The notes under the pieces: model-generated
Database searches by the model: none
What the model was told of the DNA's origin: nothing
The model's input: only the letters and a program-made list of their open reading frames with translations
NCBI RefSeq assembly: GCF_000236685.1
Contig: NC_016633.1
Span: 2,046,001-2,110,000, forward strand
DNA length: 64,000 nucleotides
Direction of reading: 5' to 3'
Source: Sphaerochaeta pleomorpha str. Grapes
GTDB lineage: Bacteria > Spirochaetota > Spirochaetia > Sphaerochaetales > Sphaerochaetaceae
Position numbers and translations under genes: made by a program
Shown: positions 1 to 64,000 of the stretch, one piece after another
How the letters are laid out: each line of letters begins with the position of its first letter
Numbering within the stretch: position 1 is the first letter of the stretch

Positions 1-1
1 C

Positions 2-1537
2 ACAGACCAATTCTCCCAGTTCCTCGAAGACAATGCCTTGACTGATATCATTTCCAGCGAAATGCCTGACAATAACCTTCTGAAAATATTTCTGTCAAAG
101 CCCTTGTCCTCGGAATTGGTTCTCAACCTGAGCGAAATCATACAGGTAATCCGTCAGCCAATCTCAGTGAGGTCCTCCTCATTACTCGAAGACTCCCACT
201 TCCAGCCGTTTGCCGGAGTATACGAAACCTGCATGATTCCTAATTGCGGGAATGATAAGCAACGCCTGGACGAGCTTTGCGATGCAATCCGGTGTGTCTG
301 GGCCTCGACCTTTTTCCGCAGGGCCAAGGAATACCTGAAAGCAACCGACCATATGATGGAAGACGAGAAAATGGCGGTTGTCATCCAGCAGGTAATCGGG
401 AGCGAACATGGGTCCTACTGGTATCCCAACATCAGTGGGGTTGCCCGATCCTTGAACTATTATCCGATCGGAGGAGAAAAACCCGAGGACGGGGTTGGAA
501 TGCTCTCCTTCGGCTTTGGAAAATCCGTTGTCGACAATGGCTCGGTCTTCCGGTTCTCCCCAACCCATCCAAAACGACCGGTTCAGTTCCTTGGGGGCAC
601 CCAGTCCAGCGCGCAGAACAATTTCTACGCATTGAATCTGAACACCGGATACCACCCGCTGGAAAAAGACGGTCCGGAAAACCTTGAACTCTTGGATCTG
701 GAAGAAGCCGAGAAACACCCTGAGTCACTTCGGTATATCGCAAGCACCTATGACAGGGAAACAGGTTCGCTTACAGAGAGCATCAGAAGTGTGGGCCACA
801 AGGTCATTACGTTCAATGGCATCCTCAAATATGATGCATTCCCCCTTGCCTCTATCGTAAAAGACATCCTGGAGCTGGGAACCCATGCAATGAGCACTCC
901 TATCGAGATTGAGTTTGCTGTCAATCTAAACAGAAAAGCTCCCAAAAAACCTGAGTTCAGCCTCCTGCAGATCCGCCCGATTGCACAGGGAAACGAAGAA
1001 AACGATGTACAGATTTCCGATATGGAAAGAAAAGAATCAATTGTATATTCAAATGTCATCATGGGGAACGGAAAGATTACCGATATAAAAGACCTGATTT
1101 ATATTAAACAGGAAACCTTTGACCCCGCAAAAATGCATGCAATGGCTTTGGAACTGGATATGCTCAATGCAAACATGGTACTCGAGGAGAAAGACTACGC
1201 CCTCATCGTGGCAGGGAGGCTCGGTTCCTGCGACCCTTGGCTGGGAATCCCCGTATCGTGGTCGCAGATTTCCCGCTCCAGGGTAATCGTCGAGACAGGA
1301 TTCCCGGGGTTTCAGGTAGAACCGAGCCAAGGGACCCATTTCTTTCAGAATATGACCTCCCTGGGTTGCATCTACATGACAGTAAACCCTTCTTACAAGG
1401 CAGGGAAACTGGATTTCGAAAAACTCAAGGATTATCCGGTTTTCGAACAAACCAACCATTTCCTCCATATACGGACAGAAAAGCCGCTTACCATCAAGGT
1501 AAACGGCTTCAAAGGAGAAGGGGTGCTCTGCCTATAA
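2..1537 (+). CDS. PEP/pyruvate-binding (PPDK/PEP-synthase-like) protein, 5' end outside window
   Basis: The reading frame is open from base 2, so the gene begins upstream of the window and only its last 511 codons are seen. The segment PISVRSSSLLEDS followed by FAGVYET is the ATP-grasp signature of the PEP/pyruvate-binding domain of pyruvate phosphate dikinase and PEP synthase. The protein stops without the swivelling phosphohistidine domain or the C-terminal TIM barrel of true PPDK. It therefore probably belongs to the family of PEP/pyruvate-binding-domain proteins that carry other N-terminal modules, and its substrate is unknown. It is convergent with the pseudouridine synthase gene 4 bp downstream, and I see no terminator between them. 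Confidence 0.75.
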   Translation, partial: TDQFSQFLEDNALTDIISSEMPDNNLLKIFLSKPLSSELVLNLSEIIQVIRQPISVRSSSLLEDSHFQPFAGVYETCMIPNCGNDKQRLDELCDAIRCVWASTFFRRAKEYLKATDHMMEDEKMAVVIQQVIGSEHGSYWYPNISGVARSLNYYPIGGEKPEDGVGMLSFGFGKSVVDNGSVFRFSPTHPKRPVQFLGGTQSSAQNNFYALNLNTGYHPLEKDGPENLELLDLEEAEKHPESLRYIASTYDRETGSLTESIRSVGHKVITFNGILKYDAFPLASIVKDILELGTHAMSTPIEIEFAVNLNRKAPKKPEFSLLQIRPIAQGNEENDVQISDMERKESIVYSNVIMGNGKITDIKDLIYIKQETFDPAKMHAMALELDMLNANMVLEEKDYALIVAGRLGSCDPWLGIPVSWSQISRSRVIVETGFPGFQVEPSQGTHFFQNMTSLGCIYMTVNPSYKAGKLDFEKLKDYPVFEQTNHFLHIRTEKPLTIKVNGFKGEGVLCL

Positions 1538-1541
1538 CAGC

Positions 1542-2234
1542 CTAACGCTCGACCTGCTGCAAAAAAGCATCCCAAAGGTTGTCATGCTGCGGGTCGGCAA
1601 CAATCTCTACTTCTGTTTTCTTCACCGGATGTAAAAAAGAAATCTTTCTTGCATGCAGGCAGATTCCCCCGTCAGGATTGCTTCTCGATGCCCCATATTT
1701 CAAGTCACCCTTGATATGCAGGCCAATTGCTGCCAACTGCGCCCTTATCTGATGGTGGCGCCCTGTATGCAATTGGATTTCCAAAAGGAAATAGGTCTTG
1801 GAAGAAGCAATCAACCGGTAGTCCAGCTTTGCAAGCTTACTACCTTTCCTTTCGACGGGAGTGGCAATGCTCTTGTTCGGCTTGGGGTCCCGTATGAGAT
1901 AATGGACAAGTGTCCCTTCATCCTGTGGGGGAACCTTATCGACTATAGCCCAGTAGATTTTCTTAACTGCACTACCTTTGAACATTTCATTGAGCCGGAC
2001 AAGGGCCTTTTCTGTCTTTGCATATACGACAATACCGCTGGTTGGACGGTCAAGGCGATGAGGAATCCCCAGATAGACATTCCCTTCCTTGTGATAGGTA
2101 TCCCTCAGGTATTGCTTGGCTTTGTCAGCAAGGGTCTGGTCTCCTGTAGCATCCCCTTGGACCAACTCTCCGCAAAGTTTATTCAAAACCAGCAGGTGAT
2201 TGTCCTCAAAGAGAATCCTCTCTTGTATGCCCAT
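1542..2234 (-). CDS. RluA-family pseudouridine synthase
   Basis: This 230-residue protein isomerises uridine to pseudouridine in rRNA or tRNA. The motif HRLDRPTSG places the catalytic Asp at residue 62, and the RxHQIRAQL segment typical of RluA enzymes (GRHHQIRAQLA) lies near residue 160. There is no N-terminal S4 RNA-binding domain, so it is a short RluA/TruC-like form, and the modified site cannot be read from the sequence. The start codon overlaps the parC stop by one base (TAATG), so it is the last gene of a parE-parC-rluA operon and is probably translationally coupled. Confidence 0.9.
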   Translation of the reverse strand: MGIQERILFEDNHLLVLNKLCGELVQGDATGDQTLADKAKQYLRDTYHKEGNVYLGIPHRLDRPTSGIVVYAKTEKALVRLNEMFKGSAVKKIYWAIVDKVPPQDEGTLVHYLIRDPKPNKSIATPVERKGSKLAKLDYRLIASSKTYFLLEIQLHTGRHHQIRAQLAAIGLHIKGDLKYGASRSNPDGGICLHARKISFLHPVKKTEVEIVADPQHDNLWDAFLQQVER

Positions 2235-4207
2235 TATTCTTTCTCCTCATCGAACAACGTCGGTTCGCTCTTATTCTCATGCACAATTTCCTTCACTCCC
2301 CTGAGGCGGATCGTGGCAATATCCTTGACAACGATTCGGACCCCATTGGCTTTGACACCCTTGGTCAGGTAATCGGAAAAGTAGAATTTCTCTTCAAGGA
2401 TCCTCAACCCGGGCTTTGGTTTGTAGGTAACTGTCAGCTCTGCATTCGGAAGCGTAGAGAGCTTGACCAGCTTGTAGTTTCCCTCGGGAACCAACGGATA
2501 TACCTTCTTCAGCGTATAGGAACTTATCTGGCATCGCTTCAAAAAGAGATATTTATAGGTTTTTTCCTGGTAGAGTAGCGTAAAGGTAACTTTTGCAAGC
2601 TCACTTTTGTCAGCATAGCCGCAAAACAGCAAGCCTTTTCCTACAAATTCTTTCTCCGGGGCATCAATGACCTGGTAGGTTCCATCTTTACGGATAACCA
2701 GTACCCGGTCGAATGTACTGACTTCCAGCATCTGGCTTCCCGTCTTAACCCCATATCCCAGATATCCGTTTGAAGGGTCATATTTGACCGAAAGGTTCCG
2801 TTCGGCAACTTCCTTGATGGCGATAGTCTCGAAACTGTTTACCTTGGTTTTCCTTTTATGGAGTTCGGTTCCCAGCATTTTCTTGAGTTCCTGGATATAA
2901 TCCAAGGCATACGCGACAAGATTGGCGAGTTTTTTCTCGATTTCGTGTAACTGGCTGTTTATACCCTCGATTTCCTCACGGTTTTTCTCAATATCGAATA
3001 AGCTTATCCGCCGTATGGGAATTTTGAGCAACCGCTCGACATCCTCGTCATCGATAGGCCTGAAAAGCTGTTCGGAGAAAGGTTTGAACCCAGAGACGAC
3101 AGCTTTATTGACTTCGTCGGCACTCTTTTTCTGTTCAATCCGCTTATAAATCCGTTCTTCTATGAAAATGCGTTCCAATGTCCGAGCATGGAGCCTGTCG
3201 ATAAGGTGTCCTTTTTCCAGTTCAAGCTCAGCTTTCAATACTTCAATCAGATGATGGGAATGGAACTCGAGGATTTCTGATATTCCCATGATCGTCGGGA
3301 GATTGTCGCGGATTACCAGAGGGTTTACCGAGATTTTCGTCTCGCAGACCGTATAGGCATAGAGGGCATCGATAATATCCTCTGCATACGTATTGCGTGC
3401 AAGATTAATCTCGATATTGACCCTGTCAGATGTATAGTCGTTGATCGAACTGATCTTCAACTTGCCTTTCTTTGCCGCATCCTCAACTGAATGGATCATC
3501 ATCTCACTGGTAGTCCCATAGGGCAGTTCCTCGATAATGATCTTCTTCGGGTCGGAAGTGTTCAGCTTTGCCCTGATCGATACAGTACCCCTGCCATTCT
3601 GGTAATCTTTCACATCGACGATACCACCCCCGGGAAAATCGGGATACAGGATAAAACTTTCGCCTTTCAGACATGCAGCCATGGCATCGAGAACCTCAAG
3701 CGCATTATGGGGAAGAAGAATGGTACTCATCCCTACGGCAATACCGGTAACGCCCTGGATAAGGACTACAGGAATCTTTGCCGGGAAAAAAACCGGTTCC
3801 TTGTTTCTTCCGTCATAAGAATCGACAAACTCAGTCAGTTCGGGGTTATAGAGAACTTTCTTCGCAAAAGGCAAGAGACGACATTCGATATACCTGGCGG
3901 CAGCGGCACTGTCCCCGGTCATGAAGTTTCCGAAGTTTCCCTGTCGTTCGATGAACAAATCACAGTTGGCAAGGTTTACCAAAGCCTCATAGATTGAAGC
4001 ATCGCCATGGGGATGATAACGCATGGACCACCCCACTACGTTGGCTACCTTGTGGAATTTTCCATCATCCATCTCAAACAGGGAATGTATGATTCTCCGC
4101 TGGACAGGTTTGAAGCCGTCCATCAAGTCAGGTATTGCCCTTTCTTTGATAACATAGGAAGCATATTCAAGAAAATTTTGTTTGAAAACCGATTGTGCCT
4201 GTGCCAT
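2234..4207 (-). CDS. parC: DNA topoisomerase IV subunit A (type IIA topoisomerase)
   Basis: This is the DNA cleavage and religation subunit. The winged-helix region carries AAAARYIECR with the catalytic tyrosine at Y106, and the QRRI and HPHGDASIYEA segments line the quinolone-binding pocket. At 657 residues it has a shorter C-terminal domain than GyrA, and no GyrA-box motif was noticed, which fits ParC rather than GyrA. The position corresponding to the quinolone-sensitive Ser (Ser80 in E. coli ParC) is Ala70, while the acidic partner is kept as E74. The gene overlaps parE by one base (TGATG) and rluA by one base, giving a tight three-gene operon. Confidence 0.9.
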   Translation of the reverse strand: MAQAQSVFKQNFLEYASYVIKERAIPDLMDGFKPVQRRIIHSLFEMDDGKFHKVANVVGWSMRYHPHGDASIYEALVNLANCDLFIERQGNFGNFMTGDSAAAARYIECRLLPFAKKVLYNPELTEFVDSYDGRNKEPVFFPAKIPVVLIQGVTGIAVGMSTILLPHNALEVLDAMAACLKGESFILYPDFPGGGIVDVKDYQNGRGTVSIRAKLNTSDPKKIIIEELPYGTTSEMMIHSVEDAAKKGKLKISSINDYTSDRVNIEINLARNTYAEDIIDALYAYTVCETKISVNPLVIRDNLPTIMGISEILEFHSHHLIEVLKAELELEKGHLIDRLHARTLERIFIEERIYKRIEQKKSADEVNKAVVSGFKPFSEQLFRPIDDEDVERLLKIPIRRISLFDIEKNREEIEGINSQLHEIEKKLANLVAYALDYIQELKKMLGTELHKRKTKVNSFETIAIKEVAERNLSVKYDPSNGYLGYGVKTGSQMLEVSTFDRVLVIRKDGTYQVIDAPEKEFVGKGLLFCGYADKSELAKVTFTLLYQEKTYKYLFLKRCQISSYTLKKVYPLVPEGNYKLVKLSTLPNAELTVTYKPKPGLRILEEKFYFSDYLTKGVKANGVRIVVKDIATIRLRGVKEIVHENKSEPTLFDEEKE

Positions 4208-6009
4208 CAGATTAAGTTCTCCATGATAAAGTCTCTCCGCTGGGGTGTATTGTTGCCCATGTAGAACTCAAGGGTCTTGTGCATTTCGTTCATTCCAGGG
4301 ATAGATACCGGGACAAGTCGGATTTCTTCGCCTATGAACTGACCGAACTCCTTGGGGTCGATCTCTCCGAGGCCCTTGAACCTGGTCACCTCGCTGTTAC
4401 GGATCTGTGCAATCGCATTGTCGCGTTGCTTTTCCGAATAGCAATACACTGTCTGTTGCTTATTCCGCACCCTGAATAATGGGGTCTCGAGGATATACAA
4501 CCGGCCGGCAAGGACAAGGTCCTCGAAATAGGTTAAAAAATAGGTCATCAATAGGTTACGGATATGAAATCCGTCGTTATCGGCATCGGTTGCAATGATA
4601 ACTTTCCCATAGCGGAGCCCCTCGACCCCATTCTCGATCCCTAAGGCAACCATCATGTTATACAGCTCGGCATTCTTGTAGATTTCAGTCCGTTTCTTAC
4701 CAAATACGTTGAGAATCTTGCCTCTCAGGCTGAACACCGCCTGCGTCATGACATCACGGGTTTTCGTTATGGTTCCAGAGGCAGAGTCCCCTTCGGTGAG
4801 AAAGATTACCGAACGTTCGCATTCATCCTGATGGGAGGTACTCTGTCCGAGATGGTATTTGCAATCCTTGAGCTTAGGAATGTTCAGAGATACTTTCTTT
4901 GCCGATTCCCTTGCCCCTTTTTTCACTTCGTTGAGCTCTTTGCGAAGCGTCTCATTATTGATGACTTTCTGGTTGAGTTTGTTGGCGTCCTCAGGATTCT
5001 TCAATAAGAAATCAATGATCGCATCCTTGACCTCACTTACTATCCAGGACCGTATCTCGGTATTACTCAGCTTGTTTTTTGTCTGCGATTCGAAGACGGG
5101 ATCCTTTACCTTGATGGCAATGGCCCCCACTATTCCATCGCGTACATCCTGGGGAGCCCAGTTTTTCTTGAAATACTCGTTTATCCCCTTGAGTATACCT
5201 TCTTTGAAAGCACTCTGATGAGTCCCCCCATCATTGGTATGCTGCCCATTCACGTACGAAAAATAGTTTTCCCCATAGGAACCGGGAAGATGGGTAAAGG
5301 CAAACTCAATCTGCTTTGAGCGGCTGTGGATAATCGTATACAGCGATTCACTCCCCACTTCCTTGTCGAGTAAATCAAGCAAACCATGGGCTGATTTATA
5401 CACTTTGTTATTGAAATCGATGGAAAGCCCCGTATTCAGGTATGCATACCCCCATATCCGGGAAATGATAAAATCCTCATTGAAGGCATAGTCACCGAAC
5501 AACTCCTTGTCAGGGACAAAACTTACCATGGTTCCATCGGGTTCAGGACATGTCCCCGTATCTTGGCTTACCAAGAAACCTTTGCTAAAGGAAGCCGAGG
5601 AAAATTTTCCTTCCCGATAAGCCGTAACGGTAAAGGAAGAGGAAAGTGCATTTACCGCTTTCGTCCCTACCCCGTTGAGGCCAACGGAAAACTGGAACAC
5701 ATCATCGCTGTATTTTGCCCCAGTGTTGATAATCGATACACAGTCGACGACTTTTCCAAGGGGGATGCCTCTTCCATAGTCTCGAACAGTAACTGTATTG
5801 TCTTTGACTTTTACAAAGACCTTGCTTCCAAACCCCATGATAAATTCGTCGACACTGTTGTCGATGACTTCCTTGAGGAGAATATATATGCCGTCATCGA
5901 CATGGGTACCGTTGCCTAAACGGCCGATATACATGCCAGGACGTTTTCGAATATGTTCCAACGCACTTAGGGTTTGGATTTTTGATTCGTCGTAGGTAGA
6001 TTGTGCCAT
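4207..6009 (-). CDS. parE: DNA topoisomerase IV subunit B (ATPase)
   Basis: This 600-residue protein is the ATPase subunit partnering ParC. The GHKL ATPase motifs are present in order: KEVIDNSVDEF (Mg/ATP), DYGRGIP, and GLNGVGTKAVNALS. The TOPRIM domain follows with TEGDSASGT and DADNDG, the metal-binding residues. It is the first gene of the operon. A near-consensus promoter ends 8 bases before the ATG and there is no Shine-Dalgarno sequence, so its mRNA is predicted to be leaderless. It could be named gyrB from short motifs alone, but the immediate parC neighbour and the ParE-like ATPase region favour parE. Confidence 0.9.
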   Translation of the reverse strand: MAQSTYDESKIQTLSALEHIRKRPGMYIGRLGNGTHVDDGIYILLKEVIDNSVDEFIMGFGSKVFVKVKDNTVTVRDYGRGIPLGKVVDCVSIINTGAKYSDDVFQFSVGLNGVGTKAVNALSSSFTVTAYREGKFSSASFSKGFLVSQDTGTCPEPDGTMVSFVPDKELFGDYAFNEDFIISRIWGYAYLNTGLSIDFNNKVYKSAHGLLDLLDKEVGSESLYTIIHSRSKQIEFAFTHLPGSYGENYFSYVNGQHTNDGGTHQSAFKEGILKGINEYFKKNWAPQDVRDGIVGAIAIKVKDPVFESQTKNKLSNTEIRSWIVSEVKDAIIDFLLKNPEDANKLNQKVINNETLRKELNEVKKGARESAKKVSLNIPKLKDCKYHLGQSTSHQDECERSVIFLTEGDSASGTITKTRDVMTQAVFSLRGKILNVFGKKRTEIYKNAELYNMMVALGIENGVEGLRYGKVIIATDADNDGFHIRNLLMTYFLTYFEDLVLAGRLYILETPLFRVRNKQQTVYCYSEKQRDNAIAQIRNSEVTRFKGLGEIDPKEFGQFIGEEIRLVPVSIPGMNEMHKTLEFYMGNNTPQRRDFIMENLI

Positions 6010-6017
6010 AGCACACG

Positions 6018-6046
6018 ATTATAACAGATTTACCCTACAAAGGCAA
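6018..6046 (-). promoter_or_regulatory. parE promoter, leaderless type
   Basis: Read on the minus strand, TTGCCT (6041-6046) and a perfect TATAAT (6018-6023) are separated by 17 bp. The -10 box ends 8 nt before the parE ATG at 6009, so transcription should start within a base or so of the start codon. Confidence 0.75.
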
Positions 6047-6064
6047 AAGCATCGAAAAGAGATA

Positions 6065-6093
6065 TTGTCTTCAAATAATACGTACTGTAAGCT
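6065..6093 (+). promoter_or_regulatory. Candidate promoter for the YhhN-corA-GNAT operon
   Basis: TTGTCT (6065-6070), 17 bp, then TAAGCT (6088-6093). The first ATG (6094) abuts the -10 box, and the second ATG (6100) lies 6 nt after it. If this promoter is used, translation must begin at 6100 from a leaderless transcript. Confidence 0.4.
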
Positions 6094-6099
6094 ATGAAC

Positions 6100-6723
6100 A
6101 TGAATAATCTACTGTGTATCTATCTCATCCTGTGCACCCTCCATTTGACATTCCTGAGCGAAGGATTGCCTAGATTATCCCATACTACCAAACTATTGCT
6201 CATGCCAGCCCTGCTCGCCTATTTCCTTTCCCTCCAGACAGAGGGTGGAATTTCAACCCTTTTGGTAACGCTTGCCCTTCTTTTAGGAACCATAGGCGAT
6301 GCCTTCTTGCTCAACAACCACAAGGGGAAACTCTTTTTTGCAGGAATGGGCAGTTTTTTCCTTGGTCATATCTGTTATGGTACCTATCTGGCCCTACACT
6401 ACAAAAGCGGCGTCTACCTCTTGGTGGCTGCACTGTTTTTACTCTATCCCTTGTTTCGTATCATCAAGAGCCTCCAAGTACCTCCCTATGGCGTGTGTCT
6501 GGGAATTTATGCTACCATACTTGCAGTACTCATTGCCTTGAGCGCAGGAAGCGGTTCACTTTTTTGTACCCTTGGAGCCATTGCCTTTTCTTTTTCCGAT
6601 TATTTCATAGCAAAGGACACCATTGGGGAAAAAACCTATAGTCCGACTGCAGTAATGGGAACCTATACGTTGGCACAGCTGCTTTTAATCCTAGGGATTC
6701 TATCAATACAGGGGGTATGGTGA
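6100..6723 (+). CDS. YhhN/TMEM86-family membrane protein (lysoplasmalogenase-like)
   Basis: This is a protein of about 207 residues with roughly eight hydrophobic segments. Family landmarks are present: KLLLMPALLAY near the N-terminus, LLLGTIGDAFLL, MGSFFLGHICY, AFSFSDYFIA and TYTLAQLLLILG. In this family the spaced Asp residues (GDAF, SDYF) are thought to form the active site of an alkenyl-lysolipid hydrolase. Some Sphaerochaeta-like anaerobes are thought to contain plasmalogens, so a lipid role is plausible but inferred. The start is ambiguous between ATG 6094 and ATG 6100; promoter placement favours 6100. The stop lies 1 bp before the corA start, so the two are probably co-transcribed. Confidence 0.8.
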   Translation: MNNLLCIYLILCTLHLTFLSEGLPRLSHTTKLLLMPALLAYFLSLQTEGGISTLLVTLALLLGTIGDAFLLNNHKGKLFFAGMGSFFLGHICYGTYLALHYKSGVYLLVAALFLLYPLFRIIKSLQVPPYGVCLGIYATILAVLIALSAGSGSLFCTLGAIAFSFSDYFIAKDTIGEKTYSPTAVMGTYTLAQLLLILGILSIQGVW

Positions 6724-6724
6724 G

Positions 6725-7771
6725 ATGCCAGAATGGAAAAAATTTACCTCGGTCCATAAACAGAAAGAAGGATTGAGCCCGGGAACCCTTGTGTATGTAG
6801 GAGATACGGAAAGCGAAGAAACTGTCGTCGTAACCCATTTCTTCAATGAAAACGACTATATATGCAGCAAGGGCATGGAAGAACCGGTTGAGGGAAAACG
6901 AACCTGGGTCCAGATATCAGGACTATCCGATATCAGGACCATTGCAGAGATTGGCAAACGGTATAATATCTCCAACCTTAGCCTTGAAGATGCCCTCTCT
7001 ACCGACCAGCGGCCGAAAATCGAATTTGCCAGTACCTATTTCTTCATTACCATGAGGATCCTCGACACTCCGGACAAAACAGAAGAGCAAATAAGTTTCT
7101 TTGTAGGCAAGGACTGGCTTGTTTCGATAAGCGAACATACAAGCGATGTATTAAACCCTGTCATAAAGCAACTGGGTAGTGAAGACAACCGACTGAGAAG
7201 CAGTACACCAGACAGGCTTGTCCATGCGCTCACAGACAGGATAGCAGACCAATATTTGGTCAGGGCAGATGAACTGGATATGCAAACCGAAGCCTTGGAA
7301 GAACTGGTAGTAAACCAAGCTGAAAAAGTGACGGCTTCCATGATTCACAGGCACAAAAGGGCCATTCTCCACCTCAGGAGAATTTCCATGCCTCTTAAGG
7401 AGCTTTTCAACACCCTGTCAAAAGGGGAAACGCCTTTTGTCAGTGCATCTTCCGTTCCCTTCTTCCGGGATACATTTGACCATGTGCTTTGGCTCTCCGA
7501 GGAATGTGAGACACTGAGGGATACCAGCCAAGGACTCATGGAAGTCTATATCTCTAGCTTGGATATGAAAATGAATAGGATTATGAAAGTGCTTACAATC
7601 ATATCGACCATATTCATACCGATTACCTTTATTACCGGTATGTATGGGATGAACTTCATCCATATGCCCTATATAACAAAAACAGCCTGGGGATTCTCCT
7701 TTGTCATAGGTTTTTGCATAGTGCTCTCTATCTGGATGATTTTCTGGTTTAAAAAGAAAAAATGGTGGTAA
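6725..7771 (+). CDS. corA: CorA magnesium/cobalt transporter
   Basis: This 348-residue inner-membrane channel for Mg2+ or Co2+ has the CorA layout: a long soluble N-terminal alpha/beta and helical domain, then two C-terminal membrane helices. The first helix (LTIISTIFIPITFITGMYG) ends in the selectivity motif YGMNF, with GMN at residues 308-310. The second helix (FSFVIGFCIVLSIWMIFWF) is followed by a basic tail. It starts 1 bp after the YhhN gene, and its last codons overlap the start of the next GNAT gene, so the three form an operon. Confidence 0.93.
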   Translation: MPEWKKFTSVHKQKEGLSPGTLVYVGDTESEETVVVTHFFNENDYICSKGMEEPVEGKRTWVQISGLSDIRTIAEIGKRYNISNLSLEDALSTDQRPKIEFASTYFFITMRILDTPDKTEEQISFFVGKDWLVSISEHTSDVLNPVIKQLGSEDNRLRSSTPDRLVHALTDRIADQYLVRADELDMQTEALEELVVNQAEKVTASMIHRHKRAILHLRRISMPLKELFNTLSKGETPFVSASSVPFFRDTFDHVLWLSEECETLRDTSQGLMEVYISSLDMKMNRIMKVLTIISTIFIPITFITGMYGMNFIHMPYITKTAWGFSFVIGFCIVLSIWMIFWFKKKKWW

Positions 7772-8595
7772 CGGCAAATCTCGAGGGAGTTTCCCTCAAA
7801 GTCCTCACCGAGGCCTTCAACGCAGCCTTTGGCGATTACCATTTCTCGCAGCAGATGAGTGAACAGCAACTCAACGAGAACCTCACGCGCAACGGGTACG
7901 AACCAAACGCCTCGACTGGTCTCTTTGACGATGCAAAACTTATCGGATTCGTGCTAAACGGAATCAGGGACAACCAAGCCTATGACTGTGGGACAGCAAT
8001 TATCCCCGCTTTCCGAGGTAAGGGATATTCCCACCTGCTCATAGAAAAAACCCTTGAATCATTGCATCAAAACTATATCGATTCCTGGATTTTGGAAGTC
8101 CTTAGCGAGAACACACGGGCAAAAGAGCTCTATATGAAAAAAGGCTTCCTCTTGCTGCGAAAATTCAATTGCTATTCACTTACCCAGAAGCTAGGGCCCC
8201 CAGATGGTTCTGTTACCCTTTCACTTGAAAACCCATCCCTGCTCGAAAAGAAGACGGATTGCAGCCCAAGCTGGCAAAACAGCAACGATTCGGTACGGGC
8301 AGGACTGATCGGAGTTTGGTCAATTCAATCACAAGGGGAAAAGGCTGGCTATCTTTGTTTCTCCAAAAAAACTGGTTCGATAGCCCAATTATTCATATAC
8401 CCTAGCTTTAGAAACAAAGGAATAGCGAATGAGGCTATCAAATATGCCCAAACATTGTCCCAAACCAAAACCTTGAAGTACATCAACATCGATGCAGCGT
8501 ACACTCCATTGAACCGATTCCTCACAAAAACAGGGTTTACCCTTCTCACGACCCAGGAGGAACTCATCATGGATTTTAGCGGCAAAAAGGAATAG
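7762..8595 (+). CDS. Tandem GNAT-family N-acetyltransferase
   Basis: This 277-residue protein has two GNAT halves. The first (about residues 5-140) has the acetyl-CoA loop PAFRGKGYSHLL. The second (about 170-275) has PSFRNKGIANEA. Both match the R/Q-x-x-G-x-G/A motif. The acceptor substrate cannot be deduced. The ATG overlaps the 3' end of corA by 10 bp, indicating translational coupling. A second GNAT gene follows 15 bp downstream. Confidence 0.8.
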   Translation: MVVTANLEGVSLKVLTEAFNAAFGDYHFSQQMSEQQLNENLTRNGYEPNASTGLFDDAKLIGFVLNGIRDNQAYDCGTAIIPAFRGKGYSHLLIEKTLESLHQNYIDSWILEVLSENTRAKELYMKKGFLLLRKFNCYSLTQKLGPPDGSVTLSLENPSLLEKKTDCSPSWQNSNDSVRAGLIGVWSIQSQGEKAGYLCFSKKTGSIAQLFIYPSFRNKGIANEAIKYAQTLSQTKTLKYINIDAAYTPLNRFLTKTGFTLLTTQEELIMDFSGKKE

Positions 8596-8610
8596 GGAAC
8601 TGTAAAACCG

Positions 8611-9744
8611 ATGCAAGAAACTACCTATACAATTCGCCTTCTTCAAGACGGAGAGGAACCTGAGCTTTTAGCTCTCATGAGAGCTACTTTCGAACCAAGC
8701 ATGGAAAAAATCTTCTATATCCATCCAGCATCGACGCTCGTTGCAGAATACGATGGCCAGCTTGTTGCCGGAATAAACCTTGATATCTACCCTGTAAACA
8801 AAAATACAAAGATGGGATATATAGGTTGGCTCTACACAGCTAGCAGTCATAGGGGAAACGGCCTTGCAGGGAAACTGATCGAGCAGGCACTTCCCTTCCT
8901 CAAGGAACAGGGTTGCACCGATGTGTGTGCCTGCGTTGAGGGTGACAACCCCTCATCCTTCAAACAGCTCGTCAGACAAGGGTTCTCCATCCTATCGTTG
9001 AAAGAGCAGGTACAGCTGTTTCGTTTTGGCATCCTGAAAGTCTACAGACATGCCTCGCGTTTCTTTGACATGGGTTATTTCCTCTATCATTACTGCCTTG
9101 CAGATCCCAGTGAAACACTCTCGGAACAAACCCCTGCAAAAGCCTTTGCCCTGACCCTGCTTGGCAATACAGTCCTATGGGTAGTTTGTCTCAAAGGATG
9201 GAATCTCTTACATCTGGTTGGAATGTTTACAGGGAATCCCCAGTGGGCAAGTGGACTTACCGAAGGTTTCAATGGGCCACTGGTGGGAGGACTTCCCGTT
9301 GTACTCCTCCTTGTCCCCCCTCTGTTTCTGATAATCAGAACCCTGGCAATGGAATTAAGTGCGAAAATCCAAAAGATAGACCTGGTTTACAAGGGATGGG
9401 ACACCGCTTGGATAACAGCCTTTCTATCCTCTTTCCTGATTGGTTTTCCCTTTCCTGTACCGGGGAACCTGTATATCGAGGGAAATGACTGGGATACGAA
9501 AACCATGCAACCTAAACTTACTATGCTAGCTCGTACTTCCCAGCTGGCCATTGGGATCGGGTGTCTGTTTTTTGCAGATAGTTTTGCCTTACGGTATCCT
9601 CTCACTTTGCTTGCTCTCGATACGTTGTTTTTCTTCTACCCGTTCTGTGGGTTCAATGCCCGGAGGCTTCATTTCGGCGGGCCTGCAACCAAGACAAGCT
9701 CTTTGGCTTTACTACTTGCCGTTTCGCTCTTTGTATTGCTATAA
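8611..9744 (+). CDS. GNAT acetyltransferase fused to a polytopic membrane domain (possible inactive site-2-protease fold)
   Basis: Residues 1-140 are a GNAT domain, with acetyl-CoA loop SSHRGNGLAGKL. From about residue 160 the protein has five or six membrane helices. The membrane part contains GFPFPVPGNLYIEG (from residue 278) and a late FFYPFCGFNARRL segment. These resemble the PGAVYI and NLLPIPPLDG signatures of archaeal-type M50 site-2 proteases. At the place expected for HExxH the sequence reads MELSA (residues 247-251), so both metal-binding His residues are missing. The GNAT part is secure. The protease-fold relationship is my inference from motif spacing. It follows another GNAT gene by 15 bp. 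Confidence 0.65.
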   Translation: MQETTYTIRLLQDGEEPELLALMRATFEPSMEKIFYIHPASTLVAEYDGQLVAGINLDIYPVNKNTKMGYIGWLYTASSHRGNGLAGKLIEQALPFLKEQGCTDVCACVEGDNPSSFKQLVRQGFSILSLKEQVQLFRFGILKVYRHASRFFDMGYFLYHYCLADPSETLSEQTPAKAFALTLLGNTVLWVVCLKGWNLLHLVGMFTGNPQWASGLTEGFNGPLVGGLPVVLLLVPPLFLIIRTLAMELSAKIQKIDLVYKGWDTAWITAFLSSFLIGFPFPVPGNLYIEGNDWDTKTMQPKLTMLARTSQLAIGIGCLFFADSFALRYPLTLLALDTLFFFYPFCGFNARRLHFGGPATKTSSLALLLAVSLFVLL

Positions 9745-9827
9745 TACAGCATTATGGATGACCCGTTACCTAGAATAGGGGGTTCGAGAGAACTCCCCGC
9801 CAGTTTACCTGCGGCAATGGTGTGCAA
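9745..9827 (+). promoter_or_regulatory. Promoter and structured leader of the CNNM/CorC gene
   Basis: TTGCCG, 18 bp, then TATAAT, with the -10 box overlapping the stop codon of the preceding gene. The predicted leader folds into two consecutive hairpins. The first is at about 9776-9798 (GGGGGTTC / GAACTCCCC, GAGA tetraloop, one bulged T). The second is CCGC / GCGG at about 9797-9815. There is no Shine-Dalgarno sequence before the start codon. The role of the structure is unknown. Confidence 0.5.
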
Positions 9828-11087
9828 ATGAACACACAATTGATAGCAATATGTATTTTGTTGGTTTTGTCTGCAGTCTTTTCTGCCACAGAAACCGCAT
9901 TCACCTCGCTTTCCTATATTCAACAGAAAACCCTGGAAAACAAAAGAAGCCGTAGCGCGAGAATGGCCTACAAACTATGCCAGAAAAGCGATGTTCTCAT
10001 TACCACAGTCCTCGTGGGGAACAATGTGGTAAATATCAGCGTATCCTCGCTGGTAACCACTTACGCATTAAGGGTGTTCGGGAATAATACGGTAGGGTAT
10101 GCAACAGGCCTTTTGACCCTCGTTATCCTTATATTCGGGGAAATCACTCCAAAACAGATTGCCTTGAACCATAACATGAAAATTGCGACCTTCATGGCCT
10201 ATCCCATCAGATTTCTCACCCTGGCCCTTTTTCCTGTCATATGGCTGCTGAGAATTTTATCCAAGGGAATCACTCACCTCTTTGCAAAAAATACAGAACC
10301 TAGGATTACTGCCGAAGGCGTAATGCATATGGTCGATGCGGCAGAGGATTTCGGGGTTGTCGATGAATATGAATCAGGGCTCATGCAAAGGGCCATCCAT
10401 TTCAGCGCGATGCAGGTCAAAACAATCATGACCCATAGGACCGATGTATTCTGCATCAACGACGAAATGAGCATAAGGCAGGCCTTTCCGCTAATCGTGG
10501 AAAGCGGCTTTTCGCGTACCCCAATCTATCATGGCAATAGCGAGGATATCACCGGTATCCTTTTGATACGGGATATTCTCAGGGCACAGATTGAAGGAAA
10601 CCTCGACGAGCGTGTTATAACAATTGCGAGAAAACCCGCATTTGTCCCAGAACAGATGCATCTTGATGATGTGTTTTTCCTTTTCAAGAGAGACAAACTC
10701 CAGCAGGCAATCGTATTGGATGAATATGGCGGATTCAGTGGGGTAGTTACCATGGAAGATGTCGCAGAACAACTGTTCGGGGAGCTGTATGACGAACATG
10801 AAAGCAGGTTCCCTGAAAGGATTGTCGAGAGTGAGCAGACTCCTGGGACCTATAGGGTCATGGCCGACACTCCCTTTATGCAGCTTATCGATGAACTTTC
10901 GCTCCATTATGCCCCCAACGGAAAAACAAGTACCGTCGCGTCGTATCTGATGGATCTCACCGGAGACATTCCCCAGGAAGGCGATATTTTACAATCGCCG
11001 TTAGGAACCTTCAGGATCATAACCATGAAGGGAAACAGGATGGAAGAGGTTGAGTTTTCCCCGACGGTAGACGACGGAACACTGTAG
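9828..11087 (+). CDS. CNNM/CorC-type transporter (DUF21 + CBS pair + CorC_HlyC domain)
   Basis: This is a protein of about 419 residues. An N-terminal DUF21 membrane domain (residues 1-175, four hydrophobic segments, starting ATETAFTSLS) is followed by two CBS domains (about 195-320; MTHRTDVFCI and LDEYGGFSGVVTMEDV) and a C-terminal CorC_HlyC domain (about 340-415). CNNM/CorC proteins export Mg2+ or Co2+, and older annotations call them hemolysins. The start is GTG 9822 or ATG 9828; neither has a Shine-Dalgarno sequence. A structured leader precedes it. Confidence 0.88.
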   Translation: MNTQLIAICILLVLSAVFSATETAFTSLSYIQQKTLENKRSRSARMAYKLCQKSDVLITTVLVGNNVVNISVSSLVTTYALRVFGNNTVGYATGLLTLVILIFGEITPKQIALNHNMKIATFMAYPIRFLTLALFPVIWLLRILSKGITHLFAKNTEPRITAEGVMHMVDAAEDFGVVDEYESGLMQRAIHFSAMQVKTIMTHRTDVFCINDEMSIRQAFPLIVESGFSRTPIYHGNSEDITGILLIRDILRAQIEGNLDERVITIARKPAFVPEQMHLDDVFFLFKRDKLQQAIVLDEYGGFSGVVTMEDVAEQLFGELYDEHESRFPERIVESEQTPGTYRVMADTPFMQLIDELSLHYAPNGKTSTVASYLMDLTGDIPQEGDILQSPLGTFRIITMKGNRMEEVEFSPTVDDGTL

Positions 11088-11123
11088 AAACCGTTTTGTT
11101 GCTCGCATAAAGAGCGGTTGACG

Positions 11124-11152
11124 TTGACGGAAAATTGATGCAAATGTATGAT
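11124..11152 (+). promoter_or_regulatory. leuS promoter, leaderless type
   Basis: TTGACG (11124-11129), 17 bp, TATGAT (11147-11152). The ATG at 11160 follows 7 nt after the -10 box. An in-frame ATG at 11148 lies inside the -10 hexamer and cannot be in the transcript, so 11160 is the start. Confidence 0.75.
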
Positions 11153-11159
11153 TGCTCTC

Positions 11160-13676
11160 ATGAGCAAATATCCTTTCCATGAAATAGAAACCAAGTGGCA
11201 GAAGTACTGGGAAGAAAACCAGACTTTTGCAGTAACTGAAGACATCTCCGTCCCCCCTGAGAAACGAAAATATGTCCTGGACATGTTTCCCTATCCCTCC
11301 GGAGCTGGCTTGCATGTAGGACACCCTGAAGGGTATACCGCCACAGACATATACTGCCGGTATCTAAGGATGAACGGATACAATGTCCTGCATCCGATGG
11401 GCTTCGACTCTTTCGGGCTACCAGCAGAGAACTATGCCATCAAGACAGGGACCCACCCCAAGGCAACTACGGAAAAGAATATTGAAAATTTCCGCAAACA
11501 GATTAAAAGCCTAGGTTTTTGTTATGACTGGAACAGGGAGATTTCTACCCATTCAAGTGAATACTATCGATGGACCCAATGGATATTCCTTCAGCTTTTC
11601 AACAAAGGGCTGGCCTACGAATCCCAGACTCCGATCAACTGGTGTCCCCAGTGTCTGACCGGTTTGGCCAATGAAGAGGTCAAGGATGGAAAATGCGAAC
11701 GCTGCGGAACGCGCGTAGTACGCAAGAACATCCGCCAGTGGGTTCTCAAAATTACCGATTATGCAGACAAGTTGCTTGCCGATCTCGACACCCTCGACTG
11801 GCCGGAATCGGTAAAGAGTATGCAGCGCAACTGGATCGGACGCAGTGAAGGCGCCTCGGTGTTTTTCAAACTGGAAAAATCAGAGGAAAAGCTGGAAGTC
11901 TATACCACTCGCTGCGATACCCTCTTCGGTGCAACCTACATGGTTGTATCCCCTGAGCATCCCTTGGTGGCAACACTCACCACAAGCGAAAACAAAGCAG
12001 CGGTGGAGGCCTATATTGTCTCCTCAGCACATAAAAGCGATCTGGAAAGGACCGACCTTGCAAAAGACAAGACCGGGGTCTTCTCCGGTAGCTATGCCAT
12101 CAACCCGGTAAACGGCAAGAAAATCCCTATATGGATTGCTGATTATGTTTTGATAAGCTATGGGACAGGTGCTATCATGGCAGTCCCTGCCCATGATACT
12201 CGTGACTGGGAATTTGCCAAAAAATTCAATCTCCCCATCGTAGAAGTACTCAAAGGCGAAGTCGATGTGCAACAACAGGCCTGGACTGAAGACGGAATCC
12301 ATGTAAACAGCGATTTCCTTGACGGTCTGGATAAAGAAGAAGCCATCAACAAGATGCTTCTTTGGCTTGAAGAACGCAAACTCGGAACAAAAACGACCAA
12401 CTACAAACTCCGTGACTGGATTTTCAGCCGTCAGCGCTATTGGGGGGAGCCAATTCCCTTGATACATTGTGAGCATTGCGGAATCGTTCCTGTTCCGGAA
12501 ACGGATCTTCCCCTACTTCTCCCCGAGGTAACTTCCTACGAACCAAGCGGAACAGGGGAAAGCCCCCTTGCAAAGATTGACGACTGGGTCAACACCACAT
12601 GCCCTGTATGCGGGGGCCCTGCAAAAAGGGAAACCAATACAATGCCCCAGTGGGCTGGTTCGTGCTGGTACTATCTCAGATACATCGACCCACACAACAG
12701 TGAGCGCTTTATTGACCGTGAGAAAGAGCTCTACTGGATGCCTGTAGACCTCTATGTCGGGGGTGCTGAGCATGCAGTACTGCACTTACTCTATGCCCGG
12801 TTCTGGCATGAAGTCCTCTTTGACCTTGGAATCGTATCAACAAGGGAACCTTTCCAGAAATTGGTAAACCAAGGCATGATCACTTCGTTTGCATTCCAGA
12901 GGAAAGACAAAAGCCTGGTCCCTACCGATATGGTAGAGGAAAAAGGCCCAGACCTCTTTATTGAAAAAGAAACCGGCGAGGAACTCGAACGGGTTGTCGC
13001 AAAGATGTCCAAGAGCCTAAAAAACGTAATCAATCCCGATGAGATTATTACTGAATTCGGGGCTGACTCCATGCGCATGTATGAAATGTTCATGGGTCCC
13101 CTTGAAGTATCAAAGCCTTGGGCCACAACAGGTCTCAGCGGAGTCTATCGATTTTTGGATAGGATCTGGCGCTTGTACGAGGATAGGCCGATCAGTGAAG
13201 AAGCCCCCTCTCACGAACTGCTCAAGACCCTGCACAAAACCATTAAGAAAGTCACCTATGATACTGATACATTGAATTTCAATACGGGTATCAGCCAGAT
13301 GATGGTATTGGTGAATGAACTCTATAAAGTCGAAACCCTTCCAAGGATTGTCTGGGAAGCCCTGATCAAGATGCTCAGCCCGTATGTCCCCCACCTCGCT
13401 GAGGAGTTATGGGAAAAGGCAGGGCATGAGCCGTCCTTGGCAAATGTGGCATGGCCTACCTATGATGAGAAACTCACCATCGACAGTGAAGTCGAGATGG
13501 TTTTCCAGATCAATGGAAAAGTAAGGGCAAAGGAAGTCATCGAAAAGGGAATGGCAAAAGACGAACTGCTTACAATGGCCAAGGCTAACGAGAAGATTGT
13601 CAGCTGGCTGGATGGTAAAACCATTGTCAAGGAAATCGTTGTTCCCGACAAACTGGTGAATATTGTAGTCCGGTAG
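11160..13676 (+). CDS. leuS: Leucyl-tRNA synthetase
   Basis: This 838-residue class I synthetase charges tRNA-Leu. Visible features are the HIGH motif as HVGH in [16 protein letters not shown], the CP1 editing domain in the middle, and zinc-ribbon cysteines (CPQC...CERC, CEHC and CPVC). The KMSKS loop appears as [10 protein letters not shown], followed by the anticodon-binding helices. The start at 11160 ([10 protein letters not shown]) matches the usual family N-terminus and the promoter placement. A stem-loop plus T-run follows the stop. Confidence 0.96.
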
Positions 13677-13697
13677 AAATGCTCCTTGCTAGGACAG

Positions 13698-13746
13698 AAG
13701 CGGCTGTTGCATTGTCTGTTTCAGGCTTTGTAGCAGTCGCTTTTTT
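13698..13746 (+). terminator. Rho-independent terminator of leuS
   Basis: A 9-bp stem, AAGCGGCTG (13698-13706) with CAGTCGCTT (13734-13742), contains one G-U pair and a 27-nt loop. It runs straight into TTTTTT on the plus strand. Confidence 0.7.
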
Positions 13747-13769
13747 GTGCCTCCAGGTACATGAAAAAA

Positions 13770-14492
13770 TCAACGCTTCAATACATCCAGACACATATCA
13801 GGGAAGTTGCTTATGGCCCCGGCCACATTCCAATGCCTCAAAGCCTCAATCTGTTCCGGTGTATTGACTGTCCAGACATTCAATCCTATCTGCTGTTCCC
13901 TGCATTCCCTCACCATTTCGTCATCAACAAGGGCAATGGAAGGATGACAATACTCAATACCGAAGGTTCTCGCCAAGGCCCCTATATTCCGCACTGAAGA
14001 ATCACCATAGAGCAATCCGCAGGGAATGGCTTTCTCAAGTTGCTTGATCCTTGCGACGCTGAGCCAATTGAAGGATGAGAAAATCACCCGGTCTTCCAGG
14101 TGATAATGCCTGATTACCTCAAGGGCCTTTTCCTCAATCCGGGGATAATAGGTATTGTCCGTCTTTATTTCAACATTGGAAATCATTGTATTGCTCTGCA
14201 AGAATTCACAATATTCCTCAAAACGCGGAATAGGGGTGATCCCATAGCTATCTGCAAATGTTTTACCTGCATTTATTGATGAGAGTTCCCGAGAAGTATA
14301 GTCACTGACTTTCCCTTCTTTCCCGGTAGTCCTTGCCAAAAGTTCATCATGAATGATCATCAACTGTCCATCCTTGGAAAGATGGACATCCATTTCAATA
14401 CCATCGGCACCTGCTTGTTCAGCCTTCTGGAATGCAAGAAGGGTGTTCTCTGGATATTTCCCACTAAAACCCCTATGGGCAAATACTTTCAT
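13770..14492 (-). CDS. Glycerophosphodiester phosphodiesterase
   Basis: This 240-residue enzyme hydrolyses glycerophosphodiesters to glycerol-3-phosphate and an alcohol. The GDPD motifs are present: AHRGFSGKYPENTLLAF at residue 5, then GIEMDVHLSKDGQLMIIHDE with the metal-binding Glu/Asp and the second catalytic His. There is no signal peptide, so it is cytoplasmic. It lies 15 bp after the Aap ATPase gene, with a good Shine-Dalgarno (AGGAGG), so it is the last gene of the amino-acid transporter operon. That partnership is unusual and may reflect use of an amino-acid-containing phosphodiester, but this is speculative. Confidence 0.88.
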   Translation of the reverse strand: MKVFAHRGFSGKYPENTLLAFQKAEQAGADGIEMDVHLSKDGQLMIIHDELLARTTGKEGKVSDYTSRELSSINAGKTFADSYGITPIPRFEEYCEFLQSNTMISNVEIKTDNTYYPRIEEKALEVIRHYHLEDRVIFSSFNWLSVARIKQLEKAIPCGLLYGDSSVRNIGALARTFGIEYCHPSIALVDDEMVRECREQQIGLNVWTVNTPEQIEALRHWNVAGAISNFPDMCLDVLKR

Positions 14493-14507
14493 TTATTCTG
14501 ATTCCTC

Positions 14508-15266
14508 CTAATGATTGAGAATCTGTGACAAAAACTGTTTTGTCCTGTCTTTCTCTGGATTTGAAAAGAAGACATCAGGGCTAGCTGTCTCTATAATCTT
14601 CCCTTCATCAAAGAAGATTACCGTATCTGCCACGGCCTTTGCAAAGCCTAGCTCGTGGGTTACGACCAGAAGTGTCATATTTCGATCTGCCAGTTCTATC
14701 ATTACATCAAGTACTTCCTTGATCATCTCTGGATCAAGGGCACTGGTGGGCTCATCAAACAACATAATCTGTGGCTTCATGGCAAGTGACCGTGCAATTG
14801 CAACCCGTTGTTGTTGACCTCCAGAAAGTTGATTCGGGAATTTCAACGCCTGATCCTTTACCCCAACCCTCTCCAATAGCTCCAGGGCATTGGTCTCGGC
14901 CTCTTCCTTGCTCTGCTTAAGCGTCCAGATAGGTGAAAGCGTAACGTTATGCAATACTGATAGATGGGGAAACAGATTGAACTGCTGGAACACCATTCCT
15001 ATCTTGTTTCGTATTGCATTGATGTGTTTGATATTGTGGTCCAGGACAATACCATCTACGGTAATCTTTCCCTTCTGGTATTCTTCCAGTGCATTTATTG
15101 TACGGATAAACGTCGACTTACCACTTCCTGAAGGCCCGATTATAACGTTCACTTCGCCTTTGTGGATGGTATAGTCTATTCCCTTGAGAACTTCGAACTC
15201 AGGGGTATACCACTTGTGGACATCCTCAAATATAATCAAAGGTTTTTTTTCGTTGTTATCTAGCAT
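14508..15266 (-). CDS. aapP: General L-amino-acid ABC transporter, ATP-binding protein
   Basis: This 252-residue ATPase of the polar-amino-acid (PAAT) family has Walker A GPSGSGKST, the Q-loop in GMVFQQFNLFPHLS, the signature LSGGQQQRVAIARSL and Walker B IMLFDEPTSALDPE. The start overlaps the stop of the upstream permease by one base (TAATG). It energises the AapQ/AapM permease pair. Confidence 0.93.
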   Translation of the reverse strand: MLDNNEKKPLIIFEDVHKWYTPEFEVLKGIDYTIHKGEVNVIIGPSGSGKSTFIRTINALEEYQKGKITVDGIVLDHNIKHINAIRNKIGMVFQQFNLFPHLSVLHNVTLSPIWTLKQSKEEAETNALELLERVGVKDQALKFPNQLSGGQQQRVAIARSLAMKPQIMLFDEPTSALDPEMIKEVLDVMIELADRNMTLLVVTHELGFAKAVADTVIFFDEGKIIETASPDVFFSNPEKDRTKQFLSQILNH

Positions 15267-16480
15267 TATTGGCCTACCTTACTTTTAATTCCAAGCTTAT
15301 TTTCAATGACTCGACTTGTTTTCGAAATACTGTAGCAAAGTAAAAAATAGATGGCACCCTCGAAGAAAAGAACTTGGGAGCTTCCAGTGAGATACTTTGG
15401 GTTGCTTACGATGGAAGTCGAGACCCCGATGATATCCAACATCCCAATGATGCTTACCAGACTCGTATCCTTTAAAGCTGCAGTAAACTCATTTACGAGA
15501 ACAGGGATCATACGTTTCAGCACTTGGGGGAGTATCACAAGAAGCATAGATTTTGAGGGTGATAGGTTCAGGCTTGTAGCCGCTTCATATTGCGTCCTGC
15601 TAATCCCTTGCAACCCCCCACGGAATGATTCTGCCATATAAGCACTGTGAAACATTACGATACCGGTCAGCGCCCTGATAAAAACAGAGGGAGTCATGCT
15701 GGCAGGGAGCGCCATAGGGAGAATCAGATATCCAATAAACAAAATGGTAATCAGGGGAACTCCCCGTGTTACCTCTATTATGAAAATACAGATACTTTGA
15801 ACCACACGCATTTTGCTTCTCCTGCCCAAGGCAAGCAACAAACCTATGGGAACGGACAGGAAAATACAGGTGAGGCTGATCAACAGGGAAAGCAACAAAC
15901 CACCCCAAAAGGAGGTTTTCACATACGTTAGGATACCTCCAAACCCCCTGATCAAGATAAAACAAAAAGGTAATAAGACTATCCATGAGATGATGGCAAT
16001 GAAAACCACCTTCTGCTGGGAAATCCATTTGGAAAAGAAAAACGACAAAACCAACAAGAATGGAATGATTGCCAGAAAAGTCTTTGCCATCGTGGAAAAA
16101 TTACCAAAAGAAAGGAGCACAAAAGCAAATGCTACGATATACAGGGAAGCAGGCCCCTTGCTCTCAGGTTTTGTCGAAATACGAAAAGTAAGCCCGGCAA
16201 GAAGGGCGCTGTAGCAGAGACATACCCAGGGGCGCCATAGTTGGCTAACAGGGTAACTGCCTGTGAGGATAAATTTCAGGTTTGCCCTGACTACCGACCA
16301 ATCCCAGCCAAAAAGAGGTATTACTACCTTCGTGGCCATTGTGTAGAGCAAATAACCGGAAAAAAAGGTCAATAGAACATTTAAGGGGGAAGAAAAAAGA
16401 TTCTGATGGATCCAGAATAACAGGGGATGTTTCAATTCAATTTCAGTTTTAAAGGGATCAAATCTTACAGGGGTTTTCAT
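15266..16480 (-). CDS. aapM: General L-amino-acid ABC transporter, permease AapM-like
   Basis: This 404-residue permease is about twice the usual PAAT permease length. It has an N-terminal extension with several helices, then a C-terminal binding-protein-dependent transport domain with the EAA-type loop (RGGLQGISRTQYEAATSLNLSPSK). The long form and the pairing with a second 400-residue permease are characteristic of Aap/Bzt systems. Ten bases separate it from aapQ upstream. Confidence 0.88.
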   Translation of the reverse strand: MKTPVRFDPFKTEIELKHPLLFWIHQNLFSSPLNVLLTFFSGYLLYTMATKVVIPLFGWDWSVVRANLKFILTGSYPVSQLWRPWVCLCYSALLAGLTFRISTKPESKGPASLYIVAFAFVLLSFGNFSTMAKTFLAIIPFLLVLSFFFSKWISQQKVVFIAIISWIVLLPFCFILIRGFGGILTYVKTSFWGGLLLSLLISLTCIFLSVPIGLLLALGRRSKMRVVQSICIFIIEVTRGVPLITILFIGYLILPMALPASMTPSVFIRALTGIVMFHSAYMAESFRGGLQGISRTQYEAATSLNLSPSKSMLLVILPQVLKRMIPVLVNEFTAALKDTSLVSIIGMLDIIGVSTSIVSNPKYLTGSSQVLFFEGAIYFLLCYSISKTSRVIENKLGIKSKVGQ

Positions 16481-16490
16481 ATCATCTTCC

Positions 16491-17693
16491 TTACCGTTCT
16501 TTGATCAGAATGTGTTTGTTGTATATGTTCATGATATAACTCGTTAAAAGACTCAACCCCAAATAGATAGCCATGGCAATCAGAATCATTTCCATAGCCC
16601 TGCCTGTCTGGTTGATCATGGTTCCTGTGATAGAAAACAAATCAGGAAAACCAATGGCAACTCCAAGGGAGGTATTCTTGGCAACCCCAAGGCACTGGCT
16701 AGTAAGTGGCGGTATGACAACTACCTTTGCCTGGGGAATGACTACCAGACGTAACGTTTGGTAATGGCTCAAGCCCAAAGCCCTTGCGGCTTCCACCTGA
16801 CCTTTTGAAACACCCTGAAGCCCGGAGCGGAAGATTTCAGCGACAAAAGCAGAAGTATAGAGAACAAGTCCGGAAAACAGGCTGAACCATTCCGCAGTTA
16901 TATGCAAACCTCCTTCAAGGTTAAATCGTTTCATAACGGGAATATCCAGATAAAAAGCTTTTTGGGGTAGCAAATGATAGGAAATGAAAGCAAAACCCAA
17001 AAATAACAGAATGGGATAAAACAGGATGGCTTGCTTTTTCCCTGTCCTTTGTTGCTTCCAAACCAAGAAACTGCAAAGTAAAACAGCAAGGACCAGCCCT
17101 GCTAAAACAAACCAGCGGTACGTCTTGAAATATGCTGTAGGAACCAACCAGGCAACGGAAAAACCACGATTGGAAAGAGAGAGGAGAACCTGTTGGCTTC
17201 CGTCAGCTAGGAGGCTACTGCCCCATATAACCCCTTCCCGAATGCCAGGCATCCTGAGAAAAAATGCACGATACCAAAGAAGCAATAAGAGCAACAGGGG
17301 AATATTCCTGATTATCTCAATATAGATGGTCGCCATCTTCTTCAACAACCAGTTTGAACTCAATCTGCACAAGGCAATCGCCAATCCAAGGAATATTGAA
17401 AAAACAATGGCAAGGAATGAGATGGAGATGGTATTAAGAAACCCAGCAAGCAGCATTATACTATTGCTGGACGTATTGGTCACAGAAATGAAAGAATCCC
17501 CAAGATTGAAATTACTAGGCATCTTGAGAAACTTGAACGAAGGGACCATTCCTATCCTAGCCAGAGAATCGATAATATTCCCGTAGCCGGCAGAAACGAC
17601 ATACAAAGCTATCAAGGCAAAGAGAAACTGCCAGATGAATTGCCTTTTATGCGTATCCTGCCAGATAGGAATCCCGGTTTTCTTACGTTTCAT
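16491..17693 (-). CDS. aapQ: General L-amino-acid ABC transporter, permease AapQ-like
   Basis: This 400-residue permease carries the SRxGLQGVSKGQVEAARALGL-type coupling loop near residue 290 and an insertion between the first and later helices, as in AapQ/BztB. It follows the binding-protein gene after a 63-bp gap containing a strong hairpin, which would let the binding protein be made in excess. It forms a heterodimeric pore with AapM. Confidence 0.88.
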   Translation of the reverse strand: MKRKKTGIPIWQDTHKRQFIWQFLFALIALYVVSAGYGNIIDSLARIGMVPSFKFLKMPSNFNLGDSFISVTNTSSNSIMLLAGFLNTISISFLAIVFSIFLGLAIALCRLSSNWLLKKMATIYIEIIRNIPLLLLLLLWYRAFFLRMPGIREGVIWGSSLLADGSQQVLLSLSNRGFSVAWLVPTAYFKTYRWFVLAGLVLAVLLCSFLVWKQQRTGKKQAILFYPILLFLGFAFISYHLLPQKAFYLDIPVMKRFNLEGGLHITAEWFSLFSGLVLYTSAFVAEIFRSGLQGVSKGQVEAARALGLSHYQTLRLVVIPQAKVVVIPPLTSQCLGVAKNTSLGVAIGFPDLFSITGTMINQTGRAMEMILIAMAIYLGLSLLTSYIMNIYNKHILIKER

Positions 17694-17709
17694 GAGAGCC
17701 CTCCCAAAA

Positions 17710-17735
17710 GGGGATCCCCATAGGTGGAGACCCCC
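17710..17735 (-). promoter_or_regulatory. Intercistronic stem-loop between aapJ and aapQ
   Basis: A perfect 10-bp stem with two G-U pairs (arms GGGGGTCTCC and GGGGATCCCC on the minus strand) has a 6-nt loop and is followed by TTTT. It sits between the binding protein and the first permease. It is likely a partial terminator or 3' mRNA-protecting hairpin that raises aapJ mRNA relative to the permease genes. Confidence 0.65.
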
Positions 17736-17756
17736 AAAAATCTTGCTTACCAGATT

Positions 17757-18869
17757 CTAGTTGAACGGACAGGCGTAGAATAATCCACCTTGGTTCCAAG
17801 GCTTGTTGTAACCGCGGGTAACATGCATGGGAATGCCCAATTCACGGTCAAAGATTTCACCATAGTTGCCACATTGCTTGATAATCTGATAGGACCAGTC
17901 GGTAGCAAGGCCCATCATCGGTCCAAGATCCTTTCCAGTCCCTAGGAAGCTCTTGGTTTCAGGATCTGTCGTAGTAGCCTTTACCTGGTCAATGTTTGCA
18001 CTGGTAATATTGTGTTCATCACCAAACCATAGTGCATTAAGTGTCCATTGGCAGATATCTGCCCAGTTACTATCGCCACCACGAACCGCAATACCAAGCG
18101 GTTCCTTGCTTATAGTCTCTTCAAGACCCTTGAAATTACCTGAATCCCCGAACTGTGACAGGAAAACCACTGCAGATGATTTATCGACGGAAAGGGCATC
18201 AACACGGCCATTGATAAAAGCACTCTTCATCTCATCGAGATTCTCAAACGTTAACGGCTTATAATTAATTTGTTTGCTCGCCATGATTGAAGCAAGGTTG
18301 GTCTCGGTAGTACTTCCAGTCAAAACAGCAATGGAGGCACCTTCCAAGTCATTCATGGTTTCGATTCCCAGGTCCCCACGAACAATGAACGTCTGGCCAT
18401 CATAGAAATACGGAGTCGTAAAATCCAGTCCAAGCTCATTATCACGGGTAAAATTAATAGTTGCGGTGCGAATCAGCAGATCAATTTCCCCACTCTGCAG
18501 TGCAACAAACCGCTCTTTGCTGGTAAGTGGCCGAAATTCCAGTTTGTCTGGAGTTCCAAAAACTGCAACACTAATGGCCTTCGCCAGATCAACCTCGAAT
18601 CCCTTATAGGTACCATCTTCCTGGAGGAAAGAGAATCCAGGGTTTGATGCGTTAACACCTACAACTATATACCCTCGGTCACGGACAGTCTGGAGCATCG
18701 ATTTTTTAGTCGATTCAGGGGTGACAGTAGTTGTTGCAGGGGTTGCTGCAATGGCTGCGACTGTTGTCTCAGTTGTTGTAGTTTTCTCATCCGCGGTATT
18801 GTTAGAGCACGAGGTGAGCACGAGAAGGATTGCCAGGACGGCAAACAAGGAACCCAATGTTTTTTTCAT
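17757..18869 (-). CDS. aapJ: General L-amino-acid ABC transporter, periplasmic binding lipoprotein
   Basis: This 370-residue extracytoplasmic binding protein has a lipoprotein signal: MKK, a hydrophobic stretch, then LTSC with the lipidated Cys at residue 21. A Thr/Ala-rich linker (residues 22-55) tethers the domain. The mature part opens with LQTVRDRGYIVVGVNAS and contains GFEVDLAKAISVAVFG, typical of SBP_bac_3 proteins of the AapJ/BztA type. The Shine-Dalgarno GGGAG lies in the right place. It heads the aapJQMP-GDPD operon and is preceded by a LacI gene on the same strand. Confidence 0.9.
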   Translation of the reverse strand: MKKTLGSLFAVLAILLVLTSCSNNTADEKTTTTETTVAAIAATPATTTVTPESTKKSMLQTVRDRGYIVVGVNASNPGFSFLQEDGTYKGFEVDLAKAISVAVFGTPDKLEFRPLTSKERFVALQSGEIDLLIRTATINFTRDNELGLDFTTPYFYDGQTFIVRGDLGIETMNDLEGASIAVLTGSTTETNLASIMASKQINYKPLTFENLDEMKSAFINGRVDALSVDKSSAVVFLSQFGDSGNFKGLEETISKEPLGIAVRGGDSNWADICQWTLNALWFGDEHNITSANIDQVKATTTDPETKSFLGTGKDLGPMMGLATDWSYQIIKQCGNYGEIFDRELGIPMHVTRGYNKPWNQGGLFYACPFN

Positions 18870-18898
18870 AGCACACTCCCAAATTAAGATTCTCTAAG

Positions 18899-18919
18899 AC
18901 TTATTTTCGGTAAAACCGA
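18899..18919 (-). promoter_or_regulatory. Inverted repeat between lacI and aapJ
   Basis: TTTCGGT-TTT-ACCGAAA on the minus strand lies in the 55-bp gap between the LacI stop and the aapJ start. It could be a hairpin ending the lacI transcript (no T-run follows) or an operator for aapJ. Its centre does not match the usual CG-centred LacI operator. Confidence 0.4.
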
Positions 18920-18924
18920 AATAA

Positions 18925-19956
18925 TTACCTCCAAAAACTCATAGCAGGAATATAGGGAACTGAAACCTTTTCTCCTTTCTCAATTTGCATTACCAGTGTT
19001 TCAACAGCCCTTTCTGCTATTTGCTGGGTATCTTGGATCGTAAACAACAGATGATTGGCTACACAGTCCAAAACCCCCTTCTGTACGACTAAATCCTGAG
19101 TGACCGAAAACCCATCAACGGTGAGAAATTCCGGAGTACAGTCCCTGAACCGGGAAGCATCCAGGGACTTCAATAGATAGGGCATATAAAAGCCTGAATA
19201 GAGGAATATGGCCTCAGGTTCCTCTTTTAAATTGTCCAAAACCTCAGTGAGGGTAGTATCGGCTTTATGTTCTCCTCCCCTAAGGGAAAAACTTACTTCC
19301 CAAGGCATTAAGTGTGCATCAATCATTGCTTTTCTATACCCTTCCCTTCTGAGTATCAGGGTGGTATTCAAGGGCTGCCCTTCACGATTCAGAAATAAAA
19401 TATTGCGGGGGTGTTTCTTTTTCAATATCTGACTAGTCATCGAATAGGCAATCTGGAAATGGTCAGAGGAAACAATGGGAACAGAAATGCCCTTGGCATA
19501 TCGATCAACAAATACAAACGGAAACCGGGCGTTCAGCATATCCTGGTAGTTTCCTTTTGCCTCGGAAGTCTCCGAAAGGGAAGCTATCAACATGCCATCG
19601 AAAAGACCACTCTGGTACAGTCGAAGAGACTCAAACTCTTTTTGGGAATCATTAAACGTATTTATGGTGATTGCACTGTAGCCTCTCGCCCAGGCCGATT
19701 GTTCAACGTAATAGATTAATTCACTAAAAAACCCAAATGGCGTATAAGGGACTACTATCCCAAGTATATGGCTCCTCTTTGACTTAAGGGCACTGGCAAG
19801 TTTATTGGGCACATAATTGTTTTCCTTTGCAACAGCAAAGATTCTCTGTCGGGTAATTTCGGATACTCGGGTCGGCTTATTGTTGAGTACAAGGGAAACC
19901 AAAGTTACCGAGACCCCAGCTTGTTCAGCAATTATTTTTAAAGTAGGTTTTGCCAT
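18925..19956 (-). CDS. LacI-family transcriptional regulator
   Basis: This 343-residue repressor has the N-terminal HTH (KIIAEQAGVSVTLVSLVLNN, residues 6-25) and hinge helix NKLASALKSKRSHILGIVVPY, followed by a periplasmic-binding-protein-like effector domain. It carries a clear Shine-Dalgarno (GAGGAAG). An almost perfect 20-bp CG-centred palindrome lies about 40 bp upstream, directly after a TATACT box, so it very probably represses its own gene and perhaps the following aap operon. Most LacI proteins sense sugars or nucleosides, and the effector here is unknown. Confidence 0.88.
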   Translation of the reverse strand: MAKPTLKIIAEQAGVSVTLVSLVLNNKPTRVSEITRQRIFAVAKENNYVPNKLASALKSKRSHILGIVVPYTPFGFFSELIYYVEQSAWARGYSAITINTFNDSQKEFESLRLYQSGLFDGMLIASLSETSEAKGNYQDMLNARFPFVFVDRYAKGISVPIVSSDHFQIAYSMTSQILKKKHPRNILFLNREGQPLNTTLILRREGYRKAMIDAHLMPWEVSFSLRGGEHKADTTLTEVLDNLKEEPEAIFLYSGFYMPYLLKSLDASRFRDCTPEFLTVDGFSVTQDLVVQKGVLDCVANHLLFTIQDTQQIAERAVETLVMQIEKGEKVSVPYIPAMSFWR

Positions 19957-19994
19957 TTACTTCCTCATCTTATTGAGCTGAAACGTTATGCTGT

Positions 19995-20014
19995 ATGCTA
20001 AATCGTTTTAGCAT
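19995..20014 (-). promoter_or_regulatory. LacI-type operator upstream of the lacI-aap operon
   Basis: ATGCTAAA-TCGT-TTTAGCAT is a 20-bp palindrome with 8-bp arms and a central CG, the layout of LacI-family operators. On the minus strand a TATACT -10 box (20021-20026) lies 6 bp upstream, so the operator covers the expected transcription start. Confidence 0.7.
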
Positions 20015-20153
20015 GGTTATAGTATATATTAGGTTTTAAAAAAACGCGAAAAGATTTTATGATTTTTTTTATTGATACAGACCTTGGGAGCGGAAACCCT
20101 GATAGGATTCTCCTACACATGGATACAGAGTGCCTATGCAGGGAAAATTAGTA

Positions 20154-20179
20154 GAAACAGATTGCCCGGGACCTGTTTC
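20154..20179 (-). terminator. Possible terminator hairpin after the small exported-protein gene
   Basis: GAAACAG (20154-20160) pairs with CTGTTTC (20173-20179) around a CCCGGG-containing loop, about 50 bp past the stop of the minus-strand gene at 20231. No T-run follows, so it is a weak terminator candidate. Nothing else was recognised in 20041-20230. Confidence 0.3.
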
Positions 20180-20230
20180 ATTCACTAAGGAAGGGGTACT
20201 GAGGCAAGGTAAGATTGATACTCTTTTGTA

Positions 20231-20695
20231 TTACATATCCAAGACAAGACTGAAAGCTACGTTGCTTTCATAGTTTCCTGAATCCCCCTCCAAGGGTTTC
20301 TCAATTTTTGCCCACAGCCTAGAGACATGTACAACCTGAAGGCTATCAGGACTGGCTGAGTAATGGAAAACTGCTTTGTCTATCGGCTTCAGTATTCCCT
20401 TTTCCTCATAGAAAAGTGAATAGCCAATGCTCCTATCGCCATCGGTAAGCGAGGAATGGGCTACCGTAACCGTACCGATCCCTTTTTGTTTAGCAGCCAA
20501 AGCAAGGTCACAGATTGGCAAAAAATCGCCTTGCTTTGAAGATTCAGTCATTTGGGCAATGTCAAAGCGAACCTGTGTCCCTGAGGTTTGCAGGGTTATC
20601 GCTGAAAAAAGGAGACAAGAAGTCGAAAGCTGCAGAATTAGAAAAGCAAGGAAAAATTTTCTGCAATGAAACCCAATACTACCCATCCTATCCAT
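20231..20695 (-). CDS. Small exported protein of unknown function
   Basis: I do not recognise this family. The 154-residue product begins with basic residues and a hydrophobic core (KFFLAFLILQLSTSCLLFSA), consistent with a signal peptide. The mature part is short and beta-rich in appearance (ITLQTSGTQVRFDIAQM; GIGTVTVAHSSLTDGDRSIGYSLFYEE; ESNVAFSLVLDM). It has no visible enzyme motif. The start could also be the Met at residue 4. It stands alone between the lacI promoter and serine dehydratase. Confidence 0.55.
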   Translation of the reverse strand: MDRMGSIGFHCRKFFLAFLILQLSTSCLLFSAITLQTSGTQVRFDIAQMTESSKQGDFLPICDLALAAKQKGIGTVTVAHSSLTDGDRSIGYSLFYEEKGILKPIDKAVFHYSASPDSLQVVHVSRLWAKIEKPLEGDSGNYESNVAFSLVLDM

Positions 20696-20885
20696 TACCC
20701 CATGTATAAAACATCATGCCAAGGAACAATACTATACAGGAAAAACCTATGTCAATAGTATGAAAAGATTGGAACAAAGGTTACCTGTTACTGTATTGAT
20801 GAATTTACACTAATTACATATGCTACTTATCTAATAAGAATTGCTAACCTATGTCACAGGAAATCAGATTACCAATAGCAAGAAC

Positions 20886-22094
20886 TCAACTCATAACCTT
20901 GGCAAGGCCACCACGGGAAGTTTCCCGATACAGGGAAGGAAGCGCCTGCCCAGTTTCCATCATTACTTCAATTACATTATCAAAGGAGACTTTATGCCTG
21001 CCATCGCCCAATAAGGCATAAGTACAGTGGTCAATGGAACGCATCGTAGCAAGTGCATTCCTTTCAATGCAGGGGATCTGTACCAATCCACGCATAGGGT
21101 CACAGGTCAAGCCCAGATGATGCTCAAGACCCATCTCCGCCGCATACTCCACCTGATAGATAGTCCCTCCCAGCAATTGGGTTGCAGCCCCACTGGCCAT
21201 GGCACAGGCTACACCCACCTCGCCCTGGCAACCAACCTCTGCCCCGCTGATCGAACCATTGGTTTTCACCACATTGCCGATTATACCGGCGGTGAGCAAA
21301 GCCCTGAGAATTTTGATCTTTGGAAATTTATACTGTTTTGCAAGGTAATAGATTACCCCTGGCAAAACACCGCAACTGCCACAGGTAGGGGCAGTCACAA
21401 TCTTGCCTCCACCTGCATTCTCTTCCGAGACAGCAAGCGCATAGCTCAGGGCAAGTGCCGTATTACCCAGTGGACCGGTAAATTCAGCGGCCTTGGCATT
21501 ATATTGCCAGGCTTTTCGTTGTAGCTTGAGTCCGCCGGGAAGAACGCCCTCGGCATTGAGCCCATTTTCAACAGCTTCAGACATAACAGACCAAACTTCT
21601 TCAACAAAGGAAAGAATCTCCATTCCTTCAAACTGAATGACAAATTCCCACAGTTGCATCCCTTCCTGATTACAATAATCGAGAATCTGGCGCATGGTAC
21701 TGTATTCTTTGGGATAAATCTGGGGAGGATCCGCTTCTGCATGGCCTTCGATGACAACCCTTCCCCCGCCTACACTGTAATAGGTCTGTTCAGACAAGAG
21801 ATTATTATTCCTATCGAAAGAACGCAACGTGAGGGCGTTCGGGTGGTAGGGTTTCTCGATATCGGGAAACCATACTATCTCGACAGGTTTTGAAGAAGCT
21901 TCGAAAACCTCGCGGATAGCCTTGTCAGTCAAGTGCCCTTTTCCGGTTGCAGCTAAACTTCCATACAAGTCGGCCTCAAAACGACATGCTTCCTGGTTGT
22001 TTGACAGGAAGTGGGTAGCAGAGAAACGAGGCCCCATAGTATGGCTGCTTGAGGGTCCATACCCAATTCTATACAGTTGGCGCAATGATTCCAT
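20886..22094 (-). CDS. sdaA: L-serine ammonia-lyase (Fe-S serine dehydratase), single-chain
   Basis: This 402-residue enzyme deaminates L-serine to pyruvate, feeding fermentation. The N-terminal beta domain shows the signature YGPSSSHTMGPRFSA. The C-terminal alpha domain shows TAPTCGSCGVLPGV, GAEVGCQGEVGVACAMASGAA and CDPMRGLVQIPCIERNA, whose cysteines can supply the oxygen-sensitive [4Fe-4S] cluster. Both domains sit in one chain, as in E. coli SdaA. It lies about 45 bp after a lipoprotein gene on the same strand. The start lacks a close Shine-Dalgarno sequence, and a weak -10-like TACAGT lies 6 nt before it. Confidence 0.9.
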   Translation of the reverse strand: MESLRQLYRIGYGPSSSHTMGPRFSATHFLSNNQEACRFEADLYGSLAATGKGHLTDKAIREVFEASSKPVEIVWFPDIEKPYHPNALTLRSFDRNNNLLSEQTYYSVGGGRVVIEGHAEADPPQIYPKEYSTMRQILDYCNQEGMQLWEFVIQFEGMEILSFVEEVWSVMSEAVENGLNAEGVLPGGLKLQRKAWQYNAKAAEFTGPLGNTALALSYALAVSEENAGGGKIVTAPTCGSCGVLPGVIYYLAKQYKFPKIKILRALLTAGIIGNVVKTNGSISGAEVGCQGEVGVACAMASGAATQLLGGTIYQVEYAAEMGLEHHLGLTCDPMRGLVQIPCIERNALATMRSIDHCTYALLGDGRHKVSFDNVIEVMMETGQALPSLYRETSRGGLAKVMS

Positions 22095-22139
22095 GTAATG
22101 ACTGTACCCTTTTGGAGAATAAAAGGGAAGATAGGGAAA

Positions 22140-22883
22140 CTACCAGGAAGGTGCCTCACGAAGACTTGAAAATGAAGTTTTCGTATAAATATCGACAAAA
22201 ACCTTAAGCATCAGGTCGTCTTCTTTATTGAGAAAACAGTGCAGGCCATCACTGAGTAATAAACCTACCCCGCCATCGCCAAGCTGGGACCAGAACGCCC
22301 CGTCCGACTCACGTTCCCCCACCCAGTATCCTGGGGGTATATCCTCAATACACACTGAAACGGGTTCAAGGAAATCAAGAGAAGAAGCGGAAAGCTCTCC
22401 ATTGGAGAGATCCTTTGCAAACAAATGATAATCGAATAGGCTGAAATCTTCTTTTCTATTCCTGAATACCTGTAGAACCATCGGGTAATTCAGCGTGGAA
22501 ACAGCATCATATTCGCTTTGTGAAAGCGATAGAAGCTGATCACACAAAGCCCCCTCATCCTGATTAAGCATAATGGGTTTCCTGTCAGTCGGTATACAGG
22601 CCCCACCGTAGGGGAATAAAAAACCGAGCGGATAGGCACAGATAAAGGTTGTTTTACCCCTTGGAACCTGAATGGAGACCGAATGCACATCTTTACCGAT
22701 ATAACGCTTCTGCACACCACCTGACCCATCAGACCAACAGAGGGTGTACCAAAGACTTTTCGTTGCGGCATCTTCCCAAGGGTGTTTGCCTGCAAGTGTT
22801 ACTTGTATGGAAAACAGGGAGATTGGGTCCAGACTACAGCTACAGGTGACAAAAAAAATAAATAAAAGTAGAATTTTTTTCAC
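22140..22883 (-). CDS. Putative lipoprotein of unknown function
   Basis: This protein is about 247 residues if it starts at GTG 22883, which gives a clean lipoprotein leader (MKKILLLFIFFVTCSCS) with a Cys-containing cleavage region at residues 14-16. An in-frame TTG at 22904 would add seven residues and weaken the leader. The mature part has no recognised domain. Trp, Tyr and Gly are frequent (WYTLCWSDGSGGVQKRYIG; PPGYWVGERESDGAFWSQLGDGGVG), and the C-terminal half has a beta-sandwich-like look. It is likely anchored in the cell envelope. Confidence 0.55.
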   Translation of the reverse strand: MKKILLLFIFFVTCSCSLDPISLFSIQVTLAGKHPWEDAATKSLWYTLCWSDGSGGVQKRYIGKDVHSVSIQVPRGKTTFICAYPLGFLFPYGGACIPTDRKPIMLNQDEGALCDQLLSLSQSEYDAVSTLNYPMVLQVFRNRKEDFSLFDYHLFAKDLSNGELSASSLDFLEPVSVCIEDIPPGYWVGERESDGAFWSQLGDGGVGLLLSDGLHCFLNKEDDLMLKVFVDIYTKTSFSSLREAPSW

Positions 22884-22959
22884 AAAGAGAAGAGAAGAAA
22901 ACAAAGCTATATCGCTTTAATGATAGCCTAAAACCTATTACACATAGCAATTTTATCTA

Positions 22960-23499
22960 TTATAACCGATTCTCAAGCATTCGAAGTTGCTGTAGATAAT
23001 CGTTTCTGTAGCGCTCGAAAAGGGTTCTAAAGGCTTCGGTTCTATAATCAGCATAGGTCCAGGGAAGTGCATTGAAACAGTGTCCATGATAGATAAGGGT
23101 TGTCTCGGCATAGATCCCGTCATGAAGGGGAATCCTATGGGATCGGTTTTTAGTGGTAGCCAGGATAAAACTTCCGGCAGAGAGAATCCCGGGATCGAGA
23201 TTGATCTTTCGATTACCCTTGTCTGCAAATAGTTGCTCGATCTCGTTGGTTTCAAGCTTTATCGTTGCCAGCAAAGAAGGGTCGACAAGGTCCTTAAACA
23301 CAATAAAACAACGAAAGGGTTGCCCTCCCATTTCCTTGTTGTAATAATCGGTAAACAGGAAAGGAACGTGTTCGCTTTCCTCCTGTATGGGACCGAACCG
23401 CTGCACGAGTGTCTCGATGAGACGCTCATGCAAGGATTCGTCGGAGGACAGTACTCCCATTACCAGCTTTTGGAGTTCAAACTGGCATAACCTGCCCAT
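22960..23499 (-). CDS. DUF4416 family protein
   Basis: This 179-residue protein matches DUF4416: LVMGVLSSDE at the start, RFGPIQEES, FTDYYNKEMGGQPFRCFIVF, IKLETNEIEQLF, RKINLDPGILS, ATTKNRSHRIPLHDGIYAETTLIY and WTYADYRTEAF. The biochemical function of the family is unknown; it occurs in spirochaetes and delta-proteobacteria. The ATG follows the stop of the aromatic fusion gene by one base, so it is translated from the same mRNA. Confidence 0.8.
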   Translation of the reverse strand: MGRLCQFELQKLVMGVLSSDESLHERLIETLVQRFGPIQEESEHVPFLFTDYYNKEMGGQPFRCFIVFKDLVDPSLLATIKLETNEIEQLFADKGNRKINLDPGILSAGSFILATTKNRSHRIPLHDGIYAETTLIYHGHCFNALPWTYADYRTEAFRTLFERYRNDYLQQLRMLENRL

Positions 23500-23500
23500 T

Positions 23501-25411
23501 TCAAAGAGCCGCCGTAAAGGTACCGAGGACCCGAGCCGAGGAACAGCAACCCTTCAATTCATCCAAGGCAATTGTAAAGGCGCCTTCCTCCCCAAGCTCA
23601 GTCTCGACGAAGAAGGAGTATTCCCACGGCTTTCCGGGAATCGGCCTCGATTCCAGTTTCTTCATATTAAGGCCATGCTTGGAAAGAATGGACAAGGCTT
23701 CAAACAGAGCTCCCGGATGATCACCTACGGTAAACTGGAGCGAAGCCCTGTTCACTGGGGCAGCAGACCGGAAAAGGGAAGCGTTCTCCTCCCTGCAGAT
23801 AATATAAAACCTTGTATAGTTACGGGGGTTGCTTTCAATCCCTTCACTCAAGATTTCCATATCATGGAATCTGGCAGCCGGTGCTCCGGCAATAGCAGCT
23901 TTTGTCGGGTCGAGTGTCTTTTTCACGAAAGAAACAGACCCAGCGGTATCGAAGAAGGGCACAGCCTCTGCCCAAGGCATCTCGTTTTTCAAGAAATCTG
24001 CACACTGGGCAAGCCCTTGCGGATGGGAATAGATATGGGTAATCTGCTCCTTCTTTGTACCGGGAAGGACAATGAGGTTATGAATGATGCGAACCTGTTG
24101 CTCCCCGACCACCTGTATTCCTGGATGGCTGATGAGCAAATCGAGGTTATCGTTGATTGTTCCCCCCAGGGTATTCTCAACAGGGACTACCCCATAGGCA
24201 GCTTTTCCCTGCATGACTGCATCAAAAACATCGGCAAAGGATTTACAAGGCAGAACCGATGATTTCTCGTCGAAAGCCCTGCGAACGGCAAGTTCACTGT
24301 ATGCACCACGTTCCCCCTGGAAGGCTATGGCTTGGTTGAAAGTAGAATACGCTTCTCCCTGTTTCTGGGTAAGGGAAGAAGGGATAATGCGTGGAATTCT
24401 CTCAAGCGATTTCCCGACAACAGGGGCAAGCGCCTGGATATCACGCATCAGTTTCTCAAACTGAGAGGGATAAAGAGACTGGGGACCGTCACTGAAAGCT
24501 TTTTCAGGATGGTCATGCACTTCCACGATAAGGCCGGAAGCTCCACTGGCAACGATGGCAAGACTCATAGGATTAACCATATCCCTGAGACCTGTAGCAT
24601 GGCTGGGGTCCCCGATAACAGGCAGGTGTGTCATTTTCTGGACTACAGGGATGGCACTACAATCGAGCGTATTTCGGGTAGCACGCTCAAATGTGCGGAT
24701 ACCCCGCTCACACAGGACTATCTGGTCAGTCCCGCTAGCCATGAGGTATTCTGCGGCCATGAGCCATTCTTCGAGCGTTGCGCACAGGCCCCTTTTCAAG
24801 AGGACCGGCATACCTGTCTTTCCGACTGCCTTGAGCAATTCGAAATTCTGCATATTCCTTGCCCCGATCTGGAACATGTCAATATAGTTTTTCATGAGGT
24901 CAACATCGGAAGGACTCACGATTTCTGTGGTTACCGGCATGCCGTACTTTTCGCCGGCTTCCTTGAGGTATTGCAGACCCTCTTCACCAAGACCTTGGAA
25001 TGCATAGGGGGAAGTCCGGGGTTTGAACGCCCCACCTCGTAAAATTACCGCACCGGCTTCACGCACCAGACCGGCAATGGTAGAAATCTGCTCACGCGAC
25101 TCGATGGCGCAGGGACCTGCCATGACAGCAATCCTGTTTCCCCCGATCTTCACGTTACCGACCGTTACGATGGTGTCTTCTTTTTTCAGTTCCCTCGAGG
25201 CAAGTTTATAGGGTTTGCTGATAGGGACTACACTCGCAACACCGTCAAGCATCTCTACTTCACGGATATCGAGACCGCTCTGACCTACTGCCCCGAAGAC
25301 AGTCTCTTCCTGTCCAATGATTTCCTTTACAGTATAACCTTTGTTTTCCAGAAAGGACCTGAGGCTCTCGCGTTGTGCTTCATGTATATTTTTCTTGAGT
25401 ACGATAATCAT
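23501..25411 (-). CDS. DAHP synthase fused to prephenate dehydratase with ACT domain
   Basis: This 636-residue fusion joins the first step of the shikimate pathway to the committed step of phenylalanine synthesis. Residues 1-345 are an AroF/AroQ-linked-type DAHP synthase (N-terminal ferredoxin-like VLKKNIHEAQ; VMAGPCAIESREQ; LRGGAFKPRTSPYAFQG; DPSHATG). Residues 365-540 are prephenate dehydratase (AFQGERGAYSELA; VPVENTLGGTI; the catalytic NYTRFYII). Residues 555-630 are an ACT domain (HPGALFEALSILSKHGLNMKKLESRP) that should bind phenylalanine. One chain lets Phe feedback act on both ends of the pathway. No chorismate mutase domain is present. Confidence 0.9.
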   Translation of the reverse strand: MIIVLKKNIHEAQRESLRSFLENKGYTVKEIIGQEETVFGAVGQSGLDIREVEMLDGVASVVPISKPYKLASRELKKEDTIVTVGNVKIGGNRIAVMAGPCAIESREQISTIAGLVREAGAVILRGGAFKPRTSPYAFQGLGEEGLQYLKEAGEKYGMPVTTEIVSPSDVDLMKNYIDMFQIGARNMQNFELLKAVGKTGMPVLLKRGLCATLEEWLMAAEYLMASGTDQIVLCERGIRTFERATRNTLDCSAIPVVQKMTHLPVIGDPSHATGLRDMVNPMSLAIVASGASGLIVEVHDHPEKAFSDGPQSLYPSQFEKLMRDIQALAPVVGKSLERIPRIIPSSLTQKQGEAYSTFNQAIAFQGERGAYSELAVRRAFDEKSSVLPCKSFADVFDAVMQGKAAYGVVPVENTLGGTINDNLDLLISHPGIQVVGEQQVRIIHNLIVLPGTKKEQITHIYSHPQGLAQCADFLKNEMPWAEAVPFFDTAGSVSFVKKTLDPTKAAIAGAPAARFHDMEILSEGIESNPRNYTRFYIICREENASLFRSAAPVNRASLQFTVGDHPGALFEALSILSKHGLNMKKLESRPIPGKPWEYSFFVETELGEEGAFTIALDELKGCCSSARVLGTFTAAL

Positions 25412-25417
25412 GGGACA

Positions 25418-25446
25418 ACGCTAGAATGTATCAAAAAAAAGGTCAA
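25418..25446 (-). promoter_or_regulatory. Promoter of the aromatic fusion gene, leaderless type
   Basis: On the minus strand, TTGACC (25441-25446), 17 bp, then TAGCGT (25418-25423), 6 nt before the ATG. The -35 is good and the -10 is weak. No Shine-Dalgarno is present. Confidence 0.45.
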
Positions 25447-25453
25447 GGGAACA

Positions 25454-25482
25454 TTGCCTTTTTCAGCTCATCATGGTATCAG
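25454..25482 (+). promoter_or_regulatory. nth promoter, leaderless type
   Basis: TTGCCT (25454-25459), 17 bp, TATCAG (25477-25482), then 7 nt to ATG 25490. It diverges from the promoter of the aromatic fusion gene and shares its 78-bp gap. Confidence 0.6.
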
Positions 25483-25489
25483 AATTATC

Positions 25490-26152
25490 ATGGAAGACCA
25501 ATATTGGGTAGATTTGTTTTCCCGCTTTGGGTCAACGATCAAGAAGGAAGGAGGGAAACTCCCTTCTGTCTCGGCAATTGCCTTGGAAAAACAGGACCCT
25601 TTCAGGGTTCTTGTCTCTACGCTCATATCACTGAGGACCAAGGATGAGGTGACCTTACAGGCAAGCAGGAAACTTTTTTCCCTCGCAGATACACCTCATG
25701 CCATGCTCTTGCTTGGGCAAAAAGCCATCGAAGAAGCTATCTACCCTGCCGGTTTCTATAAGACGAAGGCAAAGAACCTACTTGCCATAAGCGAAATCCT
25801 GGAAATGACCTACAATGGGAAGGTCCCCTCTTCCAGCGAAAAACTCCTTCAGCTTCCGGGGGTAGGGATAAAAACGGCAAACCTTACGCTGAACCTGGGA
25901 TTCGGGATCGAGGCAATCTGCGTGGATTGCCATGTACACCAGATTGCAAACAGGATGGGCTGGGTTGCTACAAAAACGCCCGAGCAGACAGAACAGGCCC
26001 TCCAGACTGTCATGCCAAAGCGTTTTTGGATTCCACTCAACGAACTTTTGGTCGTTTACGGACAATATATCTGTACCTCGGTAAGCCCTTGGTGCAGCAA
26101 GTGCAGCGAAACGGCAACCTGTTTGAAAAACGGGGTAAAGAAAGAGCGGTAA
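25490..26152 (+). CDS. nth: Endonuclease III (DNA glycosylase/AP lyase)
   Basis: This 220-residue base-excision-repair enzyme has the helix-hairpin-helix LPGVGIKTANLTL with the catalytic Lys, and the catalytic Asp in VDCHVHQI. The C-terminal cluster has the exact C-x6-C-x2-C-x5-C spacing (CTSVSPWCSKCSETATC) for a [4Fe-4S] centre. A longer in-frame start at 25373 would run into the divergent gene. ATG 25490 fits the family N-terminus and the promoter. Its stop lies 3 bp from the stop of a convergent membrane-protein gene. Confidence 0.9.
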   Translation: MEDQYWVDLFSRFGSTIKKEGGKLPSVSAIALEKQDPFRVLVSTLISLRTKDEVTLQASRKLFSLADTPHAMLLLGQKAIEEAIYPAGFYKTKAKNLLAISEILEMTYNGKVPSSSEKLLQLPGVGIKTANLTLNLGFGIEAICVDCHVHQIANRMGWVATKTPEQTEQALQTVMPKRFWIPLNELLVVYGQYICTSVSPWCSKCSETATCLKNGVKKER

Positions 26153-26154
26153 GC

Positions 26155-26562
26155 TTATGCCAAAGCCTTCTTGCATACCTCATAGGTGGCAAAAAGAACT
26201 ATGAGATGATACATGAACATCTCTATCCAGGAAATCCAAGATTTGGCATCATATCCACGAAACCCCGGTGCAAAATCGGCAAAGAATACTATGGCAACCC
26301 AGATTACCAGAATCGCAATCATGCCACCTTTTACAAAAACAGGGGAAAGACCTTTGGCAAATAAGGGAACAAAAAGAAGGATGCCCCCTAGAAGGACTAC
26401 CGTAGACAAGATATAGACCATTGCATCAGAGTCAAAGGCATTGAAAAGACTTCCGATAGCTTCAGAACTTCCCCCGTTGACCAAGCCCTGAAGACCCATG
26501 CTGATATACAGCAGGGCAATTACGATACGCAGCAGAACCGAAGAAGTTTTTTTGTCAGCCAT
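26155..26562 (-). CDS. Small four-helix membrane protein (DoxX-like)
   Basis: This 135-residue protein has four hydrophobic segments (VLLRIVIALLYISMGLQGL; MVYILSTVVLLGGILLFV; GMIAILVIWVAIVFFADF; WIEMFMYHLIVLFATYEV). The first helix, with LLRI and a Gly-rich turn, resembles DoxX/DUF4870-type small membrane proteins, but the match is loose. A Shine-Dalgarno (GGGAGA) precedes the ATG. It lies 34 bp after metF on the same strand, so it may be the last gene of the methionine operon. Confidence 0.5.
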   Translation of the reverse strand: MADKKTSSVLLRIVIALLYISMGLQGLVNGGSSEAIGSLFNAFDSDAMVYILSTVVLLGGILLFVPLFAKGLSPVFVKGGMIAILVIWVAIVFFADFAPGFRGYDAKSWISWIEMFMYHLIVLFATYEVCKKALA

Positions 26563-26596
26563 TAAGAATCTCCCTGTTTGAACATATGATTATCGG

Positions 26597-27550
26597 TCAA
26601 TACACATCCTTGACTACACGGGACACAGACTCTGCCTTGCCAAGGGTGTAAAAATGAACTCCGGGAACTCCGTTGGCAATAAGGTCGGTAGCTTGTTTCT
26701 TGCACCAATATACCCCAACCTCCTTCACATCCTGCAAGGTTTTTGCCTGGGAAAGCAAATCTACCAGTTCAGAGGGAAAATCCACGTGAAAGGTCTGGGG
26801 TATGGTCAAAAGGTCCCTTTTGCTTCCAATGGGCTTTATCCCTGGAATAATGGGGACCGTAATGCCGGCTTTCCTAGCTTCATCGACAAAACGATAATAT
26901 ACCGCATTGTCGAAAAACATCTGGGTAACGATATAACCGGCCCCGCAATCAACTTTTCTCTTGAGGTTTGCCATATCGTTGCTAAGGTTCGGGGCCTCCC
27001 CGTGTTTTTCAGGATAGCCTGCAACGCCAACACAAAAATTGGTTTTCTGCGGGTTTTTCAACTCATGGTCGAGATATATTCCGTTATTTAGGGCAATGAT
27101 CTGGGAAACCATCTGATCGGAATGGTCGTATCCGCCCTCAACCGGGACAAACCGCTTCTGCCCTACAGGGGGGTCTCCCCTTAAAGCAAGCACGTTGTCT
27201 ATGCCAAGAAAGTTCAATTCGACCAAGGTATCCTCAATCTCGTCCGCATTCATGCCACCGCAGATCAGATGAGCGACAACTGGGATATTGAACGTGTACT
27301 GGATCAACGCAGAAAGGGCAACGGTCCCTGGACGCTTATGCACCGTTTTCCGCTGCAACAGCCCATCGGGACGTTCGATATAGACGACTTCCCTCTGGTG
27401 GTTCGTAACATTGATATATGCCGGCTCGAAAACACTGAGTTGCCTTACGGTGTCAAGCAAGGTCTCTGCATTCCCCCCTTTAAGGGGAGGTACAAGTTCA
27501 AAGGTAAACAAAGGCTTTTTTGCCTGGCTGAGTATGTCTGTTACTTTCAT
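26597..27550 (-). CDS. metF: 5,10-methylenetetrahydrofolate reductase
   Basis: This 317-residue TIM-barrel flavoenzyme reduces methylene-THF to methyl-THF, the methyl donor for MetH directly upstream. Visible features are FTFELVPPLKGG at the N-terminus (with the catalytic Glu), the FAD/folate region NVLALRGDPP and YIVTQMFFDNAVYYRFVDEARKAGI. It starts 8 bp after the metH stop. Confidence 0.92.
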   Translation of the reverse strand: MKVTDILSQAKKPLFTFELVPPLKGGNAETLLDTVRQLSVFEPAYINVTNHQREVVYIERPDGLLQRKTVHKRPGTVALSALIQYTFNIPVVAHLICGGMNADEIEDTLVELNFLGIDNVLALRGDPPVGQKRFVPVEGGYDHSDQMVSQIIALNNGIYLDHELKNPQKTNFCVGVAGYPEKHGEAPNLSNDMANLKRKVDCGAGYIVTQMFFDNAVYYRFVDEARKAGITVPIIPGIKPIGSKRDLLTIPQTFHVDFPSELVDLLSQAKTLQDVKEVGVYWCKKQATDLIANGVPGVHFYTLGKAESVSRVVKDVY

Positions 27551-27558
27551 GTTAGTTA

Positions 27559-30500
27559 TTATTCCATACCTTGAAGGATTGTGGCAAGGTCAGGGGCGGA
27601 AAGCCCTTTTGCCTTGGCATACTGGTCAAGTTGTTCCTGCGATACGTTTCCGACACTGAAATATCTAGGGTCATCGCCCCCGAACACCATGGCACAGATA
27701 CTTGAAGAAGGATCCATGGCAAAGTTCTCGGTCAAACGTACCCCGATTGCATCGGTAGCCCCGAGCAAATCAAAAATACCCTTCTTTTCACTATGATCGC
27801 TCCAAGCAGGATACCCAGGGGCCGGACGAATGAAGCCCAGATTCTTTGAACCCCACCGGTCTGCGAGGAACCGCTCGGTTTTTTCGGCGAGCACTTCCAC
27901 CAACCGGTCACAGATCAGCTGCAAGGACAGTGCGCGGTAGTCATCCCCCTTCTCTTTGAGTTCCTTCAGATATTCACCGATGGAAAGGGAAGAACTCACC
28001 ACAAACAACCCGACAGTATCAGATTCCTTTGCCACATAATCGGCAAGGCACAACCCTGTCGACTCATTGCGGAGAAAATGAAATTTTCCTGTACCGGCCG
28101 AGACAGTCATGCGGTCGCTTGTTGCAGGGAACAGTCCACATACAGCCTTGCAGCCGGATTCGAGAAGCCGGATGATTTGAGGATCGGCTAACATTTCCAA
28201 GGCATCGCTTATCAGTTTTTCAGATTCACTGGTTCCAACAGGGACTTTCCAGGAAGTGCTGTACATCTTCCAGTTAACCAACGGAAGCAATTCATCAAGG
28301 GCAAAGTGGTCGATCGTAAAAATCCCATAATTCTTTGCAGGTGTGCCCAAAGCTTTCTGCTGCACCAAAGAAAGCGCTTGGGTATACCCTACGGAAGGCA
28401 AGGATACGGCAGTCCTCGGATATCGGGCAAAAAAAGTATCGTTGCGTAACAGCTCATACCGTTTTGAGAGTTCAGCTAGATACTCACCTTTTTGGGCACC
28501 CACGACTTTCTGGGCTGCAAGGGCCATGGAAGAAGCATCCTTGGTCTGGATAACCGCGCTGCTATACAAAGGTGCCAGTTTCACGGCAGTGTGCAATTCG
28601 CTGGTGGTAGCTCCCCCTACAAACAGGGGAATGGTGCAACCATTGGCCTCAAAAAGGGAGACAACAGAGGCCATCTCTTTCAACGAAGGGGTTATCAGGC
28701 CACTGAGACCTACCAGGTCAGCTTTATGTTCCAAGGCAGATGCAAGGATTTTCTGGGGAGGAACCATAACCCCAAGGTCGATAACTTCAAAGTTATTGCA
28801 GGTAAGGATGAGATTGACAATGTTTTTCCCAATGTCGTGGACATCCCCTTTTACCGTAGCCATAACCGCAATCTTTTTCTTTTGAAAGCCTATTTTATTG
28901 TTTACATCAGTCAAATAGGCAGTAATCCTAGGTTCTAGGATATCAACAGCGAGTTTCATCGTTCTTGCACTTCGGACAACCTGAGGCAGAAACAGCTTGC
29001 CCTCGCCAAAGAGCTTCCCAACTTTTTTCATGCCATACATCAAAGGCCCCTCGACAAGTTGTATGGGATCCATGCTATCCAAGGATGCCAAGTCAGTCTG
29101 GAGGAACGTGTTTTCACCATGAAAAATGGCTTCAGCCAACCTCTCTTCCGGACCGAGTGACTTCCATGCCTCTTCCTTTGTCTTTTCCTTGGTTTGCGTA
29201 GGCTTGGTAAGTTCCCCGCTCAGGGCAAGGTCAATGAGATTTTGCCGCGCTTGGGCAGCTTTTGTATCCTCAGGAAGCAAAGCTTTTCCAATAATTGCCC
29301 GGGCATGGGGAGGAATTGAGTCAAGGTTTCTGTCTGCTCCTGGATTGATGATGGCCATATCCAGTTTCGCGAAAGCAAGGAACATGGCATGCATTGCATT
29401 TCTCAAGACATCGTTTCCCCGGAAGGAAAATGAAAGATTGCTGATTCCTCCGCTTGTATGGGCAAACGGAAGATTTTCCTTGATCCAGAGAGAAGCCCGG
29501 ATAAAATCCTTGGCATAGAGATCATGTTCATCTATCCCGGTCGCTATGGAAAGTACATTTGCATCGAAGATAATGTCCTCGGGCTTGATACCTGCCTGTA
29601 CCAACAAGTCATAGCTGCGCTTGGCGATCGCAATTTTGCGTTCATAATGGTCAGCCTGTCCTTTTTCATCAAACAACATGACTACCATTGCGCACCCATA
29701 GGAAGCAATGAGGCGGGCATGGGAAAGGAATTTTTCCTCTCCTTCCTTCAGGCTTATGGAATTCACAATTCCTTTACCCTGGATTTCCCCTAACGCTATT
29801 TCAATGACCTCCCAATCCGAAGAGTCAATCATAACAGGGACTTTTGAAACCGAAGGATCACTGGCCACCTGACGAAGAAAAGCGACCATGGCCTTCGGGG
29901 CATCTAACATTGAGGCATCCATGCAGATATCAATGACCTGTGCACCCTGTGCAATCTGGTTCCGGGCTACAGAAAGCGCTTCTTCCCAGTTCTCTTCCTT
30001 GATCAGTCGGGCAAATTTTTTCGAACCGGCTACATTGGTTCTTTCCCCTATAACCAGAAAGGACCCATCCCTGACTTCGAGTCTCTCCAACCCGGAGAGG
30101 ACAAGAACCGGGGGCCTTTCGTTTTTCACATGCACCTTGGCCCTATTGGTGGCCTCTTTGAGAGCCTGTATGTGCTCAGGGGTTGTGCCACAGCAGCCAC
30201 CAACGATATTCAGGCATCCTTTCCCTAGCACGGGAGCCATCTGGTCTGCCAATTGCCTTGGGGTCAAGGTATAGTGACCTTCTTTGTCAGGGAACCCTGC
30301 ATTGGGGTGCGCACTTACAAAAAATGGGGATATTGCGCTCAGTTTTTCAATAAGGGGAACCATCTGCTCTGGGCCGGTTGAACAATTCAAACCAAGCGAG
30401 AAAATCGGGAAAGGAGCCAAAGAAGAAACAAAGGCTTCCAAAGTCTGTCCGCTCAAAGTCCTTCCGCTCAAATCGCTGAAGGTTACGCTTACCATGACAG

Positions 30501-31101
30501 GGACTTTGCGTTCCTTTTCTTCCATTGCTTTGAAACAGGAACGTATGGCAGCCTTTGCTGCAAGGGTATCGAAAACAGTTTCGATGAGAAGCAGGTCGAC
30601 ACCACCGTCAAGCAAAACGCCAGCCTGCTGCAAATACATTTCCTCGAAACCCTTAAAATCGCTTTTCCTGAAAGAAGGGTCATCGACATCAGAGGAAAAG
30701 GCGAGGCTTCTGTTGGTAGGTCCCAGGGTTCCTGCAATGAATGCGTACTTTTCCTGGGTACGTTCAAAATCGGCAGCAGCCTCCCTTGCTATTTCACAGG
30801 CAGCCCGGTTCAGGGTTTCCACTTCACTTGAAAGCCCATACTCCTCGAGGTTGAAACTATTGGCACAGAAGGTATTGGTAGTAATGATGTCGGAGCCTGC
30901 CTGCAGGTACTGTGTATGGATGTCAAAGATCACATCGCCCCTGGTGAGGGAAAGCAGTTCATTGCATCCGACGGCCTTTATGTCCTCCAGGTAAAAATCC
31001 TCATCTCTGAGACCTTGATTCTGAATCATAGTCCCCATGGCTCCATCGAGAACCAGAACCCGCTCAGAGAGGAGTTTCAAAAGATATTGCTGTCTATCCA
31101 T
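27559..31101 (-). CDS. metH: Cobalamin-dependent methionine synthase
   Basis: This 1180-residue modular enzyme moves a methyl group from methyl-THF to homocysteine through B12. In order: homocysteine-binding barrel (about 1-320; LDGAMGTMIQ, zinc ligands in GLNCS and GGCCGTTPEH), folate barrel (about 345-600; VIGERTNVAGSKKF), B12 cap and binding domain (about 640-880; GDVHDIGKNIV with the cobalt-ligating His), and reactivation domain (about 890-1180; RPAPGYPAWSDHSEK binds SAM). The Met at 31101 with GGAGGT upstream is the better start; an ATG at 31131 lies inside the previous gene. No B12 or SAM riboswitch is visible before it. Confidence 0.95.
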   Translation of the reverse strand: MDRQQYLLKLLSERVLVLDGAMGTMIQNQGLRDEDFYLEDIKAVGCNELLSLTRGDVIFDIHTQYLQAGSDIITTNTFCANSFNLEEYGLSSEVETLNRAACEIAREAAADFERTQEKYAFIAGTLGPTNRSLAFSSDVDDPSFRKSDFKGFEEMYLQQAGVLLDGGVDLLLIETVFDTLAAKAAIRSCFKAMEEKERKVPVMVSVTFSDLSGRTLSGQTLEAFVSSLAPFPIFSLGLNCSTGPEQMVPLIEKLSAISPFFVSAHPNAGFPDKEGHYTLTPRQLADQMAPVLGKGCLNIVGGCCGTTPEHIQALKEATNRAKVHVKNERPPVLVLSGLERLEVRDGSFLVIGERTNVAGSKKFARLIKEENWEEALSVARNQIAQGAQVIDICMDASMLDAPKAMVAFLRQVASDPSVSKVPVMIDSSDWEVIEIALGEIQGKGIVNSISLKEGEEKFLSHARLIASYGCAMVVMLFDEKGQADHYERKIAIAKRSYDLLVQAGIKPEDIIFDANVLSIATGIDEHDLYAKDFIRASLWIKENLPFAHTSGGISNLSFSFRGNDVLRNAMHAMFLAFAKLDMAIINPGADRNLDSIPPHARAIIGKALLPEDTKAAQARQNLIDLALSGELTKPTQTKEKTKEEAWKSLGPEERLAEAIFHGENTFLQTDLASLDSMDPIQLVEGPLMYGMKKVGKLFGEGKLFLPQVVRSARTMKLAVDILEPRITAYLTDVNNKIGFQKKKIAVMATVKGDVHDIGKNIVNLILTCNNFEVIDLGVMVPPQKILASALEHKADLVGLSGLITPSLKEMASVVSLFEANGCTIPLFVGGATTSELHTAVKLAPLYSSAVIQTKDASSMALAAQKVVGAQKGEYLAELSKRYELLRNDTFFARYPRTAVSLPSVGYTQALSLVQQKALGTPAKNYGIFTIDHFALDELLPLVNWKMYSTSWKVPVGTSESEKLISDALEMLADPQIIRLLESGCKAVCGLFPATSDRMTVSAGTGKFHFLRNESTGLCLADYVAKESDTVGLFVVSSSLSIGEYLKELKEKGDDYRALSLQLICDRLVEVLAEKTERFLADRWGSKNLGFIRPAPGYPAWSDHSEKKGIFDLLGATDAIGVRLTENFAMDPSSSICAMVFGGDDPRYFSVGNVSQEQLDQYAKAKGLSAPDLATILQGME

Positions 31102-31103
31102 AC

Positions 31104-31841
31104 TTAGGTACGTACCTCCAACTGGCCGCAAAGAGCCAATTTGTCATCAAGTAACACAACTGCCGATATGATATCGGGCAGCTGATTCATTTCATTGCAA
31201 ATTTCCTGTACATCGCGGGGGGTCTTTACCCTGTTGCAGAAAGCTGTTGCATAGGCATCGGCAAGGGCTGCATCGAAACAGGCTACCATAACGGCATCGG
31301 CTTTGCCGAAACTGTAGGAATGGCCTATCTTCCCCGATGAAGTACAGATACCAATAGGACTGTGAAGAGGGTCTACAACCAGAGAAAGCTTGCCTGAAAG
31401 TGCATTACCTGGTGCAAATAGTTTAACAGATAGCTCTTCCAGGACATCAATGTATAAATCCCCGCCATTCTCCACAACAATTTCCGTTAGCGCAAACCTT
31501 TCTTTCAGATAGCTGCCAACAGATTGCGCCACCGCCCCAGCCACGCTTGCCATGGGACCAGTCCCAGAGGCAAGGGAAGCCCTGAACATGGAACTAAGGA
31601 AAGGAGTTGCCACCCCTTTCTGGCTAATTGGGCTATAACTCGTCAGAAATGTTTTATCAGGATAATTGATAATCTCATTTCGGAGTTTCCTCAGGTACCT
31701 TGCCGCTTCCAAGGTAAAAGAATGCGAATCTACCGAAGATGGTTGAAATCCGATCCAGAGATCGCTTTCCCCAACTGAAAGGGAAACTGAATTGAAACGG
31801 GTAGCACCCATCCTCTGGCGGTAGGTTCGACTCTCATACAT
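31104..31841 (-). CDS. UPF0280 (COG2122) protein, sulfide assimilation partner
   Basis: This protein is about 245 residues. Family motifs are GPMASVAGAVAQSVG, IVVENGGDLYIDV and GKADAVMVACFDAALADAYATAFCNRV, which are ApbE-like. COG2122 proteins are linked genetically to efficient sulfide use for homocysteine synthesis in Methanosarcina (MA1715). Here it sits between the NIL-ferredoxin and metH genes, exactly that context. The chosen ATG lies 4 bp after the upstream stop with GAGG in place. An ATG at 31874 would overlap the previous gene by 29 bp. Confidence 0.85.
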   Translation of the reverse strand: MYESRTYRQRMGATRFNSVSLSVGESDLWIGFQPSSVDSHSFTLEAARYLRKLRNEIINYPDKTFLTSYSPISQKGVATPFLSSMFRASLASGTGPMASVAGAVAQSVGSYLKERFALTEIVVENGGDLYIDVLEELSVKLFAPGNALSGKLSLVVDPLHSPIGICTSSGKIGHSYSFGKADAVMVACFDAALADAYATAFCNRVKTPRDVQEICNEMNQLPDIISAVVLLDDKLALCGQLEVRT

Positions 31842-31845
31842 GCTT

Positions 31846-32259
31846 CTATGCCTCTTTCTCCGTCGAAAGTGCAAAAAGCTTCATGGGGCAGGCATGGACA
31901 CAAAGTCCGCAGACCACACAAAGCGAAGCATCATAGGCAAGGTGCCAATCTTTGTCCATCGACAATGCTTTGGAGAAACAGACGGCAGTACAACTACCAC
32001 AGTTGATGCAGCCAGCCTCTTCAAAGATGAGTTCCTTGACCATCTCGGAAACGGTTACGCCAACTCCCAAGAGCCATTGCACACTATCGCCAATGGCCTT
32101 CTCCGTTCCGGAGAGTTCGACAATAAGCTTTCCGCCCTTTCCTGAGGCCACATCGGCATTCAGTATATTGATGTCAACATCGTAGGTCCTGACAAGTTTC
32201 CCGACCAGCGGCAGCTCTACCAAGGTAGGTGAAAATCTCAAAGCATAGCGTTTTTTCAT
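31846..32259 (-). CDS. NIL-domain di-[4Fe-4S] ferredoxin for homocysteine synthesis
   Basis: In this 137-residue protein, residues 1-78 form a NIL domain (small ACT-like fold, KRYALRFSPTLVELPLVGKLV). Residues 82-130 hold two 4Fe-4S motifs (CINCGSCTAVC and CVVCGLCVHAC plus flanking P). It is the counterpart of Methanosarcina MA1822, which works with the DUF39 protein in making homocysteine from aspartate semialdehyde and sulfide, presumably as electron carrier. It overlaps the DUF39 gene by 4 bp (ATGA). Confidence 0.88.
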   Translation of the reverse strand: MKKRYALRFSPTLVELPLVGKLVRTYDVDINILNADVASGKGGKLIVELSGTEKAIGDSVQWLLGVGVTVSEMVKELIFEEAGCINCGSCTAVCFSKALSMDKDWHLAYDASLCVVCGLCVHACPMKLFALSTEKEA

Positions 32260-33413
32260 TGCATACCACCTTCACGGGGAATCAAGGGTTTGACAAAACT
32301 GTCCTGTGGAAACATTTTAACCGGTTCGCTGAGGAAGAATTTCCTGTCCCGTATCCAGCCGTTCAACTCTTCGGCAATTTTCCTTGCCTTACTCAACGAG
32401 GACATAGGAGCTGTCTTAACTTCTTTTCCATTGAGCAGAACAGAACCACTCTGCAGCTGCTTGTAGGTTACCTTACCCACAGTGGCATGGTCTGGAGTCC
32501 CATAGTCACTGATGACTGTTTCAATCTGGCTGTTATTGATAGCAAGGTGTTTTGCCATGGCAACGTCCAGGACAGGAATGGGAATCCCGATTCCTACAAA
32601 CATCGAGACACCATATTTCTCGTAGTACGCAGAACGGATATATTCGGTGGACATTTCCTTGGCGTTCCCCACGACAGCAAGGGTAGCCCCGCTTCCGACT
32701 GGAATCCCGAATTCATTTCGGGGACGCTTCATATTGAACTGGGTTCCGTTCCAAATTACATATCCTTCTGTCCCACCAAGGAAGATTCTCGTTCCAAGGC
32801 CGATAGTCTTGAGATAGGGGTCGTTGAGAAGGGGACTCAATTCTCCACTGGTTGAGTAGGTTATGTTGTTATTGTTTGGCAGCAAACAGCCCATATACGT
32901 ATACTTCATCTTGCTGGTACTGTTTGTTGCGGCTGCATAGTTCTGATAAGCATTACGAGGATTGAACAAGTAGAATTCGTTTACCGTATCTTTGTTGATC
33001 CAGGTATCGATTTCCTTGGTAGGATAACAATCAGTGCCCTTTCCCCGTGCATGGAGACGGACTTCCTTTCCCGCTATCAAATCCTCTATGACGTTGGCAC
33101 CACCATAGGTGCAATCGAATTTCGACTCTGCGGTAGCCCCTATATAACTGTCTACAGCGGCAAGTCCTTCATAGATATTGACCCCGTTGAGGGTAATCTC
33201 TTCCATACGGATCCCAGGGGACCAGTGACCAAAATTAATCATGGCACCTGACGAACACATGGGGCCGAATGTTGCAGTGGTTACGATATCGACTTCTTGC
33301 GCAAGTTGCTCGATATCTGTTTTCTCAGCCATCCGGGAAAATTCCTCGGCTGTGACTACAACGACCGTTCCGGCTTTGATCTTTTCATTAATCTGGGCAA
33401 CCGTTTTTGCCAT
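32256..33413 (-). CDS. DUF39 homocysteine biosynthesis protein (HcyS-type)
   Basis: This 385-residue protein of COG1900/DUF39 shows TVAQINEKIKAGTVVVVTAEEF, the Cys-bearing VTTATFGPMCSSGAMINFGHWSPG, GGANVIEDLIAGKEV, and YMGCLLPNNNNITYSTSGELSPLLNDP. Family members (MA1821 in Methanosarcina) are needed for direct sulfide incorporation into homocysteine. Cys in MCSSG and GCLLP are candidates for the sulfur-carrying residues. A good Shine-Dalgarno (AAGGAG) precedes the ATG. It lies in an operon with NIL-ferredoxin, UPF0280, metH and metF. Confidence 0.9.
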   Translation of the reverse strand: MAKTVAQINEKIKAGTVVVVTAEEFSRMAEKTDIEQLAQEVDIVTTATFGPMCSSGAMINFGHWSPGIRMEEITLNGVNIYEGLAAVDSYIGATAESKFDCTYGGANVIEDLIAGKEVRLHARGKGTDCYPTKEIDTWINKDTVNEFYLFNPRNAYQNYAAATNSTSKMKYTYMGCLLPNNNNITYSTSGELSPLLNDPYLKTIGLGTRIFLGGTEGYVIWNGTQFNMKRPRNEFGIPVGSGATLAVVGNAKEMSTEYIRSAYYEKYGVSMFVGIGIPIPVLDVAMAKHLAINNSQIETVISDYGTPDHATVGKVTYKQLQSGSVLLNGKEVKTAPMSSLSKARKIAEELNGWIRDRKFFLSEPVKMFPQDSFVKPLIPREGGMQ

Positions 33414-33443
33414 AGAAACTCCTTCGATTGATACAATAGGCTT

Positions 33444-33770
33444 TCACATTGACAAACCGTCAATTGTCATTACAGGGATCAAATGGTAAGCGGGGACTTC
33501 GTAGGGATGGGCTTCTAACATTGCCTGGACGGCCGATGCCACATGTTCTTCATCCACAACCAATTCTAACCGCCACTCCTCAACTTGTTCAAGCGCCCCG
33601 ACCTCTCCAATGAAGGGAGAACTACCTTTACAGGGCATAAACTGACCGGTTCCGAGTGTTTGCCAGCTGCATTGCTCATATCCGCCGAGTATTCCGGCCC
33701 CTGCTGAGAACAAGGCTTCCTTTACACATTGCAGGTGGGTTTCGGGAACATAACAAACAAGAACATACAT
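33444..33770 (-). CDS. Nif3/YqfO-like (CutA-fold) small protein
   Basis: This 108-residue protein resembles the insert domain of Nif3-family YqfO proteins standing alone: MYVLVCYVPETHLQCVKEALFSAGAGILGGYEQCSW, GTGQFMPCKGSSPFIGEVG, LEQVEEWRLELVV and AHPYEVPAYHLIPV. The fold is CutA-like and the function is unknown. A weak AAGGGGA Shine-Dalgarno lies 11 bp before the ATG. It is the first gene of the minus-strand methionine operon, 30 bp before the DUF39 gene, and diverges from pth with a 36-bp gap. Confidence 0.8.
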   Translation of the reverse strand: MYVLVCYVPETHLQCVKEALFSAGAGILGGYEQCSWQTLGTGQFMPCKGSSPFIGEVGALEQVEEWRLELVVDEEHVASAVQAMLEAHPYEVPAYHLIPVMTIDGLSM

Positions 33771-33806
33771 CTTTTTCTTTCCCCTTTATTTAGATACTAT
33801 AGCGAT

Positions 33807-34337
33807 ATGGTAAAACTAATCGTATTCCTCGGCAACCCGGGAAAGAACTACTCCAATACGCGTCATAACGTAGGGTGGATGCTAGCTGACCGGATGTACC
33901 CATCTACACTGTGGCAACAGAAATTTCATGCAGAGACTGCATCTGAAGGGGCTTTCCGCCTTATCAAACCCCAGACCTATATGAATGAAAGCGGGATCTC
34001 TGTCCGTGCCTGCTGTGATTTTTTCCAGATCAAGGCAGAAGAAGTTGTGGTTGTCCATGACGACCTTGAACTTCCCTTTGGTACGGTAAGAATCCAGAAA
34101 GGCGGGGGGCTTCAGGGCCACAATGGCCTCCGTTCGATTAAAACCCATCTTGGCAGTGACTGTTTTCTCAGGCTTCGCATAGGTATAGGAAGACCGCAGA
34201 GAGGGGATATTGCAACCTTTGTCCTGACCCCCTTTTCGAAGGAAGAGGCTCCGGTGTTGCCCTTGATACTTGGTAAGGCAGAAAGGCTTCTTACAGGTGA
34301 TTTTTCAACACTTCCGGTAACAGATTCTTTAGAATAA
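33807..34337 (+). CDS. pth: Peptidyl-tRNA hydrolase
   Basis: This 176-residue enzyme releases tRNA from stalled peptidyl-tRNAs. The signature FLGNPGKNYSNTRHNVGW includes the catalytic His, with KPQTYMNESG, VVVHDDLELPFG and GGLQGHNGLRSIKTHLGS following. The start at 33807 matches the family. No Shine-Dalgarno is present, and a TACTAT box ends 6 nt before the ATG with a poor -35, so it too may be leaderless. Confidence 0.94.
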   Translation: MVKLIVFLGNPGKNYSNTRHNVGWMLADRMYPSTLWQQKFHAETASEGAFRLIKPQTYMNESGISVRACCDFFQIKAEEVVVVHDDLELPFGTVRIQKGGGLQGHNGLRSIKTHLGSDCFLRLRIGIGRPQRGDIATFVLTPFSKEEAPVLPLILGKAERLLTGDFSTLPVTDSLE

Positions 34338-34362
34338 CCTCTCCACTTTTCAACAAAGGGGT

Positions 34363-34396
34363 TACAACATGTATATTGCATGATATACTTTTTGAG
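34363..34396 (+). promoter_or_regulatory. Candidate promoter of the GH13 gene
   Basis: TTACAA, 16 bp, then TATACT lie in the 110-bp gap after pth, giving a short leader of about 50 nt. The leader ends in GGGAGG, 6 nt before a TTG start. Confidence 0.45.
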
Positions 34397-34447
34397 GAAA
34401 CTTTCTCCCTATATGTGAGAAAACCACCATAAGTTGGGAGGCGTGAA

Positions 34448-37400
34448 TTGATAGCACGAGACCTTCGCATTTCAATCCGTACACGGACTGAAATGGATTT
34501 TTTTTTAGCATTGTTTCCTTCAAATTCCGGTTTGGATGGCTTATATAAACAGGCAAGTGAATTGGCCCATACTTACAATTCCATGGTCCACAAACGACAG
34601 GGAAAAGAATACCTGTCAGCTGGAAGACTGCATGCAACTGCAGTTCTTCATCTAATCTACCAAACGGTATTGAGCAGATATCTTGAAGAGACCGAACCTG
34701 ATTTCTTCACCCGACTGACAACGCTGGTTTCCAAAAACCATGCAACCCAGGATGTGCTGGCATTCTATGTAAAGGAATTCCCATCCCCTTTACTCATCGA
34801 GCAGGAGCCGCCCCTTACTTTTTACATGGAAGAATCCCTACGGGGTTACTTTGTGCACCAGGTAATGATAGAAAACCCCGCACTGGTAAAAGCGGCAAAG
34901 CCTTTTATCAGTCCTGAAGGTCTCTCGTTCCCCCGTGCATCCCAGGCCCTGACGGCCCTTCTTGGCGGTTATTCCCAAGGGGCTGCCCAGATGACTAACA
35001 GCGAAGAGGATATTTTCTCTTTTTTGACCCATCCTGCGAAACTCTATCCGGATTCGCTCACTGAACAGATCCAATTCATTTCAGAAACCTGGGGTGATTT
35101 CCTACCCTTCGAAATGACACAATTGCTTTTAAGGTCCATCGATTACGTACAGGAAGAGGATAAACCCCATTTCTTCCCAGGGCAGGACGCTGGAGGGAAA
35201 GGCACTACAGAAGTTCCCGACTATAGCATCATCATGGAGGAATACGAGGCTTTCTCCGCTGACCGGAACTGGATGCCGAATGTTGTCATGATTGCAAAAA
35301 GCTCGCTGGTTTGGCTCGACCAGCTATCCAAGTCGTATGGGTACCCAATTACTACCCTATCAGACATACCCGACCAGGAACTGGACCGGTTGCACCAGCA
35401 AGGATTCACGGCCTTGTGGCTGATCGGTCTCTGGGAGCGTAGCAATGCGTCCAAGAAAATCAAGAACCTTTGCGGAAACCCTGAGGCTGAGGCTTCAGCC
35501 TATTCCTTGAAAAACTATGAAATAGCCAACGCCATTGGGGGATGGCCTGCATTGGAAAACCTACGTCAGCGTTGTGCCGAGCGAAACCTCAGGCTTGCAA
35601 GTGACATGGTTCCCAACCATTGCGGTATCGATGGGGACTGGGTCTTTGAACACAGCGAATATTTCATTCAGCAAGATACCGCTCCCTTCCCTTCGTATAC
35701 CTATAATGGGCCCAACCTTTCAGATAATGACCACATCGAGATCAAACTCGAAGACCATTACTATGATCGTACCGATGCTGCCGTGACGTTCCGCAGAAAA
35801 GACCTGCAAACAGGAAAAACCAGCTATATCTACCATGGTAATGACGGGACTTCGATGCCTTGGAATGACACTGCACAGCTCGATTACCTTAATGCTGAAA
35901 CCAGAGAGGCTGTCTACCAACAAATCAAGCATGTAGCAAAAAACTTTCAGATCATTCGTTTCGATGCTGCCATGACCCTTGCAAAGAAGCATATACAGAG
36001 ACTCTGGTACCCAACCCCTGGAAACGGCGGAGATATTGCAGGAAGGGCGAACTTTGGGCTTAGCGACAGAGAGTTCAATGAAAGGATTCCCCACGAATTC
36101 TGGCGAGAAGTCGTTGACAGATTGAGTGAAGAGCTCCCGGATACCTTGCTTTTAGCTGAGGCCTTCTGGATGATGGAAGGTTATTTTGTAAGAACCCTGG
36201 GAATGCATAGGGTCTACAACAGCGCATTTATGAATATGCTCAAGAACCAGGAAAACCAGAAATACAGGGAAACTATCAAAAATACCATTTCCTTTGAACC
36301 GGAAATACTGAAACGCTTCGTAAATTTCATGAACAACCCTGATGAAGATACTGCCATTGCCCAGTTCGGGGATGGAGATAAGTACTTCGGGGTATGTACG
36401 TTGTTGTCAACGATGCCAGGCCTTCCCATGTATGGCCATGGCCAAATCGAAGGCTACAAAGAAAAATATGGGATGGAATACCGCAGGGCCTATTGGGACG
36501 AGAAACCCAACCAGAACCTCATTGAAGAACATAGACGGAGAATTTTTCCTCTCTTGAAAAAGCGCTACCTGTTCAGCGGTATCGACTATTTCCAGTTATT
36601 TGACCTAGTCGACAATTCAAAAGTCCAGGAATCGGCCTTCTGCTATATCAACGGTACGGAAAACGAACGTGCAGTCGTGCTATTCAACAACCAATATGAA
36701 GCTGTCGAGGGGTGGATAAAAACCTCTTCCCCCAAAATGGTGAAACATAACAACGGGGAAAAATATACCGAAGAGGTTTCACTTGCTGAAGCTGTAGGGT
36801 TGACCGTTGGGGGACGGAGATATGTTTTATATGAATCCTTCCCAGAAAAACTCACCTACCTGAGACCCTCCCTAAGGGTTTTTGACGAGGGAGCACAGAT
36901 TCATCTCAATGGCTACGAGGTCAAGATTTTCCTGCATATCAGGGAAGTGGAGGATATCGATGGAACCTACGGGGAACTCTATGCCTTGCTTGACGGAAAA
37001 GGAATCGCAAATATTGAACAGGAAATTCTGGCTCTTCGCCTGAGACCTGTTTTCAAAGTCATGGAACCTTTGCATAGCGAACAATTTTCAAAACTTTTGG
37101 TTGCCAGCATCCAAGGCAAAGCAACCCCCCAGCATGAAAGAAAGTTGATATTGACCCTTGCCGAGGTCTATACCCATCTCAATGCAATCGTTGAGACGCT
37201 GCATCCTTCCGCAATAAAGGCTCTGCCCTGTCTTCCCCTGGAAATAAACCCCTCACAAATGCTTGCAGAAATCCAACGGTTCACTACTCTCTTCAAGAAA
37301 GGGATCGAAAGTTCCTATTTTTGCCAGGGAGCCGCTATCATGGACGAGTTTCCGACGATTATGGCTGCATCGATGTTTCTCAAACCCTTCATTAAAGAAA

Positions 37401-37804
37401 CTGACAGCATAGCTGATGCAATGAAAGCCAGCGACCAGCTGTTACTGCAGAGATTTTTCTCTGATTTCTTATCTGAGGCTGGATTTAGGGATTCACAGGC
37501 AAGAAAAGCCTGTCATAGTGCCGCAATCCTTGCCTCTGCAAGCTACGTTATCGCAGACACGGAAAACGACCCGAAAAAAATACTAGGGATATTACTGGAA
37601 GACGAAGCACTGAGAACGTACGCGAATTGCAATGAGTACCAAGGAATAACCTGGTACAAGAAGGAGGCAATGCAAGAGATTATTTTTCTAACGGCCCTGT
37701 CAATGCAGGTACTCAAAGGGAAAAAGGATACTTCAGCTTTTGTTCGGGTATTGACTGAAGCAGAAACCTCTGCCGAATACCAGCTCAACAAGTTGCTCAG
37801 TTAA
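34448..37804 (+). CDS. Large GH13 alpha-amylase-family enzyme with extra N- and C-terminal regions
   Basis: This 1118-residue protein acts on alpha-glucans and has no signal peptide, so it is cytoplasmic. The catalytic barrel occupies about residues 290-700 and shows ASDMVPNHCG (region I), RFDAAM (nucleophile D506), LLAEAFW (acid/base E571) and NNPDED (third carboxylate D632; His replaced by Pro). About 280 residues precede it and 400 follow, neither recognised. The start is TTG with GGGAGG 6 nt upstream; no better start exists. A glycogen-processing hydrolase or glucanotransferase is likely, but the specificity is open. Confidence 0.82.
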   Translation: MIARDLRISIRTRTEMDFFLALFPSNSGLDGLYKQASELAHTYNSMVHKRQGKEYLSAGRLHATAVLHLIYQTVLSRYLEETEPDFFTRLTTLVSKNHATQDVLAFYVKEFPSPLLIEQEPPLTFYMEESLRGYFVHQVMIENPALVKAAKPFISPEGLSFPRASQALTALLGGYSQGAAQMTNSEEDIFSFLTHPAKLYPDSLTEQIQFISETWGDFLPFEMTQLLLRSIDYVQEEDKPHFFPGQDAGGKGTTEVPDYSIIMEEYEAFSADRNWMPNVVMIAKSSLVWLDQLSKSYGYPITTLSDIPDQELDRLHQQGFTALWLIGLWERSNASKKIKNLCGNPEAEASAYSLKNYEIANAIGGWPALENLRQRCAERNLRLASDMVPNHCGIDGDWVFEHSEYFIQQDTAPFPSYTYNGPNLSDNDHIEIKLEDHYYDRTDAAVTFRRKDLQTGKTSYIYHGNDGTSMPWNDTAQLDYLNAETREAVYQQIKHVAKNFQIIRFDAAMTLAKKHIQRLWYPTPGNGGDIAGRANFGLSDREFNERIPHEFWREVVDRLSEELPDTLLLAEAFWMMEGYFVRTLGMHRVYNSAFMNMLKNQENQKYRETIKNTISFEPEILKRFVNFMNNPDEDTAIAQFGDGDKYFGVCTLLSTMPGLPMYGHGQIEGYKEKYGMEYRRAYWDEKPNQNLIEEHRRRIFPLLKKRYLFSGIDYFQLFDLVDNSKVQESAFCYINGTENERAVVLFNNQYEAVEGWIKTSSPKMVKHNNGEKYTEEVSLAEAVGLTVGGRRYVLYESFPEKLTYLRPSLRVFDEGAQIHLNGYEVKIFLHIREVEDIDGTYGELYALLDGKGIANIEQEILALRLRPVFKVMEPLHSEQFSKLLVASIQGKATPQHERKLILTLAEVYTHLNAIVETLHPSAIKALPCLPLEINPSQMLAEIQRFTTLFKKGIESSYFCQGAAIMDEFPTIMAASMFLKPFIKETDSIADAMKASDQLLLQRFFSDFLSEAGFRDSQARKACHSAAILASASYVIADTENDPKKILGILLEDEALRTYANCNEYQGITWYKKEAMQEIIFLTALSMQVLKGKKDTSAFVRVLTEAETSAEYQLNKLLS

Positions 37805-37846
37805 GGTCCGATCAATCTGTGTTTATCCTCTTTGGCCTATGTTTGA

Positions 37847-37875
37847 TTGACTTGACGCTACTGATAAGATACTCT
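37847..37875 (+). promoter_or_regulatory. Promoter of the symporter gene, leaderless type
   Basis: TTGACT (37847-37852), 17 bp, TACTCT (37870-37875), then 8 nt to ATG 37884. No Shine-Dalgarno is present. Confidence 0.6.
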
Positions 37876-37883
37876 TGGTAACT

Positions 37884-39131
37884 ATGAAGACGTGGATAAC
37901 TTATCTGGCTGCAACTGCCTTGGGGTTGGCTGCAACACTATTATTCGGGGATATGGAGACATTCAGGCAAGCGATGTATACCATCACTGCCCTTTTTGTT
38001 CAGGTTGGTGGATTCGTTTTGATTCCACTGGTTTTTTTTGGATTCTCATCAGGAATCGCTTCCTTGCGAAAAGATGCAAAGGGGGCGGTATTTGCCCGAA
38101 CGTCCATACTTTGGAGTATTATCTCTACTCTCTTGCTTGCAATCTGCGGGGCTTTGGCATTTAGGCTTTTCCCTGTATCCTTCCCTGCAAGCAGCACAGC
38201 AGGTACCGATCCATCGGTAATAAAAACGGTAGCTAGCCAATCAATCTCGACGCTTTTCAATTCCATGCTTCCGGTCAACCCTTTCTATTCCCTGTCTTCT
38301 GCAGAAAGCTTCCTTCTTCCCGTCCTCGTGATCGCATGCATCTTTGGCTATTTTTTGAAGCCAAACGTTGAAGTTATCAGGCCAGCCTACGTAACCATGA
38401 ATTCCCTCAGTGAAACAATGTTCCGTCTTGCCAGGTCCTATGCAATGATTGGCCATTTCTTCATCTTTTTCGCTTCTTCCTACTGGTTCTCCCGATTGCA
38501 GGCAGAAGGTACCATTTTTGTTTCTGCAAAATTTCTCCTGCTTCTGATGATTGCCACAGTAATCGTTGTCTTGGGGATATTGCCACTTCTCTTTTCCTTA
38601 TTGACGAAATTCAAGGTTAATCCCTACAGATTGATATACCGGATGCTTTCACCTGCAATAGCGGCACTCTTTACCGGAAGCATTTTCTTTACCAGCCCCA
38701 TGACCATCTCTCTTTCAAGGCATAACCTAGGGTGTCAGAAACGAGTCAGTGCCACGGCAGTCCCCTTGTATACACTTATTGGACGGGGAGGGTCGGCTAT
38801 GGTCGCAACGGCAAGCATCTCATCCTTGCTCTATGCTGCCCTAGGGACAATACCTACTGGCAAAGTCCTTTTGTTCGTAGCCCTTTGCTGTGCAGGAGTC
38901 TCCTATGCAAGCTCTCTTTACCTGGGTTATGAGGTGTTCTTCATTGCAATCATTGCGTTGAAATGGCTGAAGATCGATCTATACGGTGCCGAAATGACAC
39001 TCATTGGGATTATGCCTCTGTTGAACGGCATTGGGGTATTGATTGATTCCTTTGTTGCTGCACTGGGGACCAGTTATACGTGTCAGAGGATGGGGACCAG
39101 GGTTGAGACCGCCTACCCTGACATAATCTAA
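37884..39131 (+). CDS. Dicarboxylate/amino-acid:cation symporter (DAACS family)
   Basis: This 415-residue membrane protein follows the GltP/DctA plan: FVQVGGFVLIPLVFFGFSSGIASL in the N-terminal half, and the hairpin and TM8 region later (FTSPMTISLSRHNLGCQKRVSATAVPLYTLIGRGGSAM; PLLNGIGVLIDSFVAALGTSYTCQRMG). The substrate is probably glutamate, aspartate or a C4-dicarboxylate with Na+ or H+. The typical NMDGT motif is not conserved, so the specificity may have drifted. It is followed 6 bp later by a membrane protein gene. Confidence 0.82.
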   Translation: MKTWITYLAATALGLAATLLFGDMETFRQAMYTITALFVQVGGFVLIPLVFFGFSSGIASLRKDAKGAVFARTSILWSIISTLLLAICGALAFRLFPVSFPASSTAGTDPSVIKTVASQSISTLFNSMLPVNPFYSLSSAESFLLPVLVIACIFGYFLKPNVEVIRPAYVTMNSLSETMFRLARSYAMIGHFFIFFASSYWFSRLQAEGTIFVSAKFLLLLMIATVIVVLGILPLLFSLLTKFKVNPYRLIYRMLSPAIAALFTGSIFFTSPMTISLSRHNLGCQKRVSATAVPLYTLIGRGGSAMVATASISSLLYAALGTIPTGKVLLFVALCCAGVSYASSLYLGYEVFFIAIIALKWLKIDLYGAEMTLIGIMPLLNGIGVLIDSFVAALGTSYTCQRMGTRVETAYPDII

Positions 39132-39137
39132 ACTAAA

Positions 39138-39908
39138 ATGGCAAAAAACGTTCGTTTCGTGTTATTGGCTATCCAAGGGATACTGACAATACTCTTTATC
39201 CTACTCATTTCCTATTCCCTGTATCTTGCCTTCGCTCAAGGGACGGAGGTTATGTCTCTGCTTCCATATTTTATCCCCGCCTTGATCCATTTGCTCATCA
39301 CCTTTACCGCAGCGCTTTTGCTGAGCCTTTTCTATAGGACAAACATAGGGGCAGAAGCCCAATTCCTCCCGATATTGTTCTTGGTAATTGCATTGGAGAA
39401 TGTAAAGATACTTCCGATATTTTTCAATTCTACCCATTTTTTGATGCTTAATTACGAGTGGATCGCTATCGTTTTCCAGTTTTGCTTTCTTTTTTCATCC
39501 TTCCTGTTTCTTGCCTCAAGCTTATTCATCCAGAACATGAATGCGACAAAGATGGGTCAATATGTATTCGTAGCGGCCTCTTGGTCACTATTTCTTTCCA
39601 TAATCGTGCCTATCTCCACAAATGCAAGTTCCTATTACAAGGTAATCTCCATAGCAAGCAAACCGTTTGTAGCCGTTGGGGTATTTATAAGCCTTCTGGC
39701 TATCATGACGTTCTTGCTCTCATTCGTCCGGGACAAAGACCAGAGACATTTCCTCGCACGCTGTGTTTCATTTGCCTTTATCATTGCAGGAAACACTACG
39801 ATAACGCTTGCCCAGAACCTGCCTACCATGATTATTGGTCTGGTATTATACACCTTCGGTATCATTACTTTGCTTCTGATTACTCGTACCTACCATATCT
39901 GGGCATAA
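39138..39908 (+). CDS. Seven-helix membrane protein of unknown function
   Basis: This 256-residue protein has seven clear hydrophobic segments and few charged residues, with no recognised family motif. The architecture (short loops, last helix ending in ITRTYHIWA) resembles small 7TM proteins of unknown role. There is no Shine-Dalgarno, and it starts 6 bp after the symporter stop, so it depends on translation of that gene. Confidence 0.6.
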   Translation: MAKNVRFVLLAIQGILTILFILLISYSLYLAFAQGTEVMSLLPYFIPALIHLLITFTAALLLSLFYRTNIGAEAQFLPILFLVIALENVKILPIFFNSTHFLMLNYEWIAIVFQFCFLFSSFLFLASSLFIQNMNATKMGQYVFVAASWSLFLSIIVPISTNASSYYKVISIASKPFVAVGVFISLLAIMTFLLSFVRDKDQRHFLARCVSFAFIIAGNTTITLAQNLPTMIIGLVLYTFGIITLLLITRTYHIWA

Positions 39909-39990
39909 CGTATCATTGCTCTCGGTCAGATACATACCATTCAATAACAAAGATTCCATTGCCCTGGCAAATAAAGAGTAGTCTTGTACA

Positions 39991-40023
39991 AAAAAGAAAA
40001 TCCTTCCTTGATGCAAGGAAGGA
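39991..40023 (-). terminator. Rho-independent terminator of the TRAP operon
   Basis: A perfect 10-bp stem (TCCTTCCTTG / CAAGGAAGGA, loop ATG) lies about 45 bp past the permease stop. Read on the minus strand it is followed by TTTTCTTTTTT. Confidence 0.8.
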
Positions 40024-40065
40024 AAAACAGTGGAAGATAGCTACGTTTCTAGTATTGGAAGAGTA

Positions 40066-41991
40066 TCAAGAAAGCGTAGCATTATCTGGAACTTTACCTT
40101 TTTGCTTTGCGCGAAAGGTGATCAGCGAGAAGACACACAGGGCAATTACCAATCCAGCAATATCGGCAACAGGGTCGGGAACCAGGAGAAGAATCGCCGT
40201 AAAGAACATCAAAACCCGCAATCCAAGGTTGAGGGGTAGCATGCACCAGCCTTCAAAGGAAGAAGCCATGAGCAAGACAGCAAAGACAGCAATGGCGATT
40301 GCATAGAGAGTCGCCCCTATTGATGTTTCCACTATCAGCAAGCCGGGGTAATAGATAAACAGGAAAGGAATGATAAACCCTGCGATACCAAGCTGAAAAG
40401 CCTTCATCCCGGTTCTCATAGAATCAGACTCGGCAATACCTGAGGCTGCATAGGCAGCCATGGCTACCGGTGGGGTGATAAACGAAATGATTGCAAAATA
40501 AAACACAAACAGGTTGGAGGCAAGGAGACCTATACCCGCTTGCAACAACGCCGGGGAGGCGACAGTCGCTGCAATGACATAGGCAGCGGTTGAAGGCAAT
40601 CCCATCCCAAGGATGATACAGGCTATCATAGTCAAGAAAAGCATCATAAACAGGTTTCCATGCGAGAGCTGGAAAACAATCTGCGCAAAACGGACCCCCA
40701 GACCAGTCATACTGACAATTCCGATAACAATCCCTGCCGAAGCACAGGCAATGGTTACCGGTACAGAAGACTTTGCCGCATGTAGGCATACAGCCTTCAA
40801 TTCTGCCCAGGGAAACCTGTGCTCATGGGCAAGGGTTCTCACTATACCGATTATCAAGATGGAACCGATGGCAAACAATGCGGAATAGCTTGCGGAAAAA
40901 CCAAAACCCAACAGACAGAAAATCAAGACAGCCAAGGGCAGAAGGTGAAAATACCCTTGTTTCATAATTATTCTCGCGTTCAATAGTTTTGCATTTTTTT
41001 CTGGCTGGATCCCAAGACGGCCAGCTTCAAAATAGACAGCCGCACCCAGACTGAGGTAATACAATATACCGGGAACCAAAGCAGCAAGGATAATAGTCGA
41101 ATAGGCAATCCCTGTCATATCGGCCATGACAAAGGCTGCGGCGCCCATAACTGGAGGAAGAATCTGACCCCCTGTCGAAGCAACGGCCTCCACGGCACCT
41201 GCATATTCCTTCGAATAGCCGACTTTCTTCATCAGGGGAATGGTGAAAGTCCCGGTCGTCACGACATTAGCTACCGCAGAACCATTGATAGACCCCATCA
41301 GGGCGCTGGATAAAACAGAAGCCTCAGCAGGGCCTCCTCGCATTTTTCCGGTAAGTGCATAGGCAAGGTCAATAAAAAACTTACCTGAGCCGAATTTATC
41401 CAGCAACTCCCCGAAAATGATATACAGCACTACAAAAGAAACGGCAGCCCCGATCGGCGTACCGAAAATACCTTCATTGGTCCAACAGACATAGCTGGTG
41501 ATATATTCAAGGCTGTACCCGCGATGGGCGATTACATTCGGCAGATAGGGACCAAGTACCGCATAGGAGAGAAATACCAGGGCAATGACCGGAAGGGCAA
41601 GGCCGATAGCCTGACGGGAGGTCTCCAAAATCAGGAGAAGCAGCAGGAACCCTACGACCATATCCAGTGAAGTTATGCCCCAGATGCCTTTCTCACGGAT
41701 GACATCGGGAGTTGTCTGTGTCAGGTAATAGACCCCGAGGGCCAAGACAACCAGTAAAAATATTGACGAAAAGATTTTTTTTCCGATAGGTTGTTCTTTC
41801 TGGAGGCGATAGAGATACCAGACAAGCATCAGGGAAAAAAGATGAATTACCCTGGACTGCATCACACTTACTGAGGTGTTCATGGTAATGTACAGGTGAA
41901 AAAGACATATTGCTACAGAAAGGATAAAAAGGATATGCCGCAGGGTTTTTCCTTTTACTGATTGCTGGTTTTGCACGGATACTATCTCCAT
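40066..41991 (-). CDS. TRAP transporter fused permease (DctQM type, TAXI system)
   Basis: This 641-residue inner-membrane protein has about 16-17 helices. The first four (residues 15-120) correspond to the small DctQ subunit and the rest to the DctM subunit. Family signatures include SSALMGSINGSAVANVVTTGTFTIPLMKK, GGQILPPVMGAAAFVMADMTG and GMGLPSTAAYVIAATVASPAL. Fused DctQM permeases pair with TAXI binding proteins, as here. The gene follows the TAXI gene after a 79-bp gap with a strong hairpin. Confidence 0.92.
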   Translation of the reverse strand: MEIVSVQNQQSVKGKTLRHILFILSVAICLFHLYITMNTSVSVMQSRVIHLFSLMLVWYLYRLQKEQPIGKKIFSSIFLLVVLALGVYYLTQTTPDVIREKGIWGITSLDMVVGFLLLLLILETSRQAIGLALPVIALVFLSYAVLGPYLPNVIAHRGYSLEYITSYVCWTNEGIFGTPIGAAVSFVVLYIIFGELLDKFGSGKFFIDLAYALTGKMRGGPAEASVLSSALMGSINGSAVANVVTTGTFTIPLMKKVGYSKEYAGAVEAVASTGGQILPPVMGAAAFVMADMTGIAYSTIILAALVPGILYYLSLGAAVYFEAGRLGIQPEKNAKLLNARIIMKQGYFHLLPLAVLIFCLLGFGFSASYSALFAIGSILIIGIVRTLAHEHRFPWAELKAVCLHAAKSSVPVTIACASAGIVIGIVSMTGLGVRFAQIVFQLSHGNLFMMLFLTMIACIILGMGLPSTAAYVIAATVASPALLQAGIGLLASNLFVFYFAIISFITPPVAMAAYAASGIAESDSMRTGMKAFQLGIAGFIIPFLFIYYPGLLIVETSIGATLYAIAIAVFAVLLMASSFEGWCMLPLNLGLRVLMFFTAILLLVPDPVADIAGLVIALCVFSLITFRAKQKGKVPDNATLS

Positions 41992-42019
41992 TAATGAGAA
42001 AACTCAGAACAAGGGTAGT

Positions 42020-42049
42020 CCCTGGATTTCCTTAAAGGAATATCCAGGG
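42020..42049 (-). promoter_or_regulatory. Intercistronic stem-loop between TAXI binding protein and permease
   Basis: CCCTGGAT (42020-42027) pairs with ATCCAGGG (42042-42049). The inner TTCCTT/AAGGAA extends the stem to about 14 bp with one bulge. It resembles the hairpin between aapJ and aapQ in position and probable effect. Confidence 0.6.
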
Positions 42050-42070
42050 CAACCCCATACCAGTTCGAAA

Positions 42071-43084
42071 TTACCGGGACTCGGGGGGTATCAAGCTTTG
42101 ATCAATGGTGAAGCCTTTTTCCCTGAAATAGGTAAGGGCACCGGGATGCATAGGTACAGAAAGCTCTGCAAGCGCAGTATCAAAGACAACCTGTTTTGAA
42201 ACAGAGGCCGTGACACTACCCCATTCCTCTCTGTTTTCCCAGATAGCTTTCACCATCCGATATACTTCATCTTCGCTGAGGCCTGCTTTTGTCGATGTCA
42301 GCATGATAATCCTGCTGATAGGAACAGTAATTACCGAATCTACATTGGCATACGTTCCGGCGGGAATCTCAAAGCGAGTCCAGAAGGGGAACGCCTCATA
42401 GAAAGCGGGATCGGTAAAGGAAATCATCTTCACTTTTGCAGAGGTGGTGAGATCCATCAACGCGGCCGATTTAAGAGGGTGTGTACAAATGAATGCCGCA
42501 ATCTTATTATCTTTGAGAGCCGAAACTGCCTCACTCTCAGGAATAAACTGCGGTTTGATATCATCGTACGACAAACCGTAGTAGTCAAGGATCATCCTTG
42601 CTGCCATTTCCCCGCCGGAACCGGCAGCCCCAACACCAATTGCCTTGCCCTTAAAATCCTGTATGCTGTTAATAGGACTATCGCTCAGGGCGAAAACCTG
42701 GATATAACTGTAGATGGTACTGAACAAGGACCGAAGATCATCTGCTTTCCGCTTCTCGAAATCCCCCTTGCCATTGAAAGCAAGCCAAGCGATTTCACTT
42801 TGCGAAATTCCCATCGCAAGTTTTCCAGAGGTAAGGTTCCTGACGTTTTCAACCGAGGCAGCAGTTGCTTCACCGGTACAGGCAATCCCCTCGACATGCT
42901 TGGTAATGGTCTCAGCCATAGCCACCCCCATGGGATACAAAGACCCTGCAGTCCCTGCAGTCCCTATGGAAAGCCTCTTTAAAGATGATCCTGCAACGGT
43001 AGAGGAACTCTCCTGTCCTCCCTGTGCAAAACCCCCTGTAATACAGAGCAGAAAAACCAGAAGTACCGAAAATAGTTTTTTCAT
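42071..43084 (-). CDS. TAXI-family TRAP transporter solute-binding protein
   Basis: This 337-residue exported protein starts at the Met with AAAGGAG-like Shine-Dalgarno (43084); a longer ORF start would overlap aroA. A signal peptide (MKKLFSVLLVFLLCITGGFAQG) precedes a domain beginning LKRLSIGTAGTAGSLYPMGVAMAETI, the hallmark of TAXI proteins. GKAIGVGAAGSGGEMAARMILDYYGL follows. TAXI systems import acidic amino acids or dicarboxylates using ion gradients, and the ligand here is unknown. It lies 20 bp after aroA. Confidence 0.9.
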   Translation of the reverse strand: MKKLFSVLLVFLLCITGGFAQGGQESSSTVAGSSLKRLSIGTAGTAGSLYPMGVAMAETITKHVEGIACTGEATAASVENVRNLTSGKLAMGISQSEIAWLAFNGKGDFEKRKADDLRSLFSTIYSYIQVFALSDSPINSIQDFKGKAIGVGAAGSGGEMAARMILDYYGLSYDDIKPQFIPESEAVSALKDNKIAAFICTHPLKSAALMDLTTSAKVKMISFTDPAFYEAFPFWTRFEIPAGTYANVDSVITVPISRIIMLTSTKAGLSEDEVYRMVKAIWENREEWGSVTASVSKQVVFDTALAELSVPMHPGALTYFREKGFTIDQSLIPPESR

Positions 43085-43103
43085 GAAAATCTTCTCCTTT
43101 TTT

Positions 43104-44390
43104 CTAGATGCATTGTATGTCAGCATTGAGCGAAGTCATCAATTCAAAGAAGTTTGGGAAGGAAACAGCAGCATATTCGGCATTCTCAATTTCCGACGTT
43201 CCCTCGGCAATCAAAGCGGCAACAGTAGATGCCATTACGATACGATGGTCATGATGCCCTGAAATGGCTGTACCATGGAGATGAGAATGATAGATTGTCA
43301 GAGAATCAGGGGTCTCCTCAAACCGCGCACCCATCTTAGTCAATTCTTCCTTGATGGATTTGGCCCTGTCAGTCTCTTTCAGGCGACAGGCCCCAATGTT
43401 CTCAAGAACCGTCTTTCCCTGGGCATAACACCCAAGCACAGCAAGAATGGGGACTGCATCAGGTGTTCCGCTACAGTCAATCGTGATACCCTGTAAGGGA
43501 TTTCCCCCTTCGATCACGATACCGCCCCTACCGTTATCAATAACAGTGACAGAGGCACCCATATCTTTAAGTATTTGCACAAAAGCAGTCTCTCCTGCGA
43601 AATCCCCAAGGTCAAGACCTTTGAAGGTAACTTTCGACCCTTTGGTTATGGCAGAGGCAATCATAGGGTACCCAGAGGAACCCCAATCGCCAGGAAGCGT
43701 ATAGGTAAAAGCTTTGAACTTTTGATTCCCCCGGACAAAGAACTCGTCATATCCCCTGTTCTCAACCTCAATGCCGGCAATTTTCAGCATTCCAATGGTC
43801 ATATCCACATAGGGGCGCTCAAGCAAATCGGTTTCTTCGATGGTCGTATCACCTTCAGCTAGGGCACAGGCACAGAGAAAGGGAGTCATCCACTGGGAGT
43901 TTACCCCAGGCAAGGAAACCCTCCCGCCTTTGATGGGACCCTTGACTACAACAGGCGCACTACCCGTACCACGGGTAGAGAAGGCTTTTCCACCGAGGGC
44001 ATTGATTGCGTCAAGCATAGGCTGGGCAGGACGATAGCAAATCTGGTAATCACCGGTCAAAACACTGTATCCAGGGATTAGGGAACAGAGAGCGAGGACA
44101 AAATAAAAACCGGTACCGGAGTTCTCCGCGTCAAGAACACATGCAGGCACAGCCAGGGTTCCTCCGGTACCTTCAATAATCCATTTCGTATTGTCACTTG
44201 TATCAATTTTCGCCCCAAGGGCTCGCATCATGTTTACTATCGAGAAACTGTCTAAATTGGTAAGGGGATTGACCAAGGTCGAAACTCCTTCAGCAAGAGA
44301 ACCGAATATGATTCCGCGGGCAGTTCCCGACTTGTTTCCTGGTATGGTTGCTGAACCCGACAGAGTTGAGGCTTTGACTATAAATTTCAA
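43104..44390 (-). CDS. aroA: 3-phosphoshikimate 1-carboxyvinyltransferase (EPSP synthase)
   Basis: This enzyme of about 429 residues makes EPSP from shikimate-3-phosphate and PEP. It has GNKSGTARGIIFGSLAEG (substrate-binding Lys at the N-terminus), LDAENSGTGFYFVLAL (region around the usual NAGTA(M/T)R, here changed), LPGDWGSSGYP and KETDRAKSIKEEL, HDHRIVMA. TTG 44390 is proposed as start because GGAGG ends 9 nt before it, whereas ATG 44399 directly abuts that GGAGG. The NSGTGFYF segment departs from the NAGTAMRP consensus involved in PEP/glyphosate binding. It heads the TRAP operon. Confidence 0.88.
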   Translation of the reverse strand: MKFIVKASTLSGSATIPGNKSGTARGIIFGSLAEGVSTLVNPLTNLDSFSIVNMMRALGAKIDTSDNTKWIIEGTGGTLAVPACVLDAENSGTGFYFVLALCSLIPGYSVLTGDYQICYRPAQPMLDAINALGGKAFSTRGTGSAPVVVKGPIKGGRVSLPGVNSQWMTPFLCACALAEGDTTIEETDLLERPYVDMTIGMLKIAGIEVENRGYDEFFVRGNQKFKAFTYTLPGDWGSSGYPMIASAITKGSKVTFKGLDLGDFAGETAFVQILKDMGASVTVIDNGRGGIVIEGGNPLQGITIDCSGTPDAVPILAVLGCYAQGKTVLENIGACRLKETDRAKSIKEELTKMGARFEETPDSLTIYHSHLHGTAISGHHDHRIVMASTVAALIAEGTSEIENAEYAAVSFPNFFELMTSLNADIQCI

Positions 44391-44414
44391 AATTACCATC
44401 CTCCAAAACTTCAA

Positions 44415-44429
44415 TTGATTAACGTTTTC
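44415..44429. promoter_or_regulatory. Candidate regulator site 1 (aroA side)
   Basis: TTGATTAACGTTTTC, whose core AACGTT is the usual centre of LacI-family operators. It lies 25 bp from the aroA TTG. Confidence 0.45.
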
Positions 44430-44588
44430 ACTTAACAAACACAATCATACCACAGAGTTTGTATCTGTCAAATTAAATAAAATTTATTTTATTTTATTAT
44501 ATATTAATAATTTATATATTTTCTACTGCATTTATATTGAAATATATTCAGTTGAAAATAAAAGAACATATCGTAATTTTAAATAATA

Positions 44589-44603
44589 TTGATTAACATT
44601 TCC
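44589..44603. promoter_or_regulatory. Candidate regulator site 2 (lacI side)
   Basis: TTGATTAACATTTCC is a 13/15 match to site 1, in the same orientation. It ends 9 bp before the -35 box of the lacI promoter. Confidence 0.45.
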
Positions 44604-44612
44604 ATTATTTAA

Positions 44613-44641
44613 TTGAGTGTTTCATTGTTCTTGTGTATACT
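44613..44641 (+). promoter_or_regulatory. lacI promoter, leaderless type
   Basis: TTGAGT (44613-44618), 17 bp, TATACT (44636-44641), then 7 nt to ATG 44649. No Shine-Dalgarno is present. An upstream in-frame TTG lies inside the -35 and is excluded. Confidence 0.75.
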
Positions 44642-44648
44642 ATATGCC

Positions 44649-45716
44649 ATGAGCAATACAGAAAAACCCCTCTATTCCATCAAGGACATTTCCAGACTCA
44701 GCGGAGTCTCTATCGCTACCTTATCCAGATATTTCAATGGCCAGTCCATTAGGCTTTCCAACGAAGAGAAAGTGAAGAAAGTGCTTGAAGAAACAGGATA
44801 TCGACCGAGTATTGCGGCTCGTTTCATGAAGGGGAGCTCATCAGGGGTAATTGGATTGATCGTACCGGAGATTAACCATCCTTTCTTTGCCATGATCGCG
44901 GAAGGTGTCATGCAGGAAGCAAGGAGCAAGGGGCAATTGGTTCTCTGTGGTTCAAGTGCCGGTTCCATCGATATCGAAAGACAGGTAATCGACCAGTTTT
45001 CCCAGTCAATCCTAGATGGATTGATTTACATACCGGTAGCAAAAGCAGAAAACCTACCTGCAATCGAGAATTTCAGGAATCTTCCCTTGGTCATTACCGC
45101 CAGAAAGAATATCATCAAGGGGGTACCCCATATTTATCATGACGGGGAAAAAGGCGGCTATCTTTCCACTCGGTACCTCATCCAGCTGGGAAGAAAGCGA
45201 ATAGGGTTTATTGCAAGCTTCTGGGACCCGCCTTGCGCAAACACCGAGCTACTCTCTTTCATGGAACAGCCTGCAAGCAACACCTTTTCCTCTGTCGACC
45301 GTTTCAGGGGATATGTAAAGGCCTTGAAGGAAGCAAACATACCCTATGACCCTGATCTGGTTGTCGTAACCGGCTACGGACATAAAAGCGGCGTCGATGC
45401 GGCAACCTCCCTCATCGGTCGTTTTTCAGGATGCAACGGGATCATTGCCATGACCCAGGCAGTGGCAAACGGTTGTGCCTCCCAGTTCAAGAGACAAGGG
45501 TATACAATCCCTTCCGATATTTCCATAATCCTCTTTGATGCAAACGAAAGCAAAGCAGACTATACGTTCACCAGTATAGAATTGCATTTGATTGAGATGG
45601 GAAGGGAGTCAGTAAGATCGCTTAATGGCCTCATAGAAGGGAAACCGGTAAGCAGCATCTGCCTTGACGTAGAGCTTTGTGTACGTGACACCACTGCAAT
45701 ATTGAAACACACCTAA
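44649..45716 (+). CDS. LacI-family transcriptional regulator
   Basis: This 355-residue protein has an N-terminal HTH (YSIKDISRLSGVSIATLSRYFNG, residues 8-30), then RPSIAARFMKGSSSGVIGLIVPEINHPFFAMIAEGVMQ starting the sugar-binding-like domain. It diverges from aroA-TAXI-TRAP and is convergent with a nucleoside hydrolase gene. Repeats at both ends of the shared gap make it a candidate regulator of the aroA-TRAP operon and of itself. The effector is unknown. Confidence 0.9.
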   Translation: MSNTEKPLYSIKDISRLSGVSIATLSRYFNGQSIRLSNEEKVKKVLEETGYRPSIAARFMKGSSSGVIGLIVPEINHPFFAMIAEGVMQEARSKGQLVLCGSSAGSIDIERQVIDQFSQSILDGLIYIPVAKAENLPAIENFRNLPLVITARKNIIKGVPHIYHDGEKGGYLSTRYLIQLGRKRIGFIASFWDPPCANTELLSFMEQPASNTFSSVDRFRGYVKALKEANIPYDPDLVVVTGYGHKSGVDAATSLIGRFSGCNGIIAMTQAVANGCASQFKRQGYTIPSDISIILFDANESKADYTFTSIELHLIEMGRESVRSLNGLIEGKPVSSICLDVELCVRDTTAILKHT

Positions 45717-45723
45717 AGACATT

Positions 45724-46665
45724 TCAACAATCTACCAGAAGGGAATCAAAAAGAAGCTTCTTGAATTTTTGCCCATCAATCTTTTCGATTATGGTGGCAT
45801 TGGAACTTTTTCCCAACACATTCTGCCAGTCGATGACCAATTGTCCCTGGGTTACCGAGTCATCGCAGCTCATCTGGCAGAAAGCCTCTCTTTGCTTCTC
45901 AATAATGGATGGATGCAAAAATGCAATCATTGCCGTAGGATCTGGAAGGTCGAATCCAATACGCCCCCAATATTTAGCATTGAGTTCCACAAGGGTCTTG
46001 TTGCACCTTAACGCAAACCGTGAGGTCTCAGATCCTTTTTCAAGGGTTTTCATGTCCTTTTCGTTTAAAAAGGTCTCATCGGTACTCACATCCCATCCAA
46101 TAAACTGTGGTTTCAGGTTTGCATCAAGGACAATCTGGGCGGCATGGGGATCAACAAACAAATTGAATTCTGCAACTGGGGTAATATTACCGATCTTGCT
46201 ACCGGCTCCCCCCATGACCCACACACTTGACAGGAGGGAAGAAAGGTTTGGCTCCAAAATGGCAGCAAGGGCCAGATTGGTCAGGGGACCAAGGGTTATC
46301 AAGTCAATCTCACCGGGATATTTTCTTGCCAAGCTGACAATGGCATTGGCGGCATGTTCCTCCTGGGCAACCCCCTTTTGACTGGGAAGCAGCATTTCTC
46401 CCATTCCATCTGAACCATGGACATACTCTGAGGTGAACAACTCCTTACACAAAGGCTTTTGCGCCCCCATATAGACCGGAGGCTCATAGGTTCCAGCTTT
46501 TTCAATGCTGACAAAGGCATTCTTTACACAAAGTTCCAGAGGGAGGTTTCCCGCAACAACGGTAATAGCCTCAATCACAACATCACTTTGACGCAAGGCA
46601 TACAACAAGGCAACCACATCATCAGATGCAGTATCAGTATCAATAACAATCCGTCTTCTCTGCAT
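45724..46665 (-). CDS. Inosine/uridine-preferring nucleoside hydrolase
   Basis: This 313-residue enzyme cleaves nucleosides to base and ribose. The Ca2+-binding N-terminus is RRIVIDTDTASDDVVALLYAL, with LVRGPL-like LGPLTNLALAAIL and VMGGAG...EFNLFVDPHAA as further family landmarks. Met 46665 is the start because AAGGAG precedes it; a longer ORF start has none. It diverges from a Crp-like regulator gene across about 90 bp. Confidence 0.9.
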   Translation of the reverse strand: MQRRRIVIDTDTASDDVVALLYALRQSDVVIEAITVVAGNLPLELCVKNAFVSIEKAGTYEPPVYMGAQKPLCKELFTSEYVHGSDGMGEMLLPSQKGVAQEEHAANAIVSLARKYPGEIDLITLGPLTNLALAAILEPNLSSLLSSVWVMGGAGSKIGNITPVAEFNLFVDPHAAQIVLDANLKPQFIGWDVSTDETFLNEKDMKTLEKGSETSRFALRCNKTLVELNAKYWGRIGFDLPDPTAMIAFLHPSIIEKQREAFCQMSCDDSVTQGQLVIDWQNVLGKSSNATIIEKIDGQKFKKLLFDSLLVDC

Positions 46666-46754
46666 ACTTCTCTCCTTTTCGACTGTCTTATGGTACAGTA
46701 TTAAGGAATCTGAGAAAAACCTACAGGACATTTGTCCCAAGAAGGATCAATAGC

Positions 46755-47372
46755 ATGGAAATCCCGGATCGTACGGCAACCTATGCATTTGGAAGACTTT
46801 TACAAGAACGGTTAAAATCAAGGCATTTTCTTCCAAACCAAAGAATTATTACAGAAGGCGAGAAGCTTGGACAGGTATTCCTCCTGTGCTCAGGCATAGT
46901 ACGAGTGTCCCTTATTACCAGCCAGGGAGAATCGGTAGTACTCAGTATCGAACGTCCTCCAAGTGTTTTGGGAGCCATGGAGATGCTACAGGGAAATCTT
47001 TCCCTCTCATCAGTCGAAGCAGTCTCTGAAGTGACTTGCCTTTCCATGTCAGAAGAAGCTTTCCACCGATACGGGAACAATGACCTACAATTTCTCTCTC
47101 TCCTGGCAAAAGACCTCTCAGGGAAACTCTTAAAAACATCAGACCTTTCTGCAAGGAAAAACACGCCGGTACGCAACCGGGTCGCCTGGTATCTGTTGCA
47201 TTCCTTTGACAATGGGGAAGTCCAGCTCAATAAAAATGATATGGCTTCATTTCTAGGCACCACGGAACGGCATCTAAACCGCCAGTTGAAATTCTTCAAG
47301 GACAGTGGGGTGGCCTGTTTTCCTACAATCCTGGACAAAGAAACCTTACAATCCTTTACCCAGGATGTATGA
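46755..47372 (+). CDS. Crp/Fnr-family transcriptional regulator
   Basis: This 205-residue protein has a cyclic-nucleotide-binding-like beta-barrel (about 20-115; ITEGEKLGQVFLLCSGIVRVSL), a long helix, and a C-terminal HTH (LNKNDMASFLGTTERHLNRQLKFFKDSG). It lacks the Fnr cysteines and the Crp cAMP-binding PFGE..R motif, so the effector differs. A Shine-Dalgarno (AAGAAGGA) precedes the ATG. It may control the divergent nucleoside hydrolase gene. A strong hairpin follows the stop. Confidence 0.85.
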   Translation: MEIPDRTATYAFGRLLQERLKSRHFLPNQRIITEGEKLGQVFLLCSGIVRVSLITSQGESVVLSIERPPSVLGAMEMLQGNLSLSSVEAVSEVTCLSMSEEAFHRYGNNDLQFLSLLAKDLSGKLLKTSDLSARKNTPVRNRVAWYLLHSFDNGEVQLNKNDMASFLGTTERHLNRQLKFFKDSGVACFPTILDKETLQSFTQDV

Positions 47373-47380
47373 GTCCTATA

Positions 47381-47429
47381 CTGACCAAAAAGGGTCATCC
47401 CGCTTCCACGGGACAACCCTTTTGGTCAG
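47381..47429. terminator. Bidirectional terminator between the Crp-like gene and gpmI
   Basis: A long, near-perfect stem runs from CTGACCAAAA(A)GGGT (47381-47395) to ACCCTTTTGGTCAG (47416-47429), with inner TCCCG/CGGGA. A-rich and T-rich flanks lie on both sides. It serves the two convergent genes. Confidence 0.8.
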
Positions 47430-47452
47430 TTATTTAGCAAATATCACCCTAC

Positions 47453-49099
47453 TTAGTTCAGGTTGATAATACTCTTGTCGTAATCCTCAGGGGCATCATA
47501 TCCCATCAAGTTCATACAAGTAGCAGGAATGCTGCTGATTCCCAGCCCTGCATTCAGTTCCTTGGAGTATTCTCCATTGTATGCACTGTCAACGATGATA
47601 CAGGGAACAGGGTTGAGCGAATGGGAGGTCTTCGACTGGGGATCCCCGTTTTCCTTGAACTTCACATCGCCGTTCTTTGCATGTTCAAACATATCGTCGG
47701 CGTTTCCGTGGTCTGCAGTAATTACCATGACCCCGCCAGCCTTCGATACAGCCTGGTAGATACGGCCGATTTGCAAATCCATGGCTTCCATGGAACAGAC
47801 AACAGCCTCAAAATTCCCTGTATGCCCGACCATATCACCGTTGGGGAAATTCAATTTGATAAAGTCCCATTTTCCCGCTTCCACCTCAGCGATAACCCGG
47901 TCTGCAATCTCTGCACATTTCATCCAGGGCCTTTGCTCGAACGGAAGGATATCCGAAGGAATCTCTACATATTCTTCCAGCTTATCATCAAACTTTCCGC
48001 TCCGGTTGCCATTGAAGAAATAGGTGACATGGCCGAACTTCTGGGTCTCACTGATAGAGAATTGTTTGACAGAAGAGGCACACAGGTATTCTGCCATGGT
48101 CTTGTCAATAGCCGGTGGCTGGACAAGGTACTGGGCAGGAAGATGCAAGTCCCCGTCATACTCCATCATACCTGCATACTCAACGGCAGGACGGCGCTTG
48201 CGGTCGAACTCGGTAAGGTTTTCAGCTTCAAAGGCCTTGGTAATCTCCAGGGCACGGTCACCGCGGAAATTGAAAAGGATAACACTATCGCCATCTTCGA
48301 TGGTACCAACCGGTTTCCCGTCTTTTGCAATGACAAACGGAGGCAGGTCCTGGTCAATCGCGCCGGTTTCTGCACGCAAGGTATTTATCGCCTCATGAGC
48401 GCTTGAAAAAGAACGGCCTTCACCAAGGACATGGGTTTCCCAACCTTTTTTCACCATATCCCAATTTGCATTATAACGGTCCATGGTGATTACCATTCTT
48501 CCACCGCCACTTGCGATCATGGCATCAAAGGATTCGTCGCTTAGTTCCTTCAAGAAAGCTGCGAACGGATCAAAGAACTCGAGGGCACTGAGTTCACCTA
48601 CGTCGCGACCGTCGAGAAGCGCGTGGACCCTGACCTTTTTTACCCCGTCCGCCTTTGCCTGCAGGACCATTGCCTTGAGGTTCTCGATATTCGAGTGAAC
48701 GTTTCCATCGCTAAGCAAACCGATAAAATGCAGGGTTGAGTTCTTGGTCTTGGTATTTCCGATCAACTTTGTCCAGGTATTGCCTTGAAACATAGCCTTG
48801 GTTTCAATGGAAGAGGCAACAAGCTTTGCCCCTTGGGCAAAGACGCGACCGCAACCCATGGCATTGTGTCCCACTTCGCTATTTCCCATATCATCATCGG
48901 AAGGGAGCCCTACTGCCAAACCATGGGCTTTCAGTTTTGTCCAGGGGGAAGTCTTGTACAATTTATTGAGGTTGTTCGTCAAAGCAGCGGCAACGCCGTC
49001 GCCTTCCTTATATTTTCCAAAGCCAACGCCATCCATGATGACAAGGACTACCGGACCCTTGCGGGAAATTTTCCCGTTCTTTTTCAATGCATCAACCAT
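47453..49099 (-). CDS. gpmI: Cofactor-independent phosphoglycerate mutase
   Basis: This 548-residue glycolytic enzyme of the alkaline-phosphatase superfamily interconverts 3- and 2-phosphoglycerate. VLVIMDGVGFG carries the first metal Asp (D23). The phosphorylated Ser is S74 in MGNSEVGHNAMGCGRVFAQG. ITADHGNADDM and KTSHSLNPVP supply later ligands. It is slightly longer than the common 510-residue form. AAGGAG precedes the ATG. Confidence 0.94.
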   Translation of the reverse strand: MVDALKKNGKISRKGPVVLVIMDGVGFGKYKEGDGVAAALTNNLNKLYKTSPWTKLKAHGLAVGLPSDDDMGNSEVGHNAMGCGRVFAQGAKLVASSIETKAMFQGNTWTKLIGNTKTKNSTLHFIGLLSDGNVHSNIENLKAMVLQAKADGVKKVRVHALLDGRDVGELSALEFFDPFAAFLKELSDESFDAMIASGGGRMVITMDRYNANWDMVKKGWETHVLGEGRSFSSAHEAINTLRAETGAIDQDLPPFVIAKDGKPVGTIEDGDSVILFNFRGDRALEITKAFEAENLTEFDRKRRPAVEYAGMMEYDGDLHLPAQYLVQPPAIDKTMAEYLCASSVKQFSISETQKFGHVTYFFNGNRSGKFDDKLEEYVEIPSDILPFEQRPWMKCAEIADRVIAEVEAGKWDFIKLNFPNGDMVGHTGNFEAVVCSMEAMDLQIGRIYQAVSKAGGVMVITADHGNADDMFEHAKNGDVKFKENGDPQSKTSHSLNPVPCIIVDSAYNGEYSKELNAGLGISSIPATCMNLMGYDAPEDYDKSIINLN

Positions 49100-49130
49100 A
49101 TCTGAGACTCCTTGTTCTTTTAGTTTTATT

Positions 49131-50903
49131 CTATAGGGGAAGCGTCGAAGCCCTCAAATACGCCTGGGCCTCAGCATCTACCAAATCCTTCAATTCTTCA
49201 AACACCCATTGGTGGTACTGGTCCACCATGGAAATCTCCATCTTACTGAGCATAGCCTTGTCTATCAATTTGCGTTCCAACGGACAAAGGGTCAATACCT
49301 CAAATCCATAGAACTGGCCAAACTCAGTTTTCACATCTTCCTGGACAACTACAAGGTTTTCTATGCGAATCCCATGTTTGCCTTCCTTGTACAGTCCGGG
49401 TTCATCACTGAGTATCATGCCGGGCTTCAAGGGGATATCGATGGGTTTTGTATTGATTACCTGGGGTCCCTCGTGCACATTGAGTCTAAACCCTACCCCG
49501 TGGCCTGTACCATGGAAATAAGTCATCCCATTCTGCCACAGGAATTGCCTGGCAAGGATGTCGAGCTGATAACCACAGGTTCCCTGGGGAAAGCGTACGG
49601 AGGCCAATGCCAGATTTCCCTTCAGCACCAATGTATAGTCGTGCCTCTGTTCTTCTGTAGCCTCACCAAAGAGAATGGTCCTGGTTATATCGGTCATGCC
49701 GAATTCATACATTCCACCGGTATCGAGAACAAGCAGGCCGTTTTTCTCAATTTTGGCTGAACTTTCTTTGGTAGCACTGTAATGACACATTGCCCCATGT
49801 TCACCAAAACCGGAAATAGGGCCAAAGGATTCACCAATACAGCCTTTATTCCGGAGCCTTTGTTGCAAAAGCAAATCAGAGACTGCTATTTCATCATACT
49901 GGGGGTTTTCAGTATCGAGACGTGCAAAAAAATTCACCATTGCAACGCCATCCAGCAGATGAGCCCTTCGCATACCCTCAAGCTCAGTCTCGTTTTTACA
50001 GGCTTTCAGGTCGGTCGTAAAATCCCTGCCTGTTACAATTTTAGCCTTCCCCAAAGCTGTGGAAACCAACATATTGGTCTTTTCGGGATTACAATACACT
50101 GTATCGCTTTCCTTGATGACCGAAGCTATTGTTTCACTGGCTTTTTCGTAGGGAACAATAGTCAAATCCTCCCCGACAGAAGCGAGAAGATCGGGGGAGA
50201 ACCTCGAAGGATCGGTAAAAAGCCAGGCTTTATCTGTTCCGAGAAGCAAATAGGAAAGGAAGACAGGGCTATAGGAAATATCATTCCCCCTGAGGTTCGT
50301 TACCCAGGCAATATCATCAAGGGATGAAATAAGTGTATAGGTACAATTCTTCTGGACCATCGCCAGTCGGACCATGGTGGTCTTCTGCAAACGGGTGAAC
50401 CCAGCAACCCCTGCCTCGAGTTCAAGAAGCGCTGTATTGGGCACTGCAGGTCTATCAAGCCATATTTCATCGAGATAGTCAGGACAGGAAATCAGCTCTA
50501 CACCCCTTTCAAGGAAAGCCATTTCCATTTTTTCCTTTGCAGAAACCATCAGAGTAGCACCGTCGATGCCTACCTTGCTCTTCTCGTCCATTGTCTGGGC
50601 AAGATAGGAAACAGGGTCGAGCACGTTGGGAGTATCGAGTTTCATGAGGGTAAAACAGCTGTTTTCAATCTGTTTCGCTCCTTGGATAAAATAGCGGGAA
50701 TCGACCCAAAGAAGCGCCTGGTCCTTGGTTATGACCACAGTACCGGCACTGCCGGAAAACCCACTTATCCATTCGCGACTTCTCCAGCGGGGGCATACAT
50801 ATTCACTCTGGTGAGGATCGGTTCCATTGACAATCCAAGCATCCAAACCTTCACGTTCCATAATCAAGCGTAATGCCTGAACCCTTTTATCTATAGTCTG
50901 CAT
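49131..50903 (-). CDS. Xaa-Pro aminopeptidase (M24B)
   Basis: This 590-residue cytoplasmic metallopeptidase removes N-terminal residues before proline. It has two creatinase-type N-terminal domains (ILRWSR-like DQALLWVDSRYFIQ), then the pita-bread catalytic domain. The metal ligands are Asp in LVLDTGG and MTDITRT, His in HGTGHGVGF, and Glu in LSDEPGLY and GIRIENL. Met 50903 (MQTIDKRV) with AAGGAG is preferred over a longer ORF start without one. The three-domain length matches eukaryote-like aminopeptidase P. Confidence 0.92.
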   Translation of the reverse strand: MQTIDKRVQALRLIMEREGLDAWIVNGTDPHQSEYVCPRWRSREWISGFSGSAGTVVITKDQALLWVDSRYFIQGAKQIENSCFTLMKLDTPNVLDPVSYLAQTMDEKSKVGIDGATLMVSAKEKMEMAFLERGVELISCPDYLDEIWLDRPAVPNTALLELEAGVAGFTRLQKTTMVRLAMVQKNCTYTLISSLDDIAWVTNLRGNDISYSPVFLSYLLLGTDKAWLFTDPSRFSPDLLASVGEDLTIVPYEKASETIASVIKESDTVYCNPEKTNMLVSTALGKAKIVTGRDFTTDLKACKNETELEGMRRAHLLDGVAMVNFFARLDTENPQYDEIAVSDLLLQQRLRNKGCIGESFGPISGFGEHGAMCHYSATKESSAKIEKNGLLVLDTGGMYEFGMTDITRTILFGEATEEQRHDYTLVLKGNLALASVRFPQGTCGYQLDILARQFLWQNGMTYFHGTGHGVGFRLNVHEGPQVINTKPIDIPLKPGMILSDEPGLYKEGKHGIRIENLVVVQEDVKTEFGQFYGFEVLTLCPLERKLIDKAMLSKMEISMVDQYHQWVFEELKDLVDAEAQAYLRASTLPL

Positions 50904-50923
50904 CCCATTCTCCTTGTCTGATA

Positions 50924-51874
50924 TCATACAGTTTTTTGAGATTTGTGTTTCAGCAAAACAAGGAAACCAATCCCAAAAAGAACCATTGCAAGACAAAATA
51001 ACTGTCCCATAGAAAAATTAAATACCGATTGGAAGAGAGCAATATTGCTATGCTCTTTCCCCAAAGCCAGAACATACCCGATGTTTTCATCCGGAGACCT
51101 GAAATACTCCAGGACAAACCTCACAGCCCCATACCCTATAAGGTAGGAGCAAAAACCAAAACCGTGGGGTTGTTTTGTTCTTTTCGGGCGGATAACGAAC
51201 CAAAGGAACAAAAACAGCAACACCCCTTCAAAGAGTGCTTCGTATAATTGGGAAGGGTGACGGGGCAAATTCAACAATTGACCCTGGGTATAGGGGATGG
51301 AAAGCGTATCGGCAATCTCCCTTACCCATGCATAATTTGTGGAAAAGCGCGAAGCCCCAGGAAATACCATTGCCCAGCTTTTGGTGGAAACCCTGCCAAA
51401 CAGCTCACCATTGATAAAATTTCCCAGCCTGCCAAACGTATACCCCAATGGGACAGCATAACAGACAGTGTCTGCCAGATGCAAAAAATCCAACTTGTTT
51501 TTCCGTTTGAAAACCCAAGCCCCAACAACGGCCCCGACAAGTCCCCCATGGTAACTCATACCAGGCAAGCCTACGAAACTACCGTTCGAGAAAGGCCAGA
51601 AAATCATCCAGGGATGGGTCCAGTAATACCAGGTTCCATCATAGACCAACACCGAGAACAGTCGTGCACCGACAACAAGGCCGATGATACAGGAAAGAAC
51701 CAGGTTCAAGGACTGGTCACTATCGAGGTTGATTTCCTTTTTCTGTGCCTGCAAACGAATTAAACCATAGGAAATCGAAAACGCAACCACATACATCAAG
51801 CCATACCATCGAAACGGCAAACCAGGGATTATTTCCGGGGAAATCCAACTGGGAAAGGTAATAAATAGGGTCAT
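50924..51874 (-). CDS. lgt: Prolipoprotein diacylglyceryl transferase
   Basis: This 316-residue membrane enzyme adds diacylglycerol to the lipobox Cys of lipoproteins such as the aapJ product. It has WYGLMYVVAFSISYGLIR, YHGGLVGAVVGAW with the essential His, and the signature GRLGNFINGELFGR. About seven membrane segments are seen. The start at 51874 (MTLFITFPSW) is set by the family N-terminus and by a promoter ending 6 nt before it; a longer ORF upstream would cross that promoter. Confidence 0.93.
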   Translation of the reverse strand: MTLFITFPSWISPEIIPGLPFRWYGLMYVVAFSISYGLIRLQAQKKEINLDSDQSLNLVLSCIIGLVVGARLFSVLVYDGTWYYWTHPWMIFWPFSNGSFVGLPGMSYHGGLVGAVVGAWVFKRKNKLDFLHLADTVCYAVPLGYTFGRLGNFINGELFGRVSTKSWAMVFPGASRFSTNYAWVREIADTLSIPYTQGQLLNLPRHPSQLYEALFEGVLLFLFLWFVIRPKRTKQPHGFGFCSYLIGYGAVRFVLEYFRSPDENIGYVLALGKEHSNIALFQSVFNFSMGQLFCLAMVLFGIGFLVLLKHKSQKTV

Positions 51875-51880
51875 GCGGCA

Positions 51881-51909
51881 AGTGTAATGTGCAATACACA
51901 CGTGGTCAA
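51881..51909 (-). promoter_or_regulatory. lgt promoter, leaderless type
   Basis: On the minus strand, TTGACC (51904-51909), 17 bp, TACACT (51881-51886), then 6 nt to ATG 51874. No Shine-Dalgarno is present. Confidence 0.7.
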
Positions 51910-51921
51910 TACTGCAAAGAG

Positions 51922-51950
51922 TAGCCACTTTTGCTATATTCATGTATATT
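51922..51950 (+). promoter_or_regulatory. S41 protease promoter, leaderless type
   Basis: TAGCCA (51922-51927), 17 bp, TATATT (51945-51950), then 7 nt to ATG 51958. The -35 box matches consensus at 4 of 6 positions. GGAAG lies in the 7-nt gap but would be excluded from a transcript starting at the ATG. Confidence 0.5.
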
Positions 51951-51957
51951 TGGAAGT

Positions 51958-53391
51958 ATGAAAAGAAATTCAATACCGAGTCTATGCCTCACTCTCTTAT
52001 TGATCCTTACAGCAATTCCGGCTTTTTCAACCGGAACTTTGGAACAAGTAGTGGCATCACCGGTCAACATGACCCAGCAAGTGGTAACTGATGACAGGAT
52101 CTCGACTGATATACAATCGATTGAACGCCTCTACCGATATGTCGACAGCATCTATTATGAGGATGTCGACAAAGAAAAAGTTTTTGAGGGCCTTGCTTCC
52201 GCTATGATTGCCTCACTGGGCGATCGCTATTCATTCTACATACCTCCTTCGGAGGCCGGTGATTATGAAGAGGGAAACATTGGCATTTATGGGGGGATCG
52301 GAACCTATCTCAACAAACCCTCCCCGGAATTCATGGATCCCAAAGACCCCTCATCCTACATGATCACTATCATAACCCCGTTCCCAGGGTCCCCGGCCCA
52401 AAGGGCAGGCTTGATGGCAGGAGACCTGATTAGCCATATCGATGGGGAAAAGGTAGATGATCTGACCAGCAGCGAAGCCAGCAAGAAGCTCAGGGGAGAA
52501 CCAAACACTGAGGTAACGATAACTGTTTACCGGAATGGCTCATCCTTTGACCTGACGCTGAAAAGGGAAAAGATTTCGACCCCGACTGTGGAAGGCGAAG
52601 TCATCGACGGGGATATCGGGTATATAATCCTCTATGAATATACTCCCCAGACCGGCGTACAATTGCAGAAAAAAGTTACCGAACTAACCAAAAAGCAGAT
52701 AAAAGGCCTCATCATTGACGAGCGCAATAATTCAGGCGGGGCTGTAGACGGAGCCTTACAGTCTGCAAACATTTTCTTGCCGGCAGGAAAAACACTGGTA
52801 ACCATACAAGGCAAGAAAGGTACCAATAATGACCAACGCTATATTTCCACAGGTACCCAGAGTTTCCCTGAGGACATACCAATAGTCATTCTTACCAATG
52901 GAGGTTCGGCGTCGTCCTCGGAAATCTTTGCCGCTGCCTTGCATGACAACGATAGAGCCACTTTGATCGGTACAAAAACCTTCGGCAAAGGAATTGTGCA
53001 GGATGTGTTCAAATTCGGGGAAGGCTTCGCCCAGATCACTACAGCCCATTACTACACCCCTGATAATAAAAACATACATGGCCTTGGCATCGAACCAGAT
53101 ATCCTTGTCGAAGGCATTGAACTGAAAGACGAACAAATACCAGCGTATGAACAGCTGATGAATGACAAGGTTATCGCTAACTTTGCAAAAGAACATCCTG
53201 ATTTTACCGTAGAGAATATCAGGTTGTTTGCAGAACAGAACAAAGATAGGGGAATAGACTCAGACATTCTCTCAATACTGATGAGAAATGAATATTATTC
53301 GAAGATCCCCTATGACAAGAGACCTCTCGGTGACTTGGTTTTCGATACCCAGCTCAAGCGCGGTGTCGACTTTTTAAGGACAGGTAAATGA
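51958..53391 (+). CDS. Carboxy-terminal processing protease (S41/Prc-CtpA family)
   Basis: This 477-residue exported serine protease starts with a signal peptide (MKRNSIPSLCLTLLLILTAIPAFS). An N-terminal cap, a PDZ domain (about 115-195; GGIGTYL...FPGSPAQRAGLMAGDLISHIDG) and the S41 domain follow. The catalytic Ser is in NGGSASSSEIFAAAL and the Lys is in TKTFGKGIVQ. It probably trims or degrades envelope proteins. Its stop overlaps the rsmE start (ATGA). Confidence 0.92.
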   Translation: MKRNSIPSLCLTLLLILTAIPAFSTGTLEQVVASPVNMTQQVVTDDRISTDIQSIERLYRYVDSIYYEDVDKEKVFEGLASAMIASLGDRYSFYIPPSEAGDYEEGNIGIYGGIGTYLNKPSPEFMDPKDPSSYMITIITPFPGSPAQRAGLMAGDLISHIDGEKVDDLTSSEASKKLRGEPNTEVTITVYRNGSSFDLTLKREKISTPTVEGEVIDGDIGYIILYEYTPQTGVQLQKKVTELTKKQIKGLIIDERNNSGGAVDGALQSANIFLPAGKTLVTIQGKKGTNNDQRYISTGTQSFPEDIPIVILTNGGSASSSEIFAAALHDNDRATLIGTKTFGKGIVQDVFKFGEGFAQITTAHYYTPDNKNIHGLGIEPDILVEGIELKDEQIPAYEQLMNDKVIANFAKEHPDFTVENIRLFAEQNKDRGIDSDILSILMRNEYYSKIPYDKRPLGDLVFDTQLKRGVDFLRTGK

Positions 53392-54185
53392 GGCAATACC
53401 TCCTAGGGCCTTCCTTTTCGGGACAAACGACATTTACCGTTTCCAAAAAGGAAAGCCAGTACCTGACCAGGGTTTTACGAATCAAGGAAGGTCAATGCTT
53501 TGCCGGCATAGACCGTAACGGGACAATCTGGGACCTGCAGATGGAATCGGTCGGCAAAGAATCCTGCACTCTTTCCTGCCAGAAGGCAGCAGAGGGAAAA
53601 GCAAAACAGACAACCGATTCCATGCCTTCCTATGGAGGTCCCTTTCCTAGGATTTTTCTCTACCAATGCATTTGCAAAGGCAAAAAGATCGAACAAATCG
53701 TTCGGCAGGCAACTGAGATTGGGGTAGAGGAAATCACGTTGGTCCAGAGCAGATACTGTGTCAGTGATTTTTCCAACAAAACGGAAAAAACTGTCTCTGT
53801 CAGGGGCGAGCGCCTTGAAGCACAAATCAAGGAAGCCATACAGCAGAGCGGATCACCGATTGCGACGCATATCGGTGAGAAAACGATCAAACTGGAAGAT
53901 CTCCCAAAACACTGGAATGACAGAGGCCTTGCGATTTTTTTCCATCAGAGTGAGATATCCCAGCAAACCAGCCTTGGAAAACTTCTGGAAACGGTCCCGA
54001 TTTCGACCCCTATCGCTGTAATCATAGGCTCAGAGGGAGGATTCTCTGACGAAGAGTGTCTGTTTTTGGAAACCTCAGGTTTCAAACCGGTTTTATTAAA
54101 AACAAATATTCTCAGGGCTGAGACTGCTGCAACCTATGCCATTTCCGCCATACAGGTTTTACTGACTGAAAAAGAAACCCAATAA
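53388..54185 (+). CDS. rsmE: 16S rRNA m3U1498 methyltransferase
   Basis: This 265-residue SPOUT enzyme has an N-terminal PUA-like domain (FTVSKKESQYLTRVLRIKEG). The C-terminal trefoil knot shows VIIGSEGGFSDEE and the terminal ILRAETAATYAIS, the SAM-binding loops. It overlaps the protease gene by 4 bp, so the two are co-translated. Confidence 0.92.
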   Translation: MRQYLLGPSFSGQTTFTVSKKESQYLTRVLRIKEGQCFAGIDRNGTIWDLQMESVGKESCTLSCQKAAEGKAKQTTDSMPSYGGPFPRIFLYQCICKGKKIEQIVRQATEIGVEEITLVQSRYCVSDFSNKTEKTVSVRGERLEAQIKEAIQQSGSPIATHIGEKTIKLEDLPKHWNDRGLAIFFHQSEISQQTSLGKLLETVPISTPIAVIIGSEGGFSDEECLFLETSGFKPVLLKTNILRAETAATYAISAIQVLLTEKETQ

Positions 54186-54335
54186 GAAAAATAAACCGTG
54201 ACACCTCTCCTTGTTGTAGTGTAAATTTTTCCGTAACATTTTTAGAATATTTCCCAACGGGACCCCCTAGCAGATTAATATCTCATCACCTGGCAATTAC
54301 CAAGGGAATCCCTCTGTATATTCAGGAGATTTGAA

Positions 54336-55459
54336 ATGTCATGTATTATCATTTCAACGGATTGGAGATTCAAGGAGAAATTCAAGAACCGCTTTCCAAA
54401 AAACTTTCTCATAGCTTTCAGTTTGGCTACAAAATTGATTCAGTCGGCGGAAAGAGGTTTATTTGACGGTGACGACTATATTGTCGTAGATGAAAAACTG
54501 GGGAATTACAGCCAGACTTTCCTGATAGGAGAGCTGCAAAAGGCACACAACACCACAGAAGTCTTCCTTTTCATTGACAAGGGGAACCACGGCCCTGAAC
54601 TTCCATTGGTAGACTTCCCTATAAAAATAGTGTTCAAGGACTCCCTGGATTACCCTAAGTTTTTCGAATCCCTGGAAGCATCCCGCGCTTCAACAGGCCA
54701 GAGGGCTGAACAAACCAACCGATGTTTTCGTAATTGCCTGATAGGCGAAAGCGATTGCATGCATGAAGTCCGGGAAAAATTGGCTTTGTACTCCATTTCC
54801 CCCTGCTCGATACATCTCTGTGGCGAAACAGGAACCGGCAAAGAAATTGCAGCAAACTCAATACATTCGGCAATGTATCCGTCGAGAAACATAGTAAGTA
54901 TAAATAGTTCCCTACTGGGAGGGTCTCTCGGGGATTCTATATTTTTCGGCCATGCAAAAGGCGCTTTTACCGATGGAAGAACCGAAGTCCAGGGACTTGT
55001 AGAGGAAGCCAACGGTTCGAGTCGTTTTTGGATGAAATAGAGAACCTTTCCTTAGGTTCTCAGGCAAATATGCTCAGGCTTCTGGAAACGGGACAATACC
55101 GAAGGCTGGGAGACCCCCAGATACGATATTCCTCCTTCAGGCTCATTACGGCATCAAACAAGAATCTCCAGGAATTGATTGAAAGAAACCTCATCAGGAG
55201 AGATTTCTTCTATAGGATTACCGACACAACAATCAGGCTTCCCCCCTTACGGGAACATAGGCAAGATATTCGGGAACTGACAGATTTTTACCTACAAAAC
55301 CATTTCCCTGAAAAATTTCTCGATAACGAAGATTTGATGCTTTTCGAACGGTATAACTGGCCTGGCAATGTACGGCAACTCTTCTCCACACTCAAACGTT
55401 GCGGGGTAAGAAGCGGGGATAAAGCGAGGATAGAAGTAAGCTTTGAAGACTTCGTCTAG
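54336..55459 (+). pseudogene. Sigma-54-type AAA+ regulator, frameshifted and degenerate
   Basis: Two frames form one protein. Residues 1-115 are an unrecognised N-terminal domain with a possible receiver-like fold. An AAA+ domain then opens (LCGETGTGKEIAANSIHSAM, Walker A) and stops at 55040. The rest continues in another frame from about 55020 (FLDEIENLSLGSQANMLRLLETGQYRRLG ... RRDFFYRI ... YNWPGNVRQL). A single missing base near 55023 explains the break: adding a T restores SSLFLDEIENL. The sigma-54-contacting GAFTGA loop reads GAFTDG, and no Fis-type HTH follows. AGGAGA precedes the ATG. Confidence 0.75.
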
Positions 55460-55877
55460 CATTGGATTATCCACCAGTTATCCACAAGCCAAATTAGTTT
55501 GTCATAAGTTCTTAGATGATATTCCCTTGTTTTTAAATACAGTGTCACCAAGAATTATCTCATACTGAAAGTAAAAGGACAGCTTGTGGATAACTTGTTA
55601 ACAACTTATGAAAGCAACACTTCTTACAAACCTTTCCAACCTACTAAAAACCTAATAATAATTATATAGAAACTAAAGCAAATCTGTTACAAATTAAAAT
55701 AATTAATTCTTTACAAAGGAATTAGTTGTCACTTTACCTGTATGAGTCAAAATAAAGCCATTGGTTATGCTCTCCTTCTGGCTGGGAAAGGGTCTATACA
55801 AGGTGTTATTTTTGTCTTGTGGATAACCTGTGGATAAGTATAAAAGATTATATAGGAACTCTAGTAAAAACAGGGAC
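55460..55877. other. DnaA-box-rich, AT-rich intergenic region (candidate replication origin or DnaA-binding locus)
   Basis: This 418-bp gap has no credible gene. It contains four perfect DnaA boxes (TTATCCACA or its complement) at 55478-55486, 55585-55593, 55818-55826 and 55829-55837, and one single-mismatch box (TTATCCACC) at 55467-55475. The outer boxes form two tandem pairs with an 11-bp period, pointing inward from opposite ends. Between them lies a very AT-rich stretch (about 55640-55730). No dnaA, dnaN or rpmH gene lies in the window, so origin status is inferred only. Confidence 0.6.
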
Positions 55878-57167
55878 TTACAATACCTTTTCAATAGCAA
55901 GACCAAGACCAAGGAGTTTCTGGGAAAGAGCTTCGTATCCCCGTTCGATCTGGTATATATTCTCAATCCTGGTGACTCCCTCAGCACAGGAAGCCGCAAT
56001 GACAAGAGCCATACCTGCCCGGACATCGGGACTTGTCACAATTGAGCCATGCAACCTACTCGGACCATTCACCACAGCACGGTGAGGATCACACAAAATG
56101 ATATCGGCACCCATACGAATCAGCCAGTCGACAAAAAACATTCGTGACTCGAACATTTTCTCATGTACCAGGATGGAACCTTTCATTTGTGTCGCACAGA
56201 CAGTAATGATGCTTAAAAGATCCGGGGGAAAACCCGGCCAAGGGGAATCATCGACTTTCCCCGTATGTCCACCGACTTCCCTGTATAACAAACGTTTCTG
56301 CTTTCGGGGAATAAGAATTGAGGTAGGCCCGTCGATGAGAAAATCCAACCCTATGCGTTGGAAACCCAAGCGAATCATCCGAAGATGTTCAACTTGGACA
56401 CCCCTAAGCAAAATTTCTCCGCCGCTTGCACCTGCTAAGCCGATGAACGACCCGGTTTCCATAAAATCGCTACCGAGGGTAAAGCTACAGCCATGCAGTC
56501 GTTTCTTTCCTGTGATTCTCAGCAAATTCGACCCTATACCTTCGATCTTGCAACCCATCAGGTTCAACATCATGCACAGGTCCTGGACATGGGGTTCACT
56601 TGCAGCATTCAAGACAACGCTTTCCCCCTCGGCAAGGGATGCAGCCATTATCACATTCTCGGTAGCCGTAACAGAAGTCTCATCAAGAAAAACGGTATTT
56701 CCTTTCAACCTGGAATGATTTGCATGGATATATAAAGAACCATCTTCCTCGAGACTGCAGGTAGCATCCAACGATGAAAGACCCAGAAAATGGGTATCCA
56801 ACCTCCGCAATCCGATAACATCTCCCCCCGGAGGGGTCAACCTCGCCTCTTGGCATATTGCCAGCAAAGGACCGAGGAACAGGATGGAACCTCTTACAGC
56901 CTCTACAAGCTCTTCACTGAGAAACCCTTTGCGTGTACCGCTGGTGATGTCCAGGGTGTGGGAATCGACAACTACTACCGAAGAACCGATACCTTTGAGA
57001 AGCTTACACATGACAGAGACATCCTCGATGTCAGGTACATTGCAAAGGCGGACGGTATCGTCGGTAAGCAACGTGGCGGCAAGACAAGGCAAGGCGGCAT
57101 TTTTATTGCCACTTATCGTTATTTCACCACTGGCAGGTTTACCACCCTTAATTAGATAGGCCCCCAT
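55878..57167 (-). CDS. murA: UDP-N-acetylglucosamine 1-carboxyvinyltransferase with Asp in place of catalytic Cys
   Basis: This 429-residue enzyme performs the first step of peptidoglycan precursor synthesis, with an EPSP-synthase-like fold. GNKNAALP near residue 20 holds the catalytic Lys. The loop ARLTPPGGDVIGLR places Asp116 where most MurA enzymes have the PEP-binding Cys (PGGCAIG). This natural replacement is known in Borrelia, Chlamydia and Mycobacterium and gives fosfomycin insensitivity. A promoter TTGTTA-17-TACCAT and GGGGG before the ATG suggest a short leader. It lies next to the DnaA-box region. Confidence 0.9.
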   Translation of the reverse strand: MGAYLIKGGKPASGEITISGNKNAALPCLAATLLTDDTVRLCNVPDIEDVSVMCKLLKGIGSSVVVVDSHTLDITSGTRKGFLSEELVEAVRGSILFLGPLLAICQEARLTPPGGDVIGLRRLDTHFLGLSSLDATCSLEEDGSLYIHANHSRLKGNTVFLDETSVTATENVIMAASLAEGESVVLNAASEPHVQDLCMMLNLMGCKIEGIGSNLLRITGKKRLHGCSFTLGSDFMETGSFIGLAGASGGEILLRGVQVEHLRMIRLGFQRIGLDFLIDGPTSILIPRKQKRLLYREVGGHTGKVDDSPWPGFPPDLLSIITVCATQMKGSILVHEKMFESRMFFVDWLIRMGADIILCDPHRAVVNGPSRLHGSIVTSPDVRAGMALVIAASCAEGVTRIENIYQIERGYEALSQKLLGLGLAIEKVL

Positions 57168-57220
57168 CGTTATCCCCCAGACAATGGTACCTTCTCAGCT
57201 AGGAATTAACAAGGCCGATG

Positions 57221-57250
57221 TTGCTACAATTCATAAAAGGGTGGTACTAT
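57221..57250 (+). promoter_or_regulatory. PfkB-family kinase promoter, leaderless type
   Basis: TTGCTA (57221-57226), 18 bp, TACTAT (57245-57250), then 8 nt to ATG 57259. No Shine-Dalgarno is present. Confidence 0.6.
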
Positions 57251-57258
57251 ACCTATAC

Positions 57259-58275
57259 ATGAAGCAAACGGAAAAAAGGGTCTATGGCATTGGCAACCCC
57301 CTCATTGACATCATAGTTAGCGTCGAAGAGCAAGATCTTGTAGATCTGGGGATCCATAAGGGAACCATGGCTCTGATCGGTGAAGAAAGGATGAAAGAAC
57401 TCCTTGCTTTCAGCAAAACAAAAGAAACCTCATTTTCATGCGGGGGTTCATGCCCGAATACAATCATAGCACTTGCTTCACTGGGGATTGAAACCACCTT
57501 AGCCGGAAAAATCGGGAATGACGAGAATGGCGAAATCTATGAAAAGAAACTGAAAACCTTGCAGGTCAAGGATGAACTGGTGAGGACTGACAAGCAGCCA
57601 ACAGGTTCCACCGTCATTCTGGTAACCCCGGACAGTGAACGGAGCATGAACACATTTCTCGGGGCAAACCGCCTTTTCGACGAGAATGATGTAAACACAG
57701 AAACGGTAGGACAAGCTGATTTCTTCCATTTCACCGGGTACATGTGGGACACGGAAAGCCAGCAGCGCTCCATACGCAAAGCCCTTGCCATTTCCAAGGA
57801 AAACAACACAACCGTATCATTTGACATTGCAGACCCCTTTGCGGTAGGGCGATATCGTGAAACGTTCCTTTCCCTTATCAAAAACCAATGCAATATTGTC
57901 TATGCAAACAGGGAAGAGGCCAGGATTCTCTTTGATAATTACGACCCCTACGAATGCTGCAGGTCAATGGGGAAACTCTGCGAGACTGCAATTGTAAAGA
58001 ATGGAAAAAAAGGTTCCTATGTCTGCCATAACGGTTTAATCCATACTATTCCGGTAAAAGGTCCTGTGATACCGGTGGATACTACAGGCGCAGGTGATGT
58101 CTATGCAGCAGGTTTCCTCTATGGTCAATGCCATAACCTAAGCATTGAAGACTCAGCGCTTATAGCATCGATCCTCGCTGGACAAATCATTACCCAAAGG
58201 GGTGCCCAGTTCTCAACAGAACAGGCAAAGGTGCTGAGAGAAATGCTAGATTCAGGATTTTGGTGCGACCTTTGA
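57259..58275 (+). CDS. PfkB-family carbohydrate/nucleoside kinase (adenosine-kinase-like)
   Basis: This 338-residue kinase has the PfkB signatures: VYGIGNPLIDIIVSV at the N-terminus, the substrate-region CGGSCPNTIIALASLG, and VDTTGAGDVYAAGFLYG with the catalytic Asp. The closest layout is adenosine/ribokinase-like. A nucleoside hydrolase gene elsewhere in the window fits salvage, but the substrate is not certain. The end overlaps the convergent MFS gene by 24 bp. Confidence 0.88.
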   Translation: MKQTEKRVYGIGNPLIDIIVSVEEQDLVDLGIHKGTMALIGEERMKELLAFSKTKETSFSCGGSCPNTIIALASLGIETTLAGKIGNDENGEIYEKKLKTLQVKDELVRTDKQPTGSTVILVTPDSERSMNTFLGANRLFDENDVNTETVGQADFFHFTGYMWDTESQQRSIRKALAISKENNTTVSFDIADPFAVGRYRETFLSLIKNQCNIVYANREEARILFDNYDPYECCRSMGKLCETAIVKNGKKGSYVCHNGLIHTIPVKGPVIPVDTTGAGDVYAAGFLYGQCHNLSIEDSALIASILAGQIITQRGAQFSTEQAKVLREMLDSGFWCDL

Positions 58276-59451
58276 AAAAGGCTTTGCCAGGAAAAGTACC
58301 GACAAACAGCCAAAACCCGAAACCAAAACCCAGTACAGACTGATAGAACCCCATTTCAAGACAGCTAGGGCCACCATTGCAGCAATCAGGCCCCCAATTT
58401 GCATCAGCATGGAGTTAAGGCTGAGGGCGGAGGAACGTACCGAAGAATCGAGAGCAAGGTTGAACAAGACACCCCCGACAACGGAGACTATGCCAAGCAG
58501 AAAATATATCAGGGCATAGGCGATACAGAAAGTGACAACATTCCCACTTACAGCAAGTATCATTTCCATTCCAAACGTTAAAAACAAACCAATCAGGAAA
58601 AGACAGTTCGCCCGACTTTTTTTCAAAAGGACCTTTGCCGAGAAGGCCCCTGCAACACTTGCTACAAAAACCATGCCTCCAACCAAGCCAAGGACCCAGA
58701 GCTTTCCATTACTGGCAAGCAGCCCCTTCAAAAATGGTTGCCAATAGCTTTCAAGGGAAGCAAGCAATAGTCCCTGCATGCCTGTATAGGTGATAAAATA
58801 CACAAGGAAAGGTTTCCCCTTTACCTGTAAAAAAAGCAGGGAAGCCTGTTCTCTAAGTGCAACGCGAGGAAGTCTCGGATTCTGGTCCTTTTCGATCAGA
58901 AAACTCACAAGGATGCAGTTGAAAAAAAGCAGAGCCATCCTTACGACCAGGACCAGGTCACATAGATGGGCCCCTTCCCTTCCCTTGGCAAGAAGATACC
59001 CTCCGATAAAGGAACCTACAGCCAGGGAGACACTCGTACAGATATCCATTGCTACCATTGCATTCTCGAGTTTCCCATTATTACCCAGTTGGTCCTCTAT
59101 AAGCAGGGCATCGAGGCTTCCGCTTCCAAAAGCCCTCCCAAGACCAGTGAGTGAGAATCCCAAAAGAAGAAATCCAACCGACGGGGAAAAGATACAGAGG
59201 GAACCAAGCAGAGATAAAACCTGCCCGGCCTGATAGCTGTTCCTTCTACCTTTCGCATCACAGAATATTCCACTGGGAACTTCAAACAGGAGCATTGTCC
59301 CCGAATAGCAGAGCATGGCTAATCCAAGGTAGAATAGTGAGTACCCTTTGCTTACCACCAAGAGACCCATAGCGGGAATCAACAATCCTGTAGCAACCGA
59401 CCCAAAGGAAAGAACCAGAAGGTACGGTCCTATCGTATTGCGCCTAACCAT
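58252..59451 (-). CDS. Major facilitator superfamily transporter
   Basis: This protein of about 399 residues has 12 hydrophobic segments. The loop after helix 2 reads GIFCDAKGRRNSYQAG, matching the MFS GxxxDrxGRR motif. The substrate is not deducible. Met 59451 is the start: its ATG overlaps the end of the ArsR-type gene by 8 bp. The pair reads as a regulator-exporter unit for a toxic compound or metal. Confidence 0.85.
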   Translation of the reverse strand: MVRRNTIGPYLLVLSFGSVATGLLIPAMGLLVVSKGYSLFYLGLAMLCYSGTMLLFEVPSGIFCDAKGRRNSYQAGQVLSLLGSLCIFSPSVGFLLLGFSLTGLGRAFGSGSLDALLIEDQLGNNGKLENAMVAMDICTSVSLAVGSFIGGYLLAKGREGAHLCDLVLVVRMALLFFNCILVSFLIEKDQNPRLPRVALREQASLLFLQVKGKPFLVYFITYTGMQGLLLASLESYWQPFLKGLLASNGKLWVLGLVGGMVFVASVAGAFSAKVLLKKSRANCLFLIGLFLTFGMEMILAVSGNVVTFCIAYALIYFLLGIVSVVGGVLFNLALDSSVRSSALSLNSMLMQIGGLIAAMVALAVLKWGSISLYWVLVSGFGCLSVLFLAKPFSKVAPKS

Positions 59452-59965
59452 GGTACAGCACCAAGGAGTACACAAAAGGAATGGTTTCCTTGTTCTTCTC
59501 TTCATGTTTTTCTATGAATGATTCAATGATCTCATTCAAGTGATCTGCTTGGCTTTGGGTAAGATGCAGGACACCTGTTTTAATATCAGCCGAAAAGTGA
59601 CCGGAATCTTGGTCAAAATCCTTTATTTTCTTGAAAAAATCATCCTGGACTTCCTTCAGCAGATTCTGGGTTACCACTTCCCTCTCATCCCCCTGCAAAC
59701 CTCCGAGGCTGACTGTGACCAGGGTTTTCCGGTAATAGGTGGCAGTAATTCCATGGATCAATTGCTGGCGGTCCAGCTCGACAATTCCCAGTTCCACAAG
59801 TTTGAGGATATGGTGCTTTGCACTCGAGCTGGTAATTTCCAAGGCATTGGCAACCATTTTAGGGGTCATCGGTCCATTCACGGAGAGAAGCTGAAGAATT
59901 TTCTGACGGGTGGGTTGCATGAAGATTTTCAACTGTTCTGTAGTCGTAAGGGTTATTGTGTTCAT
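59444..59965 (-). CDS. ArsR-type winged-helix regulator
   Basis: This protein of 173 residues starts at 59965 (MNTITLTTTEQ). The wHTH is TRQKILQLLSVNGPMTPKMVANALEITSSSAKHHILKLVELGIVEL, residues 17-62. A C-terminal region of about 100 residues follows. The promoter holds a 19-bp inverted repeat between its -35 and -10 boxes, so the protein likely represses itself and the overlapping MFS gene. No clear metal-binding Cys cluster is seen, so the ligand may be organic. Confidence 0.8.
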   Translation of the reverse strand: MNTITLTTTEQLKIFMQPTRQKILQLLSVNGPMTPKMVANALEITSSSAKHHILKLVELGIVELDRQQLIHGITATYYRKTLVTVSLGGLQGDEREVVTQNLLKEVQDDFFKKIKDFDQDSGHFSADIKTGVLHLTQSQADHLNEIIESFIEKHEEKNKETIPFVYSLVLYHG

Positions 59966-59972
59966 AACAATA

Positions 59973-60002
59973 TATATAACATAACATTTATTGTTATGTA
60001 AA
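59973..60002 (-). promoter_or_regulatory. arsR-MFS promoter with operator in its spacer, leaderless type
   Basis: On the minus strand, TTTACA (59997-60002), 18 bp, TATATA (59973-59978), then 7 nt to ATG 59965. The spacer is filled by CATAACA-ATAAA-TGTTATG (59980-59998), a perfect 7-bp-armed inverted repeat. This is an ideal place for self-repression. Confidence 0.65.
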
Positions 60003-60083
60003 GAATAATGATGCTTCTTTTTGTTTTTATATACAATTTCTACCACTGTCTAAAAATAAGGTCTAAAAATAACGTTTTTTTAC

Positions 60084-60112
60084 TTGCATTAATCACTATA
60101 TCTTGTTATCAT
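60084..60112 (+). promoter_or_regulatory. metK promoter
   Basis: TTGCAT (60084-60089), 17 bp, TATCAT (60107-60112). The expected start, about 60118-60120, falls just before the riboswitch aptamer. Confidence 0.65.
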
Positions 60113-60117
60113 CCCAA

Positions 60118-60238
60118 CAATGACGTCGATTTGACAGCCTCCCGGCTTGCAGACGTCAATAAAGAAACTTGCTAAAAGGGGAGCGCGGTCTATTTCCGCC
60201 ATATATCCCCCTTCCGCAGTTCCTAAAGGAAGGGTTTC
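60118..60238 (+). ncRNA. SAM-II riboswitch with translational expression platform in the metK leader
   Basis: The aptamer spans about 60121-60183. Helix P1 is TGACGTC (60121-60127) with GACGTCA (60152-60158). The conserved SAM-II nucleotides GATTTG, GGCTTGCAG and, 3' of P1, AATAAA and GCTAAAAGGGG are present in order. Loop TCCC (60140-60143) can pair with GGGA (60179-60182) as the pseudoknot. Downstream, CCCTTCC (60209-60215) is fully complementary to the Shine-Dalgarno GGAAGGG (60228-60234). GGGGA (60178-60182) can alternatively pair with TCCCC (60206-60210), freeing the ribosome site. Bound SAM should therefore switch metK off. SAM-II is best known from alpha-proteobacteria. Confidence 0.8.
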
Positions 60239-61387
60239 ATGTTAGAAAAAGGTTCTCATATCTTCACTTCGGAATCAGTAAGTGAAGGACATCCCGACAA
60301 AGTCTGTGACCAGATTTCAGATGCAATTCTCGATGCTTGCCTTGCAGAAGACAAGAATAGCAGGGTAGCCTGCGAAGTATTTGTCACTACAGACAGGGTA
60401 ATCGTCGGAGGTGAAATCACCACCAATGCAAAACTTGATATTGAGACAATCGTTCGTACGGTAGTCAAGGAAATCGGATATACAGAAGAGGGGATAGGAT
60501 TCGATTACAAGACCCTTACGGTCGAAAATCTCACCAAAACACAATCAGCAGATATCTCTATGGGCGTTACCGCAAGCAGCAGTCTCTATGGGGAGCAAGG
60601 CGCAGGCGACCAGGGAATGATGTTTGGATATGCCTGTGACGAGACTCCGTCCTTGATGCCTGCCCCTGTGGTCTGGGCCCATGAGTTGCTTAAAAAGGCT
60701 ACCGAGCTGAGGAAGTCAGGCAAAGCCCCGTTCTTACGTCCCGATGCAAAAAGCCAGGTTTCCGTTGTCTATTCAGACGGCGTTCCCGTTCGTATCGACA
60801 CTGTTGTCATCAGCCACCAGCACTCAGAGGAGGCCACAAGGGAACAATTGACTGAGTTCCTAACCGAACAGGTTATCCAACCAATACTGGGACCTACTGG
60901 GATGCTCGACAAACAAACAAAATTTTTGATCAACCCCACTGGAAGGTTTGTTATCGGAGGTCCCGCCGGGGATACTGGTTTGACCGGTAGAAAAATCATT
61001 GTCGACACCTATGGCGGGATGGGAAGGCATGGCGGTGGAGCTTTCAGCGGCAAAGACCCCTCAAAGGTAGACCGGTCTGCAGCATACATGGCACGTTTTG
61101 TCGCCAGAAACCTGGTGGCAAACGGTCTCTGCCATCGTTGTGAAGTACAATTTTCCTATGCCATAGGCGTTCCTTATCCGATTTCGATCTATGTAGACAC
61201 CTTCGGGACAGGGGTTATGGACGACACAGAGCTTGAAAAACTTGTGAAAAAGAATTTCGATCTTTCACCTGCAGGTATTATAAAAACCCTGGACCTAAAG
61301 AGACCAATCTACCGTGCAAATGTCAATTATGGGCATTTCGGCAAGAAGGATGTTCCCTGGGAAGAAACTATCACTTTGAAAAAGTAA
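60239..61387 (+). CDS. metK: S-adenosylmethionine synthetase
   Basis: This 382-residue enzyme makes SAM from methionine and ATP. Signatures are [24 protein letters not shown] (ATP-binding His), [13 protein letters not shown], the phosphate loop [13 protein letters not shown]-type segment ([26 protein letters not shown]), and the N-terminal catalytic His. It is usually encoded in one copy. Translation is probably controlled by the SAM-II riboswitch in its 120-nt leader. The 3' end overlaps the convergent nrdG by 17 bp. Confidence 0.96.
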
Positions 61388-62066
61388 CGATAGCCCCCTG
61401 GAAAATCTTGAGTTCATCTATCCATCCCTGCACCTCGAAACAATCAGGTGCAGGTGTATGGATTTTTTTTTCCTCATCCTTCTTGTAACAGGCAGGGAGC
61501 CTATACCGATTCAGGCGCCAGAGAGGAACCTTTGGCATCTGGCAGGCAATCTTGCGCAAATCCGTTTTCCCCAAGGTAGGGGCAACCGTTGTCCTCGTTT
61601 CCCAACAGATGTTCGAACCCTTTAGTAAAGAAAGTGATTCTATGACTGTTTGGGGCCTTGCCCCTTTTCCACAGATTTCACCATATCTTTCCCAAGGTGC
61701 CTTTACATCAAGGGCAATATAGTCGACCAACTGTAAAAAAAGCAGTTTCTCCAGAACCTCCGGAGAGTTGCCATTGGTGTCAAGTTTAACCAAAAACCCC
61801 TTCTCCTTGATCCAGGAACAATAGTCGGGCAAATCGGGCTGAAGGGTTGGCTCACCACCGCTGATGACCACCCCTTGCAGTAAATCTTTCCTTGAGTCCA
61901 GAAATGTTCCCACCTTTTCTTGCCCGAGCAAAGTTCCCTTGGAAGCAACCAATTCACGGTTATGGCAATAGAAACAATCGTAGGAACACCCTTGGGTAAA
62001 TAACACACAGGCAATTTTACCCGGATAATCCAGAAACGTAGATTTTACCATTCCGCCTATGTTCAT
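61371..62066 (-). CDS. nrdG: Anaerobic ribonucleotide reductase activating protein (radical SAM)
   Basis: This 231-residue radical-SAM enzyme makes the glycyl radical on NrdD. The cluster motif is C-x3-C-x2-C (CSYDCFYC, residues 27-34), and [11 protein letters not shown] follows for SAM binding. It overlaps the upstream nrdD stop by 4 bp (ATGA). Like NrdD it works only without oxygen. Confidence 0.9.
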
Positions 62067-64000
62067 TGCGCTTTCACCCTATAGGTTTTACGTTGGCGAT
62101 ATTCTTCCCGCTTGCCTTGGTGGAAATCCCTCACGGGTCTCAAATATCCTACGACACGGGTCCACACCTCCGTCTCTTTTCCACATATCGGGCATGTTTC
62201 CTGTTCACCTACCAGATACCCATGCTCTTCACAGGTGGAAAAGGTTGGGGTAATGGAAATATAGGGAAGTTTGTAGCGGGTAAAGACAGTTTTAATCAGG
62301 GTTTTTGCGATAGTGATATCATCGAGTCTTTCCCCAATGTACAGATGTAAAACCGTTCCCCCTGTATATTGGCACTGGAGGGCATCCTGTTTTTCCATTG
62401 TCTCGAAAATATCATCTGTATATCCGACAGGCAACTGGGTTGAATTTGTGTAATAGGGGATTTCGTCACCCGCTGTGATAATCTCGGGATATTGTTTCTT
62501 GTCGAGACTTGCCAGATGATAGCTGGTACCCTCAGCAGGAGTTGCCTCAAGGTTATAGTAATGTCCGGTAAGGTTCTGATAGGATTGAATCGTCTCTCGG
62601 AGCAAGGCAAGTGTCCTTAAGGCAAACTGCTGTCCTGATTCCGTGGTAAGGCTCCCCTCATCACCAAAAAGGTTCAATCCCGCTTCCTCCATACCGACCA
62701 ACCCAATGGTGCTGAAATGGTTTGCCCACCAGCAACCTTCCCTGTCTTTGATGTCCGACAGGTACCGCTGGCTAAAAGGATACATTCCCCTTGCAGTCTC
62801 CAGCTCGATCACCTTTCTTTTCAACTCGAGGCTTTCTCGGGCTAAATCGGCAAGCTGCACCAGTTTTTCCCTGAATGCAAGTTCATTCTTTGCTTCATAG
62901 GCAAGACGTGGGAGATTCAAGGTCACTACACCCACAGACCCTGTGAGGGGATTGGAACCGAATAAACCTCCCCCTCTCTTGCGGAGCTCAGAGGTGTCGA
63001 GGCGAAGCCGACAACACATGGAAAGGGCATCTTCGGGGGAAAGGTCGCTATTGATATAATTTGAAAAATACGGGATCCCATACTTGCAGGTCATTTCCAT
63101 AATGGCATCTGCAACACATCCGTCCCAGGAAAAATCCTTGGTTATGTTGATTGTAGGGATGGGGAAGGTAAAAACCCTTCCACTTGCATCGCCATCCATC
63201 ATCACCTCACAGAACGCAAGATTGAACATATCCATTTCTGGCTGGAAATCGCCATAGGTTTCCGCTTGGGCGATTCCACCGATGATTACACTCTGGTCCT
63301 TCAAGGTGGAAGGAACTTTAAGGTCGAAGGTAAGGTTGGAAAACGGACACTGGAAACCAACCCTGGTAGGGACATTGAGATTGAATACAAATTCCTGGAG
63401 GGCCTGCTTTACCTCCTTTTTTGAAAGTCCGTCATAGCGGATAAAAGGAGCGCAGTAGGTATCGATGGAAGACCAAGCCTGGGCCCCTGCACTTTCCCCC
63501 TGGGTCGTGAAGGTAGAGTTGACTATTTGGCCTAAAAACGAACGAAGGTGTTTTGCTGGTTTTGAAGAAACCTTGCCACTGATTCCCCCGAAACCCATCG
63601 AGAGAAGCTGTCTGAGATCCCAGCCACAACAATAGGGCCCAAAAAAACCAAGGTCATGGATATGGAAGGCGCCTTGCACATGGGCTTCCCTGATTGACTG
63701 GGGATACACCTCATGAAGCCAATATTGTTTGGTAAAGGTTTCCCTGATGTAATTGTTCATCCCGTTGACCGATTTCCTGGTGTTGGCATTTTCCTTGATC
63801 AACCAGTTCTCGTCATCAAGATAGGAACGGAACAGGTTTGTAGTGGCATCTACAAGTACCTGGCCTTCCCTGATTTTTCTTCGTTGTTCACGATAGAGAA
63901 TATAAGCCTTTGCGGTGCTGGCTGCATCGCTTTCGATAAGCTGTTCTTCTACCAAGTCCTGGATGGTTTCGACATCAACATGGTCTTTGCCCAGTAGGTT
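62063..64000 (-). CDS. nrdD: Anaerobic ribonucleoside-triphosphate reductase, 5' end outside window
   Basis: The frame is open to the window edge (64000), so the N-terminal ATP-cone is only partly present; about 645 codons are visible. Catalytic features are GFFGPYCCGWDLRQLLSMGFGG and FQCPFSNLTFDL (active-site Cys). A C-terminal zinc ribbon (TCEEHGY...TCPICG) and the glycyl-radical loop RVVGYLRPV follow. It reduces NTPs to dNTPs in anaerobic cells. nrdG overlaps its stop codon. Confidence 0.93.
   Translation of the reverse strand, partial: NLLGKDHVDVETIQDLVEEQLIESDAASTAKAYILYREQRRKIREGQVLVDATTNLFRSYLDDENWLIKENANTRKSVNGMNNYIRETFTKQYWLHEVYPQSIREAHVQGAFHIHDLGFFGPYCCGWDLRQLLSMGFGGISGKVSSKPAKHLRSFLGQIVNSTFTTQGESAGAQAWSSIDTYCAPFIRYDGLSKKEVKQALQEFVFNLNVPTRVGFQCPFSNLTFDLKVPSTLKDQSVIIGGIAQAETYGDFQPEMDMFNLAFCEVMMDGDASGRVFTFPIPTINITKDFSWDGCVADAIMEMTCKYGIPYFSNYINSDLSPEDALSMCCRLRLDTSELRKRGGGLFGSNPLTGSVGVVTLNLPRLAYEAKNELAFREKLVQLADLARESLELKRKVIELETARGMYPFSQRYLSDIKDREGCWWANHFSTIGLVGMEEAGLNLFGDEGSLTTESGQQFALRTLALLRETIQSYQNLTGHYYNLEATPAEGTSYHLASLDKKQYPEIITAGDEIPYYTNSTQLPVGYTDDIFETMEKQDALQCQYTGGTVLHLYIGERLDDITIAKTLIKTVFTRYKLPYISITPTFSTCEEHGYLVGEQETCPICGKETEVWTRVVGYLRPVRDFHQGKREEYRQRKTYRVKAQ

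Follow-up and report, generated by a model that had tools for sequence, protein, structure and literature searches.

Introduction

Off-origin control of the initiator DnaA has been worked out mainly in Escherichia coli and Bacillus subtilis, and the control of re-initiation in other phyla is largely open. In B. subtilis, six groups of DnaA boxes known as DBCs are found near oriC, outside the origin itself; the original paper on their removal is reportedly that of Okumura in 2012. According to the accessible part of a review (PMC5295017), removing all six leads to early initiation, and the same text describes the DBCs as being of minor importance in B. subtilis. In E. coli, datA is a non-coding DnaA-box locus outside oriC in which the spacing of the boxes matters, and DARS1 and DARS2 are non-coding, conserved box loci with a conserved place relative to oriC, built from a three-box core with Fis and IHF sites (PMC4585315, accessible text). 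The sites occupied in vivo by E. coli DnaA are mainly box pairs separated by 2–3 bp, as stated in the available portion of PMC11317965, and the available portion of PMC12371093 argues for E. coli that an origin-proximal position allows DnaA to be captured after initiation. For spirochetes, we found no off-origin DnaA locus described in the literature that we searched, whose coverage is partial.

Here, we analyze a cluster of DnaA boxes from Sphaerochaeta pleomorpha str. Grapes, which occupies an intergenic gap at positions 55,460–55,877 of a 64,000-nucleotide stretch of the genome (contig NC_016633.1, positions 2,046,001 to 2,110,000), hereafter referred to as the window. A preliminary description of this sequence had proposed that the cluster is either oriC, displaced from dnaA, or a DnaA-titrating locus. 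We find that the cluster is not oriC. Sequence comparison indicates that it is a conserved element, which in all likelihood is a DnaA-regulatory locus outside the origin, and which probably retains or modulates DnaA and thereby limits replication to a single start per cell cycle. We lean towards the more detailed view that it binds DnaA near oriC without initiating replication, in the manner of datA or the B. subtilis DBCs, with a loop between its two box arrays. The element makes off-origin control of DnaA directly testable in a spirochete.

Results

A cluster of DnaA boxes downstream of murA

The gap contains four perfect boxes and one near-perfect box within 371 bp. In array A, which is proximal to murA, boxes A1 (55829–55837, minus strand) and A2 (55818–55826, minus strand) are both TTATCCACA and lie 2 bp apart, forming a double DnaA box. 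Box B2, again TTATCCACA, is found at 55585–55593 (minus strand), 233 bp from A2 when measured from start to start. Comparison within the genus places a further box, B1, at 55596–55604 (minus strand); it is degenerate in the window genome (TTGTTAACA) and reads TTATCAACA or TTGTCAACA in most relatives. Box C (TTATCCACA, 55478–55486, plus strand) lies 107 bp from B2 on the opposite strand, and a second, near-perfect C box, TTATCCACC, can be read from the sequence at 55467–55475 (plus strand). The AT-rich core of the spacer around TATATA, at 55655–55680, reads TTTTTATATAGG in the orientation of murA and is conserved in the genus. The A and C pairs share a period of 11 bp (a 2-bp gap) on opposite strands, and the coordinates thus agree with the two tandem pairs that had been described.

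The genome, a single contig of 3,590,853 bp, holds 31 perfect boxes, of which four fall in the cluster, four in the gap between dnaA and dnaN, and the rest are scattered; no other group of four occurs genome-wide. Random placement of the 31 boxes reached four within 360 bp in none of 20,000 simulated genomes (Poisson estimate about 1.6e-7), which upholds the earlier claim that the cluster exceeds chance. The motif TRTCCACA shows no enrichment across the genome, with 164 matches compared to 173 for a reversed control.

The boxes had been described as lying upstream of murA. The gap is in fact downstream of it, between converging 3′ ends: that of murA (55878–57167, minus strand), which we regard as a neighbor and not as part of the mechanism, and that of a regulator gene split into two overlapping open reading frames (54336–55040 and 55028–55459, plus strand). 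The regulator is presumably of the sigma-54 type, as judged from its sequence; two relatives match both frames as adjoining pieces of one stretch, and the split may stem from decay of the gene or from a frameshift introduced by sequencing. Among relatives, the gene on the far side of the element differs, with gaps ranging from 418 bp to 9 kb, and promoter-like sites at the element occur at chance level. An RNA gene was considered and discarded, the sole Rfam match up to an E-value of 1 being a snoRNA family (E 0.43) that scores far below its gathering score. At a distance of 11 kb from murA is a 446-residue open reading frame (43104–44444, minus strand) that we take from its sequence to be AroA/EPSP synthase-like; AroA/EPSP synthase is a structural relative of MurA.

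The origin lies between dnaA and dnaN

As had been noted, neither dnaA nor dnaN is in the window. Both are found just past its end, about 14 kb from the cluster, at contig positions 2116568–2117935 (dnaA) and 2115241–2116335 (dnaN), each on the minus strand. The gap between them (G000:C1:2116336–2116549) contains oriC, in which the last box is followed by a run of DnaA-trios. In all 24 genus genomes with dnaA, including two in which dnaN fell off the locus, this gap has four to eight boxes with no more than one mismatch, whose positions are largely constant, and a trio run such as CTATTATTACTATTATTACTA lies at a set distance beyond the last box, TTATCCACA. When formulated strictly, using the definition in the available part of PMC6669920, the trio pattern matches the gap in all 24 of these genomes and in 20 of 27 genomes outside the genus; several of the seven that do not match are genomes in which no dnaN was located and only downstream sequence was read. 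No trio run is present in the element itself in any of 25 genus genomes or 22 others. In a separate observation on oriC, the gap of G034 (genus g18; G034:C291:3424–3674) was found to hold 16 perfect DnaA boxes, many of them paired with an 11-bp period.

The GC skew points to the same place. The cumulative skew, calculated over 204 kb around the window, has its minimum at 2111300, with a plateau extending to about 2117 kb. With dnaA as the common reference point in eight genus genomes, all 2-kb bins from −16 to 0 kb are negative and those from +6 to +14 kb are positive, so that the sign changes near dnaA–dnaN in every genome. No sign change occurs in any of the eight at the element, which lies about 14.5–14.7 kb from the end of dnaA (+14.5 to +14.7 kb). 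A skew minimum and a box cluster, which the preliminary description had named as evidence against an origin in the window, are therefore found elsewhere, and a full oriC with boxes and trios sits at dnaA–dnaN. The idea of an oriC displaced from dnaA was abandoned on these grounds.

Conservation and geometry within the genus

The preliminary description had suggested looking for the boxes in close relatives, and they are present there: arrays A and B are kept in all 25 genus genomes with murA (26 genomes were used, one without a murA match and two without dnaA). In the orientation of murA, the layout consists of pair A (TTATCCACA, 2-bp gap, TTATCCACA) and, 233 bp on, B2, often with TTATCAACA (B1) ahead of it; in some genomes only, box C follows 107 bp further on the other strand. 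A1 is found within one mismatch in 22 of the 25 genomes. The distance from A2 to B2 is 233 bp in 22 genomes, 232 bp in two, and 231 bp in one, where the positions of A2 and B2 were entered by hand and A2 of G037 (ATTTCCACA) is a manual assignment. The 213-bp spacer, which contains the motif TGACAACT in addition to the AT-rich core, shows ungapped identities of 0.30–0.97 among those 22 genomes, with a median of 0.46. As a control, we measured the other intergenic gaps longer than 150 bp between dnaA and murA in eight genomes; their lengths vary by 14, 49, and 65 bp, and that of the oriC gap by 2 bp. Given that a fair constancy of length is seen in other gaps near dnaA as well, the strictness of the A–B length is notable rather than unique.

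Box C is less widespread. Of the 24 genus genomes whose sequence extends that far, 10, including the window genome, have it with at most one mismatch; the downstream sequence of G037 ends at 285 nt, and this genome is not among the 24. The second C box is seen within one mismatch in the window genome alone. The mirrored arrangement described earlier is thus real in the window genome but partly peculiar to it, and what relatives keep is arrays A and B on the same strand.

Several further signals in and around the spacer were examined. For 14 A–B spacings outside family f23, representing lineages that are not independent, helical phasing gave a Rayleigh p of about 0.0004 at 10.5 bp; with f23 included, p is 0.23, and phasing across all families was discarded as not significant. 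No match to the E. coli IHF consensus occurs between arrays A and B in 24 genus genomes, where a spirochete bending protein with another motif could act instead. In 12 of 24 genomes, an IHF-like match at a constant position turned out to be the TTATCAACA-NN-TTATCCACA box pair itself and was not counted. An inverted repeat that stood out by eye in the interval from B to C (TAACTCAC...GTGAGTTA) was also set aside: a 9-of-10-bp repeat at this position is present in 8 of 24 genomes (shuffle p 0.010–0.035), mostly from one clade, and is missing in the window genome.

Distribution across the class and independence from murA

Among 199 genomes of the class, 174 have a murA match, and we read the stretch downstream of murA in 86 of these from outside the genus, selected to represent a range of families, some of them by several genomes. 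Arrays are present in 22 of the 86, distributed over f1 (9 of 10), f2 (2 of 2), f3 (2 of 2), f15 (1 of 1), and f23 (8 of 9). The 62 genomes from other families never have more than one box downstream of murA. Named carriers include Sphaerochaeta sp. S2, Sphaerochaeta sp. MAG5, and a Pleomorphochaeta MAG. In carriers with dnaA and murA on one contig, murA mostly lies about 8–15 kb from dnaA on the dnaN side, as calculated by subtraction of match positions; the exceptions are G022, at 27.5 kb, and G219, at 38 kb and on the other side of dnaA.

The element is also found without its usual neighbor. In G016, which has no murA match at the cut-off, a TTTTCCACA-type array is located at 39980–40202, 8.8 kb from dnaA, between rsmE and the next ancestral gene. 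G013, likewise without a murA match, has the element adjoining ctp, 48 kb from dnaA. The murA flank of G160 is devoid of boxes, and an array (0, 54, 255) is found at 1908216, 6 kb from dnaA. In G010, an array adjoins lgt. We also scanned 20–60 kb on or around dnaA for a second array in 19 genomes outside the genus. No second perfect-box array was found in the scanned stretches of G113, G127, G128, G130, G148, G258, G263, and G269, all without a murA-linked element, with G130 having one weak group of three imperfect boxes; nor was there one in the stretch scanned in G170, whose murA flank is unread. G009 has lost the element and kept the gene order. Because of this loss and the absence of the element from the other sampled families, it is dispensable over evolution. 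As for murA itself, at least 16 genomes of the f1 genera g13 and g16 lack a MurA match at E 1e-90; the two that were looked at, G013 and G016, both keep the element near dnaA.

A box dialect shared with oriC

The boxes of the element tend to be of the same type as those of oriC in the same genome. Within the genus, TTATCCACA/TTGTCCACA predominates in both. Genus g11 (G011, G042, G051, and G057) has no canonical boxes and 4–9 TTTTC[CA]ACA boxes in oriC and element alike, with TTATCAACA present at most once. G016 has four TTTTC[CA]ACA boxes in oriC, together with one canonical box, and six in the element, and in g4 (G004 and G024), TTATCCAC[C/G] accounts for two to three of the boxes in both places. 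Family f23 is an exception, as its trio-proximal oriC boxes have diverged and the element keeps TTATCCACA, and the dialect rule is therefore imperfect. We consider this tracking to be the strongest evidence for the predicted binding of the same initiator at the element and at oriC. Co-variation of dialect offers a general way to recognize genuine DnaA loci without binding data. In g11, the change amounts to a dialect shift of the initiator site, the DnaA box itself having moved to TTTTC[CA]ACA in both oriC and element.

Discussion

The earlier suggestion of a DnaA-titrating locus is supported as a type of locus, in that the position, spacing, and dialect of the boxes are conserved at a place close to oriC but not part of it. 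The sequence shows the boxes, their geometry, the dialect tracking, the oriC-proximal place regardless of neighbors, and the lack of trios; what we infer is that DnaA occupies the boxes, that a loop forms, and that the effect is negative. In the model that we propose, DnaA would fill double box A plus the box or boxes at B, about 22 helical turns away, and would probably bridge the two arrays with the AT-rich spacer looped out, giving a defined nucleoprotein complex. The fixed A–B separation suggests such a looped complex, and array A, often B too, has the paired form, with a 2-bp gap, that E. coli DnaA favors in vivo. Because the element lies about 15 kb from oriC, it would be duplicated soon after initiation, and the extra copy could retain or inactivate DnaA at the very time when a second initiation has to be avoided. 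The place next to oriC suits a capture of DnaA after initiation, a principle that the deletions of the B. subtilis DBCs support (PMC5295017). For the specific proposal that the element acts negatively, by sequestration or inactivation of DnaA, we judge the chances to be evenly balanced. Simple titration may be weak, since three to five boxes hold few DnaA molecules. Hda is the DnaA inactivator of E. coli; the window genome has no match to Hda above the curated cut-off, the best match being DnaA itself.

The conserved boxes and the strict spacing would also fit a positive DnaA locus, either one that reactivates DnaA-ADP in the manner of DARS or one that loops to oriC 15 kb away and delivers DnaA there to aid initiation. 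DARS1 and DARS2 of E. coli are likewise conserved in sequence, spacing, and relative position, as far as the accessible text of PMC4585315 describes them. However, both lie far from oriC, at 17.5 and 64 min (PMC5295017, accessible part), and an origin-proximal place suits a negative role better, which leads us to regard a positive role as rather unlikely. Even less probable is a role in transcription, in which DnaA positioned between converging genes would block read-through or regulate murA or the regulator gene. The converging 3′ ends in the window are in keeping with this, but the element persists without murA in G016 and G013 and away from it in G160, the far-side gene is variable, and promoter-like sites do not exceed chance. 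We rejected regulation of murA as the principal explanation, given that the element lies 3′ of this gene and persists without it.

Two other explanations appear highly improbable to us. That the element is oriC or a second active origin could be argued from the box arrays flanking an AT-rich core, had the skew not remained unchanged there in all eight genomes, with the skew switch and the trio run both at dnaA–dnaN. A relic of an old origin would account for a box type equal to that of oriC in each lineage, but would not be expected to hold 9-mers and a near base-exact spacing while the spacer falls to 30–46% identity, nor to follow changes of dialect, and a chance cluster is contradicted by the simulations.

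Our preferred reading, an oriC-proximal locus that binds DnaA without initiating, matches datA and the DBCs as far as the anatomy goes. Like the DBCs, the element is a non-origin group of boxes near oriC; unlike the six DBC loci, it is a single locus with a fixed layout that is kept across families. It shares with datA, the DnaA-ATP hydrolysis and titration locus of E. coli, its non-coding nature and its location outside oriC, and its boxes have a conserved spacing, as a counterpart to the spacing that matters in datA; datA lies much farther from oriC than about 15 kb. In addition, datA is described, in the part of the literature available, as needing an IHF site between its boxes 2 and 3, for which the element has no E. 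coli consensus counterpart between A and B. With the DnaA-reactivating sequences DARS1 and DARS2 it has in common a non-coding, conserved set of boxes at a conserved place relative to oriC, but the three-box core with Fis and IHF sites is replaced by a pair, 233 bp, and the B box or boxes. The oriC of the same genomes has the box dialect in common with the element, which lacks the trios and the skew switch. On sequence criteria we would thus class it neither as datA, given the missing IHF site, nor as oriC.

More tentatively, and with considerable doubt, we suggest that several spirochete families possess a DnaA-cycle locus of their own that evolved apart from datA and DARS, in which two arrays at a fixed helical distance would form a DnaA-bridged loop next to oriC and switch the activity of DnaA after each initiation in a genome without recognizable Hda. 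The candidate locus is compact, occurs in five families of the class with a fixed geometry, and comes with lineages that have lost it and provide a natural control.

Follow-up and report, generated by a model that had tools for sequence, protein, structure and literature searches.

SAM-II riboswitches have been described in alpha-proteobacteria, with a few cases in other proteobacteria and in the Bacteroides group (PMC1273637). In this textbook riboswitch, ligand binding hides the ribosome site directly or else brings about termination; the class is said to be mostly transcriptional (PMC2258182; PMC6061858) and has also been described as directly occluding the Shine-Dalgarno (SD) sequence (PMC10907184). 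A SAM-II with a 5-bp P2a helix is thought to be transcriptional, in contrast to the translational metX element with its 2-bp P2a (PMC6061858), and for metA of S. meliloti translation at a distance was reported (PMC9373788). The SAM-II long loops family (RF01726) is known from Bacteroidetes and marine samples (PMC2864571), and SAM-V (RF01826), which is translational, has a pocket near-identical to that of SAM-II (PMC6061858).

The window analyzed here, a stretch of 64,000 nucleotides from Sphaerochaeta pleomorpha, contains a SAM-II-type element directly upstream of metK (Table 1). This leader is probably an OFF switch for metK with an indirect translational platform, a reading for which we infer that SAM binds, that an antisequestor forms and that binding turns metK off, while aptamer, pseudoknot, mask hairpin and gene context can be regarded as established at the sequence level. 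The initial annotation had placed a SAM-II core here, and all of its motifs were recovered: the 7-bp P1, GATTTG, GGCTTGCAG (beginning at 60144), AATAAA (3′ of P1) and GCTAAAAGG (beginning at 60171). The conserved core nucleotides GATTT, TTGC and CTAAA are all present, and the proposed pseudoknot TCCC/GGGA extends to the 5-bp helix CTCCC/GGGAG (P2a), which is separated from the SAM-pocket strands TTGC and GCTAA by three bases.

Table 1. Features of the metK leader and its surroundings (positions in the window).
Feature	Position	Strand	Remarks
Probable promoter, TTGCAT-17-TATCAT	60084..60112	+	8/12 consensus matches
P1 helix, 5′ strand TGACGTC	60121..60127	+	Pairs with 60152-60158; 7 bp
SAM-II core GATTTG (loop L1)	60128..60133	+	Conserved; RF00521 alignment
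P2a pseudoknot, 5′ strand CTCCC	60139..60143	+	Pairs with 60179-60183
TTGC, strand of SAM-pocket helix P2b	60147..60150	+	RF00521 alignment
P1 helix, 3′ strand GACGTCA	60152..60158	+	Pairs with 60121-60127
GCTAAA, P2b partner strand	60171..60176	+	RF00521 alignment; core nearly invariant
AAGGGG, proposed antisequestor strand	60176..60181	+	Inferred; overlaps P2a 3′ strand
P2a pseudoknot, 3′ strand GGGAG	60179..60183	+	Pairs with 60139-60143; 5 bp
Linker hairpin GCGG/CCGC	60185..60199	+	p 0.04 in this leader; sequence not conserved
CC flank outside mask	60207..60208	+	Conserved; proposed antisequestor extension
Mask arm CCCTTCC	60209..60215	+	Fully complementary to SD GGAAGGG
SD GGAAGGG of metK	60228..60234	+	4 nt before ATG (60239)
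metK, SAM synthetase, 382 aa	60239..61387	+	PF00438, PF02772, PF02773

Of the two covariance models suggested for checking the annotation, only RF00521 (SAM-II) matched. Searched against 211 nt, it aligned over its full length (positions 1-79 of 79) to 60112-60196 with 27.3 bits and E 1.5e-4, or E = 5.9e-4 when the whole genome (one contig, 3590853 bases) was searched. Since this score is below the RF00521 gathering score of 36, which is a curators' cut-off and not a structural feature, a scan of the window at Rfam gathering cut-offs reported nothing. RF01826 gave no match to the leader at E<=10, and a SAM-V identity was dropped for this reason. RF01726, which resembles the leader in having a bulge and stem inside L1, reached 19.3 bits, below the RF00521 score and far below its own cut-off of 44. 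No RF00521 match at E<=0.003 was obtained in 14 control genomes, and a phage collection searched for the element yielded no match either. Leader matches to the Rfam families PK-HAV and RF_site9 were regarded as noise, and a second weak RF00521 match in the same genome (at 2167612, 16.6 bits) was not accepted.

A score below the gathering cut-off counts against a functional switch and would also fit a SAM-II look-alike that has lost SAM binding or binds another ligand. We consider a look-alike highly improbable, as the core, the 3-nt spacing between P2a and pocket and the metK context are all as in SAM-II, relatives within the genus and class lie above the cut-off, at 36-49.5 bits, and some sister genera use SAM-I in front of metK. 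Second elements in G002, G018 and other members of Sphaerochaeta likewise score above the cut-off, and Sphaerochaeta elements of this kind may already be contained in the Rfam full alignments.

The leader shares P1, the L1 sequence GATTTG, the TTGC/GCTAA pocket strands, an A-rich L3, the P2a pseudoknot and a downstream methionine/SAM gene with known RF00521 elements (Agrobacterium metA, PMC1273637; Sargasso Sea metagenome metX). In contrast to the described members, which carry terminators or an SD inside P2 (PMC10907184; PMC6061858), it combines a 5-bp P2a with a remote SD under a separate hairpin and is found in a spirochete. As the initial annotation had supposed, this host is unusual: no paper joining Sphaerochaeta with riboswitches was found in the open-licence literature, and the Sphaerochaeta elements extend SAM-II well outside alpha-proteobacteria and Bacteroidetes.

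Within Sphaerochaeta, the element was present at metK in all 25 genomes where metK was found. RF00521 matched 24 of 26 genomes at E<=0.01; of the remaining two, G006 was found to carry it when the sequence was inspected (L076), and G007 had no metK match. At the family level, RF00521 matches occurred in 46/139 genomes and 14/22 genera, and across the class the element is thinly spread, with matches in 39 of 395 evenly drawn genomes. A pattern scan of named genomes found the motif on Sphaerochaeta contigs, including S. halotolerans; a match in Bacillus (L112) was ascribed to chance, with no long open reading frame (ORF) or met gene behind it.

Since a mixed MAFFT alignment of metK and compact elements misplaced P1, the metK leaders were aligned alone (alignment A3, 23 distinct distal-type leaders; row L035 is out of register at the mask arm and adds a few unpaired cells). 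In these leaders P1 is paired in 96% of the alignment cells and two of its pairs show two-sided changes (G-C to A-U in G006, for instance); P2a is paired in 98% and hardly varies. Across 70 distinct SAM-II-like aptamers from Spirochaetota, P2a does covary (CTCCC/GGGAG, CTTAC/GTAAG, TCAC/GTGA, GGC/GCC), with 121 of 184 cells paired versus 104 on average over 2000 permutations (p 0.0005). Covariance model, conserved core, covariation of P1 and P2a and gene context together support the annotated assignment of the metK leader to the SAM-II class, and SAM binding is predicted. The full 5-bp P2a is almost confined to distal metK leaders, whereas compact forms mostly have 2-3 bp adjoining the pocket, a contrast that parallels the published one between 5-bp and 2-bp elements (PMC6061858).

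The SD of metK lies 45 nt past the aptamer and not inside it as in direct occlusion, and it is covered by a masking helix as in an indirect translational riboswitch platform. The full complementarity noted in the initial annotation was confirmed, and the helix stands out against dinucleotide shuffles both in this leader (p 0.012) and in most relatives (p about 0.001-0.05; 0.1-0.3 in a few). Mask pairing is kept in 96% of cells over the 23 distinct leaders, which represent three genera, and the arrangement recurs in different letters in two further genera (G080, G034). This conservation in three genera, together with the counterparts in two more, supports a separate SD mask at metK. The changes in the mask among leaders are mostly G-U, with one C-G to U-A. 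In the antisequestor, the same comparison of relatives showed no two-sided change.

The S. meliloti metA element resembles the leader in that its start codon is far from the aptamer (PMC9373788). With this precedent of a long-distance SD, and since the pseudoknot sequence GGGGAG resembles an SD and, in compact relatives such as G130, occupies the place of the real one, GGGGAG might be taken as the ribosome landing site and the downstream hairpin as incidental. We regard such translation at a distance as improbable. In S. meliloti the SD is located in the aptamer, whereas the leader has a separate, hairpin-masked SD by the ATG; this is a good SD whose GGAAGG core is invariant in 23/23 leaders, and a landing site in the pseudoknot would leave its conserved mask unexplained.

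In the proposed OFF switch, plentiful SAM would cause repression of metK translation. With SAM bound, P2a (CTCCC/GGGAG) would hold the GGGGAG strand, leaving the CCCTTCC arm free to cover the SD GGAAGGG and to turn metK off. Without SAM, P2a would open and the freed AAGGGG could pair with this pyrimidine arm, whose transcription precedes that of the SD; the ribosome site would then remain accessible and metK would be translated. The absence of an intrinsic terminator between aptamer and metK (search of 60000-60300) and the sister genera with SAM-I at this gene speak in favor of such a switch.

The two mutually exclusive folds that the initial annotation had read from the sequence are possible in the examined leaders and energetically plausible, whereas the antisequestor stands at the level expected from composition and has no two-sided covariation, which counts against the OFF switch. 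By duplex energy, its most stable register pairs AAGGGG (60176-60181) with CCCCTT (60208-60213), and in an alternative register GGGGA (60178-60182) is able to pair with TCCCC (60206-60210). Taken by itself, the complementarity does not reach significance here (p 0.27) and is no better than composition in most other leaders (p 0.07-0.9; G080 p 0.012). The pairing is kept in 96% of cells, every change being a one-sided wobble. Two-sided covariation is hardly to be expected here: the pyrimidine arm has two partners, the SD and the P2a strand, and other functions fix the sequence of each. Mask and antisequestor share this arm and are inseparable by covariation. The best independent hint for an antisequestor is the conserved CC flank, which is unable to pair in the mask and carries 1.44 and 1.74 bits over 23 leaders, compared with 0.93 bits at the outermost mask position and 0.03-1.07 bits in the linker. 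An antisequestor competing with the mask for the pyrimidine arm is likely but unproven.

Folding was computed by a nearest-neighbor method without pseudoknot, with blocked aptamer strands as a stand-in for bound SAM. Over the leaders folded, SD accessibility was 0.00-0.11 with the aptamer strands blocked and 0.02-0.74 with the strands free (0.15 for the leader in the window). Transcripts that stop short of the SD fold into the antisequestor, its pairing fraction being 0.62-0.87. For this leader the mask is more stable than the antisequestor (-13.9 vs -10.5 kcal/mol); given this equilibrium and the free-state accessibility of 0.15, a switch would need co-transcriptional (kinetic) folding or ribosome capture. 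That the mask remains stable whether the aptamer strand is present or absent, and that the antisequestor is not significant alone, would also suit a static mask, in which the SD hairpin sets a low basal translation and SAM acts otherwise, e.g., on mRNA stability, as SAM-II mRNA stabilization was reported in S. meliloti (PMC9373788), or on Rho-dependent termination in the untranslated leader. A static mask appears unlikely to us, although less so than the other alternatives: against it stand the conservation of the CC flank outside the mask, the maintained antisequestor pairing and the formation of the antisequestor ahead of SD transcription.

If the OFF switch is true, an indirect SD mask with the P2a strand as antisequestor would give SAM-II a kind of platform that has not been described for this class, and no separate SD mask on a SAM-II turned up in a search of the open-licence literature. 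A remote mask under aptamer control would show the re-coupling of an H-type pseudoknot aptamer to a new output. Compact elements in G130 and G488 have the same aptamer, gene and phylum as the leader, but there the 3′ strand of P2a probably serves as the metK SD and a mask hairpin is missing. At three further loci (L130, L131, L136), the SAM-II-like element in front of metK has a terminator-like hairpin and T run behind it. We lean slightly towards the view that in one phylum, and in front of one gene, the same SAM-II aptamer has three outputs: direct SD occlusion, intrinsic termination and an indirect SD mask with the P2a strand as antisequestor, the last of these in Sphaerochaeta and sister genera. 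As compact, remote-mask and terminator forms all occur on metK within one phylum, the transition could be studied in relatives. In G142 (L045), G077 (L032) and G415 (L138), the SD of a compact SAM-II serves a short ORF with metK downstream; the short ORF of G077 ends at the metK SD, which suggests translational coupling to metK.

In genera g9, g38 and g39, four metK leaders have SAM-I in place of SAM-II (47-57 bits), and a SAM-I search in three Sphaerochaeta genomes found none. Two genomes, G085 and G033 (L089, L085; L042, L030), have SAM-I before metK (53-56 bits) and SAM-II elsewhere; as of 2007, no species with both classes was known (PMC2258182). Tandem SAM-II-like aptamers about 130 nt apart were seen at seven loci of genera g39, g7 and g9 (L030, L042, L044, L046, L047, L048, L049). 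The first aptamer (GATTTACACTTCTACTTGCAGCCGTT-ATCTGCTAAAGGAAG) has an unusually short L3, and a terminator-like hairpin and T run lie behind it; the second, a compact SD-occluding form, precedes unknown genes. Mixed tandem SAM-II is already a known kind (PMC9481103).

Concerning the surroundings of the element, promoter-like boxes, similar and equally spaced, occur in most relatives, and a strict consensus promoter scan called none; transcription is expected to start just 5′ of P1. Most leaders contain a short linker hairpin of variable sequence with modest statistical support. The next downstream ORF (61371-62066) is on the opposite strand to metK. Upstream, a winged-helix (ArsR-like) regulator gene (59444-60046, minus strand) is divergent from metK, and several relatives (L013, L016, L017) have a similar gene in this arrangement. 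A second metK outside the window (G000:C1:3100996-3102099, L090) is 50% identical and has no SAM-II. Second copies also exist in G029, G147 and G009; as these copies are similar and their upstream sequences closely so, they are perhaps located on a mobile element.

Additionally, P1 and the GCTAAA strand are set apart by an insertion of about 70-80 nt in the SAM-II before metK at L082 (G034). Many Sphaerochaeta genomes, and also a sister genus, have a second SAM-II of compact form (L003, L004, L005, L006, L009, L011, L015, L034), which precedes a protein of about 130 aa (MQYTPIY...) without Pfam match; no such element was accepted in the genome of the window. Elsewhere in Spirochaetota, SAM-II-like elements precede uncharacterized proteins (L098, L101, L102, L126, L133) and represent an unexplored set of candidate SAM-controlled genes.
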